Assembly: GCF_001612965.1 (NCBI RefSeq)
Contig: NZ_BDBL01000018.1
Span: forward strand, 1-64,000
Origin: Nocardia kruczakiae NBRC 101016
GTDB lineage: Bacteria; Actinomycetota; Actinomycetes; Mycobacteriales; Mycobacteriaceae
Length of the DNA: 64,000 nucleotides
Reading direction: 5' to 3'
The position numbers and the translations under genes are program-made. Shown one piece after another: positions 1 to 64,000 of this stretch (its first letter is position 1; each line of letters starts with the position of its first letter). The notes beneath the pieces are model-generated. The model was given only the letters and a program-made list of their open reading frames with translations, made no database searches and was not told the origin of the DNA.

Positions 1-3000
1 CCTGCCGCACCTGCCGCATCGGCTCCGGCCACACCGAAGGCCACCGCCGCCGCATCGGCCGCCGCCGCCCCGCCGCAGGCTCGCGGCAGCAAGCCGCAGG
101 CCAGCACCACTCCGGCGCCGACCTCCAATGCCGCCCCCACCAAGACCGCTCCGGCCGAACCGTCCGCCGACGAGTCGAAGGTGCTGCGCGGCCCGGCCGC
201 GGCGATCGTCAAGAACATGTCGTCGTCGCTGACCATCCCGACCGCGACCAGCGTGCGCGCCATTCCGGCGAAGCTGATGATCGACAACCGTCTGGTCATC
301 AACAACCATCTGGCCCGTACCCGCGGTGGCAAGATCTCGTTCACCCATCTGCTCGGCTACGCGATCGTCCAGGCGGTCAAGGCGTTCCCGAATATGAACC
401 GCCACTTCGCCGAGGTCGACGGCAAGCCGAACTCGGTCACCCCCGCGCACACCAACCTCGGCCTGGCGATCGACCTGCCGGGCAAGGACGGCAGCCGCAC
501 CCTCGTCGTCGCGGCGATCAAGAACACCGAGACGATGTCGTTCGCGCAGTTCCACAGCGCCTACGAGGACATCGTGCGCCGGGCGCGCGACGGCAAGCTC
601 ACCACCGAGGACTTCACCGGCGTCACCATCTCGCTGACCAACCCGGGCACCATCGGCACCAACCACTCGGTGCCGCGGCTGATGCCCGGCCAGGGCGCGA
701 TCATCGGCGCGGGGGCCATGGAGTACCCGGCCGAATTCCAGGGCATGAGCGATCAGCAGCTCGCCGAGATCGGTATCGGCAAGCTGATGACGCTGACCTC
801 CACCTACGACCACCGCATCATCCAGGGCGCGGAGTCGGGTGATTTCCTGCGCACCATCCACAACCTGCTGATCTCCGACGAATTCTTCGACGAGATCTTC
901 CACGGCATGGGTGTGCCCTACGAGCCGGTGCGCTGGCGCAAGGACATCAAAGAGCGCGGCGTCGACAAGAGCGTGCGCGTCCAGGAGCTGATCGCGGCCT
1001 ACCGCAGCCGCGGCCACCTGATGGCCGACACCGACCCGCTGCGGCTGGTCAAGGACAAGTTCCGCAGCCACCCCGACCTCGACGTCACCCAGCACGGCCT
1101 GACCCTGTGGGACCTCGACCGCGAATTCAACGTCGCGGGCTTCCACGGTCAGGAGCGGATGAAGCTGCGCGACGTGCTCTCGGTGCTGCGCGACGCGTAC
1201 TGCCGCCACGTCGGCGTGGAGTACACCCACATCCTGGAAACCGAACAGCTGCAATGGATTCAGGACCGGGTCGAGCAGAAGCACGAGAAGCCGACCGTCG
1301 CCCAGCAGAAGTACATTCTGTCGCGGCTGAACGCGGCGGAGGCGTTCGAGACCTTCCTGCAGACCAAATACGTCGGCCAGAAGCGCTTCTCGCTGGAGGG
1401 CGCCGAGTCGACCATCCCGATGATGGACGCCGTCATCGACCAGTGCGCCGAGCACGGGCTCGACGAGGTCGTCATCGGCATGCCGCACCGCGGCCGCCTG
1501 AACGTGCTGGCCAATATCGTCGGCAAGCCGTACTCGCAGATCTTCACCGAGTTCGAGGGCAACATGAACCCGGCCGCCACCCACGGCTCGGGCGATGTGA
1601 AGTACCACCTCGGCGCGCACGGCACCTACATCCAGATGTTCGGTGACAACGACATCGAGGTGTCGCTGACGGCCAACCCGTCGCACCTCGAGGCCGTCGA
1701 CCCCGTGCTGGAGGGCCTGGTCCGCGCGAAGCAGGATCTGCTCACCAAGGAAGACCTGGTCACCAAGGGCGAGGAGGCGCGCACCTTCTCGGTCGTGCCG
1801 CTGATGCTGCACGGTGACGCGGCCTTCGCCGGCCAGGGTGTGGTCGCCGAGACGCTGAACATGTCGGGCCTGCGCGGCTACCGCGTCGGCGGCACGGTGC
1901 ACATCGTGGTGAACAACCAGATCGGCTTCACCACCGCACCGGAGAACAGCCGCTCCACCGAGTACTCGACCGATATCGCCAAGTCGATCGGCGCGCCGAT
2001 CTTCCACGTCAACGGCGACGATCCCGAGGCCTGCACCTGGGTGGCGCGCCTGGCGACCGACTTCCGCGAGAAGTTCCACAAGGATGTGGTCATCGACCTC
2101 ATCTGCTACCGCCGTCGCGGCCACAACGAGGGCGACGACCCGTCGATGACCCAGCCGTACATGTACGACGTCATCGACACCAAGCGCAGCGTCCGCAAGT
2201 CCTACACCGAGGCTCTGATCGGCCGCGGCGACATCTCGATGAAAGAGGCCGAGGACGCCCTGCGCGACTACCAGGGCCAGCTGGAGCGGGTGTTCAACGA
2301 GGTCCGCGAGCTGGAGAAGTATCCGCCGGAGCCGAGCGAATCGGTCGAGGAGGAGCAGACCGTGCCGGGCACAGTGGTCACCGCGGTCGACAAATCGGTT
2401 CTGCAGCGCATCGGTGACGCCTTCCTGGGTGTGCCGGACGGCTTCAACGTGCATCCGCGTGTGAAGCCGGTGCTGGAGCGCCGTCGCGAAATGGCCTACG
2501 AGGGCAAGATCGACTGGGCCTTCGCCGAACTGCTGGCCTTCGGCACGCTGATCGACGAGGGTCGCGCGGTGCGGTTGACCGGTCAGGACTCCCGGCGCGG
2601 CACCTTCACCCAGCGGCATTCGGTGATCATCGACCGCAAGACCGGTGCGGAGTACACCCCGCTGCACAACATCGGCAGCGAGAATCCGGGCTGGTTCGCG
2701 GTGCACGACTCGGCGCTGAGCGAGTTCGCCGCGGTCGGTTTCGAGTACGGCTACTCGCTGGGCAACCCGGACGCGCTGGTGCTGTGGGAGGCGCAGTTCG
2801 GTGACTTCGTCAACGGCGCGCAGTCGATCATCGACGAGTTCATCTCCTCCGGTGAGGCCAAGTGGGGTCAGCTGTCGGAGGTCGTGCTGCTGCTGCCGCA
2901 CGGTCACGAGGGTCAGGGTCCCGACCACACCTCGGGCCGCATCGAGCGGTTCCTGCAGCTGTGCGCCGAGGGTTCGATGACGGTCGCGGTGCCCTCCACT

Positions 3001-3561
3001 CCGTCGAACTACTTCCACCTGCTGCGCCGGCATGCGCTCGACGGCATCCGCCGTCCGCTGATCGTCTTCACCCCGAAGTCGATGCTGCGCAACAAGGCCG
3101 TCGTCTCCAATGTCGAGGACTTCACCGACGCGAAGTTCCGCTCGGTGCTCGAGGAGCCGACCTACGAGAGCGGCGACGGCGACCGGTCGAAGGTCAAGCG
3201 GATCCTGCTGACCAGCGGCAAGCTCTACTACGAGCTGGTCGCCGAGAAGGCCAAGAAGAACCGTGACGACGTCGCGATCGTGCGCATCGAACAGCTGTAC
3301 CCGATCCCGTCCTACCGGCTCAACGAGAAGCTCGCGACCTACCCCAACGCCACGGATCTGGCGTGGGTCCAGGAGGAGCCGGCCAACCAGGGCGCCTGGC
3401 CGTTCTTCGGGTTGAACCTGCCGGAGATCCTGCCGGACCGGTTCAACAAGCTGCGCCGCATCTCCCGCCGTGCCATGTCGGCCCCGTCCTCGGGTTCGTC
3501 GAAGGTGCACGCGGTGGAGCAGCAGGAGATCGTCGACGAGGCGTTCGCCCCCACCGAATAG
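1..3561 (+). CDS. kgd: Multifunctional 2-oxoglutarate metabolism enzyme Kgd (5' end cut by window)
   Basis: This is the thiamine-diphosphate 2-oxoglutarate decarboxylase/dehydrogenase E1 fused to an E2-like acyltransferase, acting at the 2-oxoglutarate node of the TCA cycle. The reading frame is open from base 1, so the true N-terminus (in mycobacteria a GarA-binding segment) lies outside the window. Bases 1-180 encode an Ala/Pro-rich linker. Next comes the E2-type core, ending in the [13 protein letters not shown] active-site region near base 810. The E1 part carries [13 protein letters not shown] and, near base 1820, the ThDP-binding stretch GDAAFAGQG followed about 28 residues later by NN. 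The C-terminal transketolase-like domain contains [18 protein letters not shown]. The fused E2-E1 order is typical of mycolic-acid actinobacteria. The gene ends at a TAG and is followed by a strong hairpin. Confidence 0.97.
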
Positions 3562-3575
3562 GTCGTATCGCCCGG

Positions 3576-3617
3576 ACGCCGGGCCGGATCGCTCCGCCGA
3601 GCGGTCCGGTCCGGCGT
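3576..3617 (+). terminator. Hairpin terminator of kgd
   Basis: Two 19-base arms (3576-3594 and 3599-3617) pair at 17 positions, with the two remaining positions forming G-U wobbles, around a 4-base loop. The hairpin lies 15 bases after the kgd stop and is followed by a short T-rich stretch. Confidence 0.75.
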
Positions 3618-3711
3618 TCGTCGTTTCCGATGCCGTTCTGGTGTCACATTCGGGCGCGCTCGATCGTCGTCATGAGTGGAACCACCTTGCGCCAGCTCAC
3701 TTCCGCGTCGT

Positions 3712-3729
3712 ATATTCGGCGTGGAATAT
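3712..3729. promoter_or_regulatory. Candidate operator upstream of the PadR gene
   Basis: ATATTC and GAATAT form a perfect inverted repeat separated by six bases, in an AT-rich island 66 bases before the padR-like start. PadR proteins commonly autoregulate through such dyads. The assignment is inferred from position and symmetry only. Confidence 0.45.
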
Positions 3730-3795
3730 TTGAGACGGAGCATGTCGGGCCGTCCGCGTAGTCTGCGGCGGCAGTGACGAAGGGAGTCGAGACCG

Positions 3796-4494
3796 ATGTC
3801 CAAGCAGCCGGGTGCCACGTTGACGCCATTGGCGATCTCGGTACTGGCGCTGCTGGAAGAAGACCGCATGCATCCGTACGAGATGTATCAACTGCTACTC
3901 AAGCGCCGGAAGGACAATCTGCTCAAGATTCGCCCCGGCTCGCTCTATCACACGGTGACCCGGCTGGCCGAACAAGGACTGGTCCAGGCGGAGGGTACCG
4001 AGCGTTCGGGCAACCGGCCGGAACGCACCACCTACCGCATCACCGAAGCGGGTACCGCGGCGCTGCGCACCCGCATCGCCGATATCGTCCGTCAGCCGAT
4101 TCGGGAGTATCCGATCTTCCCCATCGGCCTGGCGGAGGCACACAATCTTCCGGCCGACGAGGTGATCGCCCTGATCACCGAGCGGATCGGCTGGCTGGAC
4201 AACGACATCACCGAACTCGACGCCATCCGGGAGTGGGCGCGCTCTCGCGAGGTACCCCGGCGGTACTGGATGGTCATCGACTATCTGGTGGGGCTGGCGC
4301 GGCACGAAGTCACCTGGCTGCGCGGTCTCATCGAGGAGTTGCGCGACGGTTCGCTGCCGTGGCTGGAATTCGACGAGGGCGGAACCCGTTGCCCCGAGGA
4401 GACCGGCGACCTCGGCCACGACTGGGGTGCGGCTCTGACCGACGACGTACTCGCCGAGCTGCGGAAAGGCGGTGCGACCACTGCCGAGCACTGA
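3796..4494 (+). CDS. PadR family transcriptional regulator
   Basis: This 232-residue protein has an N-terminal winged helix of the PadR type: LALLEEDRMHPYEMYQLL, then the recognition region RPGSLYHTVTRLAEQGLV, and a wing with RTTYRITEAG. A longer C-terminal helical region (about residues 100-230) would form the dimerisation or effector domain. The start is ATG 3796, preceded by GAAGGGAG at suitable spacing. It lies 93 bases before an MFS exporter gene on the same strand, so it probably represses the exporter and itself, as many PadR proteins do next to drug pumps. The dyad at 3712-3729 is a likely operator. The ligand is unknown. Confidence 0.9.
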   Translation: MSKQPGATLTPLAISVLALLEEDRMHPYEMYQLLLKRRKDNLLKIRPGSLYHTVTRLAEQGLVQAEGTERSGNRPERTTYRITEAGTAALRTRIADIVRQPIREYPIFPIGLAEAHNLPADEVIALITERIGWLDNDITELDAIREWARSREVPRRYWMVIDYLVGLARHEVTWLRGLIEELRDGSLPWLEFDEGGTRCPEETGDLGHDWGAALTDDVLAELRKGGATTAEH

Positions 4495-4587
4495 TCGGGC
4501 GCGGGTACGTGGCGCGCCCCGAGACCTTCATACGAACCACCCATCGGTCGTCGTAGTCGATCGATGCCGGGAACAGGAACGAAATCT

Positions 4588-6072
4588 ATGACATCGCAAA
4601 GAAATCCGTGGCTGGCGCTGACCGCGCTGGTCGTCGGGTTCTTCATGATCCTGCTGGATATGACCATCGTCGCGGTGGCCAATCCGGCGATCATGCAGGA
4701 TCTGCATACCGACATCAACAAAGTCATCTGGGTGACCAGCGCCTATCTGCTCACCTACGCGGTGCCGCTGCTGGTCACCGGCCGCCTCGGTGACCGTTTC
4801 GGCCCGAAGAACATCTACCTGGCAGGTCTCGCGGTCTTCACCCTGGCCTCGCTGTGGTGCGCGGTCTCGGCCAATGTGGAGATGCTGATCGCCGCTCGCG
4901 CGGTGCAGGGCCTGGGCGCGGCGTTGATGACGCCGCAGACCATGGCCGTCATCACCCGCACCTTCCCGCCGGACAAGCGCGGCGCGGCGATGGGGCTGTG
5001 GGGCGGCGTCGCCGGCCTCGCGACACTGGTCGGCCCGATCCTCGGCGGCGTGCTGGTCGACTGGCAGGGCTGGAACTGGATCTTCTACATCAACGTGCCG
5101 ATCGGCGTGGTCGCGTTCGCCTTGGCGGTGTGGCTGGTTCCGAACCTGGAGACCCACCAGCACAAGTTCGACTTCGTGGGCGTGGCGCTCAGCGGTGTCG
5201 GCATGTTCCTGCTGGTCTTCGGCATTCAAGAGGGCAATACCCGGGACTGGGACGCCTGGATCTGGACGATGATCATCGCCGGACTGGTGGTGCTGGGTCT
5301 GTTCGTGGTGAACCAGGCGCGCAACAAGGACGAGCCGCTGGTTCCGCTGAGCCTGTTCCGCGACCGCAACTTCTCGATGTCGAGCATCGCGATCGCCGCG
5401 ATGGGGGCCGCGGTCACCTCGCTCATGGTGCCGGCGTACTTCTACCTGGAGGCCGTGCGCGAATACACCCCGACCCGCGCCGCGCTGGTCTTCGCGCCGA
5501 TGGCGATCGTCACCGGTCTGACCGCGCCGTTCATCGGCAAGATCTCCGACCGGATGCCGCCCCGGATTCTGCCCACCATCGGTTTCCTGGGATTCGCGCT
5601 GACCGTCTTCGGCTTCGCGGCACTGATGAAGCCGGACAGCTCGATCGTGCTGTTCCTGGTGGTCGCGGGCTTCGCCGGTTTGTCGAACTCCTGCATCTGG
5701 GCGCCGCTGGCGTCGACCGCCACCCGCAACCTGCCGATCCACCAGGCCGGCGCCGGTGCGGGTGTCTACAACACCACCCGGCAGGTCGGTTCGGTACTCG
5801 GTAGCGCCGCGATCAGCGCGCTGGTCTCGGCCCGCATGTCCGCTCAGGGCCTGGGCAGCGGACAGTTCGGTGAGGGCGGCGGCACCGGAATGGGCCATAT
5901 CCCCGAGCAGATCATCGACAAGTTCAGCACGGCCCTGGGTCAGGCGATGATCCTGCCCGGCGCGATCCTGCTGATCGGTGTGGTGGCTTCGGCCCTGTTC
6001 GTCGGCAGCTCGGCGAAGAAGCAGGAGGCCGAGGCGGGTTCGGAACGGGAGAAGGCCGGTATCCCCGGCTGA
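4588..6072 (+). CDS. MFS transporter, DHA2 (EmrB/QacA) family
   Basis: This 494-residue inner-membrane protein is a proton-driven multidrug-type exporter of the 14-helix DHA2 group. Diagnostic signs are the first helix with LLDMTIVAVANPAI (family motif D1), the loop motif GRLGDRFGPKN (motif A-like), and GLGAALMTPQTMAVI followed by LGGVLVDWQGWNWIFYINVPIG (motif C region). ATG 4588 is preferred over ATG 4564 because AGGAACG precedes it at good spacing and it gives the normal short N-terminus. It follows the PadR regulator gene and is probably controlled by it. A 36-bp perfect palindrome follows the stop codon. The substrate cannot be told from sequence. Confidence 0.92.
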   Translation: MTSQRNPWLALTALVVGFFMILLDMTIVAVANPAIMQDLHTDINKVIWVTSAYLLTYAVPLLVTGRLGDRFGPKNIYLAGLAVFTLASLWCAVSANVEMLIAARAVQGLGAALMTPQTMAVITRTFPPDKRGAAMGLWGGVAGLATLVGPILGGVLVDWQGWNWIFYINVPIGVVAFALAVWLVPNLETHQHKFDFVGVALSGVGMFLLVFGIQEGNTRDWDAWIWTMIIAGLVVLGLFVVNQARNKDEPLVPLSLFRDRNFSMSSIAIAAMGAAVTSLMVPAYFYLEAVREYTPTRAALVFAPMAIVTGLTAPFIGKISDRMPPRILPTIGFLGFALTVFGFAALMKPDSSIVLFLVVAGFAGLSNSCIWAPLASTATRNLPIHQAGAGAGVYNTTRQVGSVLGSAAISALVSARMSAQGLGSGQFGEGGGTGMGHIPEQIIDKFSTALGQAMILPGAILLIGVVASALFVGSSAKKQEAEAGSEREKAGIPG

Positions 6073-6103
6073 GCCGGCGGCCGGCAATCCGCTTCGTATG
6101 ACA

Positions 6104-6139
6104 ACGAGGCCCGCGCGGTGATCACCGCGCGGGCCTCGT
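6104..6139. terminator. 36-bp perfect palindrome, bidirectional terminator
   Basis: Two 18-base arms are exactly complementary with no loop bases. It lies between the convergent MFS gene (+) and the molybdopterin oxidoreductase gene (-), 31 and 38 bases from their stops. The position suggests termination for both transcripts. Confidence 0.75.
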
Positions 6140-6177
6140 CGCATTTCGGTCAGGCTCGGATCTCCGCTGGGGCAGGT

Positions 6178-7971
6178 CTATCCGACGCGGATCGTCCGGG
6201 ACGGATAACCGCTCGCCCCGTCCGGGATGACATCGGCGACCTCCGCGGTCTGCACCGTTGCGGTGCCGTCGGTGGCACGGGCGCGGACGGTGTGCGTGCC
6301 CGCCGTGGCATCCCAGTCGTAACTCCATTGCCGCCACGTGTCGACCGACGGTTCGGCGGCCAGGCGGGCGGGCTGCCATGGGCCGTTGTCGATCTGGACC
6401 TCGACGGCGTCGATGCCGCGGTGTTGCGCCCAGGCCACACCGGCGATCGTCACCTTCCCGGCCCGGACGGCGCCGCGCGGGGTGTCGATGCGGGTGCCGG
6501 TTTTGATCGGCCCGCGTTCGGACCAGCCGCGCCGCGTCCAATAGGCCTGGGCGCGATCGAATCTCGTGATCTCGAGGTCGGTGACCCATTTGGTGGCCGA
6601 GACGTAACCGTAGAGGCCGGGCACGACCAGCCGGGCCGGATATCCGTGTTCGACGGGCAGCGGCTCACCGTTCATGCCGACCGCCAGCAGCGCGTCGCGC
6701 CCATCGGTGAGGGCGGCGAGCGGACTTCCGGCGGTGAAGCCGTCGGCACTGCGGGACAAGACCATATCGGCGTCGGGATGCGGGCCGGCCTCGGCGATCA
6801 ACTCGTCGAGCCGATAGCCCAGCCAGCTCGCGTTACCGATCAGATCGCCACCGACCGGATTCGATACGCAGGTCAGCGTCACCAACCGTTCCACCGACGG
6901 CCTGCGCGCCAGATCCGCGTAGTCGAGCAGGATTTCGCGATCCACCATGCCGTGGATACGCAGTGACCAGGTCTGTTTGCTGACCTGCGGAACAGTCAGC
7001 GCGGTATCGATCCGGTAGAAGTCGGAATTCGGGGTGAGATACGGCGCCAGTCCCGGTATCCGCAGATCGGCGGCCGGATCCACCGGCGGCACAGGCACAT
7101 TCGGCGGGGGCAGCCGCACCGCGGCACGCTCGCCCGCCACACTGCGCGCGCTCGCCCCGAGTACGCGCCCGGCGATTCCGGCCGCGACCGCCAGCAACCC
7201 GACCCCGGCGATCCCGCGGATCATGTGCCGCCGATCGAGCTGCGCCACGTCGGTTTTCACCACACGAGGCCAGGCAGCGCCGCGCGCACTCAGGGGAGCA
7301 TCCTCTCCATGGGAGCGCCCCGGCATCCCCTCGGGGTGATCACCGCCCCCGGCCGAGTCTTCCGCACCGGCCCCGGCACTCCCATCCCCGCCGGCACCAC
7401 CACCCGAGCCCGAACCGGCCGCCCCGCCTTCGATCCGAATCTCCGCCGCGCGCGTGCGGTCATCCTGCGCCGCAATGGCTTTCGTCGGATCTGGAGCGGC
7501 TGCCCTTGCACCGGCACCACCCCGCGCCATCGCCGGCGCACCGGCCGCCTCGTAGCGCCGAATCAGCCACCGCAGCGCCACGATTGCCAGCGCCACCCCG
7601 ATGACCGACGGCAACGCCCAGGTCCAGTTGGCGGCCGGGCGTTCGAGCGCAGCCCATGCCGCGCCGATCCCGAACAGCCCGAGCACCGCCGACCCGATCG
7701 GCCGCGCGGTTCGCTCGATCACCCCGACGAGCGCCGCGACGATCAGCGCCACCACGCCCATCAGCAGGTAGAGCATCATCTTGTCGTTCGTGCCGAAGGT
7801 GCCGATCGCCCATTCCCGCACCCCGTCGGGCGTGTGGTCGACCACCGTCGCTCCGATCGCCGCCAACGGCGCGCTCCCAGCTCCCACCGGGACGGACACC
7901 AATTCCGCGACACCCAGCGCCAGCCCCGCGGAGACGATCCCGCAGGCCGCGCGCAGTCCCGATCCGGCCAT
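6178..7971 (-). CDS. Membrane-anchored molybdopterin-dependent oxidoreductase (sulfite oxidase family)
   Basis: This 597-residue protein has four N-terminal membrane helices (about residues 5-160), a Gly/Ala/Ser-rich linker of about 100 residues, a fifth hydrophobic segment preceded by DRRHMIRG (Tat-like twin Arg), and then an extracytoplasmic molybdopterin domain. The Cys in LVTLTCVSNPVGG is the expected Mo ligand. The Mo-co dimerisation fold at the C-terminus contains GVAWAQHRGIDAVEVQIDNG. The reaction is unknown; relatives oxidise sulfite or reduce oxidised methionine. ATG 7971 fits the usual family start, although no clear Shine-Dalgarno precedes it and the frame stays open upstream to 8355. 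No molybdenum cofactor genes are nearby. Confidence 0.85.
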   Translation of the reverse strand: MAGSGLRAACGIVSAGLALGVAELVSVPVGAGSAPLAAIGATVVDHTPDGVREWAIGTFGTNDKMMLYLLMGVVALIVAALVGVIERTARPIGSAVLGLFGIGAAWAALERPAANWTWALPSVIGVALAIVALRWLIRRYEAAGAPAMARGGAGARAAAPDPTKAIAAQDDRTRAAEIRIEGGAAGSGSGGGAGGDGSAGAGAEDSAGGGDHPEGMPGRSHGEDAPLSARGAAWPRVVKTDVAQLDRRHMIRGIAGVGLLAVAAGIAGRVLGASARSVAGERAAVRLPPPNVPVPPVDPAADLRIPGLAPYLTPNSDFYRIDTALTVPQVSKQTWSLRIHGMVDREILLDYADLARRPSVERLVTLTCVSNPVGGDLIGNASWLGYRLDELIAEAGPHPDADMVLSRSADGFTAGSPLAALTDGRDALLAVGMNGEPLPVEHGYPARLVVPGLYGYVSATKWVTDLEITRFDRAQAYWTRRGWSERGPIKTGTRIDTPRGAVRAGKVTIAGVAWAQHRGIDAVEVQIDNGPWQPARLAAEPSVDTWRQWSYDWDATAGTHTVRARATDGTATVQTAEVADVIPDGASGYPSRTIRVG

Positions 7972-8297
7972 AATCGCGAGCGTACTGCGGATCTCGGCAC
8001 TCCGGCCCGCCACGAGAAGCGCGGACGCGCCTACCGCCAGGCGCCACGCTGGGCAGTCCAGCACCCACGGCACGCGCCCCGGCGGTAGGACTGTGCGTGG
8101 AATCGGTACCCGCGAGAAGAGACGGCGCGCCGACCTGCGCCCCTGCACCGAATCGCGCACGAGTGATTCAGCCCATGTCGGCGGTTCCACGGCAAGCACC
8201 CAGCCCCTTCTCAGGAATCGCGCGCTTAATTGAGAGAGGATCCGAACGCGTCGGGGCCGGGTCCGACGACACACAGGATGTGACCGAACAGGACGTG
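7972..8297. other. Intergenic region between divergent genes
   Basis: These 326 bases separate the oxidoreductase (-) from the protease (+). Frames are open on both strands through it, but none shows a recognisable domain. It should hold two divergent promoters; no convincing operator or hairpin was seen. Confidence 0.4.
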
Positions 8298-9539
8298 ATG
8301 AGCGTGTATCCGAACGAGGGCAATCGGCCGCACCAGCCCGGACCGTACGAACCACGGTCGGGGGCGTACGGCCCGCACGGGTATCCGGGGCAGCCGCCGT
8401 ATCCGGGTCAGCCGCACCCGCAGTACTCGCCGCCCGGACGCACGCCTCGGCACGGCCTGACCTTCGGCGCGGTGGCGGCCCTGGTGGCGGTAGTGGCGCT
8501 GGCGATCGCCCTGGTCGGATCCCGCATCGATGCGCACGGCCCCAACCAGGCGGCCCCGTTCGGCCACGGCCAGGGTTCGGTGGTGCAGCCGGTCGATTCG
8601 CAACCGCAGTCCACGGCGCTGGAACAGGCGGCGAACGCGGTGGTGCCGGGCATCGTCGTGATCGATACCGAACTCGGCATGCAGAACGGCGCGGGCGCCG
8701 GAACCGGCATCGTGCTGGGCTCCGACGGCACGATCCTCACCAACAACCATGTCGTGGAGGGCGCCACCGACATCTCGGTCACCGATCTGGGCAACGGCCG
8801 CACCTACAGCGGCAGCGTCGCCGGATTCGACCGGCAGGACGATCTGGCCGTGGTGAAGTTGAAGGGCGCCTCCGGGCTGCAGACGGCGCCGCTCGGCGAT
8901 TCGGACCAGGTGAAGGTCGGCGATGCCATCGTGGGTGTCGGCAACGCGGGCGGCACCGGCTCCCCGACCGCCGCCGCCGGACGCGTCACCGCGTTGGACC
9001 GTTCCATCACCGCCAGTGACGAATCGGCCGGCGCCTCCGAACAGCTGACCGGGCTCATTCAGGTCGCCGCGAATATCCAGCCCGGCGATTCCGGCGGTCC
9101 GCTCATCAACACCTCCGGCCAGGTGATCGGTGTGAATACCGCTGCGTCACAAGGATTCCAGCTCGGCGCGGGCGGCGGTCAGGGCTTCGCGATTCCGATC
9201 GACAAGGCGAAGACGATCGCCGCGCAGATCCAGGCCGGCAAGAGTTCGGACCGCGTGCACATCGGCGATTCGGCGTTCCTCGGTATCACGATGAGCGATG
9301 CCAACGGGTCCGGCGCGCTGGTCCGCAATATCGTGAGCGGCGGTCCGGCACAGTCCGCGGGTCTGGCTCCGGGCGATGTGATCACGGGCTTGGACGGTCA
9401 CAGCATCGATTCGGCGACCACCATGACCAATACGATGGATCAGCACCACCCTGGCGACACCGTCACCCTCACCTGGGTCGACCGCTCCGGACAGAGCGAA
9501 TCCGGTCAAGCGTCGCTCGCCCAGGGGCCCGTGGGCTGA
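8298..9539 (+). CDS. Membrane-anchored trypsin-like serine protease with PDZ domain (HtrA/PepD type)
   Basis: This 413-residue protein has a Pro/Gly/Tyr-rich cytoplasmic N-terminus (about residues 1-50), one membrane helix (about 53-75), a trypsin-like domain and a C-terminal PDZ domain. The catalytic triad is visible as H151 (TNNHVVEG), D182 (RQDDLAVVKL) and S265 (QPGDSGGPLIN). The PDZ part contains FLGITMSD and GGPAQSAGLAPGDVITGLDG. It would degrade or chaperone misfolded envelope proteins. ATG 8298 has AGGAC just upstream; GTG 8280 is an alternative. It resembles mycobacterial PepD/HtrB-type proteases and is distinct from the SigE-operon htrA at 56-57 kb. It is monocistronic and faces the HxlR gene. 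Confidence 0.9.
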   Translation: MSVYPNEGNRPHQPGPYEPRSGAYGPHGYPGQPPYPGQPHPQYSPPGRTPRHGLTFGAVAALVAVVALAIALVGSRIDAHGPNQAAPFGHGQGSVVQPVDSQPQSTALEQAANAVVPGIVVIDTELGMQNGAGAGTGIVLGSDGTILTNNHVVEGATDISVTDLGNGRTYSGSVAGFDRQDDLAVVKLKGASGLQTAPLGDSDQVKVGDAIVGVGNAGGTGSPTAAAGRVTALDRSITASDESAGASEQLTGLIQVAANIQPGDSGGPLINTSGQVIGVNTAASQGFQLGAGGGQGFAIPIDKAKTIAAQIQAGKSSDRVHIGDSAFLGITMSDANGSGALVRNIVSGGPAQSAGLAPGDVITGLDGHSIDSATTMTNTMDQHHPGDTVTLTWVDRSGQSESGQASLAQGPVG

Positions 9540-9560
9540 CCCGGCGCCGACGACATCCGG

Positions 9561-9593
9561 CCCCGCCGACATTCCGGTGAGGATGCGGCGGGG
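9561..9593. terminator. Possible bidirectional terminator
   Basis: CCCCGCCG (9561-9568) and CGGCGGGG (9586-9593) form a perfect 8-bp stem with a 17-base loop between the convergent protease and HxlR genes. The large loop makes this less certain than other hairpins in the window. Confidence 0.45.
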
Positions 9594-9615
9594 TTCGCGT
9601 ATGGGCCGCCGGTTC

Positions 9616-10116
9616 TCAGTCCGCGGCCGGCGAAGGGCGCTTCCGTCCCGACGAGTTCAGTCGAATTTCGATCTCACGGGCCTTCTTGTCCGGTACCTGC
9701 TCAGGCGTGACCCGCACCCCCACCACCGCTCCGGATTCCCGGTCGACGAACGACAGCGGCGGCTTCCCGTCCTGCAGATATTTGTCCCCCCACTGCATCA
9801 GTGACAGGAATACCGGCAGCAGGTCCTCACCGGCCGCGGTCAGGCGGTATTCCGCGCGTTCGCGCCGCCCGGGTTCCCGATACGGCACCCGTACCACGAT
9901 GCCCGCCGATTCGAGCTGTTTGAGAGCTCGCGACACCGCCGGCGCCGAGGTGCCGACCCGAGTCGTGAAGTCCTCGAATCGTGTTGTGCCGTAGAAGCAT
10001 TCGCGGACAACGAGGAATACCGTCCGGGTGCTGAGCAACTCGAGCACCCGTCCGGCCGAACATCGGTCGCCGATCGACCAGGCGTCCCGGTCGCTCAGCC
10101 GCGGCTCGAACATCAT
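9616..10116 (-). CDS. HxlR family winged-helix transcriptional regulator
   Basis: This 166-residue HxlR-type regulator contains LLSTRTVFLVVRECFYGTTR, the recognition segment TSAPAVSRALKQLESAGIV, and a wing with RAEYRLTAAGEDLLPVF. HxlR proteins bind short palindromes as dimers and often control a divergent oxidoreductase. Here the divergent gene is an SDR followed by a tautomerase. The ATG at 10116 is preferred because GGGGG lies about nine bases upstream; the in-frame ATG at 10131 lies only six bases from a palindrome that would be its operator. Two matching palindromes sit in the shared promoter, so autoregulation plus control of the SDR pair is likely. Confidence 0.9.
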   Translation of the reverse strand: MMFEPRLSDRDAWSIGDRCSAGRVLELLSTRTVFLVVRECFYGTTRFEDFTTRVGTSAPAVSRALKQLESAGIVVRVPYREPGRRERAEYRLTAAGEDLLPVFLSLMQWGDKYLQDGKPPLSFVDRESGAVVGVRVTPEQVPDKKAREIEIRLNSSGRKRPSPAAD

Positions 10117-10137
10117 CGACACGACCCCCATGTTACC

Positions 10138-10151
10138 TAACGCTTGCGTTA
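10138..10151. promoter_or_regulatory. Candidate HxlR operator 1
   Basis: TAACGC-TT-GCGTTA is a perfect inverted repeat with a 2-base centre. It matches the architecture of the second site starting exactly 40 bases downstream, i.e. about four helical turns, which puts both sites on the same face of the DNA. Confidence 0.65.
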
Positions 10152-10177
10152 CCCAGCCAGCTGTGCTGTCATCTAAC

Positions 10178-10191
10178 TAACGAGATCGTTA
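10178..10191. promoter_or_regulatory. Candidate HxlR operator 2
   Basis: TAACGA-GA-TCGTTA is a perfect inverted repeat sharing the outer TAACG/CGTTA with operator 1. It lies 46 bases before the SDR start, where a repressor would cover the promoter. Confidence 0.65.
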
Positions 10192-10236
10192 TCCAGAGGG
10201 TGAGCGGTCGCCCCGAACGATCCGAAAGGACGAGAG

Positions 10237-10938
10237 ATGGCCGGAATCGACGGCGCGGTCGCATTGGTGACCGGTGGGCAACGAGGGCTCGGCAAGGCGT
10301 TCACCGACGAGCTGCTCAGGCGCGGCGCGGCCAAGGTCTACACCACCGCCCGCGCCCCGAAGGCGGCCGACGACGCCCGCGTCGAGCCCCTCGCCCTGGA
10401 CGTCACCGACGCCGATTCGGTGGCCGCCGCGGCACGCCGGGCCCGCGACGTCGAGATCGTCGTCAACAATGCGGGCGTCCTCCTCCCGGCGCCGCTGCTG
10501 ACCGCCGATATGGCCGATATCGTCACCACGTTCGACACCAACGTCTTCGGCCCGCTGCGGGTGACCCAGGCGTTCGCGCCGATTCTGGCGGACAACGGCG
10601 GCGGCGTCCTGATCGACATCCATTCGGTGCTGTCGTGGGCGGCGGGTGCGGCGGCCTACGGTGCGTCCAAGGCGGCACTGTGGTCGCTGACCAATTCGCT
10701 GCGGCTGGAGCTGGCCGCACAGCGCACCCAGGTGGTCGGCGTCCATCTCGGATTCGCCGATACCGAAATGGTCCGGCGTCTGCCGGGTGACAAGCTCGCG
10801 CCGCACGTGGTGGCCGAGGCCGTCTTCGACGGCGTGCTGCGCGGCGATACCGAAGTACTGGTCGACGATGTCACGCGCGGGGTGAAGGCGGCACTGTCCG
10901 GCCCCGTCGAGGGCCTCGCGCTGGCCATCCCTCGCTGA
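10237..10938 (+). CDS. Short-chain dehydrogenase/reductase
   Basis: This 233-residue classical SDR is a probable NADP(H)-dependent oxidoreductase. The cofactor motif TGGQRGLG is at residues 12-19, NNAG at about 76-79, and the catalytic YxxxK is Y141/K145 (YGASK). AAAGGA precedes ATG 10237. It is transcribed divergently from the HxlR regulator and is followed after 38 bases by a tautomerase-fold protein, so the two probably form an operon under HxlR control. HxlR-SDR pairs commonly respond to reactive carbonyls or quinones, but the substrate here is not evident. Confidence 0.9.
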   Translation: MAGIDGAVALVTGGQRGLGKAFTDELLRRGAAKVYTTARAPKAADDARVEPLALDVTDADSVAAAARRARDVEIVVNNAGVLLPAPLLTADMADIVTTFDTNVFGPLRVTQAFAPILADNGGGVLIDIHSVLSWAAGAAAYGASKAALWSLTNSLRLELAAQRTQVVGVHLGFADTEMVRRLPGDKLAPHVVAEAVFDGVLRGDTEVLVDDVTRGVKAALSGPVEGLALAIPR

Positions 10939-10976
10939 ATCCGTTCTCGCCCACCATCTTCCGAAGGAATATCGCC

Positions 10977-11402
10977 ATGCCGCTGTGGCACGTCTACCAT
11001 CCCGCGAACACCTACTCCGACCAGGACAAGGCAGATTTCGCGCGGGATGTCACCGCCCTGTACACCGGATTCGGCCTGCCGGCGTTCTACGTCGTCGTGT
11101 TGTTCGAGGAGGTCGAGGAGACGTCGTTCTTCGTCGGCGGGAAACCGTCGGCCGATACCGTGCGCGTCGTCGTGGAACACCTGGCCCGGCATCTGGACGA
11201 TCCGGACATGCGTAAACGATCGACACAACGGCTCAATGCGGTCATGGAGCCGTACACCGGCGCGCGGGGACTGCACTGGGAGTTCCACACCTACGAATCC
11301 CCGCGCGACCTGTGGATGATCGCCGGACTGTTCCCGCCGGAGGCCGGCAGCGAAGCCGAGAAGGCGTGGGCTCGCGCCGGCGAGCCCAGCCCGTACAGCT
11401 AG
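10977..11402 (+). CDS. Tautomerase family protein (cis-CaaD-like)
   Basis: This 141-residue protein begins MPLWHVYHPANTYSDQDK, so Pro2 would become the N-terminal catalytic proline after Met removal, as in the tautomerase superfamily. Its length is that of the double beta-alpha-beta cis-3-chloroacrylate dehalogenase-like group rather than the short 4-oxalocrotonate tautomerases. The C-terminal part has LHWEFHTYESPRDLWMIAGL. GAAGGA precedes the start. It probably shares a transcript with the upstream SDR and may act on an enol or carbonyl substrate; the real substrate is unknown. Confidence 0.8.
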   Translation: MPLWHVYHPANTYSDQDKADFARDVTALYTGFGLPAFYVVVLFEEVEETSFFVGGKPSADTVRVVVEHLARHLDDPDMRKRSTQRLNAVMEPYTGARGLHWEFHTYESPRDLWMIAGLFPPEAGSEAEKAWARAGEPSPYS

Positions 11403-11430
11403 CTCCCTGCCATCGACGCGGTACCGAAAC

Positions 11431-11856
11431 CTATTCGCCGCCGTACAGATTGACCATCCACGGCACCGAATATTTGTCGGTGACCATGCCGAACTGCTGC
11501 GCCCACTCGGTCTTGCCCAGCGGCATGGTGACCTGGCCCCCCGCGGACAGCCCGGTGAAGATCCGGGCGGCCTCGGATTCGTCGTCCACATCCAGGCAGA
11601 CGCTGAACGGGACGTTGTCGTGGTTGAGCTTCTGGTCTGGCGGACAGTCCGAGCCCATGAGCAGCTGATCCTCGCGCCAGGTCAGCGCGGCGTTGGCGAT
11701 GCGCTTGCCCACCTCCTCGGGCAGGCTCCCGCCACCGCCGTCACCCATATCGCGATAGCGGACCATCTGCAGTTCCCCGCCCAGGATCGACTGATAGAAG
11801 GTGAATGCCTCCTCGGCATCCCCGTCGAACATCAGATATGCGGTAGCCGACTTCAC
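11431..11856 (-). CDS. VOC family protein (PhnB/glyoxalase-like)
   Basis: This 141-residue protein of the vicinal-oxygen-chelate fold resembles the PhnB or 3-demethylubiquinone methyltransferase-like group. It begins VKSATAYLMFDGDAEEAFTF and includes FYQSILGGELQMVRYRD, and it ends with WGQQFG-like and VPWMVNLYGGE elements typical of the group. GTG 11856 is preceded by GGAGGC at good spacing, which rules out longer starts. It faces the SDR/tautomerase pair. The family has no secure enzymatic role; a metal-dependent or binding function is inferred only from the fold. Confidence 0.85.
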   Translation of the reverse strand: MKSATAYLMFDGDAEEAFTFYQSILGGELQMVRYRDMGDGGGGSLPEEVGKRIANAALTWREDQLLMGSDCPPDQKLNHDNVPFSVCLDVDDESEAARIFTGLSAGGQVTMPLGKTEWAQQFGMVTDKYSVPWMVNLYGGE

Positions 11857-11977
11857 GATTGCCTCCTCCGGAATGGATACGGGCCTGCGGCCGGCGGCCA
11901 CTGCCCCACAGATGAGACGGCGACAGCCGGGAAAAATCATCGGGGTCGATCGCGCATATCGTCGCACGTCACGAACG

Positions 11978-12014
11978 CGGACGGCCCGCCTTCCGGAAGA
12001 AGACGGGCCGTCCG
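11978..12014 (-). terminator. Terminator of the acyl-CoA ligase gene
   Basis: An 11-bp perfect stem (11978-11988 with 12004-12014) encloses a 15-base loop. It sits just downstream of the minus-strand acyl-CoA ligase stop codon. Confidence 0.6.
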
Positions 12015-12029
12015 GGCGTACGAGCGGGC

Positions 12030-13820
12030 TCAGCCGTAGATCGCCTCGACCTCGGTCGCGTAGTTCTTCATCACCACATTGCGCTTGAGCGACATCTTCG
12101 GCGTCAGCTCACCGCTCTCCTCGGTCCAGTCGACCGGCAGGATGCGGGTCTTCTTGATCGCCTCGGCGTGGGAGACCAGCTTGTTGGTGTCCTTGACCGC
12201 CTTGTCGATCTCGGCGGTCAGTTCGGGCAGCTCGATCAGCTTCTCGATCGGGGTGTCCTCGGGCACGTTGTTGCGGGTCTTCCAGCCCGGCAGCGCCTCC
12301 GGGTCGAGGGTGATCAGCGCGCCGACGAACGGCTTGCCGTCACCGACCACCATCACCTGGCTGATCAGCGGATGCGAGCGCAGAGAGTCCTCGAGCATCG
12401 CCGGGGAGACGTTCTTGCCGCCGGCGGTGACGATGATTTCCTTCTTGCGGCCGGTGATCGTGATGAAGCCCTGCTCGTCGATGGCGCCGAGATCGCCGGT
12501 CTTGAACCAGCCGTCGGCGAAGGCGTCCTCGGTGGCGGCCGGGTTGTTCCAGTAGCCGGCGAACACGACCGGGCCGCGCAGCAGCAGCTCGCCGTCCTCG
12601 GCCACCTTCGCGGCGTGGCCGCCGAGCGGGCGGCCCACCGAGCCGACCTTCAGGTGATCGGGGGTGTTCACCGAAACAGCGGCGGTGCTCTCGGTCAGGC
12701 CGTAGCCCTCGTAGATCGTGACGCCGATGCCGCGGAAGAAGTGACCCAGCCGCGCGCCGAGGGGGCCGCCGCCGGAGACGGCGGACTTGCAGCGCCCGCC
12801 CATGGCCTCGCGCAGTTTGCCGTAGACCAGCTTGTCGAACACGGTGTGCTTGAGTTTGAGCACGAGGCCCGGGCCGCCGTTGTCGAGCGCCTGGCTGTAC
12901 TCCACCGCGGTGTCGGCGGCCAGATCGAAGATCTTGCCCTTGCCGCCGTCGTGCGCCTTCTGCTTCGCGCCGTTGAACACCTTCTCGAACACGCGCGGCA
13001 CCGAGAGGATGAAGTCCGGCTTGTACTCACCGAACTGCTCGACCAGCGTCGACCAGTCGGCCGTGTGCGCGACGGTGACCCCGGCGTCGAAGGCCGCCAG
13101 CGCGACCGCGCGGGCGAAGACGTGGGCCAGCGGCAGGAACAGCAGCGAGCGATGACCGGGCTTGAGGAACTGCGGCATCGCGGCACGGTCGGCGGCCGAT
13201 TCGGCGTAGAGGTTGGCATGCGAGAGCATGACGCCCTTGGGCCGGCCGGTGGTGCCGGAGGTGTAGATCAGCGAGGCCGGCGAGGCCGCCTTGACCTGCT
13301 TGCGCCGCTCGTGCACGGCCTCGTCGCCGAGATCCTTGCCCCGGGCGACCAGGGTGTCGATCGCGCCGTCGTCGATCACCAGCGGCTCGCCCAGTTCGGG
13401 CAGGCCGTCCTCGATCTCGGCGATGGTGGCCCGGTGCCGGGCGTTCTCGACCACGATCAGCTTGGTGCCCGAATCCGACAGGATCCAGCGCGCCTGCTCG
13501 GCCGAGGAGCTGTCGAAGATCGCGACGGTGCAGCCGCCGGCCGCCCAGATGGCGAAGTCCAGCACGACCCACTCGTACCGGGTGGAGGCCAGGATGGCGA
13601 CCCGGTCGCCGAGTTCGATGCCGGAGGCGATCAGTCCTTTGGCCACCGCGGTGACGTGTTTCGCGAACTCCGCGGCGGTGACATCTGTCCACCCGCCCTT
13701 GCCGTCCGGCCTGTTGAACACCACCAGGCCGGGCGTGCGCTCGGCGTGCCGGAAGGCGCCATCGGACATATTGGCGTCTTCGGGGATGGTGTAGGTAGCC
13801 GGGACTTCGAACTCTCGCAT
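12030..13820 (-). CDS. Long-chain fatty-acid-CoA ligase (FadD15-like)
   Basis: This 596-residue enzyme of the ANL superfamily activates long-chain fatty acids to acyl-CoA via acyl-AMP. The P-loop-like motif LIYTSGTTGRPKGVMLSH (about residues 188-205), the A5 region YEGYGLTEST, the A7/A8 region GWFKTGDLG and TGRKKEIIVTAGGKNVSP are all present. The C-terminal lysine domain is intact (KTRILPVDWTEESGELTPKMSLKRN). Length and order match bacterial FadD15-type synthetases. It lies downstream of a monooxygenase-SDR-esterase cluster on the same strand, with a 123-base gap that may carry its own promoter. It could supply or recycle acyl-CoA for that lipid cluster. Confidence 0.93.
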   Translation of the reverse strand: MREFEVPATYTIPEDANMSDGAFRHAERTPGLVVFNRPDGKGGWTDVTAAEFAKHVTAVAKGLIASGIELGDRVAILASTRYEWVVLDFAIWAAGGCTVAIFDSSSAEQARWILSDSGTKLIVVENARHRATIAEIEDGLPELGEPLVIDDGAIDTLVARGKDLGDEAVHERRKQVKAASPASLIYTSGTTGRPKGVMLSHANLYAESAADRAAMPQFLKPGHRSLLFLPLAHVFARAVALAAFDAGVTVAHTADWSTLVEQFGEYKPDFILSVPRVFEKVFNGAKQKAHDGGKGKIFDLAADTAVEYSQALDNGGPGLVLKLKHTVFDKLVYGKLREAMGGRCKSAVSGGGPLGARLGHFFRGIGVTIYEGYGLTESTAAVSVNTPDHLKVGSVGRPLGGHAAKVAEDGELLLRGPVVFAGYWNNPAATEDAFADGWFKTGDLGAIDEQGFITITGRKKEIIVTAGGKNVSPAMLEDSLRSHPLISQVMVVGDGKPFVGALITLDPEALPGWKTRNNVPEDTPIEKLIELPELTAEIDKAVKDTNKLVSHAEAIKKTRILPVDWTEESGELTPKMSLKRNVVMKNYATEVEAIYG

Positions 13821-13943
13821 CGGTGCCCTTCCACGTGGTCTACTCGCCAGTAATTTACGCCAGCCGCAACGGCAGGCTCCGCCCGGCCGCCCGGTCGAGT
13901 ATTTCGACGCGGATGCGGCCGGGCGGAACCTGTCCTACGGCTT

Positions 13944-14873
13944 CTATCCTATGGATCCGGTTTGCGCTGGTTGCAGCGATTGACCGAGGAATCCTGCCAG
14001 TTCGCGCGCGGCGAGCGCGGCCGGCGCCACCAGCGACGCCTGCAGCTGCGAGACGTGCCAGAGCCCGCGCGTCACCGAGAACTGCACCGGCACCTCCGCT
14101 GCCCGCAGCGCGGCCGCCAGGCGCACGCACTGCGAATGCAGCAACTCGCCCTCGTCGACCTGGACATAGGTCGCGGGCAGCCCGCCCAGCGATCCGAGCA
14201 GCGGCGCGTAACCCGGATCCAGCGGATCGCCGTCGCCCAGATAGGCGGCGGCGCACAATCGCGACCACGCCTTGTTGACCACCAGGTCGCGCTCGCGAGC
14301 CGGCAACTCGTTCGGGTCGGCCCACGGAGCGATCAAACCCAGTGCGGCGGGCCGCATTCCGTGCCGGTCACGCAGGCGCAACGCCAGCGCGAGCGACAGC
14401 CCGCCGCCGGCGGAGTCCCCCGCGACCGCGATCTGCTGCGGCGCGAGCCCGGTGGACACCAGCTCCAGGAAGGCCGCCTCGGCGTCGTCGAGCGCGGCCG
14501 GATACGGATGTTCCGGCGCCAGCCGGTAGTCCGGAACGTAGACGGGACAACCGATCTCGCGCGACAGATGCGCCGCCAGTGACCGATGGGTGGCCGGCGA
14601 CCCGATGGTGTATCCACCACCGTGCAGGTACAGCACCGCACCCGGGCCGTCGGCCGCACCGGCGGTCACCCGCTCGGCGGGACGGCCACCGAGCCGCATC
14701 CGATGCACCCGGGTACCGGCGGGCAGCGTCTGCAGCACCGAACCGGCGTCGAGCAGGTGGCGCTGCGCCGCCCACGGCAGCCGGCTGTGCATGGCGAACC
14801 GGAACATCGGCCCGAGGACGGCCCGCGCGACGGGCAGCGGCAGGGCCACGGATTTCGAAAAACCAGGCATCAC
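13944..14873 (-). CDS. Alpha/beta hydrolase, HSL-type esterase/lipase
   Basis: This 309-residue serine hydrolase belongs to the hormone-sensitive-lipase family. The oxyanion motif HGGG is in VLYLHGGGYTIGSP, the nucleophile Ser is in AGDSAGGGLS, and the acid and His of the triad are in the C-terminal third (VDEGELL; GLWHVSQLQ). YRLAPEHPYPAALDDAEAAF is typical of the LipH/LipR/LipW group. It is the last gene of a minus-strand run FMO-SDR-esterase, starting 19 bases after the SDR stop. In the M. tuberculosis mymA operon a monooxygenase, LipR and SadH are likewise grouped, so it may hydrolyse esters made by the monooxygenase. Confidence 0.9.
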   Translation of the reverse strand: MMPGFSKSVALPLPVARAVLGPMFRFAMHSRLPWAAQRHLLDAGSVLQTLPAGTRVHRMRLGGRPAERVTAGAADGPGAVLYLHGGGYTIGSPATHRSLAAHLSREIGCPVYVPDYRLAPEHPYPAALDDAEAAFLELVSTGLAPQQIAVAGDSAGGGLSLALALRLRDRHGMRPAALGLIAPWADPNELPARERDLVVNKAWSRLCAAAYLGDGDPLDPGYAPLLGSLGGLPATYVQVDEGELLHSQCVRLAAALRAAEVPVQFSVTRGLWHVSQLQASLVAPAALAARELAGFLGQSLQPAQTGSIG

Positions 14874-14892
14874 AGTGAATTCCCGCGGCGAA

Positions 14893-15723
14893 TCAGGGCA
14901 GGAACCGGCTGTTGACGACGTTCGCGATGCGCTGGTAGTAGGACGCGGTGGTGCGCACGAACAGATCGAGCGCCTTCGCCTCCCAGCCGATCAGCACGCG
15001 GCCGTGACCCTTGCGCACGGCCTCGGTGATGGTCTGCGCGGCCATCTCCGGGGTGTGCAGGGCGAGCTGCTTGTCGAAGAACGAGGAGAACTTCTGGGCG
15101 TCGATTCCCTCGGCGTAGGTGGCGTTGCGCGCCACGGCGGTCTTGATACCGCCGGGATGGACACAGGTGACCTTGACCGGATGCTTACGCGCCAGCATCT
15201 CCTGGCGCAGCGATTCGGTGAAGCCGCGCACCGCGAATTTGGCCGCGTTGTAAGCACTCTGGCCCGGCACCGCGATCAGGCCGAACAGACTGGACACGTT
15301 GATCACGTGGCCGTCACCGGATTCGATGATGGCGGGCAGGAACGCCTTGGTGCCGTTGACGACGCCCCAGAAATCGACATCCATGATGCGCTCGATGTCC
15401 TTGAACTGGGAGTCGACCACCTCGCCGTGGAAGGCGATGCCGGCGTTGTTGTAGATCTGGTGCACCACGCCGAAGTGCTTCTTCACCTCGTCGGCGTAGA
15501 GCAGCACGGCTTCCCGCTCGGCCACGTTCAGCCGATCGGACTTCACCTGCGCACCCAGCGCCTCGACGCGGCGGACGGTTTCGGCCAGTCCTTCGGTGTC
15601 GATATCGGAGAGTGCGAGTTTCGCACCGCGGCGGGCCAGATTCTCGGCCAGCGCGCGGCCGATACCCGAGCCGGCGCCCGTGATCACACATACTTTGCCG
15701 GTGAAATAAGCGTCATTGCTCAC
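14893..15723 (-). CDS. SDR family NAD(P)-dependent oxidoreductase (SadH-like)
   Basis: This 276-residue classical SDR has the cofactor motif TGAGSGIG near residue 14, NNAG in QIYNNAGIAFHGEV, and an active site of S (VSSLFGL) and YNAAK. It ends with a positively charged region, KALDLFVRTTASYYQRI, that may touch the membrane. The start is GTG 15723, whose last two bases overlap the stop of the upstream monooxygenase in a GTGA junction, implying translational coupling. It resembles SadH of the mycobacterial mymA cluster and would oxidise or reduce a lipid alcohol or ketone linked to the monooxygenase product. The substrate is inferred from context only. Confidence 0.92.
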   Translation of the reverse strand: MSNDAYFTGKVCVITGAGSGIGRALAENLARRGAKLALSDIDTEGLAETVRRVEALGAQVKSDRLNVAEREAVLLYADEVKKHFGVVHQIYNNAGIAFHGEVVDSQFKDIERIMDVDFWGVVNGTKAFLPAIIESGDGHVINVSSLFGLIAVPGQSAYNAAKFAVRGFTESLRQEMLARKHPVKVTCVHPGGIKTAVARNATYAEGIDAQKFSSFFDKQLALHTPEMAAQTITEAVRKGHGRVLIGWEAKALDLFVRTTASYYQRIANVVNSRFLP

Positions 15724-17234
15724 TGTGCTGCTACCACTTTCAGATCGGGCCGCGCGGCCCCGTCGGTCGATCGGGTCGTGTCGTATGCCGCGACGTCGAA
15801 CTTCTCCGTCAGCTTGCGGAAGCGGAAGGTGAAATCGGGCCACAGCGTGGTGTTGTTGCCGTGCTTGTCCAGATACCAGCTGGCACAACCACCGTTGAGC
15901 CAGACGCTGTTGGACATGCGGTCCTGCAGGTCGCGGTTGTAGGTGTCCTGCACATCTTTTCGCACCTCGACCGTACGCAGGCCGCGCTGGTCGAAGGTGG
16001 CGATCGCGTCGGCGATGTAGTTGATCTGCGATTCGATCATGTACACCATCGAGGTGTGGCCGAGGCCGACGTTCGGGCCGAGCAGGAAGAACATGTTCGG
16101 GAAGTTGTGGATCGCGGCGCCCTTGTAGCCCTGCTGCCCGATCTCGTCGAACAGTTCGGTGAGCGTGCGTCCGTCGCGGCCGGCGATCGTCTCGTACACC
16201 GGCGAATCGGTGACGTGGAATCCGGTCGCCACGATGAGGGCGTCGATCTCGCGTTCGGTGCCGTCGGCGGTGACGATCGAATTCGCGCGGATCTCGCGGA
16301 TGCCGTCGGTGACCACGTCGACATTGTCGCGCCCGAGCGCCGGGTAGTACTCGTTGGAGATCAGCATGCGCTTGCAGCCGATGCGGAAGTTCGGCGTGAC
16401 CTTCTCGCGCAGCTGCGCGTCCGGCACCTCGAGCCGCAGCTTCAGCCGGGCGAGGCCTTCCAGCGCGAGCATGGCCGGCGGGAATTTCGCCAGGCCGACG
16501 ACCTGCGTTTCGCGGGCGGCGTAGATGGCGGCACGTGACAACTTCTGCACGCCCGGAACGTATTTGAAGGCCAGCCGCTCGGGCAGGGTGTACGGACGGT
16601 CGATCCGTGGCAGCAGCCACGGGGCGGTGCGCTGGTAGACGTCGAGATGGGCCACCTTCGGCGCGATCGACGGCACGATCTGGATGGCCGAGGCGCCGGT
16701 GCCGATCACCGCGACCCGCTTGCCGGTCAGATCCGCGTCGTGATCCCAGCGCGCGGAGTGGAAGATGCGGCCCTGGAAACCGTTGATGCCCTTGATATCC
16801 GGAAGGTTCGGCTCGCACAGCGCGCCGACGGCGGAGACCAGGATGTCGGCGGTGAACGCGCCCTGGCTGGTCTGCACCTCCCAGCGGGCCTGCTCCTCGT
16901 TCCACCGGGCGCCGGTCATCTCGCAGTCGAAGATGTGCTTGTCCCGCACGCCGTGACGATCGGCCACGCCCTGGATGTAGGACTGGATCTCCGGCTGCTT
17001 GGAGAACGAGCGCGACCAGTTCGGATTGAGCGCGAACGAGTAGGAGTACAGCTGCGACGGCACATCGCAGGCGGCGCCGGGATAGGTGTTGTCGCGCCAG
17101 GTACCGCCGACATCGTTGCCACGCTCGAGCACCAGGTAGTCGTCGCGACCCTGCTGGCTCAACCGGATGGCCAGGCCCAGGCCCGAGAATCCACTGCCGA
17201 CGATCAACGTATGCACATGACGCGCCGCCGCCAT
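15720..17234 (-). CDS. FAD-dependent Baeyer-Villiger-type monooxygenase (MymA-like)
   Basis: This 504-residue class B flavoprotein monooxygenase uses NADPH and oxygen. The FAD site is near the N-terminus (VGSGFSGLG), the Baeyer-Villiger fingerprint FxGxxxHxxxW appears as FQGRIFHSARW, and the second Rossmann motif is VIGTGASAIQ. The late motif ATGFHV is also present. ATG 17234 (MAAARHVHT) is preferred because GGAG lies seven bases upstream; the frame extends to 17339 without family similarity. It leads the cluster with SDR and esterase genes and is divergent from a TetR regulator. Likely substrates are ketones or lipid-like compounds, as for mycobacterial MymA and EthA; this is inference. Confidence 0.93.
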   Translation of the reverse strand: MAAARHVHTLIVGSGFSGLGLAIRLSQQGRDDYLVLERGNDVGGTWRDNTYPGAACDVPSQLYSYSFALNPNWSRSFSKQPEIQSYIQGVADRHGVRDKHIFDCEMTGARWNEEQARWEVQTSQGAFTADILVSAVGALCEPNLPDIKGINGFQGRIFHSARWDHDADLTGKRVAVIGTGASAIQIVPSIAPKVAHLDVYQRTAPWLLPRIDRPYTLPERLAFKYVPGVQKLSRAAIYAARETQVVGLAKFPPAMLALEGLARLKLRLEVPDAQLREKVTPNFRIGCKRMLISNEYYPALGRDNVDVVTDGIREIRANSIVTADGTEREIDALIVATGFHVTDSPVYETIAGRDGRTLTELFDEIGQQGYKGAAIHNFPNMFFLLGPNVGLGHTSMVYMIESQINYIADAIATFDQRGLRTVEVRKDVQDTYNRDLQDRMSNSVWLNGGCASWYLDKHGNNTTLWPDFTFRFRKLTEKFDVAAYDTTRSTDGAARPDLKVVAAQ

Positions 17235-17370
17235 ACTGCGGCTCCGCCCATCACGGCCTTCGCCGCGCTCTCCGTGGTCACGCAAGCTACCGCCTCCGAG
17301 CGCGTCGCTACGGCCGTTGTCTGTAACCCTACGACTCATGTACCCAACCCTACGATCCTATTGAGCAGGA

Positions 17371-17398
17371 GTCAACAGTATTGACTACCGTTCAGTAG
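17371..17398. promoter_or_regulatory. Candidate TetR operators in the FMO/tetR divergent promoter
   Basis: GTCAA-N5-TTGAC (17371-17385) is a perfect dyad; it touches a second, weaker dyad CTAC-N6-GTAG (17385-17398). Both lie between the divergent monooxygenase and tetR genes, immediately before the tetR start, where autorepression would act. Confidence 0.5.
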
Positions 17399-17408
17399 GA
17401 TGGCAACC

Positions 17409-18059
17409 GTGAGTGACAACGGTCCCGGCACCAAACGGGTGCGGCTGAGCCCGGGCGAACGGCGCGAACAGCTCGTGTCCCTGGGCGTGAAAATGCTGCG
17501 CGACCGCACGCTGGAGGACATCTCCATCGGGGAGATCGCCCGGCAGGCGGGCATCTCCCGCGGCCTGCTCTTCCACTACTTCGCGTCGAAGCAGGATTTC
17601 CAGCGCGCCATCGTGCGCCGCGCCAACGAGGAACTACTCGCTCGCACCATGCCCGACCGCAGCCTCGACCTGTTCAGCATGCTGCGCGACGCGGTCGAAC
17701 GCTACGTCGAGTACGTCAGCGAGAACCGGATCTCCTACCAGGGCCTGCTCCGCGGCCCCGCCAGCGGCAGCCCCGAACTGATGGCGCTGGCCGACGCCAC
17801 CCGCGATGCCATGGTCGATCGCATCCTCGCCGAAACACCGCTGGCCGCCGACGACCCCGAACTCCCGCGACTTCGCCTGGTGTTTCGGGGCTGGATCGCG
17901 TTCGTCGAGGAGACGACCCTGATCTGGTTGCGCGAGGAGCAGATCGGCCGCACCGAGTTGATCGACACCCTGGTCGGCGCGCTGCCCGCACTCGCCATGC
18001 ATCCCGTGCTCACCGAATGGCTGGCCGGTTCGGCCGACGGCAGCGTGCTGCCCGCATGA
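17409..18059 (+). CDS. TetR family transcriptional regulator
   Basis: This 216-residue regulator has an N-terminal TetR helix-turn-helix (IGEIARQAGISRGLLFHYFASKQDF, about residues 41-65) and an all-helical ligand domain. GTG 17409 is chosen because TAGGA lies eight bases upstream; ATG 17400 overlaps that site and is less likely. It is divergent from the FMO-SDR-esterase cluster and probably represses it. By analogy with EthR-type regulators beside monooxygenases, its ligand may be a substrate or product of the flavoenzyme. Its 3' end runs into a 25-bp tandem repeat, so the last few residues lie in repeat DNA. Confidence 0.9.
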   Translation: MSDNGPGTKRVRLSPGERREQLVSLGVKMLRDRTLEDISIGEIARQAGISRGLLFHYFASKQDFQRAIVRRANEELLARTMPDRSLDLFSMLRDAVERYVEYVSENRISYQGLLRGPASGSPELMALADATRDAMVDRILAETPLAADDPELPRLRLVFRGWIAFVEETTLIWLREEQIGRTELIDTLVGALPALAMHPVLTEWLAGSADGSVLPA

Positions 18060-18115
18060 CCTCAGCAGCGTGCTGCCTGCATGACCTCAGCAGCGTGCTG
18101 CCCGCATGACCTCAG
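18041..18115. repeat. 25-bp tandem repeat, three copies
   Basis: Three copies start at 18041, 18066 and 18091. The core CAGCGTGCTGCC is identical in all and the second copy differs by one base further on. Each unit contains a small hairpin GCAGC-GT-GCTGC and a TGA. The first copy encodes the end of the tetR gene and its stop; the third runs into the stop of the convergent MFS gene. Confidence 0.85.
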
Positions 18116-19806
18116 TCCTCGTGCACGTATCCGGCGCGGTCGCCGCGCCGCGGTAGCCATAGTGCGGTGACCACGGCGGCGATCAGAATCATGATCGCCG
18201 ACACCAGCAGCGCCACCTCGAGTCCACGATGGAAGGCCTCGTAGGTCGCGTGGATGACCCGGTTCACGATCGGTCCGTAGGCGGCCGAGGCCGCCGCGTC
18301 ACCCCCGGCCGGGACGTTGCCGGTCTCGATGGCGTCGATGACGATGGCCTGGAAATTCGCCGGCACGCCGATCTGCCGCAACCGATCCCGCAGGTCCGAA
18401 TTCAGGAAGGAATTGACCAGCGAACCCAGGACGGCCACACCGACCACCGCCCCGACCTGGCGCATGGTGTTGGTGGCGGCGGCCGCCATACCGGAATGTT
18501 CGGCCGGAACGCCGGACAGCACGGCCGAGGTCAGCGGCACCACCGCGATACCGAACCCGAGGCCGGCCAGCATCAGGGCCAGCGCCAGCGGCGTGAATTC
18601 GACTGTGACGCCGAGGAACTGACGCGTGAGCAGAATGCCCGCCGCACCGAGCACACAGCCGGCGATCATCGGCGTGCGGGAGCCGCGCAGCGCCACCCAG
18701 AATCCGGAGATCAGCGAGCCGGCGATGATCGCCACGGCCATCGGGCCGAATACCGCGGCGGTTCGCCACCCCGAATAGTCCAGCACCTCTTGCAGATACA
18801 GCGCGGTGAAGAAGAAGATCGAGAAGATGCCGAAGTAGACCGCGAACGCCACCACCAGCGCACTGCGCACCAGCGGGCGCTCCAGGTAGCGGAAGTCGAA
18901 CATCGGATTGCGCGCGCGCGACTCGACCACCAGGAAGGCGACGAAGGCCATCCCGCCGATCACGAACAGCGTGATCACCGAGGCGGCCGAATAGCCCACC
19001 TGCTCACCGGAGATGGCCGCGTAGATCACGCAGCCGAGAAACGTTGCGCCCAGGACGAATCCGGCCCAATCGACCGGGCCCGGCTGCGGATCGGCGCTTT
19101 CCGGCACGAATTTCAGCGCCGCCGCCAGCACGATGACGCCGACGATCAGGTTGAACCAGAAGATCGAGCGCCAGCCGAACGCCCCGACCAGCAGCCCGCC
19201 GATCACCGGCCCCAGCGCCAGCGCCAATCCGGAGACCGCCGCCCACGCACCCAGTGCCTTCGCGCGGGCGCCGCGATCGGGGAAGATGTGCCGGATCACC
19301 GACAGGGTGCCCGGTTCGGAGGCCGCCGCACCCACGCCCATGACCGCCCGCCCGGCGATCAGGATCGACACACTTCCGGCCACCGCGGACAACACCGAGC
19401 CGACGGCGAACACCACCAGCCCGCCGACCATGACGCGTTTGCGGCCCCACCGGTCGCCGAGGGTGCCGGCGGTGAGCATCAGACTCGCGAACACCAGGGT
19501 GTAGGCGTTCACCACCCATTGCAGCGACACCACACCGGCATGGACGTCGGACTGGATATCACCGAGGACGACGCTGACGATCGTGGTGTCGAGGAAGGTG
19601 ACGAACAGGACGGCCGTGACCACCGCGAGCGCCACATAGGGCCGCTTCGTGCCGGACGATACCGGTTGCGCCGCAATGGATCCCATCGCCGCTGCGGTCT
19701 CGGCGCGAGCGCTCACGGCAGGGCCGGTATCCGGCGCGGCGGATTCGGCCCCGGCTCCCGATTCGGAATGCCGGGCGGCCGGCCCAGGGCGATCCGGCGA
19801 CGTCAT
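18112..19806 (-). CDS. MFS transporter, DHA2 family
   Basis: This 564-residue transporter has about 14 membrane helices and a long polar N-terminal tail (about 70 residues). Helix 1 carries FLDTTIVSVVLGDIQ, the helix 2-3 loop GTLGDRWGRKRVMVGG, and motif C appears as LGPVIGGLLVGAFGWRSIFWFNL. The start is ATG 19806 with GAGG six bases upstream; longer frames into the lipoprotein gene are unlikely. It begins only seven bases after the stop of the MTB12-like lipoprotein gene, so both are probably co-transcribed. The substrate is unknown. A lipid, or a compound linked to the neighbouring acyltransferase fusion, is possible but unproven. Confidence 0.92.
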   Translation of the reverse strand: MTSPDRPGPAARHSESGAGAESAAPDTGPAVSARAETAAAMGSIAAQPVSSGTKRPYVALAVVTAVLFVTFLDTTIVSVVLGDIQSDVHAGVVSLQWVVNAYTLVFASLMLTAGTLGDRWGRKRVMVGGLVVFAVGSVLSAVAGSVSILIAGRAVMGVGAAASEPGTLSVIRHIFPDRGARAKALGAWAAVSGLALALGPVIGGLLVGAFGWRSIFWFNLIVGVIVLAAALKFVPESADPQPGPVDWAGFVLGATFLGCVIYAAISGEQVGYSAASVITLFVIGGMAFVAFLVVESRARNPMFDFRYLERPLVRSALVVAFAVYFGIFSIFFFTALYLQEVLDYSGWRTAAVFGPMAVAIIAGSLISGFWVALRGSRTPMIAGCVLGAAGILLTRQFLGVTVEFTPLALALMLAGLGFGIAVVPLTSAVLSGVPAEHSGMAAAATNTMRQVGAVVGVAVLGSLVNSFLNSDLRDRLRQIGVPANFQAIVIDAIETGNVPAGGDAAASAAYGPIVNRVIHATYEAFHRGLEVALLVSAIMILIAAVVTALWLPRRGDRAGYVHED

Positions 19807-19813
19807 CGCGACC

Positions 19814-20386
19814 TCAACTGGTCGGCACAGGAAGGATGGTGGGCCCGCCCGGCGCCGCCGTTGTCGCACCCGGTGCCGGCGTCGTACTGGGTGCCGGGGT
19901 CCCCGAGGTCGCACCGCAGACCGGCGGGGCCGCGCCCTCCAGCGTGAGCAGGGCGCAGAAGGTCGCGGCCGTCACCTTCCAGGTGCCCTCGATCTGCACC
20001 GCGCCGCCCTGCTGACCGGACAGCGCCGGTGTGCCGTTGAACAGCACGTCGAAGGTGACGTCGGCGTGGTCGGTGCTGGTGCTGGCGACATTGGTGACCT
20101 TGGCCGAGGCGGATTTCGCCATCGGCGAATCGGCCTGTGCCTCGATCGCGGCGGCGAACGCGGGCCCGTTCTCCAGCAGCGCGACCTTCTCGTCGGCGGA
20201 GGTGGATCCGTCGAAGAAGCGCTCGAAGTTCCGGGTCACCGCCTGGGTCACCGTCGGCGTGCCGCTACTCGACGATTCGGTGGATTTGCTGCCGGAGTCA
20301 TCGCTGCCGCAGGCGGCAGCGGCGGTCACCAGCGCGGTAAGCGCGCATGCCGCAGACATTTTCGCCACTATCCCGCGTTCGAACAT
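19814..20386 (-). CDS. MTB12-like secreted lipoprotein
   Basis: This 190-residue protein has a signal peptide followed by a lipobox-like TAAAAC at about residues 22-27, then a Ser/Gly-rich linker. The globular part has the pattern of the mycobacterial low-molecular-weight antigen MTB12 family: NFERFFDGSTSADEKVALLE, then FAAAIEAQA, and FDVLFNG. The C-terminus is a Pro/Thr/Ala-rich tail of about 35 residues. ATG 20386 is preceded by AGGGAGG at ideal spacing. It sits between the PAP2-acyltransferase fusion and the MFS gene. The function of the family is unknown; surface location is predicted. Confidence 0.8.
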   Translation of the reverse strand: MFERGIVAKMSAACALTALVTAAAACGSDDSGSKSTESSSSGTPTVTQAVTRNFERFFDGSTSADEKVALLENGPAFAAAIEAQADSPMAKSASAKVTNVASTSTDHADVTFDVLFNGTPALSGQQGGAVQIEGTWKVTAATFCALLTLEGAAPPVCGATSGTPAPSTTPAPGATTAAPGGPTILPVPTS

Positions 20387-20455
20387 GAGGCGGCCTCCCT
20401 CGGCGACGGTAGGCTCGGTGATCAACTCGCTCGAAGACTACTCGCCGGAACCGGG

Positions 20456-22612
20456 CTACGGACGCTTATCGGACACGAACGTGGTATCGGCGAGTTCGGC
20501 CAGCACATCGGGCAACTCGGCGGCGACCGCCCGCGCGTCGAGCAGCGCCGGATCCACCGAGAGGCCGATCCCCAATGCGCCGTTCCAGCTCAGCACCCCG
20601 GCGACCAGCGGAACTCCCGGAGCCGACGGCAGGATCGGAAACACCCGGGTGATCGGCATGTTCGCGAAGGTCATCGCCAGTTCGGGACCGGCCATGTTGG
20701 AGACGATGGCGTGGAAGAACCGCCCGCCGTACACCGACCGCGCGAAGGCCCCGACGGCCGGTTCGGGGAGCAGCCTGAGCACCCGATCCATCACGAAATG
20801 CGAGGCGAGCGCGCGGGTTCCGGAATGCAGCCGGTCGCTGCGGGTGCGGATCTCGGAAAGACGCTGCGCCGGGGTCGCCGCCGTCAGCGGAATGTCGATC
20901 ATCACGGCGGCGGTCGAATTGCCCTCCGCCCCCGACATCGGGTCGCGCACCATCAACGGCACCGCCACCCGGATCTGCCCGCCCAACCGCTCCCCCAGAT
21001 CGGGGCGAAGACGCTGCAGCGCCGTGACGGTGATGCTCAGCAGTACGTCGGTCACCCGGGCGCGATGCGAACGGGCCACGGCCCGAACGGTTTCCAGGTC
21101 CAGCGAACAGACGGTGAACACGCGTCGCACGCAGTCGTCGGGCAGCGTTCCCTTCGGCTGGGCATCGGCGGCCAGTTGCGCCAGACCGGCCGCGGTGCCG
21201 GCGACGGTGGTCCCCCAGCTCGGCGGCTTACGCTCGGCCACCGGCAGATCGATGGTCGGGCGCAGCAGGCGCAGGGCCTGCACCACCGTGCCGATACCGT
21301 CGGCGACCACGTGATGCAGCAGCAGGACCACGCCGATCGCGCCCGCCTCCGGGTCGCGCACCAGGACGAGTCGCCACAGCGGCCGATCCTTGGGCAGCAC
21401 CTCGGCGGCGAGATCCGTGACCACCCGGCTGATTTCGTCCACCCGCCGCACCACCGCGCCCGGTGTCATGGTCGCTTCGGCCGCCACCGCACCACGTGAT
21501 TCCACGGACTCCCCGTTGGCCGCTGCCGGCCCGACGGCGATACCGGTGGTGAGCACTGCGCTGAGGGCCGCCCCGGACCCCACCTCGAGACCATCCGGTT
21601 CGCCGAGGGCCTCCGGATCGGTGCCGGGAATCGTGCGCTCGGTGACGTGCCAGTCCCAGTCGACCGGACTGTCCACCCAGCGTGCCCGGCGCCACCGCCC
21701 CGGCTGGTCCAGACGCTGCTGGAAGCGCGGCAGATGTGCCAGCTCGCCCTGGACCAGTTCCCGCACCGCGGCGAGATCGGGTCCGCCGTCGGCCCGCGGC
21801 CGGAACACGACCATGCCGCCCACCTGCTGCGGAATGCCGGTCTTCTCGATGTGGAGGAAGAACGCGTCGGCGGGCGGCACCACCGGCGCTCGCGCGTACC
21901 AGCGGTCGACCAGCTGGATACTCGCCGCGACGAAGGCCACCGCGATCACCGCGTCGAGGATGAAGTGATTGGCGGTCGCGACGATCACGTAGGTGGTCAG
22001 CCCGACGTGCAGCGCGCTGAGCACCTGCACGATCCACCCGCCGGAGACCCGGGCCAGCACCACACTCACCCACAGCGCCCAGCCGACGTGCAGCGAGGGG
22101 ACCGCCGCGAGCTGATTCGCCCCCGACACCAGGGACGAACCCCAGGACCCCCACGTGTGGCCGGCGACGACGGTATCGGTGAAGCCCAGTTCGGGCAGCA
22201 GTCGCGGCGGGGTGACAGGGCAGAGCGCGAAACAGGCGATGGCCAGGATGTTCAGCAGCAGAAACGAGTCGCGGGCGCGGGCGTATTCGGCGCGGCGGCG
22301 AAAATACAGCCAGAACAGCAGCGCGAACGCACTGACGATGTAGGTGAAGGCGTATTCGTAGTTGGCCAGGGTCGCGAGCAGCGCCTGTGACTCCAGCCAG
22401 CTGTTGAGCGGGCGCTCGACGTCGATCGCGAGCCACTGTTCGAGATCGAAGATGCGGTGGGCGTTGCGGTCGGCCAGTTCGCGGCGGGCCGGGGTGTGCA
22501 GGGCGTCGACCGCGAGGTACAGCCCGAATACCGCGAGCCCGGCCACACAGTCCCGCCACAGCACCGGACGCGACGGATTGCCCACACAACCGTCATAACA
22601 CATGCGTCGCAA
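20456..22612 (-). CDS. Bifunctional PAP2 phosphatase / WS-DGAT-type O-acyltransferase fusion
   Basis: This 718-residue fusion has a membrane PAP2_3-type domain in residues 1 to about 240, with CPVTPPRLLP, VPSLHVGWAL (PSLH at 172-175) and NHFILDAV (HxxxD at 216-220). A wax-ester synthase/diacylglycerol acyltransferase domain follows from about residue 247 (PADAFFLHIEKTG), with the catalytic HHxxxDG motif as HHVVADG at 433-439 and the usual late block SNMAGPELAMTFANMPI. A low-complexity insert (about 333-383) interrupts the acyltransferase. Together the parts could dephosphorylate phosphatidate and acylate the resulting diacylglycerol at the membrane, the last two steps of triacylglycerol synthesis; the coupling is inferred. 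It starts four bases after the stop of an EamA-family gene. Confidence 0.88.
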   Translation of the reverse strand: MRRMCYDGCVGNPSRPVLWRDCVAGLAVFGLYLAVDALHTPARRELADRNAHRIFDLEQWLAIDVERPLNSWLESQALLATLANYEYAFTYIVSAFALLFWLYFRRRAEYARARDSFLLLNILAIACFALCPVTPPRLLPELGFTDTVVAGHTWGSWGSSLVSGANQLAAVPSLHVGWALWVSVVLARVSGGWIVQVLSALHVGLTTYVIVATANHFILDAVIAVAFVAASIQLVDRWYARAPVVPPADAFFLHIEKTGIPQQVGGMVVFRPRADGGPDLAAVRELVQGELAHLPRFQQRLDQPGRWRRARWVDSPVDWDWHVTERTIPGTDPEALGEPDGLEVGSGAALSAVLTTGIAVGPAAANGESVESRGAVAAEATMTPGAVVRRVDEISRVVTDLAAEVLPKDRPLWRLVLVRDPEAGAIGVVLLLHHVVADGIGTVVQALRLLRPTIDLPVAERKPPSWGTTVAGTAAGLAQLAADAQPKGTLPDDCVRRVFTVCSLDLETVRAVARSHRARVTDVLLSITVTALQRLRPDLGERLGGQIRVAVPLMVRDPMSGAEGNSTAAVMIDIPLTAATPAQRLSEIRTRSDRLHSGTRALASHFVMDRVLRLLPEPAVGAFARSVYGGRFFHAIVSNMAGPELAMTFANMPITRVFPILPSAPGVPLVAGVLSWNGALGIGLSVDPALLDARAVAAELPDVLAELADTTFVSDKRP

Positions 22613-22616
22613 GCTT

Positions 22617-23534
22617 TTACGACATCAGGCTGGGCGATTCGTCGGTTATCTCCTTGTTACCGGCATAGAAGGCGCGGGCCAGCGGCGAATGCGCGAGTCC
22701 GCCGATCCCGGCCGCGATCAGTGCTCCGGCGACCGCGACTCCGGCCAGCGCTCCGGGGGTGTGCGGCGGCACGACTTTGAAGGCCAGCACGCCGACCACG
22801 TAACTGACGATCGGATTCGTCACGCTCATGGCCGCGATCGCCCAGGGCAGCGGCCCGGCGGCGAAGGCGGTCTGTTCCAGCACCAGCCCGCTGAGCGTGG
22901 AAACGGCGAGCAGATAGCCGGGCCAGTCGGTGGCGGTAGCGGGGATGCCGCGGTAGACCAGATCCTCGGTGGTCAACTTCATGAAGACGGCGCTCATCGC
23001 GAAACAGACGCCGGCGGCCACCGCCACGAGGTTCGCGGCCACCCAGATCGGGCAGCGGATGCTGATCAGGGCCAGCAGTGCCACCAGACCCGCGGCGGAG
23101 AAGGTGGCCAGTAGCACCCGGCCGCGATCCGGATCTCCCGCCAGCGGCGCCACACCGCCGACGCCGAACAGCACGCCCAGGCCGGCGCAGACCAGCAGCG
23201 CGAACCAGATGTCGCGGCCACGCGGGCGACGCCGGCGTCCGAACGCCTCGAGCGGGACCGCGAACAGCAGCTGAGTCGACATCAGCGGTTGCACGGCGGC
23301 CACCGAGCCCAGATGCAGCGCGACCGCCTGGGTGAAGAAGCCCGCGAGGTTGGTGATCCAGCCGCGCAGCCAGGTGCCGCTGCGCAGCAGACGCTGCATG
23401 AGTGTGGTCATACCGAAGACCCGGGCCGCCCGGGGTTGTTCGGCGACCACGGTGCGCGCCGCGCGCTGTTGCAGATATCCGGCCGCGGCGAACAAGAATG
23501 CGGCCAGCACTCCCAACGCGATGACCAGGACCAT
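22617..23534 (-). CDS. DMT/EamA-like multi-helix transporter
   Basis: This 305-residue protein has about ten hydrophobic segments and the internal two-fold pattern of the drug/metabolite transporter superfamily. It starts MVLVIALGVLAAFLFAAAGY, has the loop QPLMSTQLLFAVPLEAF typical of actinobacterial NIPA-like or EamA-like members, and repeats a related element in the second half (SVTNPIVSYVVGVLAF). Its stop lies four bases before the start of the PAP2-acyltransferase fusion, so the pair is probably one transcript. The substrate is unknown; a role in lipid precursor or ion movement is only suggested by context. Confidence 0.85.
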   Translation of the reverse strand: MVLVIALGVLAAFLFAAAGYLQQRAARTVVAEQPRAARVFGMTTLMQRLLRSGTWLRGWITNLAGFFTQAVALHLGSVAAVQPLMSTQLLFAVPLEAFGRRRRPRGRDIWFALLVCAGLGVLFGVGGVAPLAGDPDRGRVLLATFSAAGLVALLALISIRCPIWVAANLVAVAAGVCFAMSAVFMKLTTEDLVYRGIPATATDWPGYLLAVSTLSGLVLEQTAFAAGPLPWAIAAMSVTNPIVSYVVGVLAFKVVPPHTPGALAGVAVAGALIAAGIGGLAHSPLARAFYAGNKEITDESPSLMS

Positions 23535-23632
23535 GCGGACCCCCGCTCAGGTGATCTATTCGCACTGTACGCCCGACTCCGTATCGAACCTGATCATGGA
23601 CGATGGGCGGGAACGGCGGATGAGCGGGGTGC

Positions 23633-24691
23633 TCAGAGGGCGTGTTCGTCGAGCCACATGCGGGCGAGGTCGGCCGCCGGGGCGTGTTCGTCACGGACGC
23701 GGCGGACCATGGTCGCGAGGTCGGCGGTGGTGAGCTCGCCGGCTACGTAATCGAGTTTCTTGATCTGCCGCTGGTCCAGGGCGCCCTGACGCAGCAGCGG
23801 GACGATGTTCTGGGCGCGGAAGGCGTACGCCGGATCGGTGACGACGGCCGGGTCGGTGCCGACGGCCGGGTCGGTGCCGACGGCCGGGTCACCGGGGCCG
23901 CCCGGGAGTAGTGCGACGGCCGAGGTGAACACGCCCGCGTCGACTGCTCCGTCGCGCAATGCCTTTCGCAGTTCGCCGTCACCGGGGAAGTCGACGTGGT
24001 GGGTGATATCGCAGCCGTACACGGTGCGCAGCGGCGTCAGCACATCGCGCTGCGGGTCCGGCGGCGTCCGGAGCGGGTCGAGTTCGCGCCCGCCGGCGAT
24101 GCCCACGGTCAGTTCACCGCAATGCTGTGCGAGGTCGGCCGCATTCGCCGGATAGCGCGCTGCCGCGGTGGCGCCGAGTGCGAGCTGCGGCCGCAGATCG
24201 GTGGCGTCGGCGAAATCGGACACCGCCAGACCCTCCGGCACGGCCCGGCTCAGATCATCGGCGACCGAGCCGATATGGCGCGCCTCGAGAGTCACCGGCG
24301 TCCCCGCGGTCATATCGATCGGCGGGCCGGGCTCATGATGCTCCGCGACGCTCGCGGCCGTCGCCCGATCCGGGGCGGTCGCCGAGGACGAGGAGTCGAA
24401 GGTGGTGAGGAGATCACCACTGGTGTCGCCCACCAGCGTGATCGTGCCCGCGTCCAGCGCCGCCAGATAGTCCGCACGCTGTCCGAGATGCTTTTTCACC
24501 GTCGTTCGCGTGCCGGTGCGCGCGAGCGCCTGAGCATAGATTTCGGCGACGACCTCCGACTGCGCCGAATCTCCGGCGCCGACGGTGATCGTCGACTCGC
24601 CGTCACCGTTGGCACATGACACCGCCAGCGTGGCGGCGGTGACGGCGACCAGCACCCGGGCCGTCACTCGCGCCGATCCGGCCAATCCCAT
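23633..24691 (-). CDS. OpuAC-like substrate-binding lipoprotein (orphan)
   Basis: This 352-residue protein has a signal peptide ending in the lipobox LAVSC at about residues 22-26. The mature part resembles glycine-betaine/choline-type ABC substrate-binding domains: STITVGAGDSAQSEVVAEIYAQAL near the N-terminus and DYVAGELTTADLATMVRRV near the end. No permease or ATPase gene is adjacent, so it is an orphan. ATG 24691 was chosen because it places the signal peptide correctly; ATG 24727 is an alternative. A tandem repeat encodes successive GTDPAV units in the middle of the protein. Ligand residues could not be identified, so substrate is open. Confidence 0.78.
   Translation of the reverse strand: MGLAGSARVTARVLVAVTAATLAVSCANGDGESTITVGAGDSAQSEVVAEIYAQALARTGTRTTVKKHLGQRADYLAALDAGTITLVGDTSGDLLTTFDSSSSATAPDRATAASVAEHHEPGPPIDMTAGTPVTLEARHIGSVADDLSRAVPEGLAVSDFADATDLRPQLALGATAAARYPANAADLAQHCGELTVGIAGGRELDPLRTPPDPQRDVLTPLRTVYGCDITHHVDFPGDGELRKALRDGAVDAGVFTSAVALLPGGPGDPAVGTDPAVGTDPAVVTDPAYAFRAQNIVPLLRQGALDQRQIKKLDYVAGELTTADLATMVRRVRDEHAPAADLARMWLDEHAL
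23830..23890. repeat. 18-bp tandem repeat inside the OpuAC-like gene
   Basis: Two identical 18-base units (23844-23861 and 23862-23879) are flanked by partial copies on both sides. In the minus-strand protein they encode repeated TDPAVG units, an in-frame expansion that keeps the gene open. Confidence 0.85.
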
Positions 24692-24887
24692 CCGGCGACA
24701 CCCACTCCCGATAGTCAGCGACAACATCCGGCAGCCGGGAACGCCCGGCACAGGAATCGTAGGTGCGCCGCATCCGCACATCCGATCCGCACCCACCCTG
24801 CGACGACCATGGGCCAACCGCAGCTGCCGGTTTCAGCTTTGAATTCCCCGAGTGCCCGCATCTCCGTACGGGTTGCCCTCCCGCGGT

Positions 24888-24905
24888 CGCGAACGTTCGT
24901 TCGCG
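24888..24905. promoter_or_regulatory. LexA (SOS) box-like dyad
   Basis: CGCGAAC-GTTC-GTTCGCG is a perfect 7-bp dyad containing GAAC-N4-GTTC, the core of Gram-positive LexA boxes. It is about 200 bases from the lipoprotein start and 250 from the response regulator start, which is far for direct repression of either. Confidence 0.4.
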
Positions 24906-25122
24906 CGGCGCAGCGAGGCGATTTCACGGGCCGCTCGCCTGTTCCGCTGCCGCTTTTCCGATATGTCGTCGCCAGTGGCACCACGCCCCGTCAACCGTTC
25001 GATGAAACGACGAATTCCCAAGCGCACCAACCTCTTCCACTCTCCCGATACCGATAATTCTACGCCCGGCCACCGACAAGTAGCGGCCTCCGCGGGAGCG
25101 CGAACCGGACTCTCGAGCGGCA

Positions 25123-25139
25123 TTCAGCCAGGTCTCAGC
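25123..25139 (+). promoter_or_regulatory. Candidate response-regulator box upstream of the two-component operon
   Basis: TCAGC occurs at 25124-25128 and again at 25135-25139, a direct repeat with an 11-base period as used by OmpR-family regulators. Similar TCAG pairs occur upstream of the hemophore-like gene at 27341-27396. Confidence 0.5.
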
Positions 25140-25155
25140 AAGTGCGGCGAATAAT

Positions 25156-25836
25156 GTGCGGGTGCAGCCGGGACGCATTCTCCTGATCGAAGACGCCGAC
25201 GCCATTCGCACGGCGGTCGCCGCGGCCGTGCGCACCGCCGGACACGAGGTCCTCGCGCGCGAGCACGGCGATCGGCTGGAGGCCGATCTGGAGCGATTCC
25301 GTCCCGATGTCGTCGTCCTCGACGTGATGCTGCCGGGTCGCGACGGTTTCGGCCTGCTCGAGGTGGTGCGCGCCCGCAGCGGCGCCGGTGTGGTGATGCT
25401 GACCGCGCGCGACGGTGTGGAGGACCGGGTGCGCGGACTGCGTTCCGGATCCGACGACTACGTGGTGAAACCGTTCGACCTGGCCGAACTGGTAGCGCGG
25501 ATCGAGGCGTTGCTGCGGCGGATGGGGCGCATGCACAGCCGCATCACCATCGCCGATCTGGTGCTGGAAACCGATTCCGGCGTGGTGCTGCGCGGCGGCG
25601 AACCGATCACCCTCACCGCCACCGAATTCAAACTCCTCGCCTACCTCGCGGCCCACCGCGACCGGGTCGTCACCAAGACCCAAATCCTCACCGCGGTCTG
25701 GGGTTACGAGGACTACGACCCGAATCTGGTCGAGGTCTACGTCAGCGCGGTGCGCCGCAAACTGGAGGCATACGGCCCACGCCTGCTGCACACGGTACGC
25801 GGCATGGGCTACGCGTTACGGGCGAATCCGCGATGA
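25156..25836 (+). CDS. OmpR-family response regulator
   Basis: This 226-residue protein has a receiver domain with phospho-acceptor D56 (VVVLDVMLPGRDG), conserved T83 (MLTARD) and K105 (VVKPFD). The C-terminal winged-helix domain ends HTVRGMGYALR. The start is GTG 25156; GTG 25162 is a close alternative. The stop overlaps the histidine kinase start in an ATGA junction, so the two are translationally coupled. TCAG direct repeats with an 11-base period lie just upstream and again before the hemophore-like gene that follows the kinase, which suggests autoregulation and control of that gene. The signal is unknown. Confidence 0.93.
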   Translation: MRVQPGRILLIEDADAIRTAVAAAVRTAGHEVLAREHGDRLEADLERFRPDVVVLDVMLPGRDGFGLLEVVRARSGAGVVMLTARDGVEDRVRGLRSGSDDYVVKPFDLAELVARIEALLRRMGRMHSRITIADLVLETDSGVVLRGGEPITLTATEFKLLAYLAAHRDRVVTKTQILTAVWGYEDYDPNLVEVYVSAVRRKLEAYGPRLLHTVRGMGYALRANPR

Positions 25837-27344
25837 ACGACGATCCGGCCGACGCCGCGCCCACACCACCCGGCACTCCGGACGACACCACCGGATCGAA
25901 CGCTCTCGGACCCGCGCCGGACCACTCGGCCCCGCCCGCGGCGGTGCGGCCCCGACCGCCGGCACTGCCGACGATTTCGCTGCGGCGCCGGGTAACCCTC
26001 ACTGCCGCAGCCATTTCCGGGCTCGCACTGATCGTGGTGGCGCTGGCGGTGCACAGTCTGTTCGGGGTCGTGGTGGCGCGCAGCGCGAATACGGTACTCA
26101 CCGACCGAGTCCAGCTGGCCCGGCAGCTCGCGCAGCAGAACACCCCGCCCGCGGAGTTGATCGCCCGCGTGGACAATCGCTCGGTACGAGCCCGGCTGGT
26201 CCTCACCGACGGCAGTGTCTACGGCAGCCTCTCGCCCCGGCATGCCGGGGACGGCAGCCCCCGGACCAGAACCGTCACCCTCGGCGGTGGCGGAACGGTG
26301 GATCGCGCCAGGCTCACCCTCCAGGTCGACACCCCGCTATTGACCGCGCTGCGGTCACGACTCGGCCTGGTCCTGATCGGGGTGACCGCCACGGCCATCG
26401 TCGCCATCACGGCCGCGCTGTGGGTGGGATTGCGCCACGCGCTGGCGCCCCTGGATTCGATGACCCGGCTGGCCCGCGAGATCGCTCGCGGTGGCCGCGG
26501 CCGCCGCCTCTCCCCCACCCGCACCGATACCGAATTGGGCCGCACGGCGAGCGCTTTCGACGAGATGCTGGACGCCCTGGAGGGCGCCGAAGCCCGGGCA
26601 CGGGCCTCCGAACAACAGATGCGCGCCTTCGTCGGCGACGCCGCTCACGAACTGCGCACGCCCATCGCCGGCATCAAGGCCATGGCCGAAGCGGTCCTGC
26701 ACCAGCCCGCCGACACCGGACCCGAAGAGCGCGAACGCATGTATCTGCTGCTGGTCCGCGAAGCCCAGCGCGCCGGGCGCCTGGTGGAGGATCTGCTCGA
26801 CATGGCCCGCATCGACGCCGGGCTCACCCTGTATCGGCAATCGGTCGACCTGTACGAACTCGCGCACGCCCAGGTCGACCGCATGCGAATCCTGCACCCC
26901 GACATCGACTTCCGGCTCACCGGCCACACCGTGCTCACCCTCGCCGATCCCGAGCGGGTGGGCCAGATCCTGGTGAACCTGCTCGCCAATGCGTGTCAGG
27001 CCACTCCCCCAGGCGGCGCGGTCTCCCTCACCGTGGGAACGGTCGGCGACACCGATACGGGCATCACCCCATCGGAAATCCGCGTCGCCGACACCGGTCC
27101 CGGTGTACCGGCCACCGAGCGCGAACACATCTTCGGGCGCTTGGTGCGGTTGGATACGAGCCGGGACCGCCGCCGCGACGGTGCCGGGATGGGGCTGGCC
27201 ATCGCACGCGGTATCGCCCGCGCCCACGGCGGCGACCTGCGCTGCGTGGAGCCGCCACCCGGAACCACCGGCGCGGTATTCGTGCTGACGCTGCCCGCCC
27301 GGGAAGTCGGTCCGACATCGCCGGAAGGGCCGTCCCCCGCCTGA
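25833..27344 (+). CDS. Sensor histidine kinase
   Basis: This 503-residue membrane kinase has a Pro-rich cytoplasmic N-terminus (about 1-47), a first helix (about 52-72), a periplasmic sensor of about 95 residues, and a second helix (about 175-197). HAMP and HisKA domains follow, with phosphorylated H272 in GDAAHELRTPIAG. The ATP-binding domain shows the N box (VNLLANACQATPPGG), G1 (VADTGPGVP) and G2 (GAGMGLAIARGIARAHGG). It overlaps the response regulator gene by four bases. The periplasmic domain has no recognisable sensor fold. The neighbouring hemophore-like secreted protein hints at an envelope or haem-related signal, but that is inference. Confidence 0.93.
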   Translation: MNDDPADAAPTPPGTPDDTTGSNALGPAPDHSAPPAAVRPRPPALPTISLRRRVTLTAAAISGLALIVVALAVHSLFGVVVARSANTVLTDRVQLARQLAQQNTPPAELIARVDNRSVRARLVLTDGSVYGSLSPRHAGDGSPRTRTVTLGGGGTVDRARLTLQVDTPLLTALRSRLGLVLIGVTATAIVAITAALWVGLRHALAPLDSMTRLAREIARGGRGRRLSPTRTDTELGRTASAFDEMLDALEGAEARARASEQQMRAFVGDAAHELRTPIAGIKAMAEAVLHQPADTGPEERERMYLLLVREAQRAGRLVEDLLDMARIDAGLTLYRQSVDLYELAHAQVDRMRILHPDIDFRLTGHTVLTLADPERVGQILVNLLANACQATPPGGAVSLTVGTVGDTDTGITPSEIRVADTGPGVPATEREHIFGRLVRLDTSRDRRRDGAGMGLAIARGIARAHGGDLRCVEPPPGTTGAVFVLTLPAREVGPTSPEGPSPA

Positions 27345-27396
27345 GGATCGGCTGAAGATCGCGTACGCCCACTCGGCGTTTTCAGGGTCCTTTCAG
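27341..27396. promoter_or_regulatory. Paired TCAG direct repeats upstream of the hemophore-like gene
   Basis: TTTCAG occurs at 27380-27385 and 27391-27396 (period 11). A second pair in the opposite orientation, CTGAGG at 27341-27346 and CTGAAG at 27352-27357, also has period 11. The arrangement suits dimers of an OmpR-type regulator, probably the one encoded immediately upstream. Confidence 0.6.
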
Positions 27397-27451
27397 ATTC
27401 GGCGCGCAGATTCGGAGCCGACATCATCCCGTCACGAATGGAGTTACCGGT

Positions 27452-27781
27452 ATGAAGCGCACTGTCGCCGCCCTGCTGGCCGGCACCGCCGGAATCGCCG
27501 CCCTGGCTGTCGCCGTGCCCGGCGTCGCCTCGGCCGACGCCCCGCAGTGCAGCCCGCAGGCACGCGCCCAGGTTCAGGCCCAGACCGCTCCGCAGGTCGC
27601 CGCATTCCTGGCGAGCCACCCGGATCTGGCCGCCGAACTGGCCAAGGTGAAGGGGCTGCCGAAGGAGCAGCGCAAGGCCGAGATGCAGGCCTACCGCCAG
27701 GGCCACCAGCAGGAGCTGAAGGACTTCCGCGGGGTACGGCAGCCGCTGATCGACTACCGCAAGTCCTGCCACAAGAAGTAG
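27452..27781 (+). CDS. Hemophore-related secreted protein
   Basis: This 109-residue protein has a clear Sec signal peptide (MKRTVAALLAGTAGIAAL, cleavage near ASADA, about residue 29). The mature helical domain has two cysteines (PQCSPQ and KSCHK) and the pattern AAFLASHPDLAAELAKVKGL, typical of the mycobacterial haem-binding/hemophore-related family. GGAG lies upstream of ATG 27452. It follows the histidine kinase gene by 107 bases, with regulator-like direct repeats in between, so it may be the output of the two-component system. Binding of haem is a family inference; axial ligands cannot be assigned here. Confidence 0.8.
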   Translation: MKRTVAALLAGTAGIAALAVAVPGVASADAPQCSPQARAQVQAQTAPQVAAFLASHPDLAAELAKVKGLPKEQRKAEMQAYRQGHQQELKDFRGVRQPLIDYRKSCHKK

Positions 27782-27808
27782 CGGCCGCGCGTCGGCATCC
27801 GAATACGG

Positions 27809-27842
27809 CGAGGGCGCCCCGGGAGTTCCCGGGGCGCCCTCG
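27809..27842. terminator. Bidirectional terminator
   Basis: A perfect 16-bp GC-rich stem (27809-27824 with 27827-27842) has a 2-base loop. It lies between the convergent hemophore-like and malic enzyme genes. Confidence 0.85.
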
Positions 27843-27860
27843 TTGTGTTCGAACCTGTTG

Positions 27861-29081
27861 TTACGCAACACCTTCCGCGCGCGCGGCGGCGGCCACGGCC
27901 TCGGCGACCGCCGGCGCGACCCGAGGGTCGAGCGGGCTGGGGATGATCTTGTCGACCGAGAGCTCGTCGGCCACGACACCGAAGATGGCGTTGGCGGCCG
28001 CGACCTTCATCCCCTCGGTGATCCGGCGCGCACCGGCATCCAGCGCACCCTTGAACACGCCCGGGAAGGCGAGCACGTTGTTGATCTGGTTCGGGAAGTC
28101 GCTGCGGCCGGTCGCCACGATGGCGGCGTAGCGGTGCGCGACCTCCGGATGGATCTCCGGGTCCGGGTTCGACATGGCGAACACGATCGACTCCGGCGCC
28201 ATCGAGGCGATCAATTCCTCGGCGATGGTCCCGGCCGACAGGCCCAGGAACACATCCGCACCGGCCAGGGCCTCGGCCGCACCGCCGGTGATGCCGCGCG
28301 GGTTGGTGCGCGCGGCCAGATCGGCCTTCACCTCGTTGAGGTCCGCGCGGTCCCGGCTCACGATGCCCTTCGAGTCGAGCACCACCACATCCGACACTCC
28401 CGCGGCCAGCAGGATGTTCGAGCAGGCCACACCCGCGGCGCCGGCGCCGGAGACGACCACCTTCAGGTCGGCGATATCGCGGCCCTGCACCTTGGCCGCA
28501 CCGTTGAGCGCGGCCAGCACCACGATGGCGGTGCCGTGCTGGTCGTCGTGCATGACCGGGCAGTCCAGCGCCTCGACGACGCGCTTCTCGATCTCGAAGC
28601 AACGCGGGGCGGAGATGTCCTCCAGGTTCACCGCGCCGAAGCTCGGCCGCAGGCGCACCAGGGTCTCCACGATCTCGTCGACATCCTTGGTGTCGAGCAC
28701 GATCGGAATCGAGTCCAGCCCGGCGAACTTCTTGAACAGCGCGGCCTTGCCCTCCATGACCGGCAGCGACGCCCGCGGGCCGATATCGCCGAGGCCGAGC
28801 ACCGCGGTGCCGTCGCTCACCACGACCACCAGCCGGTCGGTCCACGTGTAGCGCTTGGCCAGCGCCTCGTCCTTGTGGATGGCGCGACTCACCTGCGCGA
28901 CGCCCGGCGTGTACGCGATGGACAGATCCCGCTGGGTCTCCAGCGGTGAGGACAATTCCACCGAAAGCTTGCCACCGAGATGGCCGGCGAAAATTTCCTC
29001 GTGCGTGATAGCGGACAGATCGGTCGTATCGGTTTCACGGCTCGCTGTAGTGGCATTCGGTGCGTCAGTCACAGATGACAC
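27861..29081 (-). CDS. NAD(P)-dependent malic enzyme
   Basis: This 406-residue enzyme oxidatively decarboxylates malate to pyruvate. The N-terminal malic domain has SIAYTPGVAQVSRAI, VVSDGTAVLGLGDIGPRA (with the catalytic region around it) and metal-ligand motifs NLEDISAPRCFEIE and MHDDQHGTAIV. The NAD-binding domain shows VVSGAGAAGVAC, and FAMSNPDPEIHPEVA and FPNQINNVLAFPGVFKGALDAGA follow. The short form is typical of bacterial enzymes without a C-terminal phosphotransacetylase-like domain. It is monocistronic, facing the hemophore-like gene across a strong hairpin. Cofactor choice (NAD or NADP) is not certain from sequence. Confidence 0.95.
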   Translation of the reverse strand: MSSVTDAPNATTASRETDTTDLSAITHEEIFAGHLGGKLSVELSSPLETQRDLSIAYTPGVAQVSRAIHKDEALAKRYTWTDRLVVVVSDGTAVLGLGDIGPRASLPVMEGKAALFKKFAGLDSIPIVLDTKDVDEIVETLVRLRPSFGAVNLEDISAPRCFEIEKRVVEALDCPVMHDDQHGTAIVVLAALNGAAKVQGRDIADLKVVVSGAGAAGVACSNILLAAGVSDVVVLDSKGIVSRDRADLNEVKADLAARTNPRGITGGAAEALAGADVFLGLSAGTIAEELIASMAPESIVFAMSNPDPEIHPEVAHRYAAIVATGRSDFPNQINNVLAFPGVFKGALDAGARRITEGMKVAAANAIFGVVADELSVDKIIPSPLDPRVAPAVAEAVAAAARAEGVA

Positions 29082-29626
29082 GATTTCACTCCTGCTCGGT
29101 CCGGGCTGAACCGGCTCACGGTTACCGCCGGGTTTTCGTATTAAAGGTCTTCGGAATTCGAACGATGTGCGCCGACCGGGCGTTCACGCGGTCGCGCAAA
29201 ACCGTTCGGTGATTACGTCGCATCGCGTGTTTGCGATCCGGGCTTCTTTGCGATCTGGCCGCGCACGATCCATCGAGCGAGAACCGGACGGGTGGTCCGG
29301 GCAAGGCTATGGGGTGATCCGCGGATCGGAGCCGTGCGTCACGAACCGAAGGTCACCAACCGTCCCGGACCGGGCGGTGGCGTCGGCCGGGAATCCGCAA
29401 CATTCTGCCAGTAGGAACAGGGAGTTGCAAAATCGCTCCTCGACCGGGGCGCGATCCGCTCGGATGCGGGACCGGCCCGAGGCCGGGTGTCTACTGCCAT
29501 CTTCCGAGGGTAGGGCCGCCGAATTACCTGCGCGTAAGGGGAAACTCGCCCGTGCTGGGAAGCGGCGGTGAACAGTCCCACCGGGAACCGGAACGCCGGT
29601 GTGAGCTCAGGGCCCCATCCGGCACA
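29082..29626. other. 545-bp intergenic region
   Basis: This lies between the malic enzyme start and the 3' end of the flavoprotein gene. The first part is somewhat less GC-rich and should hold the malic enzyme promoter. No conserved protein, RNA or clear repeat was recognised in the rest; short frames on both strands look like chance frames. Confidence 0.4.
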
Positions 29627-31249
29627 TCATGCCGGGCGCACCCAGATCTCGTTCACGCCGCCCGTGAGCAGGCGGCGGCGCCAGTCGCGGGCCGGGCCGG
29701 GATGATCGGTGCGCCGATGCAGGCCCCGGGTTTCGGTCCGGGCCAGGGCGCTGTATTTCGTCCAGCGGGCCACGGCCAGCAATGCCGCGGCCTGCCGGGC
29801 CCGAACCTGGTCGGCGCCGGTGCCGCCGAGTCCGTATTCGGTGACCGGCCACATCGCGTCGAGTTCGGCGATGCTGTCGCGCAGACTGCCCGCACTGCGC
29901 CAGTAGCTGCGCCGCAGCGGCAGCGTATGTTCCTGCACCAGCCCGATCACCGCACGAGGATCGATGTCGGCGCGCGCATCGGCCCCCAGGTGATGATTCA
30001 GCCCGGCCCCCGGAACCGGCCGTGCGTCCCCGATCCGGCCGCGGCGGCGAGCGAACCGCGCCGCGCCCGATCCGGCCCACATCCCGGACGAGATCGCCCA
30101 CCCGCCACCGTGCCCGTCGAATCCGCCGACGGCACCGGTGATCGGTTCCCGCGAGGCCACGTCGCCTGCGGCATACAGCCCGGGAACCGTTGTGGCGCAA
30201 TCGAATCCGATCAACCTGACCCCGCCCGAACCACGCACCGTACCTTGCAGCACCGGACGCAACCGCACCCAGCCGGACCGAGGATCGATCGACGCCCCGA
30301 CGGAATCGGCACCGGTCACGGACACCGCCGCGGTCCCCGCGGGCGCCGCCGACGCCGGGCCGTACCGGACCGCCGGCGCCGGCGGAATGTCGGCGTAGAC
30401 CGCCTGCCCCTGCGCCAGCGCGGCGAGGGCCGCGGACCGGGCGGTGAAGTCGTCACCGTCGATGCGAGCTCCCGATTCGTCGTACAGGTTCGCGAACCGG
30501 GGCTCGCGCAGATCGCTCATCGTGGCGAGTCCGTACGCGCCGGAGAACTCCATCCCCGACAGTTCGGTGCCCGCCTCCACCGCCATCAGCAACCCCTCAC
30601 CGGTGTCGACATCTGTTCCGGCGCCGCCGGCCAGGAATGCGCAGCCACCCGTCGCGAGCACCACCGCGCCCGCGCGGACCGTCCAGCCGCGGTAGTGGTC
30701 GTCGCCGGCCACCCCACCGGCCCCGCAGACCACACCGTCGCCGTCGACCAGCAGATACAGCGCCGGATGATGGTCGACGACCCGCACACCCAACCGGAAC
30801 AGGGTGCGCCGCAGCGCCGCCAGATACCGCCGGCCCTCGAGATGGACGCGCGTCCCGAGCCCGTCTCCGGTCTGCCGGTATCCCCAGCGCAGCAGATGGG
30901 CGATGCGGTGATGCGTTTCGCCGAGCACCCGGTCCATCCACTCGGGGTCACCGAGGTCGCCGCCGTGCGACAGACTGCGCACCAGTGCCCGCTCCCGATC
31001 CGGTCCCGGCGGGATATCCCACAGTGCGACAACGCCTTTCGACGTCGGTCCGCATTCCCCGGAACGCCCCTTGTCGACCAGGATCACCCGCGCTCCGGCC
31101 GTCGCCGCCGTCAACGCCGCCCAGGCGCCCGCCGGACCGCCACCCACCACCAGCACATCGGCGGACGCCTCCGCCGCGATCTCGGATTCCGCGCGAATAG
31201 TAGACCGGCTACGCACGCTCACAAAGGAAAATATTCGGCCACAATTCAT
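29627..31249 (-). CDS. FAD-binding protein, fumarate reductase/aspartate oxidase-like flavoprotein
   Basis: This 540-residue flavoprotein has an N-terminal dinucleotide site (ADVLVVGGGPAGAWAALTAA with E/D-type acidic end VDKGRSG) and the SLSHGGDLGDPEWMD block seen in fumarate-reductase/APS-reductase-like flavoproteins. A late FAD contact is VPGLYAAGDVASREP with GGFDGHGGGWAISSG, and a helical C-terminal domain contains LRRSYWRSAGSLRDSIAELD. Catalytic His/Arg residues could not be assigned securely, so the substrate is open. It is preceded, on the same strand, by a small membrane protein and a PHP-domain gene with tight spacing, so they may form an operon. Start ATG 31249; GTG near 31219 is also possible. 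Confidence 0.78.
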   Translation of the reverse strand: MNCGRIFSFVSVRSRSTIRAESEIAAEASADVLVVGGGPAGAWAALTAATAGARVILVDKGRSGECGPTSKGVVALWDIPPGPDRERALVRSLSHGGDLGDPEWMDRVLGETHHRIAHLLRWGYRQTGDGLGTRVHLEGRRYLAALRRTLFRLGVRVVDHHPALYLLVDGDGVVCGAGGVAGDDHYRGWTVRAGAVVLATGGCAFLAGGAGTDVDTGEGLLMAVEAGTELSGMEFSGAYGLATMSDLREPRFANLYDESGARIDGDDFTARSAALAALAQGQAVYADIPPAPAVRYGPASAAPAGTAAVSVTGADSVGASIDPRSGWVRLRPVLQGTVRGSGGVRLIGFDCATTVPGLYAAGDVASREPITGAVGGFDGHGGGWAISSGMWAGSGAARFARRRGRIGDARPVPGAGLNHHLGADARADIDPRAVIGLVQEHTLPLRRSYWRSAGSLRDSIAELDAMWPVTEYGLGGTGADQVRARQAAALLAVARWTKYSALARTETRGLHRRTDHPGPARDWRRRLLTGGVNEIWVRPA

Positions 31250-31273
31250 CCGGCCGCAACTGTTACGCGAAGG

Positions 31274-31540
31274 CTAATTCCACCATTGCGTAACCAATAG
31301 GTAACCCGCCGCCACAAAGACGACCAGCGATCCGAAAAACGCCGAAATTCCCCGACGTCGATCGGAAAAAATTTGCGCGCCGAGTGCCAGCACCGCCATT
31401 CCGATATGCCAGGCGACACTGCTCGCACCCGGTCCCGGAAATCCGCGCCGCACCCCGAGGACCGCCGCGCCGACGACGACCGCGGCGAGCACCACCAGTC
31501 CGGCGGCCACGGTTCCGCTGAGCGCCCGCACGACTCTCAC
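31274..31540 (-). CDS. Small three-helix membrane protein
   Basis: This 88-residue protein has three predicted membrane segments: TVAAGLVVLAAVVVGAAVLG, HIGMAVLALGAQIF and AFFGSLVVFVAAGYLLV. The start is GTG 31540, whose bases overlap the TGA of the PHP gene in a GTGA junction, which fixes the start much better than the longer open frame. No family was recognised. Coupling with the PHP gene and the flavoprotein gene 24 bases downstream suggests a shared transcript. The N-terminus is basic (RVVRALSG), consistent with an inside N-terminus. Confidence 0.7.
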   Translation of the reverse strand: MRVVRALSGTVAAGLVVLAAVVVGAAVLGVRRGFPGPGASSVAWHIGMAVLALGAQIFSDRRRGISAFFGSLVVFVAAGYLLVTQWWN

Positions 31541-32400
31541 GAGGCGATCACCGCGACCCCGCTCGCCTTCTCGGCCAGACGCTCGAATTGCTCTGCGTCC
31601 GTGGTGCATTCACCCAGGCCCACGGATTTGTCGGCGCCGTGATAGTCCGAGGATCCGGTGCCGATGAGGTCCAGTTCGCGTGCCAGCTCGCGGAGCACCG
31701 CCCGGTCGGCCGGATTGTGATCGGGGTGATCGATCTCGAGTCCGCCCAGCCCGTGCCCGGCCAGATCGCGGATGTCGTCGATCGCCAGCAGCCGCCCGCG
31801 GGTGCGGGCCCGCGCGTGCGCGACCACGGTCACTCCGCCGGCCGCCGCGACCATGTCCACCGCCTGCCGCAACGGGGTGTCGGCCTTCTCGACGTAGTAG
31901 CGGCCACGGGGCGCGAGCAGTTCGTCGAAGGCCGCGCCGACCGTCGGGACCACACCGGCCTCGACCAGCGCTCGCGCCAGATGGGGTCGTCCCGCCGCCG
32001 GGCCCGCGGCCGCGAGGACCGCGTCCGGATCGATCGGCAGGCCGTCGGCCACCATGAGATCGGCCATCGCGCGCACCCGCGATACCCGTTCGGTGCGCAA
32101 CCGCTCGCGTTCGGCGGCGAAGGCGGCATCGGCCGGATCGAACAGATAGGCCAGCAGATGCACCGGCACCGGCCAGCCGTCCTCCCCCATGCCGACGCAG
32201 GACATCTCCATCCCGCGCACCAAACGCAGCCCAGCGGGCAACGCGGCGACCGCCTCGTCCCACCCGGAGGTGGTGTCGTGATCGGTGATCGCCACCACGT
32301 CCAGCCCCGCCGCGGCGGCCGCGCGCATCAGCTCGCCGGGAGTGTCTGTGCCGTCGGATGCGGTCGAATGGGTGTGGAGGTCGATGCGCACGCGTTCCAT
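31537..32400 (-). CDS. PHP domain-containing phosphoesterase
   Basis: This 287-residue protein starts VRIDLHTHSTASDGTDTPGEL, the PHP metal motif HxH. Further ligands are in DVVAITDHDTTSGWDEA, in VVAHARARTR, and near the end in GLEIDHPDHNP and GTGSSDYHG. The YciV/TrpH-type group includes 3',5'-nucleotide phosphatases and a 5'-3' exonuclease acting on short RNA, so a phosphoesterase role is likely. ATG 32400 is chosen; a TTG at 32409 is possible. It is divergent from corA with only 23 bases between starts, so the two promoters overlap. The last four bases are shared with the small membrane gene. Confidence 0.9.
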   Translation of the reverse strand: MERVRIDLHTHSTASDGTDTPGELMRAAAAAGLDVVAITDHDTTSGWDEAVAALPAGLRLVRGMEMSCVGMGEDGWPVPVHLLAYLFDPADAAFAAERERLRTERVSRVRAMADLMVADGLPIDPDAVLAAAGPAAGRPHLARALVEAGVVPTVGAAFDELLAPRGRYYVEKADTPLRQAVDMVAAAGGVTVVAHARARTRGRLLAIDDIRDLAGHGLGGLEIDHPDHNPADRAVLRELARELDLIGTGSSDYHGADKSVGLGECTTDAEQFERLAEKASGVAVIAS

Positions 32401-32423
32401 CTTGCCCAACTAGCATCCGGGAC

Positions 32424-33506
32424 GTGCCCTCGATACCGCCGTTTCCCCCGTTCCGTGGCTCCGGGAGGTCGCGGCGCGGGCCGCAGCTGCCCCGGATCCC
32501 GGTCCCCACCGCCCGTGCGATCGTCGACTGCGGCGTCTATGTCGACGGCCATCGGCAGTCCGGGCATGTGACCCCGGCGGATGCGCTGGCGCAGGTACGC
32601 GAGCGCGGCGACGGCTTCGTCTGGGTGGGTATGCACGCTCCGGACGCGGACCAGATGGCCGAGGTCGCCGAGATTTTCGGCCTGCACGAACTCGCGGTCG
32701 AAGATGCCGTGCACGCGCATCAGCGCCCCAAACTGGAACGCTACGACGACACCCTGTTCCTGGTGCTGCGCACCGTGAAATATCTCGAACACGACCCCAA
32801 TTCGGTCAGCGAGATCGTGCAGACCGGCGAGATCATGATCTTCGTGGGCGCGAATTTCGTGGTCACCGTCCGTCACGGCGAGCACACCGCGCTGAAGGTG
32901 GTTCGCGAGGAGATGGAGAAGCATCCCGAACGCCTGGCGCTGGGGCCCGGGGCGGTCCTGCACGCCGTCGCCGACCACGTGGTGGATTCGTATCTGCTGG
33001 TGACCCAGTCGGTCGAAGACGATGTGGAGGGGATGGAGGAAGAGGTCTTCACCCCGCGCAGCCGGCTCACCATCGAGGCCATCTATCAGCTCAAGCGCGA
33101 GGTGGTGGAGTTGCGTCGGGCGGTCAACCCGCTGGCGTTGCCGCTACAGGTGCTCAGCCGCAGTTCGGAACTGCCGATGCCGAAGGAGATCCGCCGCTAT
33201 CTGCGTGACGTCGCCGACCACCACACCGCGGTCGCCGAACGGATCAGCGATTTCGACGAGGCGCTCAGCGCGCTGATCAACGCGGCGCTGGCGAAGGTGA
33301 GCGTCCAGCAGAACACCGATATGCGCAAGATCTCGGCCTGGGCCGCGATGGCCGCGGTGCCCACCATGATCGCCGGCATCTACGGTATGAATTTCACCCA
33401 TATGCCGGAGCTGTCGTGGACCTACGGCTACGGGATGGTGTGGGTGGTGATCCTGGTCATCTGCGGCGCGCTGTTCGTCGCGCTGCGGCGTAACAAGTGG
33501 TTGTGA
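32424..33506 (+). CDS. corA: Magnesium/cobalt transporter CorA
   Basis: This 360-residue CorA-family channel has a long cytoplasmic N-terminal domain, the stalk helix (TPRSRLTIEAIYQLKREVVELRR) and two C-terminal membrane helices. The signature YGMNF has GMN at residues 321-323, and the C-terminus is basic (ALRRNKWL). CorA pentamers conduct Mg2+ into the cell. GTG 32424 is the start; the frame upstream overlaps the PHP gene and carries no similarity. The start is only 23 bases from the divergent PHP start, so the transcript may have a very short or no leader. It corresponds in position to corA in the M. tuberculosis block. Confidence 0.95.
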   Translation: MPSIPPFPPFRGSGRSRRGPQLPRIPVPTARAIVDCGVYVDGHRQSGHVTPADALAQVRERGDGFVWVGMHAPDADQMAEVAEIFGLHELAVEDAVHAHQRPKLERYDDTLFLVLRTVKYLEHDPNSVSEIVQTGEIMIFVGANFVVTVRHGEHTALKVVREEMEKHPERLALGPGAVLHAVADHVVDSYLLVTQSVEDDVEGMEEEVFTPRSRLTIEAIYQLKREVVELRRAVNPLALPLQVLSRSSELPMPKEIRRYLRDVADHHTAVAERISDFDEALSALINAALAKVSVQQNTDMRKISAWAAMAAVPTMIAGIYGMNFTHMPELSWTYGYGMVWVVILVICGALFVALRRNKWL

Positions 33507-33509
33507 GGA

Positions 33510-34109
33510 CTACAGATTCGCCGCGGCGCGGTGCGGATCGCGGATGTCGATCCCCGCTTCGGTCCACGCGTCCCGCAGCGCCGCGGCCCCGCGCACTCGC
33601 ACCCATGCCGCCTCGGTGGCGGTGATCGGCGCGACCGACAGGAATCGCACCGGATCGGCGGGCTCCGGCAGGGGGACTTCATCGATATCCGCCTCGCCCA
33701 GCAGCACCGCGGTGAAGGGAGCGTTGTGCCACAACGGCTCTCCCAGGTCGAGCAGCGCATCCGGTTGCAGCACAACGCCTTCCACCGACGGAGCGGCGAT
33801 CAGCACACCGAGTCCGCGCGGCAGCCCCGCCTGTGCACCGGCGCCGCCGCGCAGCGTCAGCACCAATTCGGCGCGCGGGCCGCGTACGGGATCGGCCAGG
33901 GCCGCCGCGGAATCGGTCATCGGATGCCGGGAGCCACCGAGGGTGACGTAGTGCACGAACTCGCCGTCGGGGATGCGCAGGATGTCGATCGGTTCCAGGC
34001 CGAGGAAGGTCACCGACGCGGAGTCGAAGCGCGTGTCGTCGAATCCCGGCCCCGTCCGGGGAATGCCGAAATGCGTCAGTACCGCGGACCGCACCTGATC
34101 GAGTTCCAT
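33510..34109 (-). CDS. Suppressor-of-fused (SUFU) domain protein
   Basis: This 199-residue soluble protein starts MELDQVRSAVLTHFG and has the SUFU-like pattern DILRIPDGEFVHYVTLGGSRHPM, AELVLTLRGGAG, then EPLWHNAPFTAVLLGEADIDEVPLPEPADPVRFLSVAPIT. Bacterial SUFU-domain proteins are often small immunity or housekeeping proteins of unknown role. It is convergent with corA, four bases from its stop, and lies 22 bases upstream of nothing else on its strand except the stress protein gene at 34132. No toxin gene is adjacent, so an immunity role is not supported here. Confidence 0.8.
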   Translation of the reverse strand: MELDQVRSAVLTHFGIPRTGPGFDDTRFDSASVTFLGLEPIDILRIPDGEFVHYVTLGGSRHPMTDSAAALADPVRGPRAELVLTLRGGAGAQAGLPRGLGVLIAAPSVEGVVLQPDALLDLGEPLWHNAPFTAVLLGEADIDEVPLPEPADPVRFLSVAPITATEAAWVRVRGAAALRDAWTEAGIDIRDPHRAAANL

Positions 34110-34131
34110 AGCCCTAGAGCGTGCCAGAGCC

Positions 34132-34623
34132 CTACAGCGCCAGGCGCGCCAGCATATCCCGCGCCTGCTCGGCGACCTTCGGATCACACAGCACGTCGTA
34201 GCGTCCGGCGACCAACTGCATGGTGGACGCGAAGTCGCGGGTGCCGCGGGTGGCGGCGTACGGGATCACCGCCGAGATGAGCCCGAAGATGACGCCGCCG
34301 ACCAGGCCGACCACCAGCGGCCCGATCACGCCACCCGTGGTGAACAGGCTCAGCAGCAACCCCAGGAACAGGCCCAGCCAGGCGCCCGAAACCATGCCGC
34401 CGCCAATGACTTTGCCCCAGGTGAGCCGGCCCAGCACTCGTTCGACCTGCATCAGATCGACACCCACGATGGTCATGTTCTCCACCGGGAACTGGTTGTC
34501 GGCCAGATAGTCGACCGCCCGCTGCGCCTCGGCATAGGTCGGATAGGAGGCGACCGGCCACCCCGACGGCGGCGTCGGCAAGCCGGGCCGATTGCGATTC
34601 GGACTACCCAACGGATTGGTCAT
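34132..34623 (-). CDS. General stress protein 17M-like membrane protein (Rv1234-like)
   Basis: This 163-residue protein has an N-terminal YflT/GSP17M-like segment (VASYPTYAEAQRAVDYLADN, VENMTIVGVDLMQVERVLG) and two central glycine-rich membrane helices (GGGMVSGAWLGLFLGLLLSL and VGLVGGVIFGLISAV), then a C-terminal soluble tail. The family is linked to general stress in Bacillus; the biochemical role is unknown. It sits beside corA in the block that matches M. tuberculosis, where the homologous position holds Rv1234. Its stop is 22 bases from the SUFU-domain start, so the SUFU gene may be read from the same transcript. Confidence 0.85.
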   Translation of the reverse strand: MTNPLGSPNRNRPGLPTPPSGWPVASYPTYAEAQRAVDYLADNQFPVENMTIVGVDLMQVERVLGRLTWGKVIGGGMVSGAWLGLFLGLLLSLFTTGGVIGPLVVGLVGGVIFGLISAVIPYAATRGTRDFASTMQLVAGRYDVLCDPKVAEQARDMLARLAL

Positions 34624-34689
34624 AACTCCACGATCCTAGGTCGATATCGCCGCTGTGGCTGGATGCGGCGCCCCGGCGGCCGCCCCGCG

Positions 34690-34726
34690 TGTCCGATTTT
34701 ACCGCCGAGGAGCGGCAAATCGGACA
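34690..34726 (-). terminator. Hairpin downstream of the HadAB gene
   Basis: A perfect 10-bp stem (34690-34699 with 34717-34726) contains an inner CCGC/GCGG stem. It has a T-run on the arms and lies about 70 bases after the minus-strand HadAB stop, consistent with a terminator for that gene. Confidence 0.6.
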
Positions 34727-34793
34727 TCGCCCGGGCGAGGATCACAGCAGGTGGGCAGCGCTCGTCGACCCGGACGAGCCGGGCGGCTCCCCG

Positions 34794-35888
34794 TCACGCC
34801 AAGCGGACCTCGGCGGTGGCCAGTCCGAATATCTTGCGGCCCGCCGACTTCGCGACGACCACCACGACGGCCGTGCGCGTCCGCGGATCGAGGGATTTGA
34901 TCCGGCCGGTGAATTCGACGACGCCGGCGGACCGGGCATCCACGATCGTGTAGTTCGACAGCCGCACCGCGTATCTGATCAGCGCTCCCGGGTCGCCGAG
35001 CCATCCGGTGACGAAGCCCGCGCCGAGCCCCATGGTGAGCATGCCGTGCGCGATGACGTCGGGCAGGCCCGCGAGCGCGGCGACGCCGTCGTGCCAGTGG
35101 ATGGGATTGGCGTCACCCGAGACGCCCGCGTAGTTCACCAGATCACCGCGTGTGATTCGCGCGGTGCGCGACGGAAGCTCGTCACCGACCGCGACCTCGT
35201 CGAACCGGACGACGTTGTGCGGCACACGTGTTCGCGACACCTCCGAGAAGCGGTGGTCGCGACGCGGGGCGACGGCGGCGTCCAGCAACTCCGCCTCGGA
35301 CAGACCCGGCGCCGCCGACGGCGCACCTACGCCGTGCATGATCACCCGTTCGATCGCACCCGCGATACCCGAGTCGATGTCCTCCCCGGTGACGCCGACC
35401 GCGGTCGTGTGCATCACGTGGACGACCTCGTCGAACTGATCGGTGAAGGTGTTGGTGACGGTGATCAGATCCTTGCCCGCGATGGTGCGCACCGCGCTGA
35501 CCTCGACATCGCTCACGAGTCGGTCGCCGGAGACCACCGGCCGATGGAACTCGAAGACCTGATCGGTCTGCACGTACACGTCGTAGCCGGTGATGACGCG
35601 TTCGAACAGCCTGCGATTGGCCAGCATCGCGGGAATCGACAGGAAGGTGGGCGGCGCGACCACCGCGCCGTAGCCGTACTCCGCCGCGTCGGCCTCCCGC
35701 CAGTGCACCGAGCCGTAATCCTGCACGGCGCGGGCGTACTCGCGGATCTTCTCCCGCCCGACCTCGTAGTAGTCCTCGGCACGGTAGGCATATCCCACCA
35801 GCGACCGCGTGTATGCCGACGCATCCGCGGTCGCCTCGCCTGTGGTCGCCTGGTCCACGGTTGCCTGGTCCACGGTTGCCTCGGACAA
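34794..35888 (-). CDS. Fused (3R)-hydroxyacyl-ACP dehydratase HadA/HadB
   Basis: This 364-residue protein has two hot-dog domains. The N-terminal HadA-like half (about 20-170) has REKIREYARAVQDYGSVHWRE, PPTFLSIP and VYVQTDQVFEFHRPVVSGDRL. The C-terminal HadB/MaoC-like half has the hydratase-2 motif YAGVSGDANPIHWHD (D and H catalytic) and IAHGMLTMGL. In mycobacteria HadA and HadB are separate subunits of the mycolate FAS-II dehydratase; here they are one chain, as known in Nocardia. The start is TTG 35888 with GAGGAG seven bases upstream. Codons 4-14 contain a 15-bp tandem repeat (35848-35877). No other FAS-II gene is adjacent. Confidence 0.9.
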   Translation of the reverse strand: MSEATVDQATVDQATTGEATADASAYTRSLVGYAYRAEDYYEVGREKIREYARAVQDYGSVHWREADAAEYGYGAVVAPPTFLSIPAMLANRRLFERVITGYDVYVQTDQVFEFHRPVVSGDRLVSDVEVSAVRTIAGKDLITVTNTFTDQFDEVVHVMHTTAVGVTGEDIDSGIAGAIERVIMHGVGAPSAAPGLSEAELLDAAVAPRRDHRFSEVSRTRVPHNVVRFDEVAVGDELPSRTARITRGDLVNYAGVSGDANPIHWHDGVAALAGLPDVIAHGMLTMGLGAGFVTGWLGDPGALIRYAVRLSNYTIVDARSAGVVEFTGRIKSLDPRTRTAVVVVVAKSAGRKIFGLATAEVRLA

Positions 35889-36007
35889 GCCACACTCCTC
35901 AACTCTCGGCTGCGCAGAGCCTAAACACGCCCGGACCACCGCTCGCCGGATTCGCCCGCCGTTCAAGAGGTTTCACTAGTAACGGGGCGGTCGATTGTGA
36001 GTTGTCG

Positions 36008-36955
36008 TTATGCCTGCGGCGGGACGAAACTCGTGGTGCGCGTCATCGCGGCGGCCCGCCCCTTCTCCGCGACGACCTGGGCCATCTTCGCGCTGGCCTC
36101 GTCGATCATCTCGTCGCCGAGCATCACCGCGCCGCGGGCACCGCCGGCGGTCGAGGTGTGGTAGGCGTAGGCGTCCAGGATTTCCTCGGCGCGGTCGTAG
36201 TCGGCCTGGCGAGGGCTGAAGATTTCGTTGCACGCCTCGACCTGGGTGGGGTGCAGCACCCATTTGCCGTCGAATCCGAGGGCCGCGGTACGGGATGCGG
36301 CGCGGCGGAAGCCGTCGAGGTCGCGGATCTGCAGATAGGGACCGTCGATGGCCTGCAGGCCGTGCGCCCGGGCGGCGAGCAGGATGGTCATCAGAATGTG
36401 GTGGTAGGCGTCGCCGGGTTCGTAGCCCTCGGGCTGTTCACCGACCACCAGTGTGCGCATATTGATACTGGCCATGAAGTCGGCGGGGCCGAAGACCAGG
36501 GTCTGCACGCGCGCACTGGCGGTGGCGATCTCGTCGATGTTGCGCAGCCCCTGCGCGTTCTCGATCTGCGGCTCGATGCCGATGCGCCCGACCTCGAGGC
36601 CGTTGGCCTTCTCCAGCTGCGTCAGCAGCAGATCGAGTGCGCGCACCTGGGCGCCGTCGAGGACCTTCGGCAGCAGAATCGCGTCCAGATCCCGACCGGC
36701 GCCCTCGACCACCGAGATGACGTCGGCGTAGGTCCATTCCGTCGTCCAGTCGTTGACCCGAACCACCTTGATCTGCGTGCCCCAGCCGGGCGAGTTCAGC
36801 GCGGCGACGATATTGGCGCGCGCGGCGGCCTTGGCGGGCGGGGCGACCGCATCCTCGAGGTCGAGAAAGATCTCGTCGGCGGGCAAACCCTTGGCCTTGT
36901 CGATCATCCGCAGATTACTGCCGGGTACGGCGAGCACCGAACGACGCGTTGACAT
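36008..36955 (-). CDS. HpcH/HpaI aldolase / citrate lyase beta-like (CitE-type) protein
   Basis: This 315-residue TIM-barrel protein begins MSTRRSVLAVPGSNLRMIDKA. Metal and substrate residues are in EIFLDLEDAVAPPAKAAAR, in LLPKV, and in IGIEPQIENAQGLRNIDEI, with GPADFMASI and GFDGKWVLHPTQVEACNEIF near the end. These fit malyl-CoA/citramalyl-CoA lyase or thioesterase relatives (CitE, Mcl). AGGAG lies seven bases before ATG 36955. The gene is divergent from the MgtE-like gene by 50 bases. Exact reaction cannot be assigned; cleavage or hydrolysis of a malyl-type CoA ester is likely. Confidence 0.9.
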   Translation of the reverse strand: MSTRRSVLAVPGSNLRMIDKAKGLPADEIFLDLEDAVAPPAKAAARANIVAALNSPGWGTQIKVVRVNDWTTEWTYADVISVVEGAGRDLDAILLPKVLDGAQVRALDLLLTQLEKANGLEVGRIGIEPQIENAQGLRNIDEIATASARVQTLVFGPADFMASINMRTLVVGEQPEGYEPGDAYHHILMTILLAARAHGLQAIDGPYLQIRDLDGFRRAASRTAALGFDGKWVLHPTQVEACNEIFSPRQADYDRAEEILDAYAYHTSTAGGARGAVMLGDEMIDEASAKMAQVVAEKGRAAAMTRTTSFVPPQA

Positions 36956-37005
36956 GGGCGGCTCCTGAATCGTCTCGCGGGGCTGCACCACATAGCCTTG
37001 CACTT

Positions 37006-38406
37006 ATGGCAGCAACGAAAGTTTTCGCCGCCAGGCTGGCGGGCCTGGTGGTACTGGGTCCGGACGGCGAGTCTATCGGCCGTCTGCGAGACGTGGTGAT
37101 CTCCATCCGCTACGACCGCCAGCAACCCCGGGTGCTGGGGCTACTGGTCGAATTACCCACGCGCAAACGTATTTTCGTCCCGATGCTCCGGGTCAACGCG
37201 ATCGAGCCGAACTCGGTCAACCTCAACACCGGCACCGTGAGCCTGCGCCGCTTCGAGCAGCGGCCCGGCGAAATGCTGGCGTTGGCGCAGGTACTCGACT
37301 CCAAGGTGCGCGTGGTCGATCCCGAACTCCCTGACCTCGAGGGGGTGGACGTCTTCGTCGTCGATCTGGGCATCGAACAGAGCCGCACCCGCGACTGGGT
37401 GCTCTCGCGGGTGGCGGTGCGCGGGCATCGGCGCCTGGGCCGGCGCCGCGAGGTGCACGTGGTCGAGTGGTCGGATGTGCGCGGGCTGACCCAGCACGAA
37501 TTGAATCTGCCCGGTCAGGACGTCACCCAGTTGCTCGGCCAGTTCGAGGGCCTGCGCCCGGCCGATGTGGCGCATCTGCTGCGCGAACTGCCCGAGAAGC
37601 GCCGGATCGAGCTGGCCCGGGCCCTCGACGACGAACGCCTCGCCGACGTCGTGCAGGAACTCCCGGAGAACGACCAGGTCGACGTGCTGCAGAATCTGGG
37701 CGTCGAACGCGCGGCCGATCTGCTCGAGGCGATGGACCCCGACGACGCCGCCGACCTGCTCGGCGAACTGCCGACCGGTGAGGCCGAGGCGCTGCTGGCA
37801 CTGATGGATCCCGAGGAATCCGAGCCGGTGCGGCGCCTGCTCGAATATTCGCCCTACACCGCGGGCGGCATGATGACGCCCCGCCCCGTGGTGCTCACCC
37901 CCGCGGCGAGCGTCGCCGAGGCGCTGGCCCGCATCCGCGACCCCGATCTCACCCCGGCGCTGGCCTCCATGGTGTTCGTCGTCCGGCCGCCGACCGCCAC
38001 ACCGACGGGCCGTTATCTGGGCTGCGTGCACACCCAGCAGTTACTGCGCGAGCCGCCGGCGACGCTGGTCGGCGGACTGGTCGACAGCGACCTCACCCAG
38101 TTGCATCCCGATGCCCCGCTCACCGCGGTCACCCGCTATTTCGCGACCTACAACCTGGTCTGCGGGCCGGTGGTGGACGAGGAGAATCACCTTCTCGGCG
38201 CGGTGAGCGTCGACGACGTGCTCGACCATCTGCTCCCCGAGGACTGGCGCGAACAGGACGAGGACGCCTTCGAGCCGGCGAGCACGATCCATTCGATCGC
38301 GGCCGCGGCGCGCGCGGCGGCGGCGACGGGCAGAGCAGCGGCGGGCAAAGCGGAGACGGGCAAAGCGGAGACGGGTAGCGCGGCGGCCGGAAGGGCGAAG
38401 GCATGA
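37006..38406 (+). CDS. MgtE N-terminal/CBS domain protein lacking the channel domain
   Basis: This 466-residue soluble protein has an N-terminal PRC-barrel-like region (about 1-150, KVFAARLAGLVVLGPDGESI), an MgtE_N superhelix of repeats (LRPADVAHLLRELPEKRRIELARALDDE..., ADLLGELPTGEAEALLALMDPEE) and a CBS pair that opens AGGMMTPRPVVLTP. The five-helix MgtE channel is missing; instead the protein ends in an Ala-rich tail with AGKAETGKAETGSAAAG repeats. It overlaps the DUF1003 membrane gene by an ATGA junction, so the two proteins probably act together. A Mg2+-sensing role is inferred from the MgtE domain, and from corA nearby. The homologous position in M. tuberculosis is Rv1232c. Confidence 0.88.
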   Translation: MAATKVFAARLAGLVVLGPDGESIGRLRDVVISIRYDRQQPRVLGLLVELPTRKRIFVPMLRVNAIEPNSVNLNTGTVSLRRFEQRPGEMLALAQVLDSKVRVVDPELPDLEGVDVFVVDLGIEQSRTRDWVLSRVAVRGHRRLGRRREVHVVEWSDVRGLTQHELNLPGQDVTQLLGQFEGLRPADVAHLLRELPEKRRIELARALDDERLADVVQELPENDQVDVLQNLGVERAADLLEAMDPDDAADLLGELPTGEAEALLALMDPEESEPVRRLLEYSPYTAGGMMTPRPVVLTPAASVAEALARIRDPDLTPALASMVFVVRPPTATPTGRYLGCVHTQQLLREPPATLVGGLVDSDLTQLHPDAPLTAVTRYFATYNLVCGPVVDEENHLLGAVSVDDVLDHLLPEDWREQDEDAFEPASTIHSIAAAARAAAATGRAAAGKAETGKAETGSAAAGRAKA

Positions 38407-39011
38407 GTGAGCGCAGCGAACGCGCGGCCCGTTCGGACAAGCCGATCGCTCGGCAGCGCTTGGAGACCCCGGTCGAATCGCGGTTCCGTTTCGAGATCGA
38501 CGCCGAGGCGGTGGCGCGCGGCAGCGAGACGGTGGCCCGATTCCTGGGGACCGGTCGTTATCTGCTGTTGCAGACGGTCGTGGTCGTGGTCTGGATCGGG
38601 CTCAATGTCTTCGCGGTGAGCCTGCAGTGGGATCCGTATCCGTTCATCCTGCTGAACCTGGCCTTCTCCACGCAGGCCGCCTACGCCGCACCCCTGATCC
38701 TGCTGGCCCAGAATCGGCAGGACAACCGCGACAAGGTATCTCTCGAGGAGGATCGCCGCCGCGCGGCACAGACCAAGGCCGACACCGAATTCCTGGCACG
38801 GGAACTGGCGGCGCTGCGGATCGCGGTGGGCGAGGTCGCCACTCGCGACTATCTGCGCCGCGAACTCGAAGACATCAAAGACGCGCTGGCGCGGCTCCAA
38901 CTACACGCGCCGCTGGACGACGAAGATGCTGTCGAGACCGCGAAGTCCAAGAAAAGTACCGATAGGAAGAGGGGTCGAGTACCGATTTCGCCTCAAATAG
39001 ATGGCGGCTGA
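38403..39011 (+). CDS. DUF1003 membrane protein
   Basis: This 202-residue protein has two membrane helices (about residues 55-75 and 85-105) joined by the DUF1003 signature FILLNLAFSTQAAYAAPLIL. A cytoplasmic coiled-coil tail follows (NRQDNRDKVSLEEDRRRAAQ and LRRELEDIKDALARLQL), ending in a Lys/Arg-rich segment. ATG 38403 overlaps the stop of the MgtE-N/CBS protein gene, indicating coupling. The fixed pairing with that soluble protein suggests that DUF1003 could be its membrane partner. The family has no established biochemical function. Confidence 0.9.
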   Translation: MSERSERAARSDKPIARQRLETPVESRFRFEIDAEAVARGSETVARFLGTGRYLLLQTVVVVVWIGLNVFAVSLQWDPYPFILLNLAFSTQAAYAAPLILLAQNRQDNRDKVSLEEDRRRAAQTKADTEFLARELAALRIAVGEVATRDYLRRELEDIKDALARLQLHAPLDDEDAVETAKSKKSTDRKRGRVPISPQIDGG

Positions 39012-39027
39012 CCGCAATTATCGATAA

Positions 39028-39063
39028 CAACGTGCTGACTGGCAGGTAACCTGGATCACGTTG
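39028..39063. promoter_or_regulatory. Inverted repeat upstream of the first transglycosylase gene
   Basis: CAACGTG (39028-39034) and CACGTTG (39057-39063) are perfectly complementary and 22 bases apart. They lie 55 bases before the GTG start and may be a regulator site or part of the 5' leader fold. No regulator can be named. Confidence 0.35.
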
Positions 39064-39117
39064 TCCGTGGCGGCCCCGCGCGTATCAGGTCGCTCAACAA
39101 CTACGAGGGGATTGGTT

Positions 39118-40620
39118 GTGTCGATGCGAATATCTGGACCGATTACCGTATCGGCGCTGGTGGTTGCGGGTTTGATGGCTACAGGTTCGGCGGCGCACAC
39201 GACCGCGCGAACCAGTGCGCCGAAGACGACCGAGGCGCGCCTGGCGGCAGCGAGCTCCCCCACCGACGCCGGCAACTCCGACGCCGAGGCGGTGGGGCTG
39301 GTACCCGCCGCTCCCGAACCTCCTCGCAAACTCAGAGCTATGACGGCGCCCGCGGATGGGGCGCCGTTGTTCGGCGGTACCGTTCCGCTGCAGGACATCG
39401 CGTTGCCGGGCGGTAGCGGAGCCTTCGGTATTCCGGAGATCGTGCTCGCCGCATATCGCAATGCCGAACTGACACTGCAGTCCTCGGAGCCGAACTGCGG
39501 TCTGAACTGGAGCCTGCTCGCCGGGATCGGACGCATCGAGTCCAATCACGCCGGGCACGGCCGCACCGACGCCGCCGGCACGACCATCGGCACCATCTAC
39601 GGGCCCTCGCTGGACGGCACACTGCCGGGTAACGAGGTCATCAAGGCCGCCGACGGCAATTTCGTGCGGGCGGTCGGCCCGATGCAATTCCTGCCCGGCA
39701 CCTGGTCGCTGTACGCGTCCGACGGTAACGGCGACGGTGTCGCGGATCCGAACAACGTCTTCGACGCGTCGCTGGCCGCCGGTAAGTACCTGTGCTCGGG
39801 TGGGCTGAATCTGCGTGACCCGCAGCAGGAACTGCGCGCGGTCCTGCGCTACAACAACTCGACGGCCTATGCGGCCAACGTGCTGAGCTGGGCCAACGCC
39901 TACAAGACCGGCGGCGCCCCGACCCAGGTACAGATCTCGCCCGATCTGATTCCGCCGGGCACGATGCAGGCCCCGCCCGCGGGTCCGGACATCCTTGCCG
40001 CCAACGGCAGCATTCCGACCACCACCGAGCCGCCGTCGCAGGCCACCACCACCGTGCCCGCGCCGCAGCAGCCGACGCAGGTGATGATCAATATCCCCGG
40101 GCTGCCGCCGATTCCGTGCGGCATCTTCTGCCCGCCGCCGAAGCCGAATCCGTGCGATCCGGCCGCGGTGCCGGCGCCGATGCCGCAACCCGGGCAACCC
40201 GCCCGACCGGCCGCACCCGCCCAGACCCAGCGCTGGGCGGCGGGCGACCCGGTGCGCCCGGTCGATCCGCAGGCGGCCGAGGGCAAGCCCGCCGATCCGA
40301 ACGCGCCGGCGAATCAGAATGCGGCCCCGGCCGATCCGAACGCACCGAAGCCGGCCGCCCCGGCGTGCACGCAGCCGCAGGGCCAGCCTGCGCCCGGAGC
40401 GCAGCCGGGCGCACCGGCACAGCCGAACGGCGCGCCGGCACCGGTCGCGCCCGAGCAGGAGTCGCAAACGCCGTCCAAGACACCGGAACCCGGCCCGGAG
40501 GCGGCGGCACCCGCGCCGGCCGCACCGCCGAGCCCGACACAGCAGCCGGGGATCACGCTGCCGTTCGGAATCGTCGTCCCGCTGCCCGTGCTGCCGGGTC
40601 CGCCGGCGCCGCCGCAGTAG
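39118..40620 (+). CDS. Secreted lytic transglycosylase with Pro-rich C-terminal tail
   Basis: This 500-residue protein has a signal peptide (MSMRISGPITVSALVVAGLM, cleavage near AAH) and a transglycosylase domain from about residue 100 to 270. It has NWSLLAGIGRIESNHAGHG, whose Glu is the likely catalytic acid, VRAVGPMQFLPGTWSLYASD, a Ca-loop-like DGNGDGVADPNN and YLCSGGLNLRD. The remaining 200 or so residues are Pro/Ala/Gln-rich, suggesting a wall-spanning or protein-binding tail. GTG 39118 is preceded by GAGGGG at seven bases. It cleaves peptidoglycan glycan strands. A paralogue without the tail follows, so this pair is a likely duplication. Confidence 0.9.
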   Translation: MSMRISGPITVSALVVAGLMATGSAAHTTARTSAPKTTEARLAAASSPTDAGNSDAEAVGLVPAAPEPPRKLRAMTAPADGAPLFGGTVPLQDIALPGGSGAFGIPEIVLAAYRNAELTLQSSEPNCGLNWSLLAGIGRIESNHAGHGRTDAAGTTIGTIYGPSLDGTLPGNEVIKAADGNFVRAVGPMQFLPGTWSLYASDGNGDGVADPNNVFDASLAAGKYLCSGGLNLRDPQQELRAVLRYNNSTAYAANVLSWANAYKTGGAPTQVQISPDLIPPGTMQAPPAGPDILAANGSIPTTTEPPSQATTTVPAPQQPTQVMINIPGLPPIPCGIFCPPPKPNPCDPAAVPAPMPQPGQPARPAAPAQTQRWAAGDPVRPVDPQAAEGKPADPNAPANQNAAPADPNAPKPAAPACTQPQGQPAPGAQPGAPAQPNGAPAPVAPEQESQTPSKTPEPGPEAAAPAPAAPPSPTQQPGITLPFGIVVPLPVLPGPPAPPQ

Positions 40621-40642
40621 TCGCCCGACGCCCTCGTTCGAT

Positions 40643-40672
40643 CCGAAACCCCCGCTGAGGCGGGGGTTTCGG
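40643..40672 (+). terminator. Rho-independent-like terminator
   Basis: A perfect 13-bp stem (40643-40655 with 40660-40672) with loop TGAG lies 22 bases after the transglycosylase stop. It contains a TTT run in the 3' arm. Confidence 0.8.
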
Positions 40673-40783
40673 CGTAAACGGGACAGGCGGTCACGAAGCA
40701 GTAACGAAAAGGTCTCGGATGCGGTAATCTGATCTCGTTGTGTCACGAAAAGCTCACAGCGAGCATTGGAGGGTCACCACATC

Positions 40784-41620
40784 GTGGGACGTCACCGTAA
40801 GCAGCCGGCCACCCCTGTCCGGCGCGGATCCGTTATCGCTCTGACCGGCCTCGTCCCCGCGGGACTCGTGGCCGTCGGCGCCTCCGCCGCCGAGGTCAAC
40901 ACCGGCGAATTCACCGCTGTGGCTCTGCCGCAACACACTCCGGATGCTCAGCAGGCCGTGGACCAGCAGGCCGCGCCGGACGAAATGATGCGCGCCGCAA
41001 AGCATCCCGGCCCGCCGATCGTGAAAACCGTTGCGCAGCCGGAAGGCCGGGTCGCCGCCGATCTGCCGCCGGGACCCAACGGCCTGCCGGGCATCGCCTA
41101 CGCTGCCTACCAGAACGCGGAACGCGTTCTGGCCCAGGAGCAGCCGGATTGCCATATGCCGTGGTCGGTGCTGGCCGGTATCGGACAGGTCGAATCGCAT
41201 CACGCCTACGGCAAGGCCGATTCCAAGGGCGTCGCGCTCGACCCGATCTACGGGCCCGTCCTCGACGGGAGCCTGGCGGGCAACAACGTCGTGCACGCGA
41301 CCGGTGACGATCTCGACGGCGGCATGCGGGGCTACACCCGCGCGGTCGGCCCGATGCAGTTCCTGCCCGAGACGTGGCGCAAATACGCCGGGGACGGCGA
41401 CGGCGACGGCATCGCCGATCCGCAGAACCTGTTCGACGCCGCCCTGACCGCCGGCAACTACCTCTGCTCGGGCGGACTGGACATGTCGGATCTGTCGCAG
41501 CAGTCCAAGGCGATCATGCGTTACAACAACTCGATGGCCTACGTCGCCAACGTGATGGCGTGGGAGGTCGCGTACCGGACGGGTGTGGCGCCCAAGCCCA
41601 GCCAGCTGCCGCGAATCTGA
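40784..41620 (+). CDS. Secreted lytic transglycosylase (Rv1230c-like)
   Basis: This 278-residue protein has an N-terminal basic segment (VGRHRKQPATPVRRG) and a hydrophobic signal (VIALTGLVPAGLVAVGASAA). The transglycosylase domain has CHMPWSVLAGIGQVESHHAYG with the catalytic Glu, YTRAVGPMQFLPETWRKYAGD, the loop DGDGDGIADPQN and YLCSGGLDMSD. It is shorter than the upstream paralogue because it has no Pro-rich tail. GTG 40784 is preceded by GGAGGG ten bases upstream. It is followed by mrp after 65 bases. The position agrees with Rv1230c next to mrp in M. tuberculosis. Role: remodelling of peptidoglycan. Confidence 0.92.
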   Translation: MGRHRKQPATPVRRGSVIALTGLVPAGLVAVGASAAEVNTGEFTAVALPQHTPDAQQAVDQQAAPDEMMRAAKHPGPPIVKTVAQPEGRVAADLPPGPNGLPGIAYAAYQNAERVLAQEQPDCHMPWSVLAGIGQVESHHAYGKADSKGVALDPIYGPVLDGSLAGNNVVHATGDDLDGGMRGYTRAVGPMQFLPETWRKYAGDGDGDGIADPQNLFDAALTAGNYLCSGGLDMSDLSQQSKAIMRYNNSMAYVANVMAWEVAYRTGVAPKPSQLPRI

Positions 41621-41685
41621 GCCGGACGGTAGCCGGTCAGGCTGCCCCGAACGGCGCCATCGCCACGGTCGCTAGACTCACCGAT

Positions 41686-42822
41686 ATGCCAGTGGTTACG
41701 GAAACGGATGTGCGGGGCGCGCTCGCGAAGGTGGACGACCCGGAGATCCGCAAGCCGATCACCGAACTCGGCATGGTCAAGAGCGTCTCGGTCCGCGACG
41801 ACAGCAGTGTCCACGTCGAGATCTACCTGACGACCGCGGCCTGCCCGCTACGCACCAAGCTGACCGAGATGGTCACCAAGGCGGTGGCCGATGTGGCCGG
41901 CGTCGGTGCCGTGACCGTCGACCTCGATGTGATGAGCGACGAGCAGCGCACCGAACTGCGCAAGCAGTTGCGCGGCGACTCCGCCGACCCGGTGATCCCG
42001 TTCGCCCAGCCGGGGTCGCTGACCCGCGTGTACGCGGTCGCCTCCGGTAAAGGCGGCGTCGGAAAGTCGAGCGTCACCGTCAATCTCGCGGCCGCGCTCG
42101 CGGCACGCGGTCTCTCGGTCGGCGTGCTGGACGCCGATATCTACGGCCACTCCGTACCGCGCATGCTCGGCACCGACCAGCGGCCCACCCAGGTGGAGCG
42201 GATGATCATGCCGCCGGTCGCGCACGACGTGAAGGTCATCTCGATCGCCATGTTCACCCAGGGCAACACCCCGGTGGTGTGGCGCGGACCGATGCTGCAC
42301 CGCGCGCTGCAGCAGTTCCTGGCCGACGTGTTCTGGGGTGACCTGGACGTGCTGCTGCTGGACCTGCCGCCGGGCACCGGTGACGTCGCGATCTCCATCG
42401 CCCAGCTCATTCCGAACGCCGAGATCCTGGTCGTGACCACGCCCCAGCCGGCCGCCGCCGAGGTCGCCGAACGGGCCGGGGCCATCGCCCTGCAGACCCG
42501 TCAGCGCATCGCCGGTGTCGTGGAGAACATGTCGTGGCTGGATCTGCCCGACGGTTCCCGCATGGAGCTCTACGGTTCGGGCGGCGGCCAGGCCGTCGCC
42601 GACCGGCTCACCCGTGCGGTCGGCGCCGAGGTGCCGATGCTCGGCCAGATCCCGATCACCCAGGAACTGCGCGAGGCCGGTGACGAAGGCACCCCGATCG
42701 TCCTGAGCGACCCGGAAAACCCTGCGGCTCAAGCGCTTCGGAGCATCGCCGACAAGCTGGCGGTGCGCCGCCGTGGGCTGGCGGGCATGTCGCTGGGCAT
42801 CGACACGACCCGGCACCTGTAG
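41686..42822 (+). CDS. mrp: Mrp/NBP35-type Fe-S cluster carrier ATPase
   Basis: This 378-residue cytosolic P-loop protein binds and transfers Fe-S clusters. The N-terminal MIP18/DUF59 domain (about 1-90) is followed by the ParA-like NTPase with deviant Walker A GKGGVGKSS at 121-129, the A' motif VLDADIYGHSVPRML and LLLDLPPGTGDVAIS. The usual CxxC pair of ApbC proteins is absent: the segment VENMSWLDLPDGSRMELYG has no cysteine there, as I recall for the M. tuberculosis homologue. ATG 41686 is the normal family start. It is placed after a transglycosylase gene and before the DivIVA-like gene, as in the M. tuberculosis block. Confidence 0.95.
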   Translation: MPVVTETDVRGALAKVDDPEIRKPITELGMVKSVSVRDDSSVHVEIYLTTAACPLRTKLTEMVTKAVADVAGVGAVTVDLDVMSDEQRTELRKQLRGDSADPVIPFAQPGSLTRVYAVASGKGGVGKSSVTVNLAAALAARGLSVGVLDADIYGHSVPRMLGTDQRPTQVERMIMPPVAHDVKVISIAMFTQGNTPVVWRGPMLHRALQQFLADVFWGDLDVLLLDLPPGTGDVAISIAQLIPNAEILVVTTPQPAAAEVAERAGAIALQTRQRIAGVVENMSWLDLPDGSRMELYGSGGGQAVADRLTRAVGAEVPMLGQIPITQELREAGDEGTPIVLSDPENPAAQALRSIADKLAVRRRGLAGMSLGIDTTRHL

Positions 42823-42884
42823 GTCGGCACCGGCTCGCCACAGCTGCCGGGCTCGCTGTCGGTGTCGCCACCTAAGCTCGACCT

Positions 42885-44288
42885 ATGCTCACGCTGCTGT
42901 TGTACGTGCTCATCGTCGGCTTGGTGGCCGCGTTGCTGTTCCTGGTGGCCAGTGCGGTGTTCGGGCGCGGGGAGGAATTGGGTCCGCTGCCGGAGGGCAC
43001 GACGGTGACGGTGCTGCCCGCCGCGGGGATTCGCGGCTCGGATGTGCGCGCGTTGCGATTCCAGCAGGTCTTCCGGGGGTACAAGGCGGGCGAGGTCGAC
43101 TGGGCGCTGAGCCGATTGGCCGCACGGATCGACGAACTGGAACTTCAGCTCGAGCGCAGCCGCGTCGCCACTCCGTCCGCCATCGGAGAGCCGGAAACCT
43201 CGGCGGCGCAACCGAATACAGGAAGCACGCCTTCCACGGACACTCCCCCGGCCGCCGCCAACGGCACGACCACCAACTTCAGCACCGGAACCTTCTTCGG
43301 CGGTGCCCCCTTCGCCGGTCCCGACAGCACGACTCCCCCCAGCCTCGGCGGACCGGCCTCGGCCGGACCGAGCACCCCGACTGTCGGCGGAGCAGCCTTC
43401 GGCGGTCCCGGCGGCACGACTCTCAACGGTCTGGGCGGGCCGGCGTCGGCCGGGCCGGGGACGCCGGCTCCCGGTGGTGCCACCTTCGGCGGTCCCGGCG
43501 GCACGACTCCCAACAGCCTGGGCGGACCGGCGTCGGCCGGACCGGGTAGCCACGCGTTCGGCGCTCCGGTGGGTCCGGGCAACACCGCTCTCGGCGGTCC
43601 GGCCGATTCCGGTAGCCCGGTTCTCGGTGGTCCGGCCTATCCAGGTAACCCGGCCCTCGGCGGTCCGACCGGTCCGACGTCCATCGGTCCGGTCGATGGC
43701 TTCGGCACCGGTTTCGGTCCCGGGGCGGGCTTCGGTCCCGGGGCGGGCCTCACCGCCGGGCCAGGCGTCGCCATCGGCGGTGGTTTCGGCAGCAGTGGTT
43801 TCGGCAGCCTCCCCACCGGGCCGGGGACGCCGACGGGCACCGCCTTCCCGGTGGCCGGCTATTCGGGGAGCGGATATGCACCGGGCCCCGGCACTGCCAC
43901 GCCCACCGGGTCTACTGTCGGTCAGCCGGGCAGCCTCGGTCCGGCCCACGACACTCTCGGCAGTGTCGCGTCACCGCCCGGCGGTGCCGCTTCACCGCCT
44001 GACGCCACCGCGCAGACCGCGGCACCGGCTCCGGGATCGGTCCAGCACGGAACCACCCCGCAGACCGCCGGGAGTGACGCCGCGGCACCGGCCGTTTCGA
44101 CACCCGACCACCGGCCCGGATCGGAGCCCACGACCGAACCGGAAGCGGCCGGAACCACCGGTTACATCGCCGCCCCGGGACCGGAACGGAACACCGGATT
44201 CGCGCCGGCGACGGAGGCATCCGCGACCGGGTGGGCGCCACCGCCGTTACCGGGCGATCCCCCCTCATCCGCCGGAGGACTGCGATGA
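42885..44288 (+). CDS. DivIVA-domain membrane protein with Gly/Pro-rich repeat tail (Rv1209-like)
   Basis: This 467-residue protein starts with a membrane helix (MLTLLLYVLIVGLVAALLFL) followed by a DivIVA-like segment at about residues 55-90 (RALRFQQVFRGYKAGEVDWAL, then a short coiled coil RIDELELQLERS). The rest, about 370 residues, is low-complexity Gly/Pro/Thr/Ala, including three 29-residue repeats at 43308-43568. Similar DivIVA segments place proteins at poles or septa in actinobacteria, so it could be an envelope scaffold; this is inference. It overlaps the start of tag by ATGA. Position agrees with Rv1209, which lacks the long tail as far as I recall. Confidence 0.8.
   Translation: MLTLLLYVLIVGLVAALLFLVASAVFGRGEELGPLPEGTTVTVLPAAGIRGSDVRALRFQQVFRGYKAGEVDWALSRLAARIDELELQLERSRVATPSAIGEPETSAAQPNTGSTPSTDTPPAAANGTTTNFSTGTFFGGAPFAGPDSTTPPSLGGPASAGPSTPTVGGAAFGGPGGTTLNGLGGPASAGPGTPAPGGATFGGPGGTTPNSLGGPASAGPGSHAFGAPVGPGNTALGGPADSGSPVLGGPAYPGNPALGGPTGPTSIGPVDGFGTGFGPGAGFGPGAGLTAGPGVAIGGGFGSSGFGSLPTGPGTPTGTAFPVAGYSGSGYAPGPGTATPTGSTVGQPGSLGPAHDTLGSVASPPGGAASPPDATAQTAAPAPGSVQHGTTPQTAGSDAAAPAVSTPDHRPGSEPTTEPEAAGTTGYIAAPGPERNTGFAPATEASATGWAPPPLPGDPPSSAGGLR
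43308..43568. repeat. 87-bp tandem repeat, three units (29 residues each)
   Basis: Units start at 43308, 43395 and 43482. Each encodes F(A/G)GP-x2-TT-x3-LGGPASAGP followed by a short variable end. Divergence between units shows that the repeat is older than the 25-bp repeat at 18 kb. Confidence 0.8.
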
Positions 44289-44857
44289 GCGTCGAGGCGG
44301 TCGTGGACGACGGGAAGGTGCGCTGCGGCTGGTCGCAGTCGTCGCAGCTCTACCGGGATTATCACGACACCGAGTGGGGCCGGCCGCTGCACGGGGACGA
44401 TGCGCTGTTCGAGCGGATGTGCCTCGAGGCATTCCAGTCGGGGCTGTCGTGGATCACGATCCTGCGCAAGCGACCGGCGTTCCGGGCGGCATTCGCCGGA
44501 TTCGCCATCGACCGGGTGGCCGAATTCGGGGACGACGACGTGGAACGGCTGCTGGCCGATCCAGGCATCGTGCGCAATCGCGCCAAAATCCTCGCGTGTG
44601 TCGCCAATGCCCGGGTTGCGCGGGACCTGAGCCCGGGGCTGGACGAGCTGCTCTGGTCGTTCGCGCCGCCGGCTCGCCCGCGTCCGCGTGCGCTGTCCGA
44701 CGTGCCCGCCGTCACACCCGAATCCGTAGCTCTCGCAAGAGAACTCAAGAAGCGCGGGTTCCGGTTCGTGGGTCCGACCACGGCCTACGCATTGATGCAG
44801 GCGACCGGAATGGTCGATGACCATCTGGCCGATTGCTGGGTCGATCTGCGGCGTTGA
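44285..44857 (+). CDS. tag: DNA-3-methyladenine glycosylase I
   Basis: This 190-residue base-excision repair enzyme removes 3-methyladenine from DNA. The family start RCGWSQSSQLYRDYHDTEWG is present, with Cys and His of the zinc site near residues 14-30; the aromatic/acidic pocket follows in LFERMCLEAFQSGLSWITIL. The late GFRFVGPTTAYALMQATGMVDDH supplies the remaining zinc-site His/Cys (DHLADCW). ATG 44285 overlaps the stop of the DivIVA-like gene in an ATGA junction. Size and order are normal for TagA, and the position agrees with Rv1210. Confidence 0.95.
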   Translation: MSVEAVVDDGKVRCGWSQSSQLYRDYHDTEWGRPLHGDDALFERMCLEAFQSGLSWITILRKRPAFRAAFAGFAIDRVAEFGDDDVERLLADPGIVRNRAKILACVANARVARDLSPGLDELLWSFAPPARPRPRALSDVPAVTPESVALARELKKRGFRFVGPTTAYALMQATGMVDDHLADCWVDLRR

Positions 44858-45036
44858 TCGCGCGCCACGCCGGTCGGTTTTCGAACTCAGGTACCCGGCC
44901 GGTTCGCTGATAAGGAAGAATGGGCGTGGTGCAGCCCACCGGACATGCCTGTCGCGTCCGGCGGCTGCCTGTTGGTGACAACACATTAGTTCCGAGAAGT
45001 GCGCAGCAGACCGCGCGGATCTGGAGGGAGCAGAGG

Positions 45037-45204
45037 ATGGCGGCCATGAAGCCCCGCACCGGGGACGGTCCCCTCGAGGCAACCAAGGAAGGGCGTGGAA
45101 TCGTCATGCGGGTTCCACTCGAGGGTGGCGGGCGTTTGGTCGTCGAGCTCACGCCGGAGGAAGCGGCAGCTCTCGGTAAAGAGCTCACCGCGGTAACCAG
45201 CTAG
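45037..45204 (+). CDS. DUF3117 small protein (Rv1211-like)
   Basis: This 55-residue protein starts MAAMKPRTGDGPLEATKEGR and ends VVELTPEEAAALGKEL, the highly conserved DUF3117 sequence of actinobacteria. GGAGGGAG precedes ATG 45037, which is better than longer starts. The protein is probably cytosolic and its function is unknown. It is followed by a strong hairpin, so it is likely monocistronic. The 179-base upstream region would hold its promoter; no operator was recognised. Its position next to tag and glgA matches Rv1211. Confidence 0.92.
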   Translation: MAAMKPRTGDGPLEATKEGRGIVMRVPLEGGGRLVVELTPEEAAALGKELTAVTS

Positions 45205-45258
45205 CCGCTCGACCCAACGAAATACACCGGTGATGAAATTGCCGGCGCGAACCCGCGC

Positions 45259-45294
45259 GCGCAGATCCGGCCGGATCACCGGCCGGATCTGCGC
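45259..45294 (+). terminator. Terminator after DUF3117 gene
   Basis: A perfect 16-bp stem (45259-45274 with 45279-45294) and a 4-base loop lie 54 bases after the DUF3117 stop and before the start of the RNA methyltransferase gene. Confidence 0.85.
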
Positions 45295-45345
45295 CCGTCG
45301 CGGCGGCTACCCCGGCCGGGCGGCCGTATCCACCCGCCGGACCAC

Positions 45346-46248
45346 ATGAACGGTCCGGACCACGAGACGCGTGAAGCGAACCCCGGCCCCACGCCGAGGA
45401 CGCCCACAGTCCACGCCACACCCCTGGCGGCGATCGCATCCGCGGTGGCCTGCCCCGAATGCCGGGCGGGCGTCGTGCTCCGGGATCGGCGCCTGGTGTG
45501 CGAGTCCGGCCACAGCTTCGATCTCGCCAAACAGGGCTACGTCAGCCTGCTGACCGGCGCCGCGACCAAGATGACCGGCGATACCGCGGACATGCTGGAC
45601 GCCCGGGCCCGGTTCCAGAGCGCGGGCCATTTCGACCCGATCGCGCGCGCGACGGCCGAGGCCGTGGCCGACGGCGCGCCGACCCGCACGATTCTCGAAA
45701 TCGGCGCCGGCACCGGCTACTACCTGGCGGCCGGGCTCCAGGCGGCGCCCGGCGCGCACGGCATCGCACTCGACGTCTCGAAACCGGCTGCGCGCCGGGC
45801 CGCTCGCGCCCATTCGCGTGCGGCCTCGATACTCGCCGACGTATGGCGGGGGCTGCCGATCCGGGACCACGCGCTCGACCGGGTGCTGTGTGTCTTCGCG
45901 CCGCGCAACCCCGCCGAGGTCGCGCGGGTGTTGCGCCCGGGTGGCACCTTCGTCGTCGTCACGCCCACCCCGCGCCACCTGGCCGAGCTCATCGCGCCGC
46001 TGGATATGGTCGGCGTGCAGACGGACAAGGACGAACGCCTGACCGACGCGCTGTCCGCGGATTTCCGGCCCGCCGAACGCGTCACGGTCGAATACGAGAT
46101 GACCCTCGATCACGTCGCGATCGCGAATGTGGTCGGCATGGGTCCGTCGGCTCACCACGCCGCCGCATCCCGCGACGCCTCGATAGCCGACCTCCCCGAA
46201 GCCATGCCGGTTACGGCCTCGGTCACGGTCGCGACCTACCACCGCTGA
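45346..46248 (+). CDS. RlmA-type RNA (guanine-N1)-methyltransferase
   Basis: This 300-residue protein has an N-terminal zinc finger (CPECR ... CESGHSFD) and a SAM-binding Rossmann domain. KQGYVSLLTG follows the finger, as in RlmA and TlrB-like 23S rRNA guanine methyltransferases. Motif I is ILEIGAGTGYYLAAGL, and LPIRDHALDRVLCVFAPRN marks the motif IV region. The enzyme would modify G745 or G748 of 23S rRNA; TlrB-type members give macrolide resistance, but whether this one does is unknown. Its 3' end faces the sigma factor gene across 16 bases. Start ATG 45346. Confidence 0.88.
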   Translation: MNGPDHETREANPGPTPRTPTVHATPLAAIASAVACPECRAGVVLRDRRLVCESGHSFDLAKQGYVSLLTGAATKMTGDTADMLDARARFQSAGHFDPIARATAEAVADGAPTRTILEIGAGTGYYLAAGLQAAPGAHGIALDVSKPAARRAARAHSRAASILADVWRGLPIRDHALDRVLCVFAPRNPAEVARVLRPGGTFVVVTPTPRHLAELIAPLDMVGVQTDKDERLTDALSADFRPAERVTVEYEMTLDHVAIANVVGMGPSAHHAAASRDASIADLPEAMPVTASVTVATYHR

Positions 46249-46264
46249 CCGGCGTTCACGCTGG

Positions 46265-47122
46265 TCACCTGAAGAAGCCCGCCACGCGCTCTCGGTCGGC
46301 GTAGACGTAGATCTCCGCGATACGCCCGGCCGTCACCGTGAAGGCGAGCAGCACTCCGGGCTGTCCGTCGAACATGACGACCGCACCGACGGCACCGTTC
46401 ACCAGGACCGGCCGCACGTCCGAGGAGGGACGGGCGAACAGCATCGCACGGTCGGCGGTGTCGCGCGGGCCGTGAATCTCCCAGCCGCCTCCCGCACCGG
46501 CGTCGGCGCGCAGGACGATTCCCGGGGCCAATTGCGCCACTAGAGCCTCGAAGTCCCCACCACGGGCGGCCGCGAAGAAGGCATCCACCACCGCGCGCTG
46601 GTCGCCGGGGTCACCCTCGGGCATCGGCGCGGCGCGCAGCCGACGCCGCGCGCGACTGGCCGATTGCCGTGCGGCGGCGGGGGTTCGGTCCAGCAGCGTG
46701 GCGATGTGATCGAACGGCACCGCGAAGATGTCGTGCAGGACGAAGGCGACACGTTCGGCCGGATCCAGCTGTGACAGCACTCTCTGCATCGCCAGGCTCA
46801 CCGAATCCGTCAGCAGCGCTTGCTCTTCCGGTCCCGAGTGGTGATCGGCGACGAGCAGCGGATCCGGCAGCCGGGCACCGCTCGGATACTCCGGCCGAGA
46901 CCGCTTGGCGCGCAACAGATCCAGGCAGGTGTGCGCCACGGCCGTGGTCAGCCAGGCATCGATATCGCCGACCGCGCGGGGCGGGCTGCGATGCACGCGC
47001 AGCCAGGTCTCCTGCACGGCGTCCTCCGCGTCGACCGCCGAGCCCAGGATGTGGTGTGCGAGCGCCCGCAGACGCGGCCACTGATCGTGCAGCCGTTGCA
47101 GGGCCTGTTCGCGCTCGCTCAT
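46265..47122 (-). CDS. ECF41-type RNA polymerase sigma factor (SigJ-like)
   Basis: This 285-residue ECF sigma factor has region 2 (GSAVDAEDAVQETWLRVHR) and region 4 (RVAFVLHDIFAVPFDHIATLLDRTPAAARQSASRARRRL), followed by a C-terminal SnoaL-like domain (VVDAFFAAARGGDFEALVAQLAPGIVLRADAGAGGGWEIHG, FTVTAGRIAEIYVYAD). This fused layout defines the ECF41/SigJ group, where the SnoaL domain replaces an anti-sigma factor and adjusts activity. GTG 47131 is an alternative start. The divergent gene is DoxX-like, and five 14-bp tandem repeats lie between. Usual ECF41 partner genes (carboxymuconolactone decarboxylase, oxidoreductase) are not adjacent. Confidence 0.9.
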   Translation of the reverse strand: MSEREQALQRLHDQWPRLRALAHHILGSAVDAEDAVQETWLRVHRSPPRAVGDIDAWLTTAVAHTCLDLLRAKRSRPEYPSGARLPDPLLVADHHSGPEEQALLTDSVSLAMQRVLSQLDPAERVAFVLHDIFAVPFDHIATLLDRTPAAARQSASRARRRLRAAPMPEGDPGDQRAVVDAFFAAARGGDFEALVAQLAPGIVLRADAGAGGGWEIHGPRDTADRAMLFARPSSDVRPVLVNGAVGAVVMFDGQPGVLLAFTVTAGRIAEIYVYADRERVAGFFR

Positions 47123-47151
47123 GCCGGTCACATCCTCGCCACGCGCTACGC

Positions 47152-47222
47152 CATATCAGTGCGGCCATATCAGTGCGGCCATATCGGTGCGGCCATATCA
47201 GTGCGGCCATATCAAGTGCGGC
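47152..47222. repeat. Five 14-bp tandem repeats between sigma factor and DoxX-like genes
   Basis: The unit CATATCAGTGCGGC occurs at 47152, 47166, 47180 (one substitution), 47194 and 47208 (one extra A). The array occupies most of the 130-base divergent promoter region, so it must lie within or beside both promoters. Confidence 0.9.
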
Positions 47223-47252
47223 CCACCCACCATAATCAGCCAGGAGGCAGCC

Positions 47253-47744
47253 ATGCGCAGTCTTTCCCGCTCTCAGCCGGTCCGTACGGCCACGTCGACC
47301 GGCCCTACCGGACGCTTCCGCAGCGAACCGGCGCCCGCGGCGTTCACCGGCCGCTACCGCACCCTCGCCTATCGGGTCGCCACCACCGCCATCGTCGCCG
47401 AGGCCGGGGTGGGTGGCGTCTGGGATCTCGCCCGCATCCCGTTCGTGACCGATGTGGTGACCCATCTCGGATATCCGCGCTATTTCCTGGTGTTGCTAGG
47501 CGTGTGGAAGATCCCGGCCGCGATCGTGCTGGCCGCTCCCCGGCTCCCCCTGTGCAAGGAATGGGCTTACGCCGGAACGTTTTTCGTCTACACGGGCGCG
47601 ATCGCCTCGCATCTGGTCACCGGCTACGCGCGCGCGGAAGTGGCGGTGCTGAGCGCCATGACCGTGCTGACCGTCACCTCGTGGGCACTGCGGCCCGCCG
47701 ACCGGTGCCTGCCCGGCCGTCAGCCCTTGCGGATGCGGTCGTAG
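47253..47744 (+). CDS. DoxX-like membrane protein
   Basis: This 163-residue protein has an Arg/Ser-rich N-terminus of about 40 residues and then four membrane helices of the DoxX_2 type (VTHLGYPRYFLVLLGVWKIPAAIVL, WAYAGTFFVYTGAIASHLV). AGGAGG lies six bases before ATG 47253. It is divergent from the ECF41 sigma factor across the 14-bp repeats, so it may be its target. DoxX-like proteins are small quinone-linked or redox membrane proteins; the exact role is unknown. The last 25 bases overlap the 3' end of the convergent glgA gene. Confidence 0.82.
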   Translation: MRSLSRSQPVRTATSTGPTGRFRSEPAPAAFTGRYRTLAYRVATTAIVAEAGVGGVWDLARIPFVTDVVTHLGYPRYFLVLLGVWKIPAAIVLAAPRLPLCKEWAYAGTFFVYTGAIASHLVTGYARAEVAVLSAMTVLTVTSWALRPADRCLPGRQPLRMRS

Positions 47745-48943
47745 AGATCGGTGGTGCGGGCGGCGACCTTCGCCCAGCTGAATTCGGCCGTCGCGCGCGC
47801 CCGCCCGGCCGCCCCGAATCGCGCCGCGGTCTCGGCGTCGCCGGCGAGGTCGTTGACCAGGTCGGCGAGGTCTCGTTCGAAGTCGCGGGGCGCCTGCGGG
47901 TCGTAATGGGCCAGCCGCCCGGTCTGCCCGTCGGCGACGACCTCCGGGATCCCGCCGACATCCGAGGCGACCACCGCGGTGCCGCAGGCCATCGCCTCCA
48001 GATTCACGATCCCGAGCGGCTCGTACACCGAGGGACAGATGAAAACGCTTGCGGCGGAGAGGATCTGGCGCACCTGCTCGGTCGGCAACATATCGCGGAC
48101 CCAGAACACCCCGCCGCGCGTCGCGGCGAGTTCGCGCACCGCCGCGGCCGCCTCGGCCTCCAACTGCGGGGTATCCGGGGCGCCCGCGCAGAGCACCAGC
48201 TGAATCCCGGGATCGATATCGCGGGCCGCGGCGAGCAGGTGGGCGACTCCCTTCTGCCGGGTGATGCGGCCGACGAACGCCGCGATCGGCGCATCGTCGC
48301 GCACTCCCAGTTCCGCGAGCACATCGCGGGCCTCGGGCACCGGGCCGCCCGGAAACCAGGCCCGGGCATCGATCCCGTTGTGCACCACGTGTACTCGCGC
48401 GGGGTCGACGGTCGGATAGGCGTCGAGGACGTCGCGGCGCATACCCTCGCTGACCGCGATCACCGCATCGGCATTCTCCATCGCGGTCCGTTCCGACCAC
48501 GACGACAACCGGTAGCCGCCGCCCAGCTGTTCGGCCTTCCACGGCCGGCGCGGCTCCAGCGAATGCGCGGTCAGCACGTGCGGGATGTCGTACAGGCTCG
48601 CCGCCAGATGCCCGCCCAGCCCGGTGTACCAGGTGTGGGAATGGACCACGTCGACGGCGCCGACGGCATCGGCCATGCGCAGCTGCGCGGACATCATCTG
48701 CAGGGCGGAATTGGCCGCGAACAGCATCGGGTCGGGCTGGTGCACCACCGCGTCGACGCGGTCGGCGCCCATGCAGTGCACGGTCACCTCGCACAGCCGG
48801 CGCAAGTGCGGGACCAACTCGGTCACGTGCACGCCTGCCCCGCCGTACACCTCGGGGGGATATTCGCGGGTCAACATCGCGACCCGGAGCAGATCGGGGT
48901 CGGCAATCGATATCGGCTCGCGGTCGCCATCCGCGAAACTCAC
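47720..48943 (-). CDS. glgA: GT4 glycosyltransferase, glycogen synthase/GlgM type
   Basis: This 407-residue GT-B glycosyltransferase starts VAMLTREYPPEVYGGAGVHVTELVPHL. HSHTWYTGLGG, HVLTAHSLEPRRPWKAEQLGGGY and the donor-site block EPLGIVNLEAMACGTAVVASDVGGIPEVV follow. This form matches Rv1212c, known in mycobacteria as a maltose-1-phosphate synthase (GlgM) that uses ADP-glucose and feeds glycogen and capsular glucan. The divergent glgC gene supplies ADP-glucose. Its 3' end overlaps the DoxX-like gene. A dyad in the glgA/glgC promoter may serve both. Whether it acts on glycogen or on glucose-1-phosphate cannot be told from sequence alone. Confidence 0.93.
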   Translation of the reverse strand: MSFADGDREPISIADPDLLRVAMLTREYPPEVYGGAGVHVTELVPHLRRLCEVTVHCMGADRVDAVVHQPDPMLFAANSALQMMSAQLRMADAVGAVDVVHSHTWYTGLGGHLAASLYDIPHVLTAHSLEPRRPWKAEQLGGGYRLSSWSERTAMENADAVIAVSEGMRRDVLDAYPTVDPARVHVVHNGIDARAWFPGGPVPEARDVLAELGVRDDAPIAAFVGRITRQKGVAHLLAAARDIDPGIQLVLCAGAPDTPQLEAEAAAAVRELAATRGGVFWVRDMLPTEQVRQILSAASVFICPSVYEPLGIVNLEAMACGTAVVASDVGGIPEVVADGQTGRLAHYDPQAPRDFERDLADLVNDLAGDAETAARFGAAGRARATAEFSWAKVAARTTDLYDRIRKG

Positions 48944-49012
48944 CGGTCCAACCTAATCGGTGCGCCCTCGCCTCACCACACCTGCCCGGCCACGCCGGAG
49001 TGAACCGGCATC

Positions 49013-49027
49013 GGACACGCCGTGTCC
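49013..49027. promoter_or_regulatory. Palindrome in the glgA/glgC divergent promoter
   Basis: GGACACG-C-CGTGTCC is a perfect 7-bp dyad. It sits 22 bases before the glgC GTG and 70 bases before the glgA start, so it could be an operator for either or both. Confidence 0.45.
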
Positions 49028-49048
49028 TGGGACGGTAGGTTGAATTCC

Positions 49049-50263
49049 GTGAGGAGCCAGCCGCACGTACTCGGAGTAGTGCTAGCCGGTGGTGAGGGCA
49101 AACGACTCTTTCCCCTCACCAAGGACCGCGCCAAGCCGGCGGTCCCGTTCGGGGGCGCCTACCGCCTGATCGATTTCGTCCTCTCCAACCTCGTCAACGC
49201 CGGTTATCTGCGCATCTGCGTCTTGACCCAGTACAAATCGCATTCTCTCGACCGGCACATCTCCCAGACCTGGCGGCTGTCCGGCTTCGGCGGCGAATAC
49301 ATCACTCCGGTCCCGGCACAGCAGCGGCTGGGACCGCGCTGGTACACCGGCAGCGCCGACGCGATCATGCAATCGCTGAATCTGATCTACGACGAGGATC
49401 CCGACTACATCGTGGTGTTCGGCGCCGACCACGTCTATCGCATGGATCCCGAACAGATGGTCGCCCACCACATCGATTCCGGCGCGGGAGTGACCGTGGC
49501 CGGAATCCGGGTGCCACGCAGTGAGGCGGGCGCCTTCGGCTGTATCGATTCCGACGAATCGGGCCGCATCACGCAATTCCTGGAGAAGCCGGTCCATCCG
49601 CCCGGCACCCCCGACGATCCGAATATGACCTTCGCCTCGATGGGCAATTACGTCTTCACCACCAAGGTGCTGGTCGACGCGATTCGCGCCGATGCCGACG
49701 ATGTCGATTCCGATCACGACATGGGTGGCGACATCATTCCGGCGCTGGTCTCCCAGGGGCAGGCCGGTGTCTACGACTTCGCGCGCAACGACGTTCCCGG
49801 CTCCACCGACCGCGACCGCGGCTACTGGCGCGACGTCGGCACCATCGACGCCTTCTACGCGGCGCATATGGACCTGGTCTCGGTGCATCCGATCTTCAAT
49901 CTCTACAACAAGCACTGGCCCATCCGCGGTACCGCGGAGAATCTGGCGCCGGCGAAATTCGCGCAAGGCGGGCTGGCCCAGGAGTGCATCGTGGGGGCGG
50001 GCAGCATCCTGTCCGCGGCGACGGTGCGCAATTCGGTGCTGAGCTCGAATGTGTTCATCGAGGACGGGGCGACCGTGGAGGGCAGTGTGCTGATGCCCGG
50101 GGTCCGGATCGGCCGCGGCGCGGTCGTGCGGCGCGCGATCCTCGACAAGAACGTGATGGTCGGCGAGGGCGAGATCATCGGCGTCGATCTGGACCGCGAC
50201 CGCGAGCGGTTCGCGGTGAGCAACGGCGGCGTGGTCACCGTCGGCAAGGGCGTCTGGGTCTGA
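49049..50263 (+). CDS. glgC: Glucose-1-phosphate adenylyltransferase
   Basis: This 404-residue enzyme makes ADP-glucose from glucose-1-phosphate and ATP, the first step in glycogen synthesis. The nucleotidyltransferase motif [23 protein letters not shown], the [12 protein letters not shown] region, and the ADHVYRMD element are present, followed by GGDIIPALV and the left-handed beta-helix C-terminus ([21 protein letters not shown]). GTG 49049 has GGTAGG about nine bases upstream, preferred over ATG 49022. It is divergent from glgA, and the pair forms a glycogen/glucan module. Full length compared with the family. Confidence 0.97.
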
Positions 50264-50286
50264 CCCGAATTCGAGGCTGCGCCGCC

Positions 50287-50535
50287 TCAGCGGCCCGGCA
50301 TCGGATACTGCGGCGGCGGAGCCGGTTCGGTGACGCCCGGGCTCTCCGGCGTGTAGCAGAACGGTGCGCAGGTGCCGTGCGGCACTCTGGGATATCTCGC
50401 CGGATCGTCGAATTTGTCGTCACTGACCAGCAACATCACCAGCAGCGCCACGAAGACCGCCGCGCCGAGGCTGACGAGAGCCAGGACCAGCCACCCGCGC
50501 GGCGCGACCTCGATCAGGATTCCGCGCTCGTACAC
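50287..50535 (-). CDS. Small single-helix membrane protein
   Basis: This 82-residue protein has one membrane helix (WLVLALVSLGAAVFVALLVMLLV) and a short Pro-rich tail with two Cys (CAPFCYTP). It has no family known to me. It lies between glgC, which faces it, and the ABC permease gene, which ends 129 bases away on the same strand. Open frame, good composition and a plausible topology (N-terminus inside, Cys-Pro tail outside) support a real gene, but the function is unknown. Confidence 0.6.
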   Translation of the reverse strand: MYERGILIEVAPRGWLVLALVSLGAAVFVALLVMLLVSDDKFDDPARYPRVPHGTCAPFCYTPESPGVTEPAPPPQYPMPGR

Positions 50536-50664
50536 TCCCCGCCTCCCGGTACCGCCGAATTACCCACTGTGCCAATGGTATCGGCTGCCGGGTGATCCGG
50601 GCCACGGGAACGGCCGCCCGGCGCTCCGGAACCGGAGCGACCGGACGGCGAAATACCCTGCGGA

Positions 50665-52323
50665 TCAGCGCAGATCGCGTCGGCGCCAGCCCGCGAGTCC
50701 GACCGCGGTGATCACCGCCGCGAGCACCAGCAGCACGATCACCGGCACCGCGCGGAAATCCTCCGCCGGCAGTTTCGGCAGATGACCATAGGGGTTGAGA
50801 TCCAGAATCCATTGCGGCATACCGGAGATCGAGCCGAGCAGATAGATCGCCATGCCCGCGGTGAACACTCCCCACGCCACCGGCGTCCAGCGCGGCAGCA
50901 GTCCGAACAGCAGCACCGTGATCGCGGTGAACACCCACACGGCGGGAATCTGGATCATCGCCGCGCCGAGCGCCTCCGGGAACTTGGCACCCATATCCGA
51001 TGCGGCGATCCCGTAGGCCAGGCCACCGATGGCTCCGGAGACGAACAGCGCCACCACCGGACCGCCGAAGGCGAAGATCAGATGGCTTGCGGCCCAGCGG
51101 ATTCGGCCGACGGCGCCGGTGAGCACCGTTTCGGCGCGATCGTCGCTCTCCTCCGCGTACATCCGCAGCGCGGCCGAGATCGAGAAGGCTGCCGCGCCCA
51201 GCCCGACCATCGAGAAGGCGGTGTTCAGGAAGGCCTGCTCCACCCCCTGCGAACCGCCGAGCCGGGCGATGATGTCGCGCACGGTCTGGCTGGAGCCGAT
51301 CTCGTCGCCGATGCCGTGGACCACGCTGCCGATGATCAGACCGTAGAGCGCGAGCCCGACCGTCCATGCCACCAGGGTGCCGCGCTGCAACCGCCAGGCC
51401 AGCCCGAACGACCCGCTCAACAGGGCCGATCCGGCCGTGGGACCGGGCCGGTCGGCGATCAGCCCGGCCCCCAGGTCGCGCCGCCGCAGCAACGTATAGG
51501 CGACCGCGATCAGGACCACGGTGGTCACCGCGTGCAGCAGCAGGACCCACCAGTGATCTCCCGCGAAGGGACGGACCTGCAGCGACCAGCCCTGCGGCGA
51601 CAACCAGGTCAGGATGTCGGTGGGACCGTCTCCGGCCCGCGCGTCACCGACGGCACGCAGGGTGAAGGTCACCGCGAGTACCGCCAGGGCGATGCCGCGG
51701 GCCAGGCGCGCGCTCGCGCTCAGCTGCGCGGCGACCGCGGCCACCGCCGCGAAGACGATGCCCGAGGCGGCCAGCGCCGCGCCGAAGGCCAGCGAGCCGT
51801 CGAACGGCACTCCCGACGAGGCGATGCTCAGCGTCGCGACGATTCCGACCGTCACGCAGGCGGCACAGGTCAGCAGGAGGGTGGCGGTCAGGGCGGCGAA
51901 GCGGCCCATCCGGGTCGAGGCGAGCAGCTCCTCGCGTCCGGTCTCCTCCTCGGCGCGGGTGTGCCGGATGACGGTGAGGATGGTGGCGATGCCGATCAGG
52001 GTGTAGAACGCCCCCGCCTTCCACACGCCCGCCGCACCGATGCTGGTGTTGTAGATCGGGCCGTACAGCGCCAGCTGCGCCGGGCTGGACAGGATGGTGT
52101 GCGCGAAATTCCGCAGATCGGCCGGCGACGAGTACAGATTCTTCACGCTGGAGACGTAGACGCTGCCCAGCGGCGCCGAGAGCACCAGCACCCACAGCGG
52201 CAAGACGATCCGGTCCCGCCGCAGGTACAGCCGCAGCAGCTGCCCGGTTCCGGTGAATTCCGGGGCGCGAGTGGAGGATTCGGCGAACCCGCCGTGCGGG
52301 CGGTCGAGGGTCGCGGTGGTCAT
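50665..52323 (-). CDS. ABC exporter permease (Rv1217c-like)
   Basis: This 552-residue permease of the ABC-2 tetronasin-type group has about 12 membrane helices. The N-terminal half begins [23 protein letters not shown], and the repeat in the second half begins [33 protein letters not shown] 52323 overlaps the stop of the ATPase gene in an ATGA junction. With the ATPase it would form a drug- or lipid-type exporter; the M. tuberculosis counterpart Rv1217c-1218c is an efflux system controlled by a TetR regulator, which is also present here. Substrate not evident. Confidence 0.92.
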
Positions 52324-53282
52324 TTCGTCGCCTCGCTCAATGCCTGCTCGTCCCGCGCGGCAGCGTGTGCGCGTCGCCGGGCCTCGTCCGGCGCGTCGCC
52401 GTCGAGCGAATAGTGGCGCAGGAAAAGCTCTTCCAGCGTCGGCGGCTGACTGACCAGACTGCGCACGCCGGCGTCGCCGAGCACACGGATCAGTTCCCCG
52501 AGATGTTCGCTGTCGACCTGGCAGCGCAGCGTGTGGTCCTCGATCGTGACGTCCTCGACGCCCGCGATGGCGCCGATATCGCCCGGGTCGCCGACGAGTT
52601 CGGCCGTGATCGCCGTGCGGCTGAGATGACGCATCTCGGCCAGGGTGCCGCTCTCCACGGTCTTGCCGGCGCGGATGATCGTGACCCGATCACACAGCGC
52701 CTCTACCTCGGAGAGGATGTGGCTCGACAACAGCACCGTGGCGCCGCGCTCGGCCGCTTCCCGCGCGCACTCGCGAAAAACCTGTTCCATCAACGGATCC
52801 AGGCCCGAGGTCGGCTCGTCGAGCAGCAGCAGGCGCGCATTCGAGGAGAAGGCGGACACGAGGGCGACCTTCTGCCGATTGCCCTTGGAGTAGGTGCGCG
52901 CCTTCTTGCGCGGATCGAGTTCGAAGCGCTCGATCATCTCGGCGCGGCGCCCGGTATCGATTCCGCCGCGCATCCGCCCCAGCAGATCGATCGTCTCCCC
53001 GCCCGACAGCGACGGCCACAGCGTGACATCGCCGGGGACGTAGGCGATATCGCGATGCAGGTCGACCGCATCGGTCCACGGGTCGCGCCCGAGCACCCGC
53101 GCCTGCCCAGAGGTGCGTGCCAGGATGCCGAGCAGAATGCGGATGGTGGTCGACTTGCCGGCCCCGTTGGGCCCGAGGAAGCCGTGCACCTCGCCCTCGG
53201 CGACCTCGAGGTCGAGGCCGTCCAAGGCGCGTACCGATCCGAAGTGCTTGTGCAGCTTCCGGACCTCGATTGCCGATGACAT
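52320..53282 (-). CDS. ABC exporter ATP-binding protein (Rv1218c-like)
   Basis: This 320-residue nucleotide-binding subunit has Walker [13 protein letters not shown], the signature [15 protein letters not shown], Walker [16 protein letters not shown] and the H-loop SSHILSE. The extra C-terminal region (about 220-320) belongs to the DrrA-like group. It is co-transcribed with the permease, whose gene overlaps its stop, and lies 24 bases after the TetR gene stop, so the three form an operon tetR-ATPase-permease. ATP hydrolysis in the cytosol drives export. Confidence 0.94.
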
Positions 53283-53306
53283 CGAATCTCCTTGCGAGAT
53301 ATGGGT

Positions 53307-53960
53307 TCACATTTCGGCGAGCAACGAGTCGAGCACCGAGGAATCGGCGAACAGGCCGTGGGTGTTGACCTCCATGGCCGGCAGCATCATCTGGTCGGCG
53401 TACTCGCGCAACGCTTGTCGAAAGTCGAGCTTTCCTTCGTGGCGGGCGGCGTAGAGCTGCAGGTAGAAGAAGAATCCCCCGCCGTTCTGCACCGCCAGAT
53501 AATTCGCCGTCGCCGAGACGTCCCTGGGCCGGCGCAACGTGCCGGCCGCGATGCCGACCTCGAGATAGGACTCCACATCCGCGCGCATCTGATCGAACAG
53601 CGAGGTCATCAGCGTTCCGCCGGCCTGGAAGCTGCGCATCAGATATGCGGTGTAGGGCGCGAACTCCTCGATGTCGGCGAGGGCCTTCAGGGTCGAAGTC
53701 GGCGAGGGCTGCTGGACGTATTCCGTCTTCGCGGCACGAATGACGGCACGTACGTGCTCGTCACACGCCTCGCGCAGGCCGTCCTTGGAACCGAAGTGGT
53801 GATTGACGAGTCCGGGCGAGACCCCCGCCGCCTTGGCGATGGCCCGCACCCCGATCCCGAATCCCTCTTCTCCGAAGACGACGATCGCCGCATCCCGGAT
53901 TCGGGCGGGCGTGCTCAGATCCGAGGCGGATCCTTCCGGTACGGCTGCTCCCTTAAACAC
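53307..53960 (-). CDS. TetR family regulator of the ABC exporter (Rv1219c-like)
   Basis: This 217-residue TetR regulator has its helix-turn-helix in VRAIAKAAGVSPGLVNHHFGSKDGLREA (about residues 37-64). The ligand domain includes EEFAPYTAYLMRSFQAGGTLMTSLFDQM. The GTG 53960 start overlaps two operator-like repeats, and no other start codon occurs before the DNA-binding domain, so the mRNA is probably leaderless or nearly so. It leads the operon with the ATPase and permease and should repress it. It corresponds to Rv1219c next to Rv1218c-1217c in M. tuberculosis. Effector not known. Confidence 0.9.
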   Translation of the reverse strand: MFKGAAVPEGSASDLSTPARIRDAAIVVFGEEGFGIGVRAIAKAAGVSPGLVNHHFGSKDGLREACDEHVRAVIRAAKTEYVQQPSPTSTLKALADIEEFAPYTAYLMRSFQAGGTLMTSLFDQMRADVESYLEVGIAAGTLRRPRDVSATANYLAVQNGGGFFFYLQLYAARHEGKLDFRQALREYADQMMLPAMEVNTHGLFADSSVLDSLLAEM

Positions 53961-53988
53961 ATGTTCAATATACTAAACACTCGTTCAA
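53953..53988. promoter_or_regulatory. Two tandem TetR operator-like repeats overlapping the tetR start
   Basis: Two 16-base near-palindromes, TTAAACACATGTTCAA (53953-53968) and CTAAACACTCGTTCAA (53973-53988), are offset by 20 bases (about two helical turns). The first overlaps the GTG start of the TetR gene. Occupancy would block transcription of the exporter operon. Confidence 0.65.
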
Positions 53989-54107
53989 TCCGCACGCAAG
54001 ACTCGGCACGCGGCGAATTTCGTTGATCGAATACGCAGGTGGACAGCGTCCTGCGAGTTAATGCCGGGGCAGGCGGGATCGAGCCGCCGGGTGATCGCGA
54101 GCGGTGA

Positions 54108-54755
54108 CTAGCCGCGCGAGGCGCAGAGCAGGCCGTCGCCGACCGGGATCAGCACGCTGGTCAGGTCCGGATCCTCGGCCACGGCCCGCGTCGCCGCCCG
54201 CACCGCCTGGGTCGCGGCGTCGCGCTGCGCCGGATCGGGCACCCGCCCACCCAGCAGCGCGTTGTACATCAGGACCGCCCCACCCTCGCGCAGCAAACGT
54301 ACGGCCTGCTCGACGTACTGCGGATGTTCGAGCGGGGCCGCATCGATGAACACCAGGTCGTAGGCGCCGTCGGCGAGCCGGGGCAGCACGTCCAGCGCAC
54401 GGCCGTTGATCAGCCGGGTGCGCGCGGGGGCGATATCGGCCGCGCGGAAGGCGTCCTTGGCCGCGCGCTGATGTTCCGGCTCGGAGTCGATCGTGGTCAG
54501 CGTGCCGTCCTCGCGCATGCCGTCGAGCAGCCACAGGCCGCTGATGCCGGCACCGGTGCCGACCTCGACCACCGCCCGCGCGCCGAGCAGCTGGGCGTAC
54601 ATGCTGAGCAGCGCTCCCACCGACGGCGGCACCGGCGCGGCGCCCAGTTCGGTGGCCCGCTCCCGCGCCGCGATGAGGATCTCGTCCTCGACCACGGAGT
54701 CCTCCACGTAGGCGAGGTTGCGCTGCAGGGCCGATGCCGCTGGGATGTGGCTCAC
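54108..54755 (-). CDS. O-methyltransferase (Rv1220c-like)
   Basis: This 215-residue SAM-dependent class I O-methyltransferase has [30 protein letters not shown] (motif I), [19 protein letters not shown] and [31 protein letters not shown] 54755 gives the usual short N-terminus; the frame upstream to 54848 has no similarity. It is divergent from sigE, as Rv1220c is in M. tuberculosis, and both share a promoter region of about 110 bases. The substrate is unknown; related enzymes methylate catechol-like compounds. Confidence 0.92.
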
Positions 54756-54865
54756 GAATATGAGGCTAACGGCGTGGCAGTCGGGGGGCGCGACGACGGC
54801 CGGTGTTTTTCTCAGGTGTCCCTCAGCCTCCCCATACCACCGGCACATCGGGAACCGCCAGAGTA

Positions 54866-55780
54866 ATGACCAAGCAAGGGCCGGCCGACCGTCGGACGGC
54901 GCCCGGGAACACCGGACTCAGGTTCGGGGTTGTACCCGGTACGCGACGACCACCAGTCGTCGTGCGCCTACCACGGTCCCGAGTAGGAGGTCACCCCATC
55001 CACAAGGTCGATGCGGCGCGCGAGTACGCCACCCTGCCCGAGTCGAGTCTGCCGATCGGCGTCTCGGCCGACTACGAGCTGCCCGGTGCGGCTCGTAGCG
55101 ATGTCCGTACCGAAGTCGAGGTCCGTCCCGGGGCCGACGTCCTGAACGGCGCCGACTTCGACGATACCGAAGCCGTCGCGGGCGATGCCGCGGACGACGA
55201 TGCGCTGAGCGGTACCGCCGCCTTCGACGCCACCGGCGACCGCACCATGATGCCGTCCTGGGACGACCTGGTCCGCGAGCACGCCGACCGGGTGTACCGG
55301 CTGGCCTACCGCCTGACCGGTGACCCGCAGGACGCCGAGGACCTCACCCAGGAGACTTTCATCCGGGTCTTCCGCTCGTTGCAGAACTACCAGCCCGGCA
55401 CGTTCGAGGGCTGGCTGCACCGGATCACCACGAATCTGTTCCTGGACATGGTTCGCCGGCGCAACCGTATCCGGATGGAGGCGCTGCCCGAGGACTACGA
55501 CCGGGTGCCGTCCGAGGGTCCCGGACCCGAGCAGGTCTATCACGATGCCCGGCTGGATCCGGACCTGCAGCGGGCGCTCGACGCGCTGGCGCCGGAATTC
55601 CGCGCGGCCGTCGTGCTCTGCGATATCGAGGGTCTGTCCTACGAGGAGATCGGCGCTACCCTCGGGGTGAAGCTGGGTACCGTGCGCAGCCGTATCCACC
55701 GCGGCCGTCAGGCGTTGCGGGAATACCTTGCGCATAATGGTTCTCAGCAGCGGTTCGCCGCTGAGGAGAAAGTCGGGTAG
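54866..55780 (+). CDS. sigE: ECF RNA polymerase sigma factor SigE
   Basis: This is the envelope-stress sigma factor. From about residue 115 it matches mycobacterial SigE very closely: [21 protein letters not shown], region 2 ([24 protein letters not shown], then [21 protein letters not shown]) and region 4 ([32 protein letters not shown]). The first 110 or so residues are poorly conserved, so the start is uncertain. ATG 54866 gives 304 residues but has a weak ribosome site; GTG 54962 gives 272. A perfect AGGAGG at 54985-54990 is followed seven bases later by an in-frame ATC. An ECF-type promoter may lie at 54905-54931. rseA, htrA and tatB follow. Confidence 0.95.
54905..54931 (+). promoter_or_regulatory. 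Candidate ECF promoter within the sigE 5' region
   Basis: GGGAAC (54905-54910), 18 bases, then GTTG (54929-54932) resembles ECF -35 GGAAC and -10 GTT elements. Transcripts from it would start near 54940 and miss ATG 54866, leaving GTG 54962 or ATC 54998 as starts. Autoregulation by SigE is inferred. Confidence 0.4.
54985..54990 (+). promoter_or_regulatory. Strong Shine-Dalgarno before an in-frame ATC codon of sigE
   Basis: AGGAGG is perfectly placed, seven bases before codon ATC 54998 in the sigE frame. No ATG, GTG or TTG in frame stands near it, so either ATC initiates or the site is coincidental. Confidence 0.4.
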
Positions 55781-55845
55781 ACAGCGGTGCAGCGCCGCGG
55801 CCGTGCCCGGCGAAGCTGGAGTCCGTCGGAAGGGTGTGCATCCGT

Positions 55846-56235
55846 ATGACCGGCGAGGGTCGATTCGCCCCCACCGAACACCTGGCCAATGAGGCCGTCG
55901 TCGCGTATGTCGACGGCGAGCTGAGAATGAACGCCTATCTGCGCGCGGCCGAACATCTGTCCCGCTGCCCCGAATGCGCCGCCGAGGTCGAGGCGCAGCA
56001 GCAGGCCCGGGTGGCATTGCGCCGCGCGGCACAGATGCAGATTTCCGCGCCGACGGATCTGCAGGACACGCTGAGCCGAATTCCGTTGGCCGACCTCACC
56101 GGTAGCAGCACCGACGATATGTCGCGTGGCGCGAGTTTCCTCGGCCTGCGGGCGGATTCGTTCCGTTTCGCTTCCTCCTCGAATCGAGAAATGGGATTCG
56201 AGAGCAGGCGGTGGACGGGATGGTGGCGCAAGTAG
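55846..56235 (+). CDS. rseA: Anti-sigma-E factor RseA (ZAS domain)
   Basis: This 129-residue protein has the zinc-binding anti-sigma motif HxxxCxxC as H37, C41 and C44 (EHLSRCPECAAEVEAQ). LANEAVVAYVDGELRMNAY at the start is the usual contact region for SigE region 2/4. The remainder is a short C-terminal tail with no membrane helix, unlike many anti-sigma factors. ATG 55846 has GGAAGGG upstream; GTG 55834 lies too close to that site. It sits 66 bases after the sigE stop and just before htrA. It would hold SigE inactive until released by stress, and loss of zinc or proteolysis may trigger release. Confidence 0.92.
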   Translation: MTGEGRFAPTEHLANEAVVAYVDGELRMNAYLRAAEHLSRCPECAAEVEAQQQARVALRRAAQMQISAPTDLQDTLSRIPLADLTGSSTDDMSRGASFLGLRADSFRFASSSNREMGFESRRWTGWWRK

Positions 56236-56246
56236 AGTTTGCGAAC

Positions 56247-57794
56247 GTGACCACCGAATCGACGCCGTCCGCTTCATCGGATTCGGCGGCCAGGGGGAAC
56301 CTGAGGCCGTCGGACGCGCCCGTGCTGGGGCCGCGCCCGGTGTACCGCCCGGATATCGATAAACACACCGCCCGCGCTTTCCGCCGCCCCGAGGGGCAGG
56401 CCGGATCTTTCGCCTCACATACCCAGGCCGCGCCCGCGCCGCGCCACGACGCTCCCGAATTGGTCAATCGCCCGCCGGACGCGGTGCTCGCCGAGGCCTT
56501 CGGACGGCCGGCGGGTTCCGACGAGCTCCTCCAGCGCGATCCCGAGGCCGGGGCCGACACACCCGATCCGAGCGCACCGGTCGATCCGTGGCGCGATCCC
56601 GCGGCCGCGGCCCGGCTCGGCGATCCCGCCATCCACACCCCTGCCCCGCAGCCGCTGCCGCCGGGCGTCAAACTCGGCGCCCGCGAGGTGCTGTTCGGCG
56701 GCAAGGTCGCGCCCAAGGCATTGGCGATCCTGGGTGTGGCCGCATTGATCATCGGCGTGCTCGGCGGCCTCGTCGGCCGATTCACCGCCGAGAACACCGG
56801 AGCGCTGACCTCGCGCAAGATCGCGCTGCAGCAGGAGAGCAACACCGACAAACCGCACAGCCAGGTCGCCAAGGTGGCCGACGCGGTGCTGCCCTCGGTC
56901 GTCTCGATCCGCGAGACCGTCGGCGACAACGGCGCCCTCGGTTCCGGCGTGGTCATCGACGGCAACGGCTACATCGTCACCAACAATCACGTCATCTCGA
57001 TGGCCGCGCAGGACAAATCCGGGCGCGCCAAGATCCAGGCCACCTTCTCCGACGGCACCAGGGCCCCGGCCCAGCTGGTCGGCCGCGACCCCAAGACCGA
57101 CCTCGCGGTGCTGAAGGTCGACGTCAAGAACCTCACCGTCGCCCGGCTCGGGAAGTCGAGCGATGTGCAGGTCGGTGACGACGTGCTGGCCATCGGCTCG
57201 CCGCTGGGCCTGAGCAAGACCGTCACCTCCGGCATCGTCAGCGCGTTGCACCGCGCGATCCAGGAGAGCCCCGAGGCCGGCGACGACACCGCGGGCGCCT
57301 TCGACGCCGTGCAGACCGACGCCGCGATCAACCACGGCAACTCCGGCGGCGCCCTGGTCGACGGCGAGGGCCGGTTGATCGGCATCAACACCGCCATCCG
57401 CAGCGAGAGCGGCGGATCGGTCGGCCTCGGCTTCGCGATCCCGGTGGATCTGGTGCAGCGGGTATCGCAGACCCTGATCCGCGACGGTGTGATGTATCAC
57501 CCGTGGCTCGGTGTCAGCGCGAAGACCAAGCAGGTCGAGAACGACGTCATGAGCGGCGCCGCGGTGGCCGATGTGGTCGGCAACAGCCCGGCCGCCAAGG
57601 CGGGTATCGCCGAGGGCGATGTGATCGTCAAGGTGGGCGATCGGCAGGTCACCGAACCGGCCGAACTCACCGTCGCCGTGCAGTCCCATCAGATCGGGGA
57701 GACGGTGAATTTCCAATTGATCCGCGACGGCCGCCAGGTCGATGTGCCGGTGACGCTGGAATCCGATAAGAACGCCCCGCAAGCACCCCAGTAG
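56247..57794 (+). CDS. htrA: Serine protease HtrA, SigE-operon type
   Basis: This 515-residue membrane-anchored protease has a cytoplasmic Pro-rich N-terminus (about 1-150, PVLGPRPVYRPD and RDPAAAARLGDPA), a helix near 150-175 (APKALAILGVAALIIGVLGG), a trypsin-like domain with catalytic H248 (TNNHVIS), D285 (PKTDLAVLKV) and S366 (HGNSGGALVD), and a PDZ domain (SPAAKAGIAEGDVIVKVGDR). It may act on envelope proteins or on RseA-linked stress. GTG 56247 is the chosen start; ATG 56220 and ATG 56211 inside rseA are alternatives. It sits between rseA and tatB as in M. tuberculosis. Confidence 0.94.
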   Translation: MTTESTPSASSDSAARGNLRPSDAPVLGPRPVYRPDIDKHTARAFRRPEGQAGSFASHTQAAPAPRHDAPELVNRPPDAVLAEAFGRPAGSDELLQRDPEAGADTPDPSAPVDPWRDPAAAARLGDPAIHTPAPQPLPPGVKLGAREVLFGGKVAPKALAILGVAALIIGVLGGLVGRFTAENTGALTSRKIALQQESNTDKPHSQVAKVADAVLPSVVSIRETVGDNGALGSGVVIDGNGYIVTNNHVISMAAQDKSGRAKIQATFSDGTRAPAQLVGRDPKTDLAVLKVDVKNLTVARLGKSSDVQVGDDVLAIGSPLGLSKTVTSGIVSALHRAIQESPEAGDDTAGAFDAVQTDAAINHGNSGGALVDGEGRLIGINTAIRSESGGSVGLGFAIPVDLVQRVSQTLIRDGVMYHPWLGVSAKTKQVENDVMSGAAVADVVGNSPAAKAGIAEGDVIVKVGDRQVTEPAELTVAVQSHQIGETVNFQLIRDGRQVDVPVTLESDKNAPQAPQ

Positions 57795-57803
57795 CCTGGT
57801 CTT

Positions 57804-58268
57804 ATGTTCAATATCGGCTGGCCCGAGATGGTGATCCTGGTGGTCGCCGCGCTGGTGATTCTCGGCCCGGAACGGCTTCCGGGGGCGATTCGCTGGACCG
57901 CGCAGAGTCTGCGTCAGGTCCGCGACTACGCCTCCGGTGCCACCAGCCAGCTGCGCAACGATCTCGGACCCGAGCTCGACGAACTGCGCAAACCCCTGGA
58001 AGAGCTCAACGAACTGCGCAAACCACTCGAAGGTCTGCGCGGGATGACGCCGCGGTCGATGGTCACCAAACATCTCTTCGACGGTGACGATTCGCTGTTC
58101 ACCGGCACCTTCGGGGGTGCGAATCCGGGTAACGGCTCGTCCGGCAATTCCGCGACTTCACAGACCGGTACGCCGAATTCTGTGACCCCACCCAATTATT
58201 CGGTCCCCGAACCGCCGAAACCGCTCGACCGCAACGAGAAACCGCCGATCGATTTCGACGCCACCTGA
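57804..58268 (+). CDS. tatB: Sec-independent protein translocase TatB
   Basis: This 154-residue TatB subunit has the N-terminal membrane helix [20 protein letters not shown] followed by the hinge GPERLP and an amphipathic helix ([16 protein letters not shown]). The C-terminal part is a charged helix with two near-identical repeats, [20 protein letters not shown], and a disordered Ser/Pro/Asn-rich tail. It partners with TatC to receive twin-arginine substrates. The start is nine bases after the htrA stop, so it belongs to the sigE-rseA-htrA-tatB cluster, as in mycobacteria. Confidence 0.95.
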
Positions 58269-58406
58269 TCGAAAAGCACTGATAGTCCCCTTACGAACCG
58301 CCCGGTCCGGCTCAAATGCCCGGTGTGCTCGATTGATTCGCCGCATGCGGAGGATTCGTCAACCGGACTAGACACATCCGGCTGTCGAGCTATCTAGACT
58401 TCGCAC

Positions 58407-59243
58407 ATGTCAGCCGACGAGGTGGCACGGGTGTTCGCGATCGAAGACAAGGTCGAACGTCTCAAGGCTGCCACCGAAGGGGTCGCGGCGGCCCAGCAGA
58501 CCATCAACGAGCTCACCCGCATCCGCCGAGCGGTGATCAGAGAGCTGCATGCCGAGGGCTGGACCTTCGCCAGGATCGGTGCGGCAGCGGGACTTTCACG
58601 CGCCCGGATTCACCAGGTCAGTACCCAGGGCCCAGTGCCGGAAGGGTTGTTCTTCGGGCACGGACCACTCACCGTGCTGACGCCCGATCTGCGCGCGGTC
58701 ACCCGCGCCACGCCGCTGATCGGCGCGCCGGATGCCGCCGCCCCGCACCGGCTGGCGGAACTGTTGCGGCAGCTCGGATTCACCGTCTCGGTCGAACGGT
58801 TCCTCCCCGGGCGCCCGGTGGATCTCGACCGTGAGGGCCTGATCGTGCTCGGCGGGCCCGAATTGTCGCCCAGTCTGCGCTATCTGGTCTCGGCCGACCC
58901 GAGGCTGCGCCGGACCCTCGCGCGGGCCGGGCGAGTGCGCCGCGCGATCGAGGACCGGGCCGCCCGGCGGATCTACCGGCCGGGCGGCACCGAACCCTTC
59001 GACATCGCCTATCTGGCGCGCCTGCCCCGCCCGGACGGGCGCGGGACCATTCTCGTCATCGACGGACTCCATCCGCCCGGATCACTCGGCGCGATACGGC
59101 TTCTCGGCACCCGGCTGGCGACCCTGCACGAGCGCGCCGACACCCGGGCCTTCTCGGCGGTGATCGGCGTCCGCTACGACCGCCACACCGGCGAACCGAT
59201 CGAGGTGGATCTGTTGACCCCGATCTACCGCCACGAACGGTGA
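58407..59243 (+). CDS. Helix-turn-helix protein with unknown C-terminal domain
   Basis: This 278-residue protein has a coiled segment (about 1-40, VERLKAATEGVAAAQQTINEL) and a sigma-region-4-like helix-turn-helix (AVIRELHAEGWTFARIGAAAGLSRARIHQV, about 43-72). A C-terminal domain of about 190 residues follows that I cannot assign; it has an alternating hydrophobic pattern (LTVLTPDLRAVTR, LIVLGGPELSPSLRYLVS, ILVIDGLHPPGSLGAIRLL) suggestive of an alpha/beta fold. It may be a DNA-binding regulator with a ligand- or nucleotide-sensing domain. It lies between tatB and gpgS, convergent with gpgS, and is not part of either operon. Confidence 0.75.
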   Translation: MSADEVARVFAIEDKVERLKAATEGVAAAQQTINELTRIRRAVIRELHAEGWTFARIGAAAGLSRARIHQVSTQGPVPEGLFFGHGPLTVLTPDLRAVTRATPLIGAPDAAAPHRLAELLRQLGFTVSVERFLPGRPVDLDREGLIVLGGPELSPSLRYLVSADPRLRRTLARAGRVRRAIEDRAARRIYRPGGTEPFDIAYLARLPRPDGRGTILVIDGLHPPGSLGAIRLLGTRLATLHERADTRAFSAVIGVRYDRHTGEPIEVDLLTPIYRHER

Positions 59244-59289
59244 ATTCGGCGGCGGCTCCGCGAGTTGTCCCCTGTGCCGCGACGGGGAT

Positions 59290-60213
59290 TCAGGCGGCGA
59301 CCTCGGTGGGACGCAGGGTGTTCATCGGCGGCCGATCCGCCAGGTGCACATCCGTACTCAGCGCGGTGAATTCCTCACCGATGAGCGGGAATTGCGTCAA
59401 CGCCGCGCCGGAGTCGCGAATTCCGCTGCGCCCCAGCACGGTTCCGAGAATCTGCCGGCTCATGACACCCAGGTCCGACAGCGGGCGATTACGATGAGTG
59501 CGCACGCCCAGATTCACCTGGCCGATCGCCGACAGGCCGAGCATGTCGAAAGTGTCCAGCAGCAGGCCGATCTCCACACCGTAGCCCGGCGCGAACGGCA
59601 CCGCGGTCAGCAATTCCCGCGTCCCCGCGTACTCACCGCCCAAGGGCTGCAACACCTTCGACAGATCCGGTCGCAGCGCCGCGAGCAGCGGCCGCGCCAC
59701 CAGTTCGGTCACCCGGCCGCCACCGTGCTGCTCCACCGCCGCACCCTGACGCAGCGGCCGTCGGTAGTAGGCCTTCACCAGATGCATACCGTCCACGGTC
59801 AGCAGCGGACCCAGCAGTTTCGGCACGAACATCGGATCGGGATCGATCAGATCCGAATCGACGAAGGCCACCAGATCGCCGGAGGTCGCGGCCAGCGAGC
59901 GCCACAGCACCTCCCCCTTACCGGGAACCGGCTCCAGTTCGGGCACGGCCTGCTCACGCGTGACCACCTGCGCCCCGGCCGCGCGGGCCCGCTCGGCCGT
60001 CGCGTCCACGGAGCCGGAATCCAGCACCACCAATTCGTCGACCAGCGTGCCGAGCAGCGGCCGGATACTGGCCACCACATCGGCGACCGTGCGTTCCTCG
60101 TTCAATGCCGGCAGCACCACCGAGACGGTGCGCCCATCCTTCGCGTCGACCAATTCGTCGATCGCCCACTGTGGTCGATCCCACGTATGCGTGGCAGTCC
60201 AATCGAACGTCAT
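59290..60213 (-). CDS. gpgS: Glucosyl-3-phosphoglycerate synthase
   Basis: This 307-residue GT-A glycosyltransferase (GT81) transfers glucose to 3-phosphoglycerate, the first step of methylglucose lipopolysaccharide synthesis. It shows VSVVLPALNEERTVADVV, VLDSGSVDAT and the metal-binding DxD-type motif AFVDSDLIDPDP. The acceptor region YYRRPLRQGAAVEQHGGGRVTEL and LQPLGGEYAGTRELL follow. ATG 60213 overlaps the stop of folP2 by ATGA. It is the last gene of the LOG-LOG-fadD6-folP2-gpgS operon. Length and motifs match mycobacterial GpgS closely. Confidence 0.96.
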   Translation of the reverse strand: MTFDWTATHTWDRPQWAIDELVDAKDGRTVSVVLPALNEERTVADVVASIRPLLGTLVDELVVLDSGSVDATAERARAAGAQVVTREQAVPELEPVPGKGEVLWRSLAATSGDLVAFVDSDLIDPDPMFVPKLLGPLLTVDGMHLVKAYYRRPLRQGAAVEQHGGGRVTELVARPLLAALRPDLSKVLQPLGGEYAGTRELLTAVPFAPGYGVEIGLLLDTFDMLGLSAIGQVNLGVRTHRNRPLSDLGVMSRQILGTVLGRSGIRDSGAALTQFPLIGEEFTALSTDVHLADRPPMNTLRPTEVAA

Positions 60214-61088
60214 ACCAGACCTCGCAAGGTTCGTGCGGGGGGCCGGATGCCCTGAATCGCCGCGATCATGTCCACTACTCGCCGGGTTGCGGCGACCTCG
60301 TGGACTCGGAAGACCCGGGCGCCGGCCGCGGCCGCCCACGCGGTTGCCGCCAATGTCCCCTCCAATCGCTCGGAAAGCCCGACACCAAGAGTCTCTCCGA
60401 TGAAATCCTTATTGCTCAGCGCCATCAAGACAGGCCATCCGGTATTTACAAGAATGTCCACGGCCCGCAACAGTTCGAGCCCGTGATAGGTGTTTTTCCC
60501 GAAATCGTGGGTCGGATCGATGAGGATCGCATCCGCGGCGACCCCCGCCGCGCGCGCCGCCTCGGCAGCCCGGACCAGTGTATCGGTGACCTCGGACACC
60601 ACATCGGCGTACCGGACCCGGTGCGGCCGGGTGCGCGGTTGAGCGCCGCCGGTGTGGCTGCACACGATCCCCACACCCAGTTCTGCGGCCACGCCCGCGA
60701 GCTGCGGGTCGGCACCGGCCCAGGTGTCGTTGATCAGATCCGCGCCCTCGGTCACCGCCGCTCGCGCGACCTCGCTGCGCCAGGTATCCACACTGATCAA
60801 CAGGCCGGGATAGCGGGCCCTGATGGCCGCCACGAACGGCACCACCCGTCGTGCTTCCTCCGTGGCGTCGACCTCGTCCCCCGGACCGGCCTTCACCCCG
60901 CCGATGTCGACCAGATCCGCCCCCTCGGACACGGCGCGGGCCACCGCGGCCATCGCGGCGTCGTCGGAGAAGGTGGCACCCCGGTCGTAGAAGGAATCGG
61001 GGGTTCGGTTGACGATCGCCATCACCAGCGCCCGATCCGTCGCCACCGGCTTACCGCACAGGGTGGACAGCGGTGACGCAGAACTCAT
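60210..61088 (-). CDS. folP2: FolP2-type dihydropteroate-synthase-like protein
   Basis: This 292-residue pterin-binding TIM-barrel protein has MAIVNRTPDSFYDRGATFSDD and GADLVDIGGVKAGPG, both DHPS-like, but the usual IDPGIGFGK is replaced by ILIDPTHDFGKNTYHGLELL. That pattern matches M. tuberculosis FolP2, reported to lack ordinary dihydropteroate synthase activity, so folate synthesis by this protein is doubtful. The C-terminus has VFRVHEVAATRRVVDMIAAIQGIRPP. ATG 61088 is taken as start; GTG 61130, three bases after the fadD6 stop, is a fair alternative and would imply tighter coupling. gpgS is coupled downstream. Confidence 0.9.
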   Translation of the reverse strand: MSSASPLSTLCGKPVATDRALVMAIVNRTPDSFYDRGATFSDDAAMAAVARAVSEGADLVDIGGVKAGPGDEVDATEEARRVVPFVAAIRARYPGLLISVDTWRSEVARAAVTEGADLINDTWAGADPQLAGVAAELGVGIVCSHTGGAQPRTRPHRVRYADVVSEVTDTLVRAAEAARAAGVAADAILIDPTHDFGKNTYHGLELLRAVDILVNTGWPVLMALSNKDFIGETLGVGLSERLEGTLAATAWAAAAGARVFRVHEVAATRRVVDMIAAIQGIRPPARTLRGLV

Positions 61089-61133
61089 GGAGGTGAGTCT
61101 AATTGCCGGGCCCTCGGCGCCCTCCGACACGAC

Positions 61134-62903
61134 CTAGCCCCGGGGCGCGGTACCGGCCGCCACCTCGTCCGGGTAGCTCGCGTAGAACGGCACGTATCCC
61201 TGGTCGCGGCCCTTCAGCACATAGACCGCGGTCGAGTCGTCGGAGGCGTAGCCCTGTTTGCGCAGATCCACCTTGCGACTCTTGAAGGTCGAGGTGGTCT
61301 CCAGTTCGGGCACCACGCGGACGAACAGCGGCACCGCGTAGCCGGGCAGGCGGTCGTAGAGCCGGGCGGCCAGCGCGGAGCCGTCGAAGGCGGCATCGGC
61401 GTCGAGGGTTACCGCGGCCATCCCCGCCTTACCGTCGGCTCCGGGCACGTCCACGCCGTACACCACCGCCTCGGTGATACCGGGCGCGCCGTCGAAGGCG
61501 CCCTCGACCTCGGTGGTCGCGACGTTCTCCCCCTTCCAGCGGAAGGTGTCGCCGAGGCGGTCGACGAACGCGATGTGGCGCCAATGCTGGTCGCGCACAA
61601 GATCTCCGGTGTCGAACCAGCAGTCGCCGTCGTCGAATGCGTTGCGCACCAACTTCGATTCGGTCGCGGATTTGTCGGTGTAGCCGTCGAAGGGGGAACG
61701 GTCGGTGACCTTCGCCAGCAGCAGACCCACCCCGCCGGAGGCGACCTTGCGCAGTCGCCCGTCGGGGTATCGCCGCGCCTTACCGGTCTCCTCGTCGAAT
61801 TCCACCACCGCGTAGGGCAACGGTCCGAATCCGGCGGTGCGATCCACGCCGAAGGCGTTGATGAAGGCGATATTCCCCTCACTCGCGCCGTAGAACTCCA
61901 CCACCCGGCCGATGCCGAAGCGCCGCCGGAATTCGTCCCACAGCTCCGGGCGCAGGCCGTTGCCGACCGCCAGCCGCACCGAATGTTCGTGTTCGCGAGG
62001 CGATTCCGGCTGATTCAGCAGATAGCGGCACAGCTCGCCGATGTAGATGAACGCCGTCGACCTGGTCGCGACGACCTCGTTCCAGAAATTCGACACCGAG
62101 AATTTGCGGCCCAGTGCCAGCGTCGCCCGCGAGCCGAGCACCGCGCCGAGCGCGACCGTCAACGCGTTGTTGTGATACAGCGGCAGACAGCAGTACATGG
62201 TGTCGCCGCCGCGCAGGCGGATGCCCAGACCACCCAGCCCGGCCATACTCTTCGTCCAGCGCAGATGGGTCATCACGCTGGCCTTGGGCAGCCCGGTCGT
62301 GCCGGAGGTGAAGATCAGGAAGGCGCGCTCCCGGGCGCGGACGTCCGCGCACACCGCCGGATCCGCCGGATCGGCAGCGCGGGCCAGCTCCTGCAATTCC
62401 TGCGTATACAGCAGATTCGGCGGCGGCTCGGGCAGTGAGCGCAGTGCCTCCTCGCATTCCTCGCCGATCACGTTGACCGTGCTGTTCAGCAGTCCGAAGC
62501 TGTGAGCGAGTACCTGTTCGCGCTGATTGTGATTGAGCAGCCCGACCGTCGCGCCGAGCTTCACCGTCGCCAGCACCACGAACAGCGTCTCGGGGCGATT
62601 GGTCATCAGCACGCCCACCACATCGCCGCGGCGCACACCGCGCTGCGCCAGCACCTCGGCGAAGCAGTTCACCTCGGTATTGGCCTCGCCGTAGGTGTAT
62701 TCACGGCCCTCGAAGCGCAGGAACGGCCGATTCGGATACCGCCGTGCCGCCTTCTGGAAGTACAGCCCCACCGAGGATTTGTCGTCCGCGCGCACCAGCA
62801 TGCCGGTGGCGCCGCGCAGCATGCCCGGCGTCTCCATCGCCATGGCGGGCAGCCTGCGTGCCAGATCCCAGAGACTGATCGTGTTTCGGGCCTCGGCGGT
62901 CAC
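61134..62903 (-). CDS. fadD6: Long-chain acyl-CoA synthetase FadD6
   Basis: This 589-residue ANL enzyme is of the FATP/FadD6 type. The P-loop motif is FLIFTSGTTGLPKASVMTH, the A5 region EFYGASEGNIAFINAFG is characteristic of the FATP-like very-long-chain group, and CWFDTGDLVRDQHWRHIAFVDRLGDTFRWKGENVATTEVE carries the A7/A8 motifs. The end has SRKVDLRKQGYASD. It activates long-chain fatty acids for lipid synthesis or uptake. GTG 62903 has GGAGGAG directly upstream. It starts 41 bases after the second LOG gene and is followed by folP2, in line with the Rv1206-Rv1207 order. Confidence 0.95.
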   Translation of the reverse strand: MTAEARNTISLWDLARRLPAMAMETPGMLRGATGMLVRADDKSSVGLYFQKAARRYPNRPFLRFEGREYTYGEANTEVNCFAEVLAQRGVRRGDVVGVLMTNRPETLFVVLATVKLGATVGLLNHNQREQVLAHSFGLLNSTVNVIGEECEEALRSLPEPPPNLLYTQELQELARAADPADPAVCADVRARERAFLIFTSGTTGLPKASVMTHLRWTKSMAGLGGLGIRLRGGDTMYCCLPLYHNNALTVALGAVLGSRATLALGRKFSVSNFWNEVVATRSTAFIYIGELCRYLLNQPESPREHEHSVRLAVGNGLRPELWDEFRRRFGIGRVVEFYGASEGNIAFINAFGVDRTAGFGPLPYAVVEFDEETGKARRYPDGRLRKVASGGVGLLLAKVTDRSPFDGYTDKSATESKLVRNAFDDGDCWFDTGDLVRDQHWRHIAFVDRLGDTFRWKGENVATTEVEGAFDGAPGITEAVVYGVDVPGADGKAGMAAVTLDADAAFDGSALAARLYDRLPGYAVPLFVRVVPELETTSTFKSRKVDLRKQGYASDDSTAVYVLKGRDQGYVPFYASYPDEVAAGTAPRG

Positions 62904-62944
62904 ATTCTCCTCCAACGATTTCCGGTCGGGCGGTGTCGATGCGC

Positions 62945-63508
62945 TCAGGCGGTGTCGATGCGCGGCGCGGTCAGGGCTCGGAATGCGGATGCCACATCCG
63001 CGGTCACGGTAATCCGATCCAGTGCGGGGCGCCCGATGAACCCGGCCGCGCTCAGCTCGTCCAGCCATGCGAACAGCCCGCGGTAGTGGCCGTTCGGGTC
63101 GAGCACCACCAGCGGTTTGCCGTGCAGTCCCAGATATCCGCCGGTCCACGCCTCGAAGAATTCTTCCAGCGTGCCGATTCCGCCCGGCAGGGTCAGGAAG
63201 GCGTCGGCGCGATCCTCCATGATCTGTTTGCGTTCGCGCATGGTGTCGGTGACGATCAGCTCGTCGCTGTCCACATCGGCGACTTCCTGATGCACCAGCC
63301 GTTTCGGGATCACGCCCGTGGTGCGGGCGCCGCCGGCGCGCGCGGCCACCGCCACCGCCCCCATCATCGACACATGTCCGCCGCCGGACACCAGTTGCCA
63401 ACCGCGCCGGGCGATTTCACTGCCCACCTCGGCGGCCAGGCGCAGCGCGTCCGGATCCGCGGCGCTGGCCGAACAGTAGACACACACCGCGAACGGCTGC
63501 CCGCTCAC
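62945..63508 (-). CDS. LOG family protein (cytokinin riboside 5'-monophosphate phosphoribohydrolase-like)
   Basis: This 187-residue Rossmann-fold protein has the LOG motifs MRERKQIMEDRADAFLTLPGG and PGGIGTLEEFFE (PGGxGTxxE). The N-terminal VYCSASAADPDALRLAA and LVSGGGHVSMMGAVA are also typical. Such enzymes cleave ribose-5-phosphate from N6-modified AMP, and the M. tuberculosis homologue Rv1205 produces free cytokinins. GTG 63508 overlaps the stop of the upstream LOG paralogue by GTGA, and GGAGG lies seven bases upstream. Two paralogous LOG genes in tandem are followed by fadD6. Confidence 0.92.
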   Translation of the reverse strand: MSGQPFAVCVYCSASAADPDALRLAAEVGSEIARRGWQLVSGGGHVSMMGAVAVAARAGGARTTGVIPKRLVHQEVADVDSDELIVTDTMRERKQIMEDRADAFLTLPGGIGTLEEFFEAWTGGYLGLHGKPLVVLDPNGHYRGLFAWLDELSAAGFIGRPALDRITVTADVASAFRALTAPRIDTA

Positions 63509-64000
63509 CACTGATCCTCCGTCCCGGTGGATTCCTCGCCGCGACGCGCGGCGGCCTGCAGCACGATGTCGACCAGTTCCTCCACGCTGTCGGTGACGTG
63601 CAGCAGTTCCAGATCACCGGGCGAGATCTTGCCCGAGCCGCTCGGCGAATCGCGCAGCCAGTCGACCAGCCCCGCCCAGTACCGGCTGCCGAACAGGATG
63701 ACCGGGAAGCGGGTGATCTTGTGGGTCTGGACCAGGGTGAGCGCCTCGAACAGCTCGTCCAGGGTGCCGAAGCCGCCGGGCAGGCAGATGAACGCCTGGG
63801 AGTACTTGACGAACATCGTCTTGCGGGCGAAGAAGTAGCGGAAGTTGATGCCGAGGTCGACCCACTCGTTGAGTCCCTGTTCCATCGGAAGTTCGATGCC
63901 GAGGCCCACGGAGTAGCCGCCCGCCTCACAGGCGCCGCGGTTGGCCGCCTCCATCACTCCGGGACCGCCGCCGGTGATCACCGCGAAACCGGCCTCGGCC
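63505..64000 (-). CDS. LOG family protein, larger paralogue (5' end cut by window)
   Basis: The frame is open to the right edge, so the N-terminus is missing. The visible part starts with AEAGFAVITGGGPGVMEAAN and contains GLGIELPMEQGLNEWVDLGINF, RYFFARKTMFVKYSQAFICLPGG and PGGFGTLDELFE (PGGxGTxxE), followed by TLVQTHKITRFPVILFGSRYW. This is the longer TIGR00730-type family common in actinobacteria, different from the downstream 187-residue paralogue. It seems to be the first visible gene of the operon. Nucleotide-monophosphate phosphoribohydrolase activity is a family inference. Confidence 0.93.
   Translation of the reverse strand, partial: AEAGFAVITGGGPGVMEAANRGACEAGGYSVGLGIELPMEQGLNEWVDLGINFRYFFARKTMFVKYSQAFICLPGGFGTLDELFEALTLVQTHKITRFPVILFGSRYWAGLVDWLRDSPSGSGKISPGDLELLHVTDSVEELVDIVLQAAARRGEESTGTEDQW

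Follow-up and report, generated by a model that had tools for sequence, protein, structure and literature searches.

The window analyzed here is a 64,000-nucleotide stretch of the Nocardia kruczakiae NBRC 101016 genome (contig NZ_BDBL01000018.1, positions 1 to 64,000). It contains a two-component system and, 3' of the kinase gene, a gene for an MHB-family protein, with candidate operators before the regulator and MHB genes (Table 1). The response regulator (RR) had a receiver and a winged-helix domain (PF00072, 78.6 bits; PF00486, 91.6 bits; both above cut-offs). Its gene may start at GTG 25156 or at GTG 25162 (codon 3); the latter is more likely because it is favored by the relatives, and the -10-like AATAAT would imply a leaderless start at this codon. 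The MHB protein scored 85.7 bits with PF16525 (cut-off 27.4) and 67.5 with TIGR04529 (cut-off 32).

Table 1. Genes and candidate regulatory features in the window
Feature	Position	Strand	Basis or remark
Operator O1, TCAG-N7-TCAG (TTCAGC-N5-CTCAGC), before the response regulator	25124..25138	+	Candidate; exact motif match
-10-like AATAAT, 11 bases past O1	25150..25155	+	Sequence
OmpR/PhoB-family response regulator, 226 aa	25156..25836	+	Response_reg and Trans_reg_C
Sensor histidine kinase, 503 aa, HAMP-HisKA-HATPase	25833..27344	+	Profile matches; 4-base overlap with regulator gene
Operator O2 (distal), TCAG-N7-TCAG	27341..27355	-	Candidate; CTGA at 27341 includes the kinase stop codon
Operator O3 (proximal), TTTCAG-N5-TTTCAG	27382..27396	+	Candidate; faces O2, 41 bases start to start
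-10-like CAGATT, 10 bases past O3, within the conserved GGGCAGATTCGG block	27407..27412	+	Motif-blind alignment
GGAG, ribosome-binding site for the MHB gene	27440..27443	+	Identical in at least 90% of 20 sequences
MHB/hemophore-related protein, 109 aa	27452..27781	+	Profiles; signal-peptide-like N-terminus by eye
MprA-type site before sigE (CTCAGGTGTCCCTCAG)	54812..54826	+	Same core; outside the circuit

A kinase scan identified 79 loci, two of which (L065 and L089) were left out before counting because the RR match was unusable. Among the 29 Nocardia loci (28 named loci and the window), 17 had an exact TCAG-N7-TCAG pair in the 170 bases that precede the regulator gene. When genome loci were counted, the exact pair was present upstream of the RR in 16 out of 30, while 8 of the remaining 14 had a repeat of the TTCGCAG-N4-TTCACAG type. 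Since part of the genus has this other repeat at the regulator promoter, self-control via the same site would not be universal. At the -10-like region of the regulator promoter, AATAATGTG was conserved among close species (L011-L018 and L020). We also considered the CutRS secretion-stress system, for which PMC12802291 gives a TAWATAAA binding motif and two conserved cysteines in the CutS sensor. This assignment was rejected since our repeats are unlike TAWATAAA and a 100-residue stretch of the sensor region was free of cysteine in 31 of 32 kinases (the window and L011-L041), L038 having one.

Motif-blind alignment of 20 Nocardia MHB promoters (the window and, after near-identical loci were left out, 19 of 25 named MHB loci) returned as invariant or nearly invariant blocks the GGAG, the TCAG units and the greater part of CAGATT. 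Both pairs occurred in 19 of the 20 promoters; in shuffled sequences the frequency was 0.2% per promoter and strand, and both pairs appeared in 0 of 10,000. The spacing of the double operator (allowed range 23-51) was 30 bases in 11 genomes, 40 in 4 and 41 in 10, and the classes 30 and 40/41 differ by about one helical turn. The operator stayed with the MHB gene at L037 and L023 despite 570-720 extra bases 3' of the kinase gene, and L025 and L032 had neither a post-kinase pair nor an MHB match in the flanks examined. Anywhere in the genome, the double-pair pattern was found in 36 of 118 Nocardia genomes, 11 of which had it only away from an MHB gene, and the reversed-pattern control in 1 of 118. 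The comparison supports the linkage of the kinase and MHB genes first noted at this locus, as well as the proposal of one operator type, with 11-base tandem geometry, common to the regulator and MHB promoters.

The exact motif had four matches in the window (O1, O2, O3 and the site before sigE); 100 dinucleotide shuffles of the window gave a mean of 1.06 matches, and four were reached in one of them. The initial annotation had placed the TCAG units correctly at 25124/25135 and 27341/27352, but its positions 27380/27391 are the starts of TTTCAG, with TCAG itself at 27382/27393. The site before sigE was absent from its list. The full-genome scan that it had suggested yielded 88 sites versus 54 with the reversed pattern, a mild excess, indicating that the bare motif is enriched only ~1.6-fold and is common in absolute numbers. 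As judged by sequence comparison, the non-randomness of the three circuit sites stems from their conservation, which greatly exceeds chance. In the 29 Nocardia loci, the regions upstream of the RR and past the kinase, 10.2 kb in all, contained 64 sites (with the L023 kinase end placed by hand) versus 4 in the remaining 205 kb. These 4 belong to L023 and L037, where they are the pairs preceding the MHB gene, which extra DNA separates from the kinase. With the same scheme, 49 non-Nocardia loci had 51 sites in 17 kb versus 8 in 334 kb. We drew no genome-wide regulon from the exact sites because the sorting into coding and intergenic was unreliable; the sigE site, for example, was sorted as coding because of an opposite-strand ORF. 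For that attempt the 88 sites came to 83 places, 80 of which were examined, with the three circuit sites and, in two cases, the second of two overlapping pairs left out.

We then considered the distribution of the two genes over the 118 Nocardia genomes, scoring the best 24 candidates per genome (thresholds E 1e-70 for RR and E 1e-6 for MHB). The RR was found in 32 genomes, the MHB gene in 28 and both in 27 (Fisher p 2e-20, without phylogenetic correction); by this scoring 27 of the 28 MHB-bearing genomes also had the regulator. Some RR matches among the 32 are distant, with 57-68% identity in G051, G069, G005 and G043. Of the 27 genomes having both, 25 had the double operator at the MHB gene, and no MHB gene had it in a genome lacking this two-component system. 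G022, the sole MHB genome without the regulator, had no RR-HK pair among its best 24 candidates and no double operator. Its MHB gene (78% identical) lies behind a sequence that aligns as the RR promoter, in which both TCAG units are degenerate and read CCAG, although MprA is present; in this one genome, the MHB promoter looks like a former regulator promoter. Separately, L018 and L268 had a single TCAG-to-CCAG change with the two-component system intact. Since the sites are kept across many species having both, the two-component system and the MHB gene very probably belong to one control circuit, in which the regulator would control itself and its secreted MHB partner.

The same core also occurs at MprA genes. 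All 25 genomes examined for it had MprA, and TCAG-N7-TCAG preceded mprA in 24 of them (the site being assigned by gene context), with a -10-like CAAACT 10 bases past the pair; the TCAG pair also preceded pepD. The window regulator was rejected as the MprA orthologue, being a 45% identical paralogue, while the mprA-mprB-pepD-moaB2 order sits at L117. It is likewise not PrrA-type: the PrrA orthologue is L010 of the same genome (352 bits to 1ys6), and the window RR scored 172 bits with PhoP and 160 with 1ys6. To describe the locus sites as MprA boxes (CTCAGT in both halves) was also untenable, as the flanks do not match. In 68 sites from 28 Nocardia loci (the window, L011-L035, L037 and L041), the base before the first unit was T in 67, versus C in 24 of 24 mprA promoters, and the base after it was C or G in 67, versus T in 24 of 24. 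T followed the second unit in 1 of 68 locus sites versus 24 of 24 mprA promoters, while C preceded it in 28 of 68, which overlaps the mprA boxes. This overlap, together with a G (not T) after the first unit of the sigE site, makes the flank rule imperfect; outside Nocardia the flanks were less distinct, the first unit being preceded by T at 36 of 51 sites. Over 25 genomes, TTCAG-N6-TTCAG occurred 123 times versus 45 in controls and was enriched also in genomes without this system, and CTCAG-N6-CTCAG was weakly enriched (220 versus 179 reversed). The C. glutamicum MprA motif TKTTAAGAAM (PMC12113857) is unlike the Nocardia box and was set aside. The TCAG repeat is a candidate operator of this regulator, recurring at both promoters, but the core is not exclusive to it. 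Nocardia TCAG-N7-TCAG sites should accordingly be split by their flanks before they are assigned to MprA or its paralogues.

This shared core raises the question of which protein reads the sites. MprA itself, an envelope-stress regulator, might do so, placing the two-component system and the MHB gene within the MprA/SigE regulon. The same core and period occur before mprA, pepD and, in the window, sigE, C precedes the second unit in 28 of the locus sites as in mprA boxes, and direct MprAB control of sigE and pepD is described for M. tuberculosis (PMC3062566). We regard this reading as improbable, since the first-unit flanks in Nocardia are almost without overlap, the double operator accompanies the MHB gene only where this system is present although MprA is in all 25 genomes, and the G022 repeats are degenerate with MprA present and this system absent. 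Joint binding by the regulator and MprA (or a PrrA paralogue), by which the MHB gene would integrate several stress signals, is a possibility of lower probability than control by its own regulator. It draws on the common core, the partly overlapping second-unit flanks and the PrrA locus L010, which has TTCAG-N6-CTCAG before an MHB-like gene, while the differing first-unit flanks argue against it.

Our preferred model is that the system's own regulator reads O1-O3. Once phosphorylated by the kinase, it would bind as a head-to-tail dimer to direct repeats of TTCAG[C/G], each subunit taking an 11-base step. One dimer on O1, in the -35 position 11 bases before the -10, would raise transcription of the RR-HK operon, and two dimers, on O2 and O3 of the MHB promoter, would face each other on the same helix side, 30 or 40-41 bases apart. 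Because of this facing arrangement, and because O3 lies 10 bases before the -10, we propose cooperative activation of the MHB gene, whose secreted product would be the output and would probably also assist the kinase or feed back on it from outside the membrane. Taken as a whole, we consider this model likely. The regulator might instead repress the MHB gene and itself, and O1 over the -35 region could have either effect. In PhoB-type regulators, direct repeats 10-11 bases before the -10 are the usual activator layout, which the placement of O1 and O3 matches. PMC7516205 reports that msmeg_0243 of M. smegmatis was up after deletion of the PrrA-type system MSMEG_0244/0246, but the regulator and operon layout differ there, and we find repression doubtful. 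It seems highly improbable that the facing CTGA and TCAG are not a protein operator but fold, 3' of the kinase gene, into an RNA hairpin or terminator. The arms can pair, with a predicted stem spanning much of N7 in L033 and L027, and for L033 the fold is better than that of shuffled sequences (z -3.2, 2/200). However, the four sequences folded were inconsistent (window z -0.8, with 43/200 shuffles folding as well or better; L021 -1.3; L027 -1.5), spacers differ in length by roughly one full helical turn among species, RR genes are preceded by single pairs lacking a facing partner, and the -10-like block keeps a fixed distance 3' of the operator. The double operator, with a spacer varying by about one helical turn, would offer a clean case for cooperative two-dimer binding of the OmpR type. 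An uncharacterized actinobacterial two-component system thereby gains a candidate operator, a candidate target and, in G022, an apparent natural deletion.

The initial annotation had called the MHB product a haem-type binding protein. Foldseek placed Rv0203 of M. tuberculosis (3may_H) first (TM 0.60/0.67, E 0.33), as did VIA-align 2 (Z 10.5 against 5.2 for the next row; 78 residues aligned at rmsd 2.1), where a Z below ~13 may reflect an arrangement common in helical proteins; the Rv0203 profile match agrees (E 0.0026). The family and the fold of PDB 3MAY are shared, with Cys at both aligned ends, and Cys33 and Cys106 were invariant in 22 members (20 of the 25 named MHB loci, L010 and the window; near-identical loci left out). 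Unlike Rv0203, to which it is ~20% identical, the window gene lies beside a two-component system. At the Rv0203 haem site, which we take to be Tyr59/His63/His89 with Tyr as ligand, the window protein has Phe52, His56 and Tyr80, and the first position is Tyr in 14, Phe in 7 and Ile in 1 of the 22 members. The family and fold fit the earlier description, but the Phe at the presumed ligand position does not, and a haem role of this protein is weakly supported. In the best-studied analogue, MSMEG_0243 of M. smegmatis, the secreted Rv0203 homologue is regarded as an accessory protein of its two-component system; it binds heme in vitro, yet its mutants did not connect it with the supply of haem or iron (PMC7516205).

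As in MSMEG_0243-0244-0246, the MHB gene here adjoins a two-component system. In M. smegmatis, however, it is co-transcribed in an operon with a PrrA-type regulator (PMC7516205), while here the regulator is not PrrA and the gene lies 3' of the kinase with its own promoter-like region and double operator. The pairing of MHB genes with two-component systems thus involves at least two regulator types, this one and the PrrA type of Nocardia and M. smegmatis. We suggest, tentatively and as a less than even prospect, that MHB proteins are mainly secreted partners of OmpR-family systems that sense envelope or redox state for the kinase, with TCAG-type repeats in Nocardia, rather than nutritional hemophores; these observations weaken the habit of taking every MHB protein for a haem scavenger. 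The envelope-stress system MprA-MprB-PepD (with SigE) has a similar plan, with an OmpR-family regulator, a kinase, an extracytoplasmic output gene directly behind it, and TCAG-N7-TCAG before the regulator and output genes; it differs in being a separate paralogue with CTCAGT boxes and an HtrA-type protease as output. Envelope-stress systems have secreted feedback partners of the CpxP type, and the small secreted helical protein beside an OmpR-family system, with control proposed, resembles these in arrangement, which stops short of a relation in sequence or fold; feedback here is a proposal, and no CpxP/Spy fold was among the Foldseek or VIA matches of the MHB protein. A literature search, largely confined to papers outside subscription, did not find this Nocardia system described. 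Among four neighbor proteins outside Nocardia, those of Skermania and Curtobacterium matched no Pfam family, that of Actinomycetospora weakly matched DUF5666, and a divergent gene matched DUF1800.

The exact TCAG-N7-TCAG pairs named in the initial annotation are real: the window, from a 7.3-Mb Nocardia genome near N. aobensis and N. cerradoensis, held four such pairs against 1.06 expected, and three of them belong to a circuit of response regulator (RR), sensor histidine kinase (HK) and hemophore-related MHB protein. Judging from sequence comparisons, regulator, kinase, secreted MHB partner and one operator type probably form a conserved small circuit. Our confidence is slightly lowered because the flanks of the second TCAG unit overlap with those of the boxes at mprA, the gene of a paralogous regulator.

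Genes and TCAG-type sites in the window
Feature	Position	Strand	Remark
O1, TCAG pair	25124-25138	+	before RR gene
OmpR/PhoB-family response regulator (RR)	25156-25836	+	
HAMP-type sensor kinase (HK)	25833-27344	+	
O2, TCAG pair	27341-27355	-	before MHB gene
O3, TCAG pair	27382-27396	+	before MHB gene
MHB/hemophore-related protein	27452-27781	+	109 aa, signal-peptide-like start
MprA-type site CTCAGGTGTCCCTCAG	54812-54826	+	upstream of SigE gene

With the kinase as query we obtained 79 named loci. The 29 Nocardia loci, including the window, carried 64 pairs in the regions upstream of RR and behind the kinase (10.2 kb) and four in the other 205 kb; all four stand ahead of MHB genes, those of loci L023 and L037, which have 570-720 additional bases after the kinase. 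The 49 non-Nocardia actinobacterial loci (Kribbella, Curtobacterium, Actinomycetospora, Crossiella, Mycobacterium and others) had 51 pairs in 17 kb of such regions versus 8 in 334 kb; the exact pair was absent from these regions in 11 of the 49 and, among Nocardia, in L039. Alignment of 20 HK-MHB intergenic regions by MAFFT, without the motif being supplied, returned invariant or nearly invariant blocks CTGA..TC..CTGAAG, TTCAG and TCAG, together with G.G.A.ATTCG, GGAG and the start codon. Both pairs were present in 19 of the 20 regions, versus 0.2% per strand for a pair and 0 of 10,000 for both in shuffles. The output gene varies: in Skermania (L038) and in a Mycobacterium MAG (L040), a different, apparently membrane-anchored protein is encoded behind an operator, and a Pfam scan of the Skermania protein gave no family. 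Curtobacterium loci including L054, L060, L061 and L066 had minus-strand CTTCAG-N5-CTTCAG pairs upstream of the regulator, between it and a divergent ORF whose product is rich in Pro, Gly and Ala and has one membrane segment apparent by eye; the L061 ORF gave no match in a Pfam scan.

We assigned CAGATT, 10 bases past the end of O3, as the putative -10 of the MHB promoter, and AATAAT, 11 bases past the end of O1, as that of the RR promoter. GTG 25162, the start codon favoured by relatives, lies at leaderless distance from AATAAT. The mprA promoter has a similar layout (pair, 10 bases, CAAACT, ATG), its -10 likewise called from sequence. The facing MHB pairs were spaced by 30, 40 or 41 bases in 11, 4 and 10 genomes, respectively (search range 23 to 51), and in alignment the spacer of the short-spacing class is shorter by about one helical turn. 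The TGA that ends the kinase gene falls within an operator CTGA unit: in the window (27341-27344) and in several species this is the first unit, in other species the second one.

Control of the regulator by itself, as initially proposed, fits the window (O1), but the use of this site for it is not general: an exact pair preceded RR in only 17 of the 29 loci of the named set and in 16 of the 30 loci from genomes. Eight of the 14 genome loci without it (L281-L288) had, in the same region upstream of the regulator gene, a TTCGCAG-N4-TTCACAG-like repeat with CAG units 11 bases apart, which we take to resemble a PhoP box more closely; a different regulator may have taken over there. At MHB, seven of these eight genomes still had an exact double TCAG operator.

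Among 118 Nocardia genomes, the regulator was found in 32, MHB in 28 and both in 27, of which 25 had the double operator at the MHB gene. The other two were G043, where MHB precedes the regulator with one pair upstream, and G074, the eighth genome with the alternative RR repeat, where the distal pair is exact and the proximal one has one mismatch. The double-pair pattern occurred elsewhere in the genome in 11 of the remaining 91. Of all 91, only G022 had an MHB gene (78% identical); there the operator was absent and the regulator was not found at the threshold used. Upstream of this gene was a stretch aligning with the G036 regulator promoter and ending in GTGCAGCCG, with repeats CCCAG and CCCAG for the TTCAG and CTCAG of G036. 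The MHB gene is apparently fused to a former regulator promoter at this locus (L300, 1318-1420), both units reading CCAG. This single case looks like loss of the RR-HK pair by deletion and subsequent decay of its operator; one such T-to-C change also occurred with an intact system (L018, L268).

The core motif alone could not assign a site to a regulator because the pattern is common to MprA. MprA was present in 25 of 25 Nocardia genomes, with an exact pair at its promoter in 24, and in mprA-mprB-pepD-moaB2 (L117) exact pairs precede both mprA and pepD. In M. tuberculosis, MprAB directly targets sigE and pepD (PMC3062566). At the RR-HK-MHB locus, 67 of 68 sites had T ahead of the first unit and 67 of 68 had C or G behind it, against C and T, respectively, in all 24 mprA sites; ahead of the second unit the bases overlapped (T 39, C 28, A 1 versus C in all 24). 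The window sigE site has G after the first unit. The recognition-helix regions, which we take to be NLVEVYVSAVRRKLE in the window RR and NALEVYIGYLRRKTE in MprA, differ. Flanks, co-occurrence and G022 all point to the local RR as reader. Against this reading stand the incomplete occurrence of RR-upstream pairs, the weaker flank preference in non-Nocardia loci, and the motif outside the system: TTCAG-N6-TTCAG was enriched over 25 genomes (123 versus 45 controls), including genomes lacking the system. CTCAG-N6-CTCAG gave 220 versus 179 over the same number.

The gene behind the 54812 site is a SigE equivalog (376.6 bits, cut-off 265). The 16-mer CTCAGGTGTCCCTCAG occurred in at least 12 of 25 Nocardia genomes, its own counted, its position before sigE being established for the window only. 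Another 16-mer, CTCAGGAACTTCTCAG, was exact in at least 15 Nocardia genomes (e.g. G001:C37:389228, G003:C79:19064) and not among the TCAG-pair sites of the window's genome; it is perhaps a conserved MprA-type candidate site. TCAGCAAACCTTCAG occurred twice in the window's genome (C8:13813, C39:87614) and TTCAGCAAACCTTCAG was exact in G002, G007, G010 and G017. Triple repeats TCAG-N7-TCAG-N7-TCAG were seen in the window's genome at C19:956-981 (L167), a short distance before an ABC-transporter ATPase-like ORF, and at C18:116795-116820 (L166), with similar triples in G001:C11.

The hemophore-like identity of the secreted protein was borne out by MHB membership in profile searches and a fold match to 3MAY, the Rv0203 structure. 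The model (block-mean pLDDT 94-95, residues 41-100) had 3MAY as its best Foldseek match (TM 0.60/0.67, E 0.33), with Z 10.5 by VIA-align (next 5.2); profile comparison of the protein gave E 0.0026. Invariant residues among 22 members included Cys33, Pro57, Glu62, Pro70, Gln73, Arg74 and Cys106, with no invariant Tyr or His and no invariant Met past the start. The Rv0203 Tyr that is presumably the iron ligand aligns with Phe52 (Tyr 14, Phe 7, Ile 1), His63 with His56 (His 19, Asn 3) and His89 with Tyr80. Given these residues and MHB membership, the protein may bind haem.

The circuit is the same kind of system as MprA-PepD and MSMEG_0243-0246; new with respect to both are the regulator, the TTCAG[C/G] boxes and the facing double operator with whole-turn spacing. 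According to PMC7516205, M. smegmatis MSMEG_0243/0244/0246 is a PrrA-type system paired with a heme-binding MHB protein, for which the authors saw no connection with the supply of haem or iron; marked changes in biofilm and PIM acylation were a feature of the triple mutant, not of single or double mutants. In that species msmeg_0243 was elevated when the system was lost, and the kinase gene when msmeg_0243 was lost, which suggests mutual control and, by analogy, offers the best lead toward a feedback role of the MHB protein. In the window's own genome, a gene for a second, divergent MHB-like secreted protein (L010, 1273-1752 on C80; 22.3 bits, below the Pfam cut-off) lies behind a TCAG pair and immediately ahead of the genes for the PrrA orthologue and the cognate kinase.
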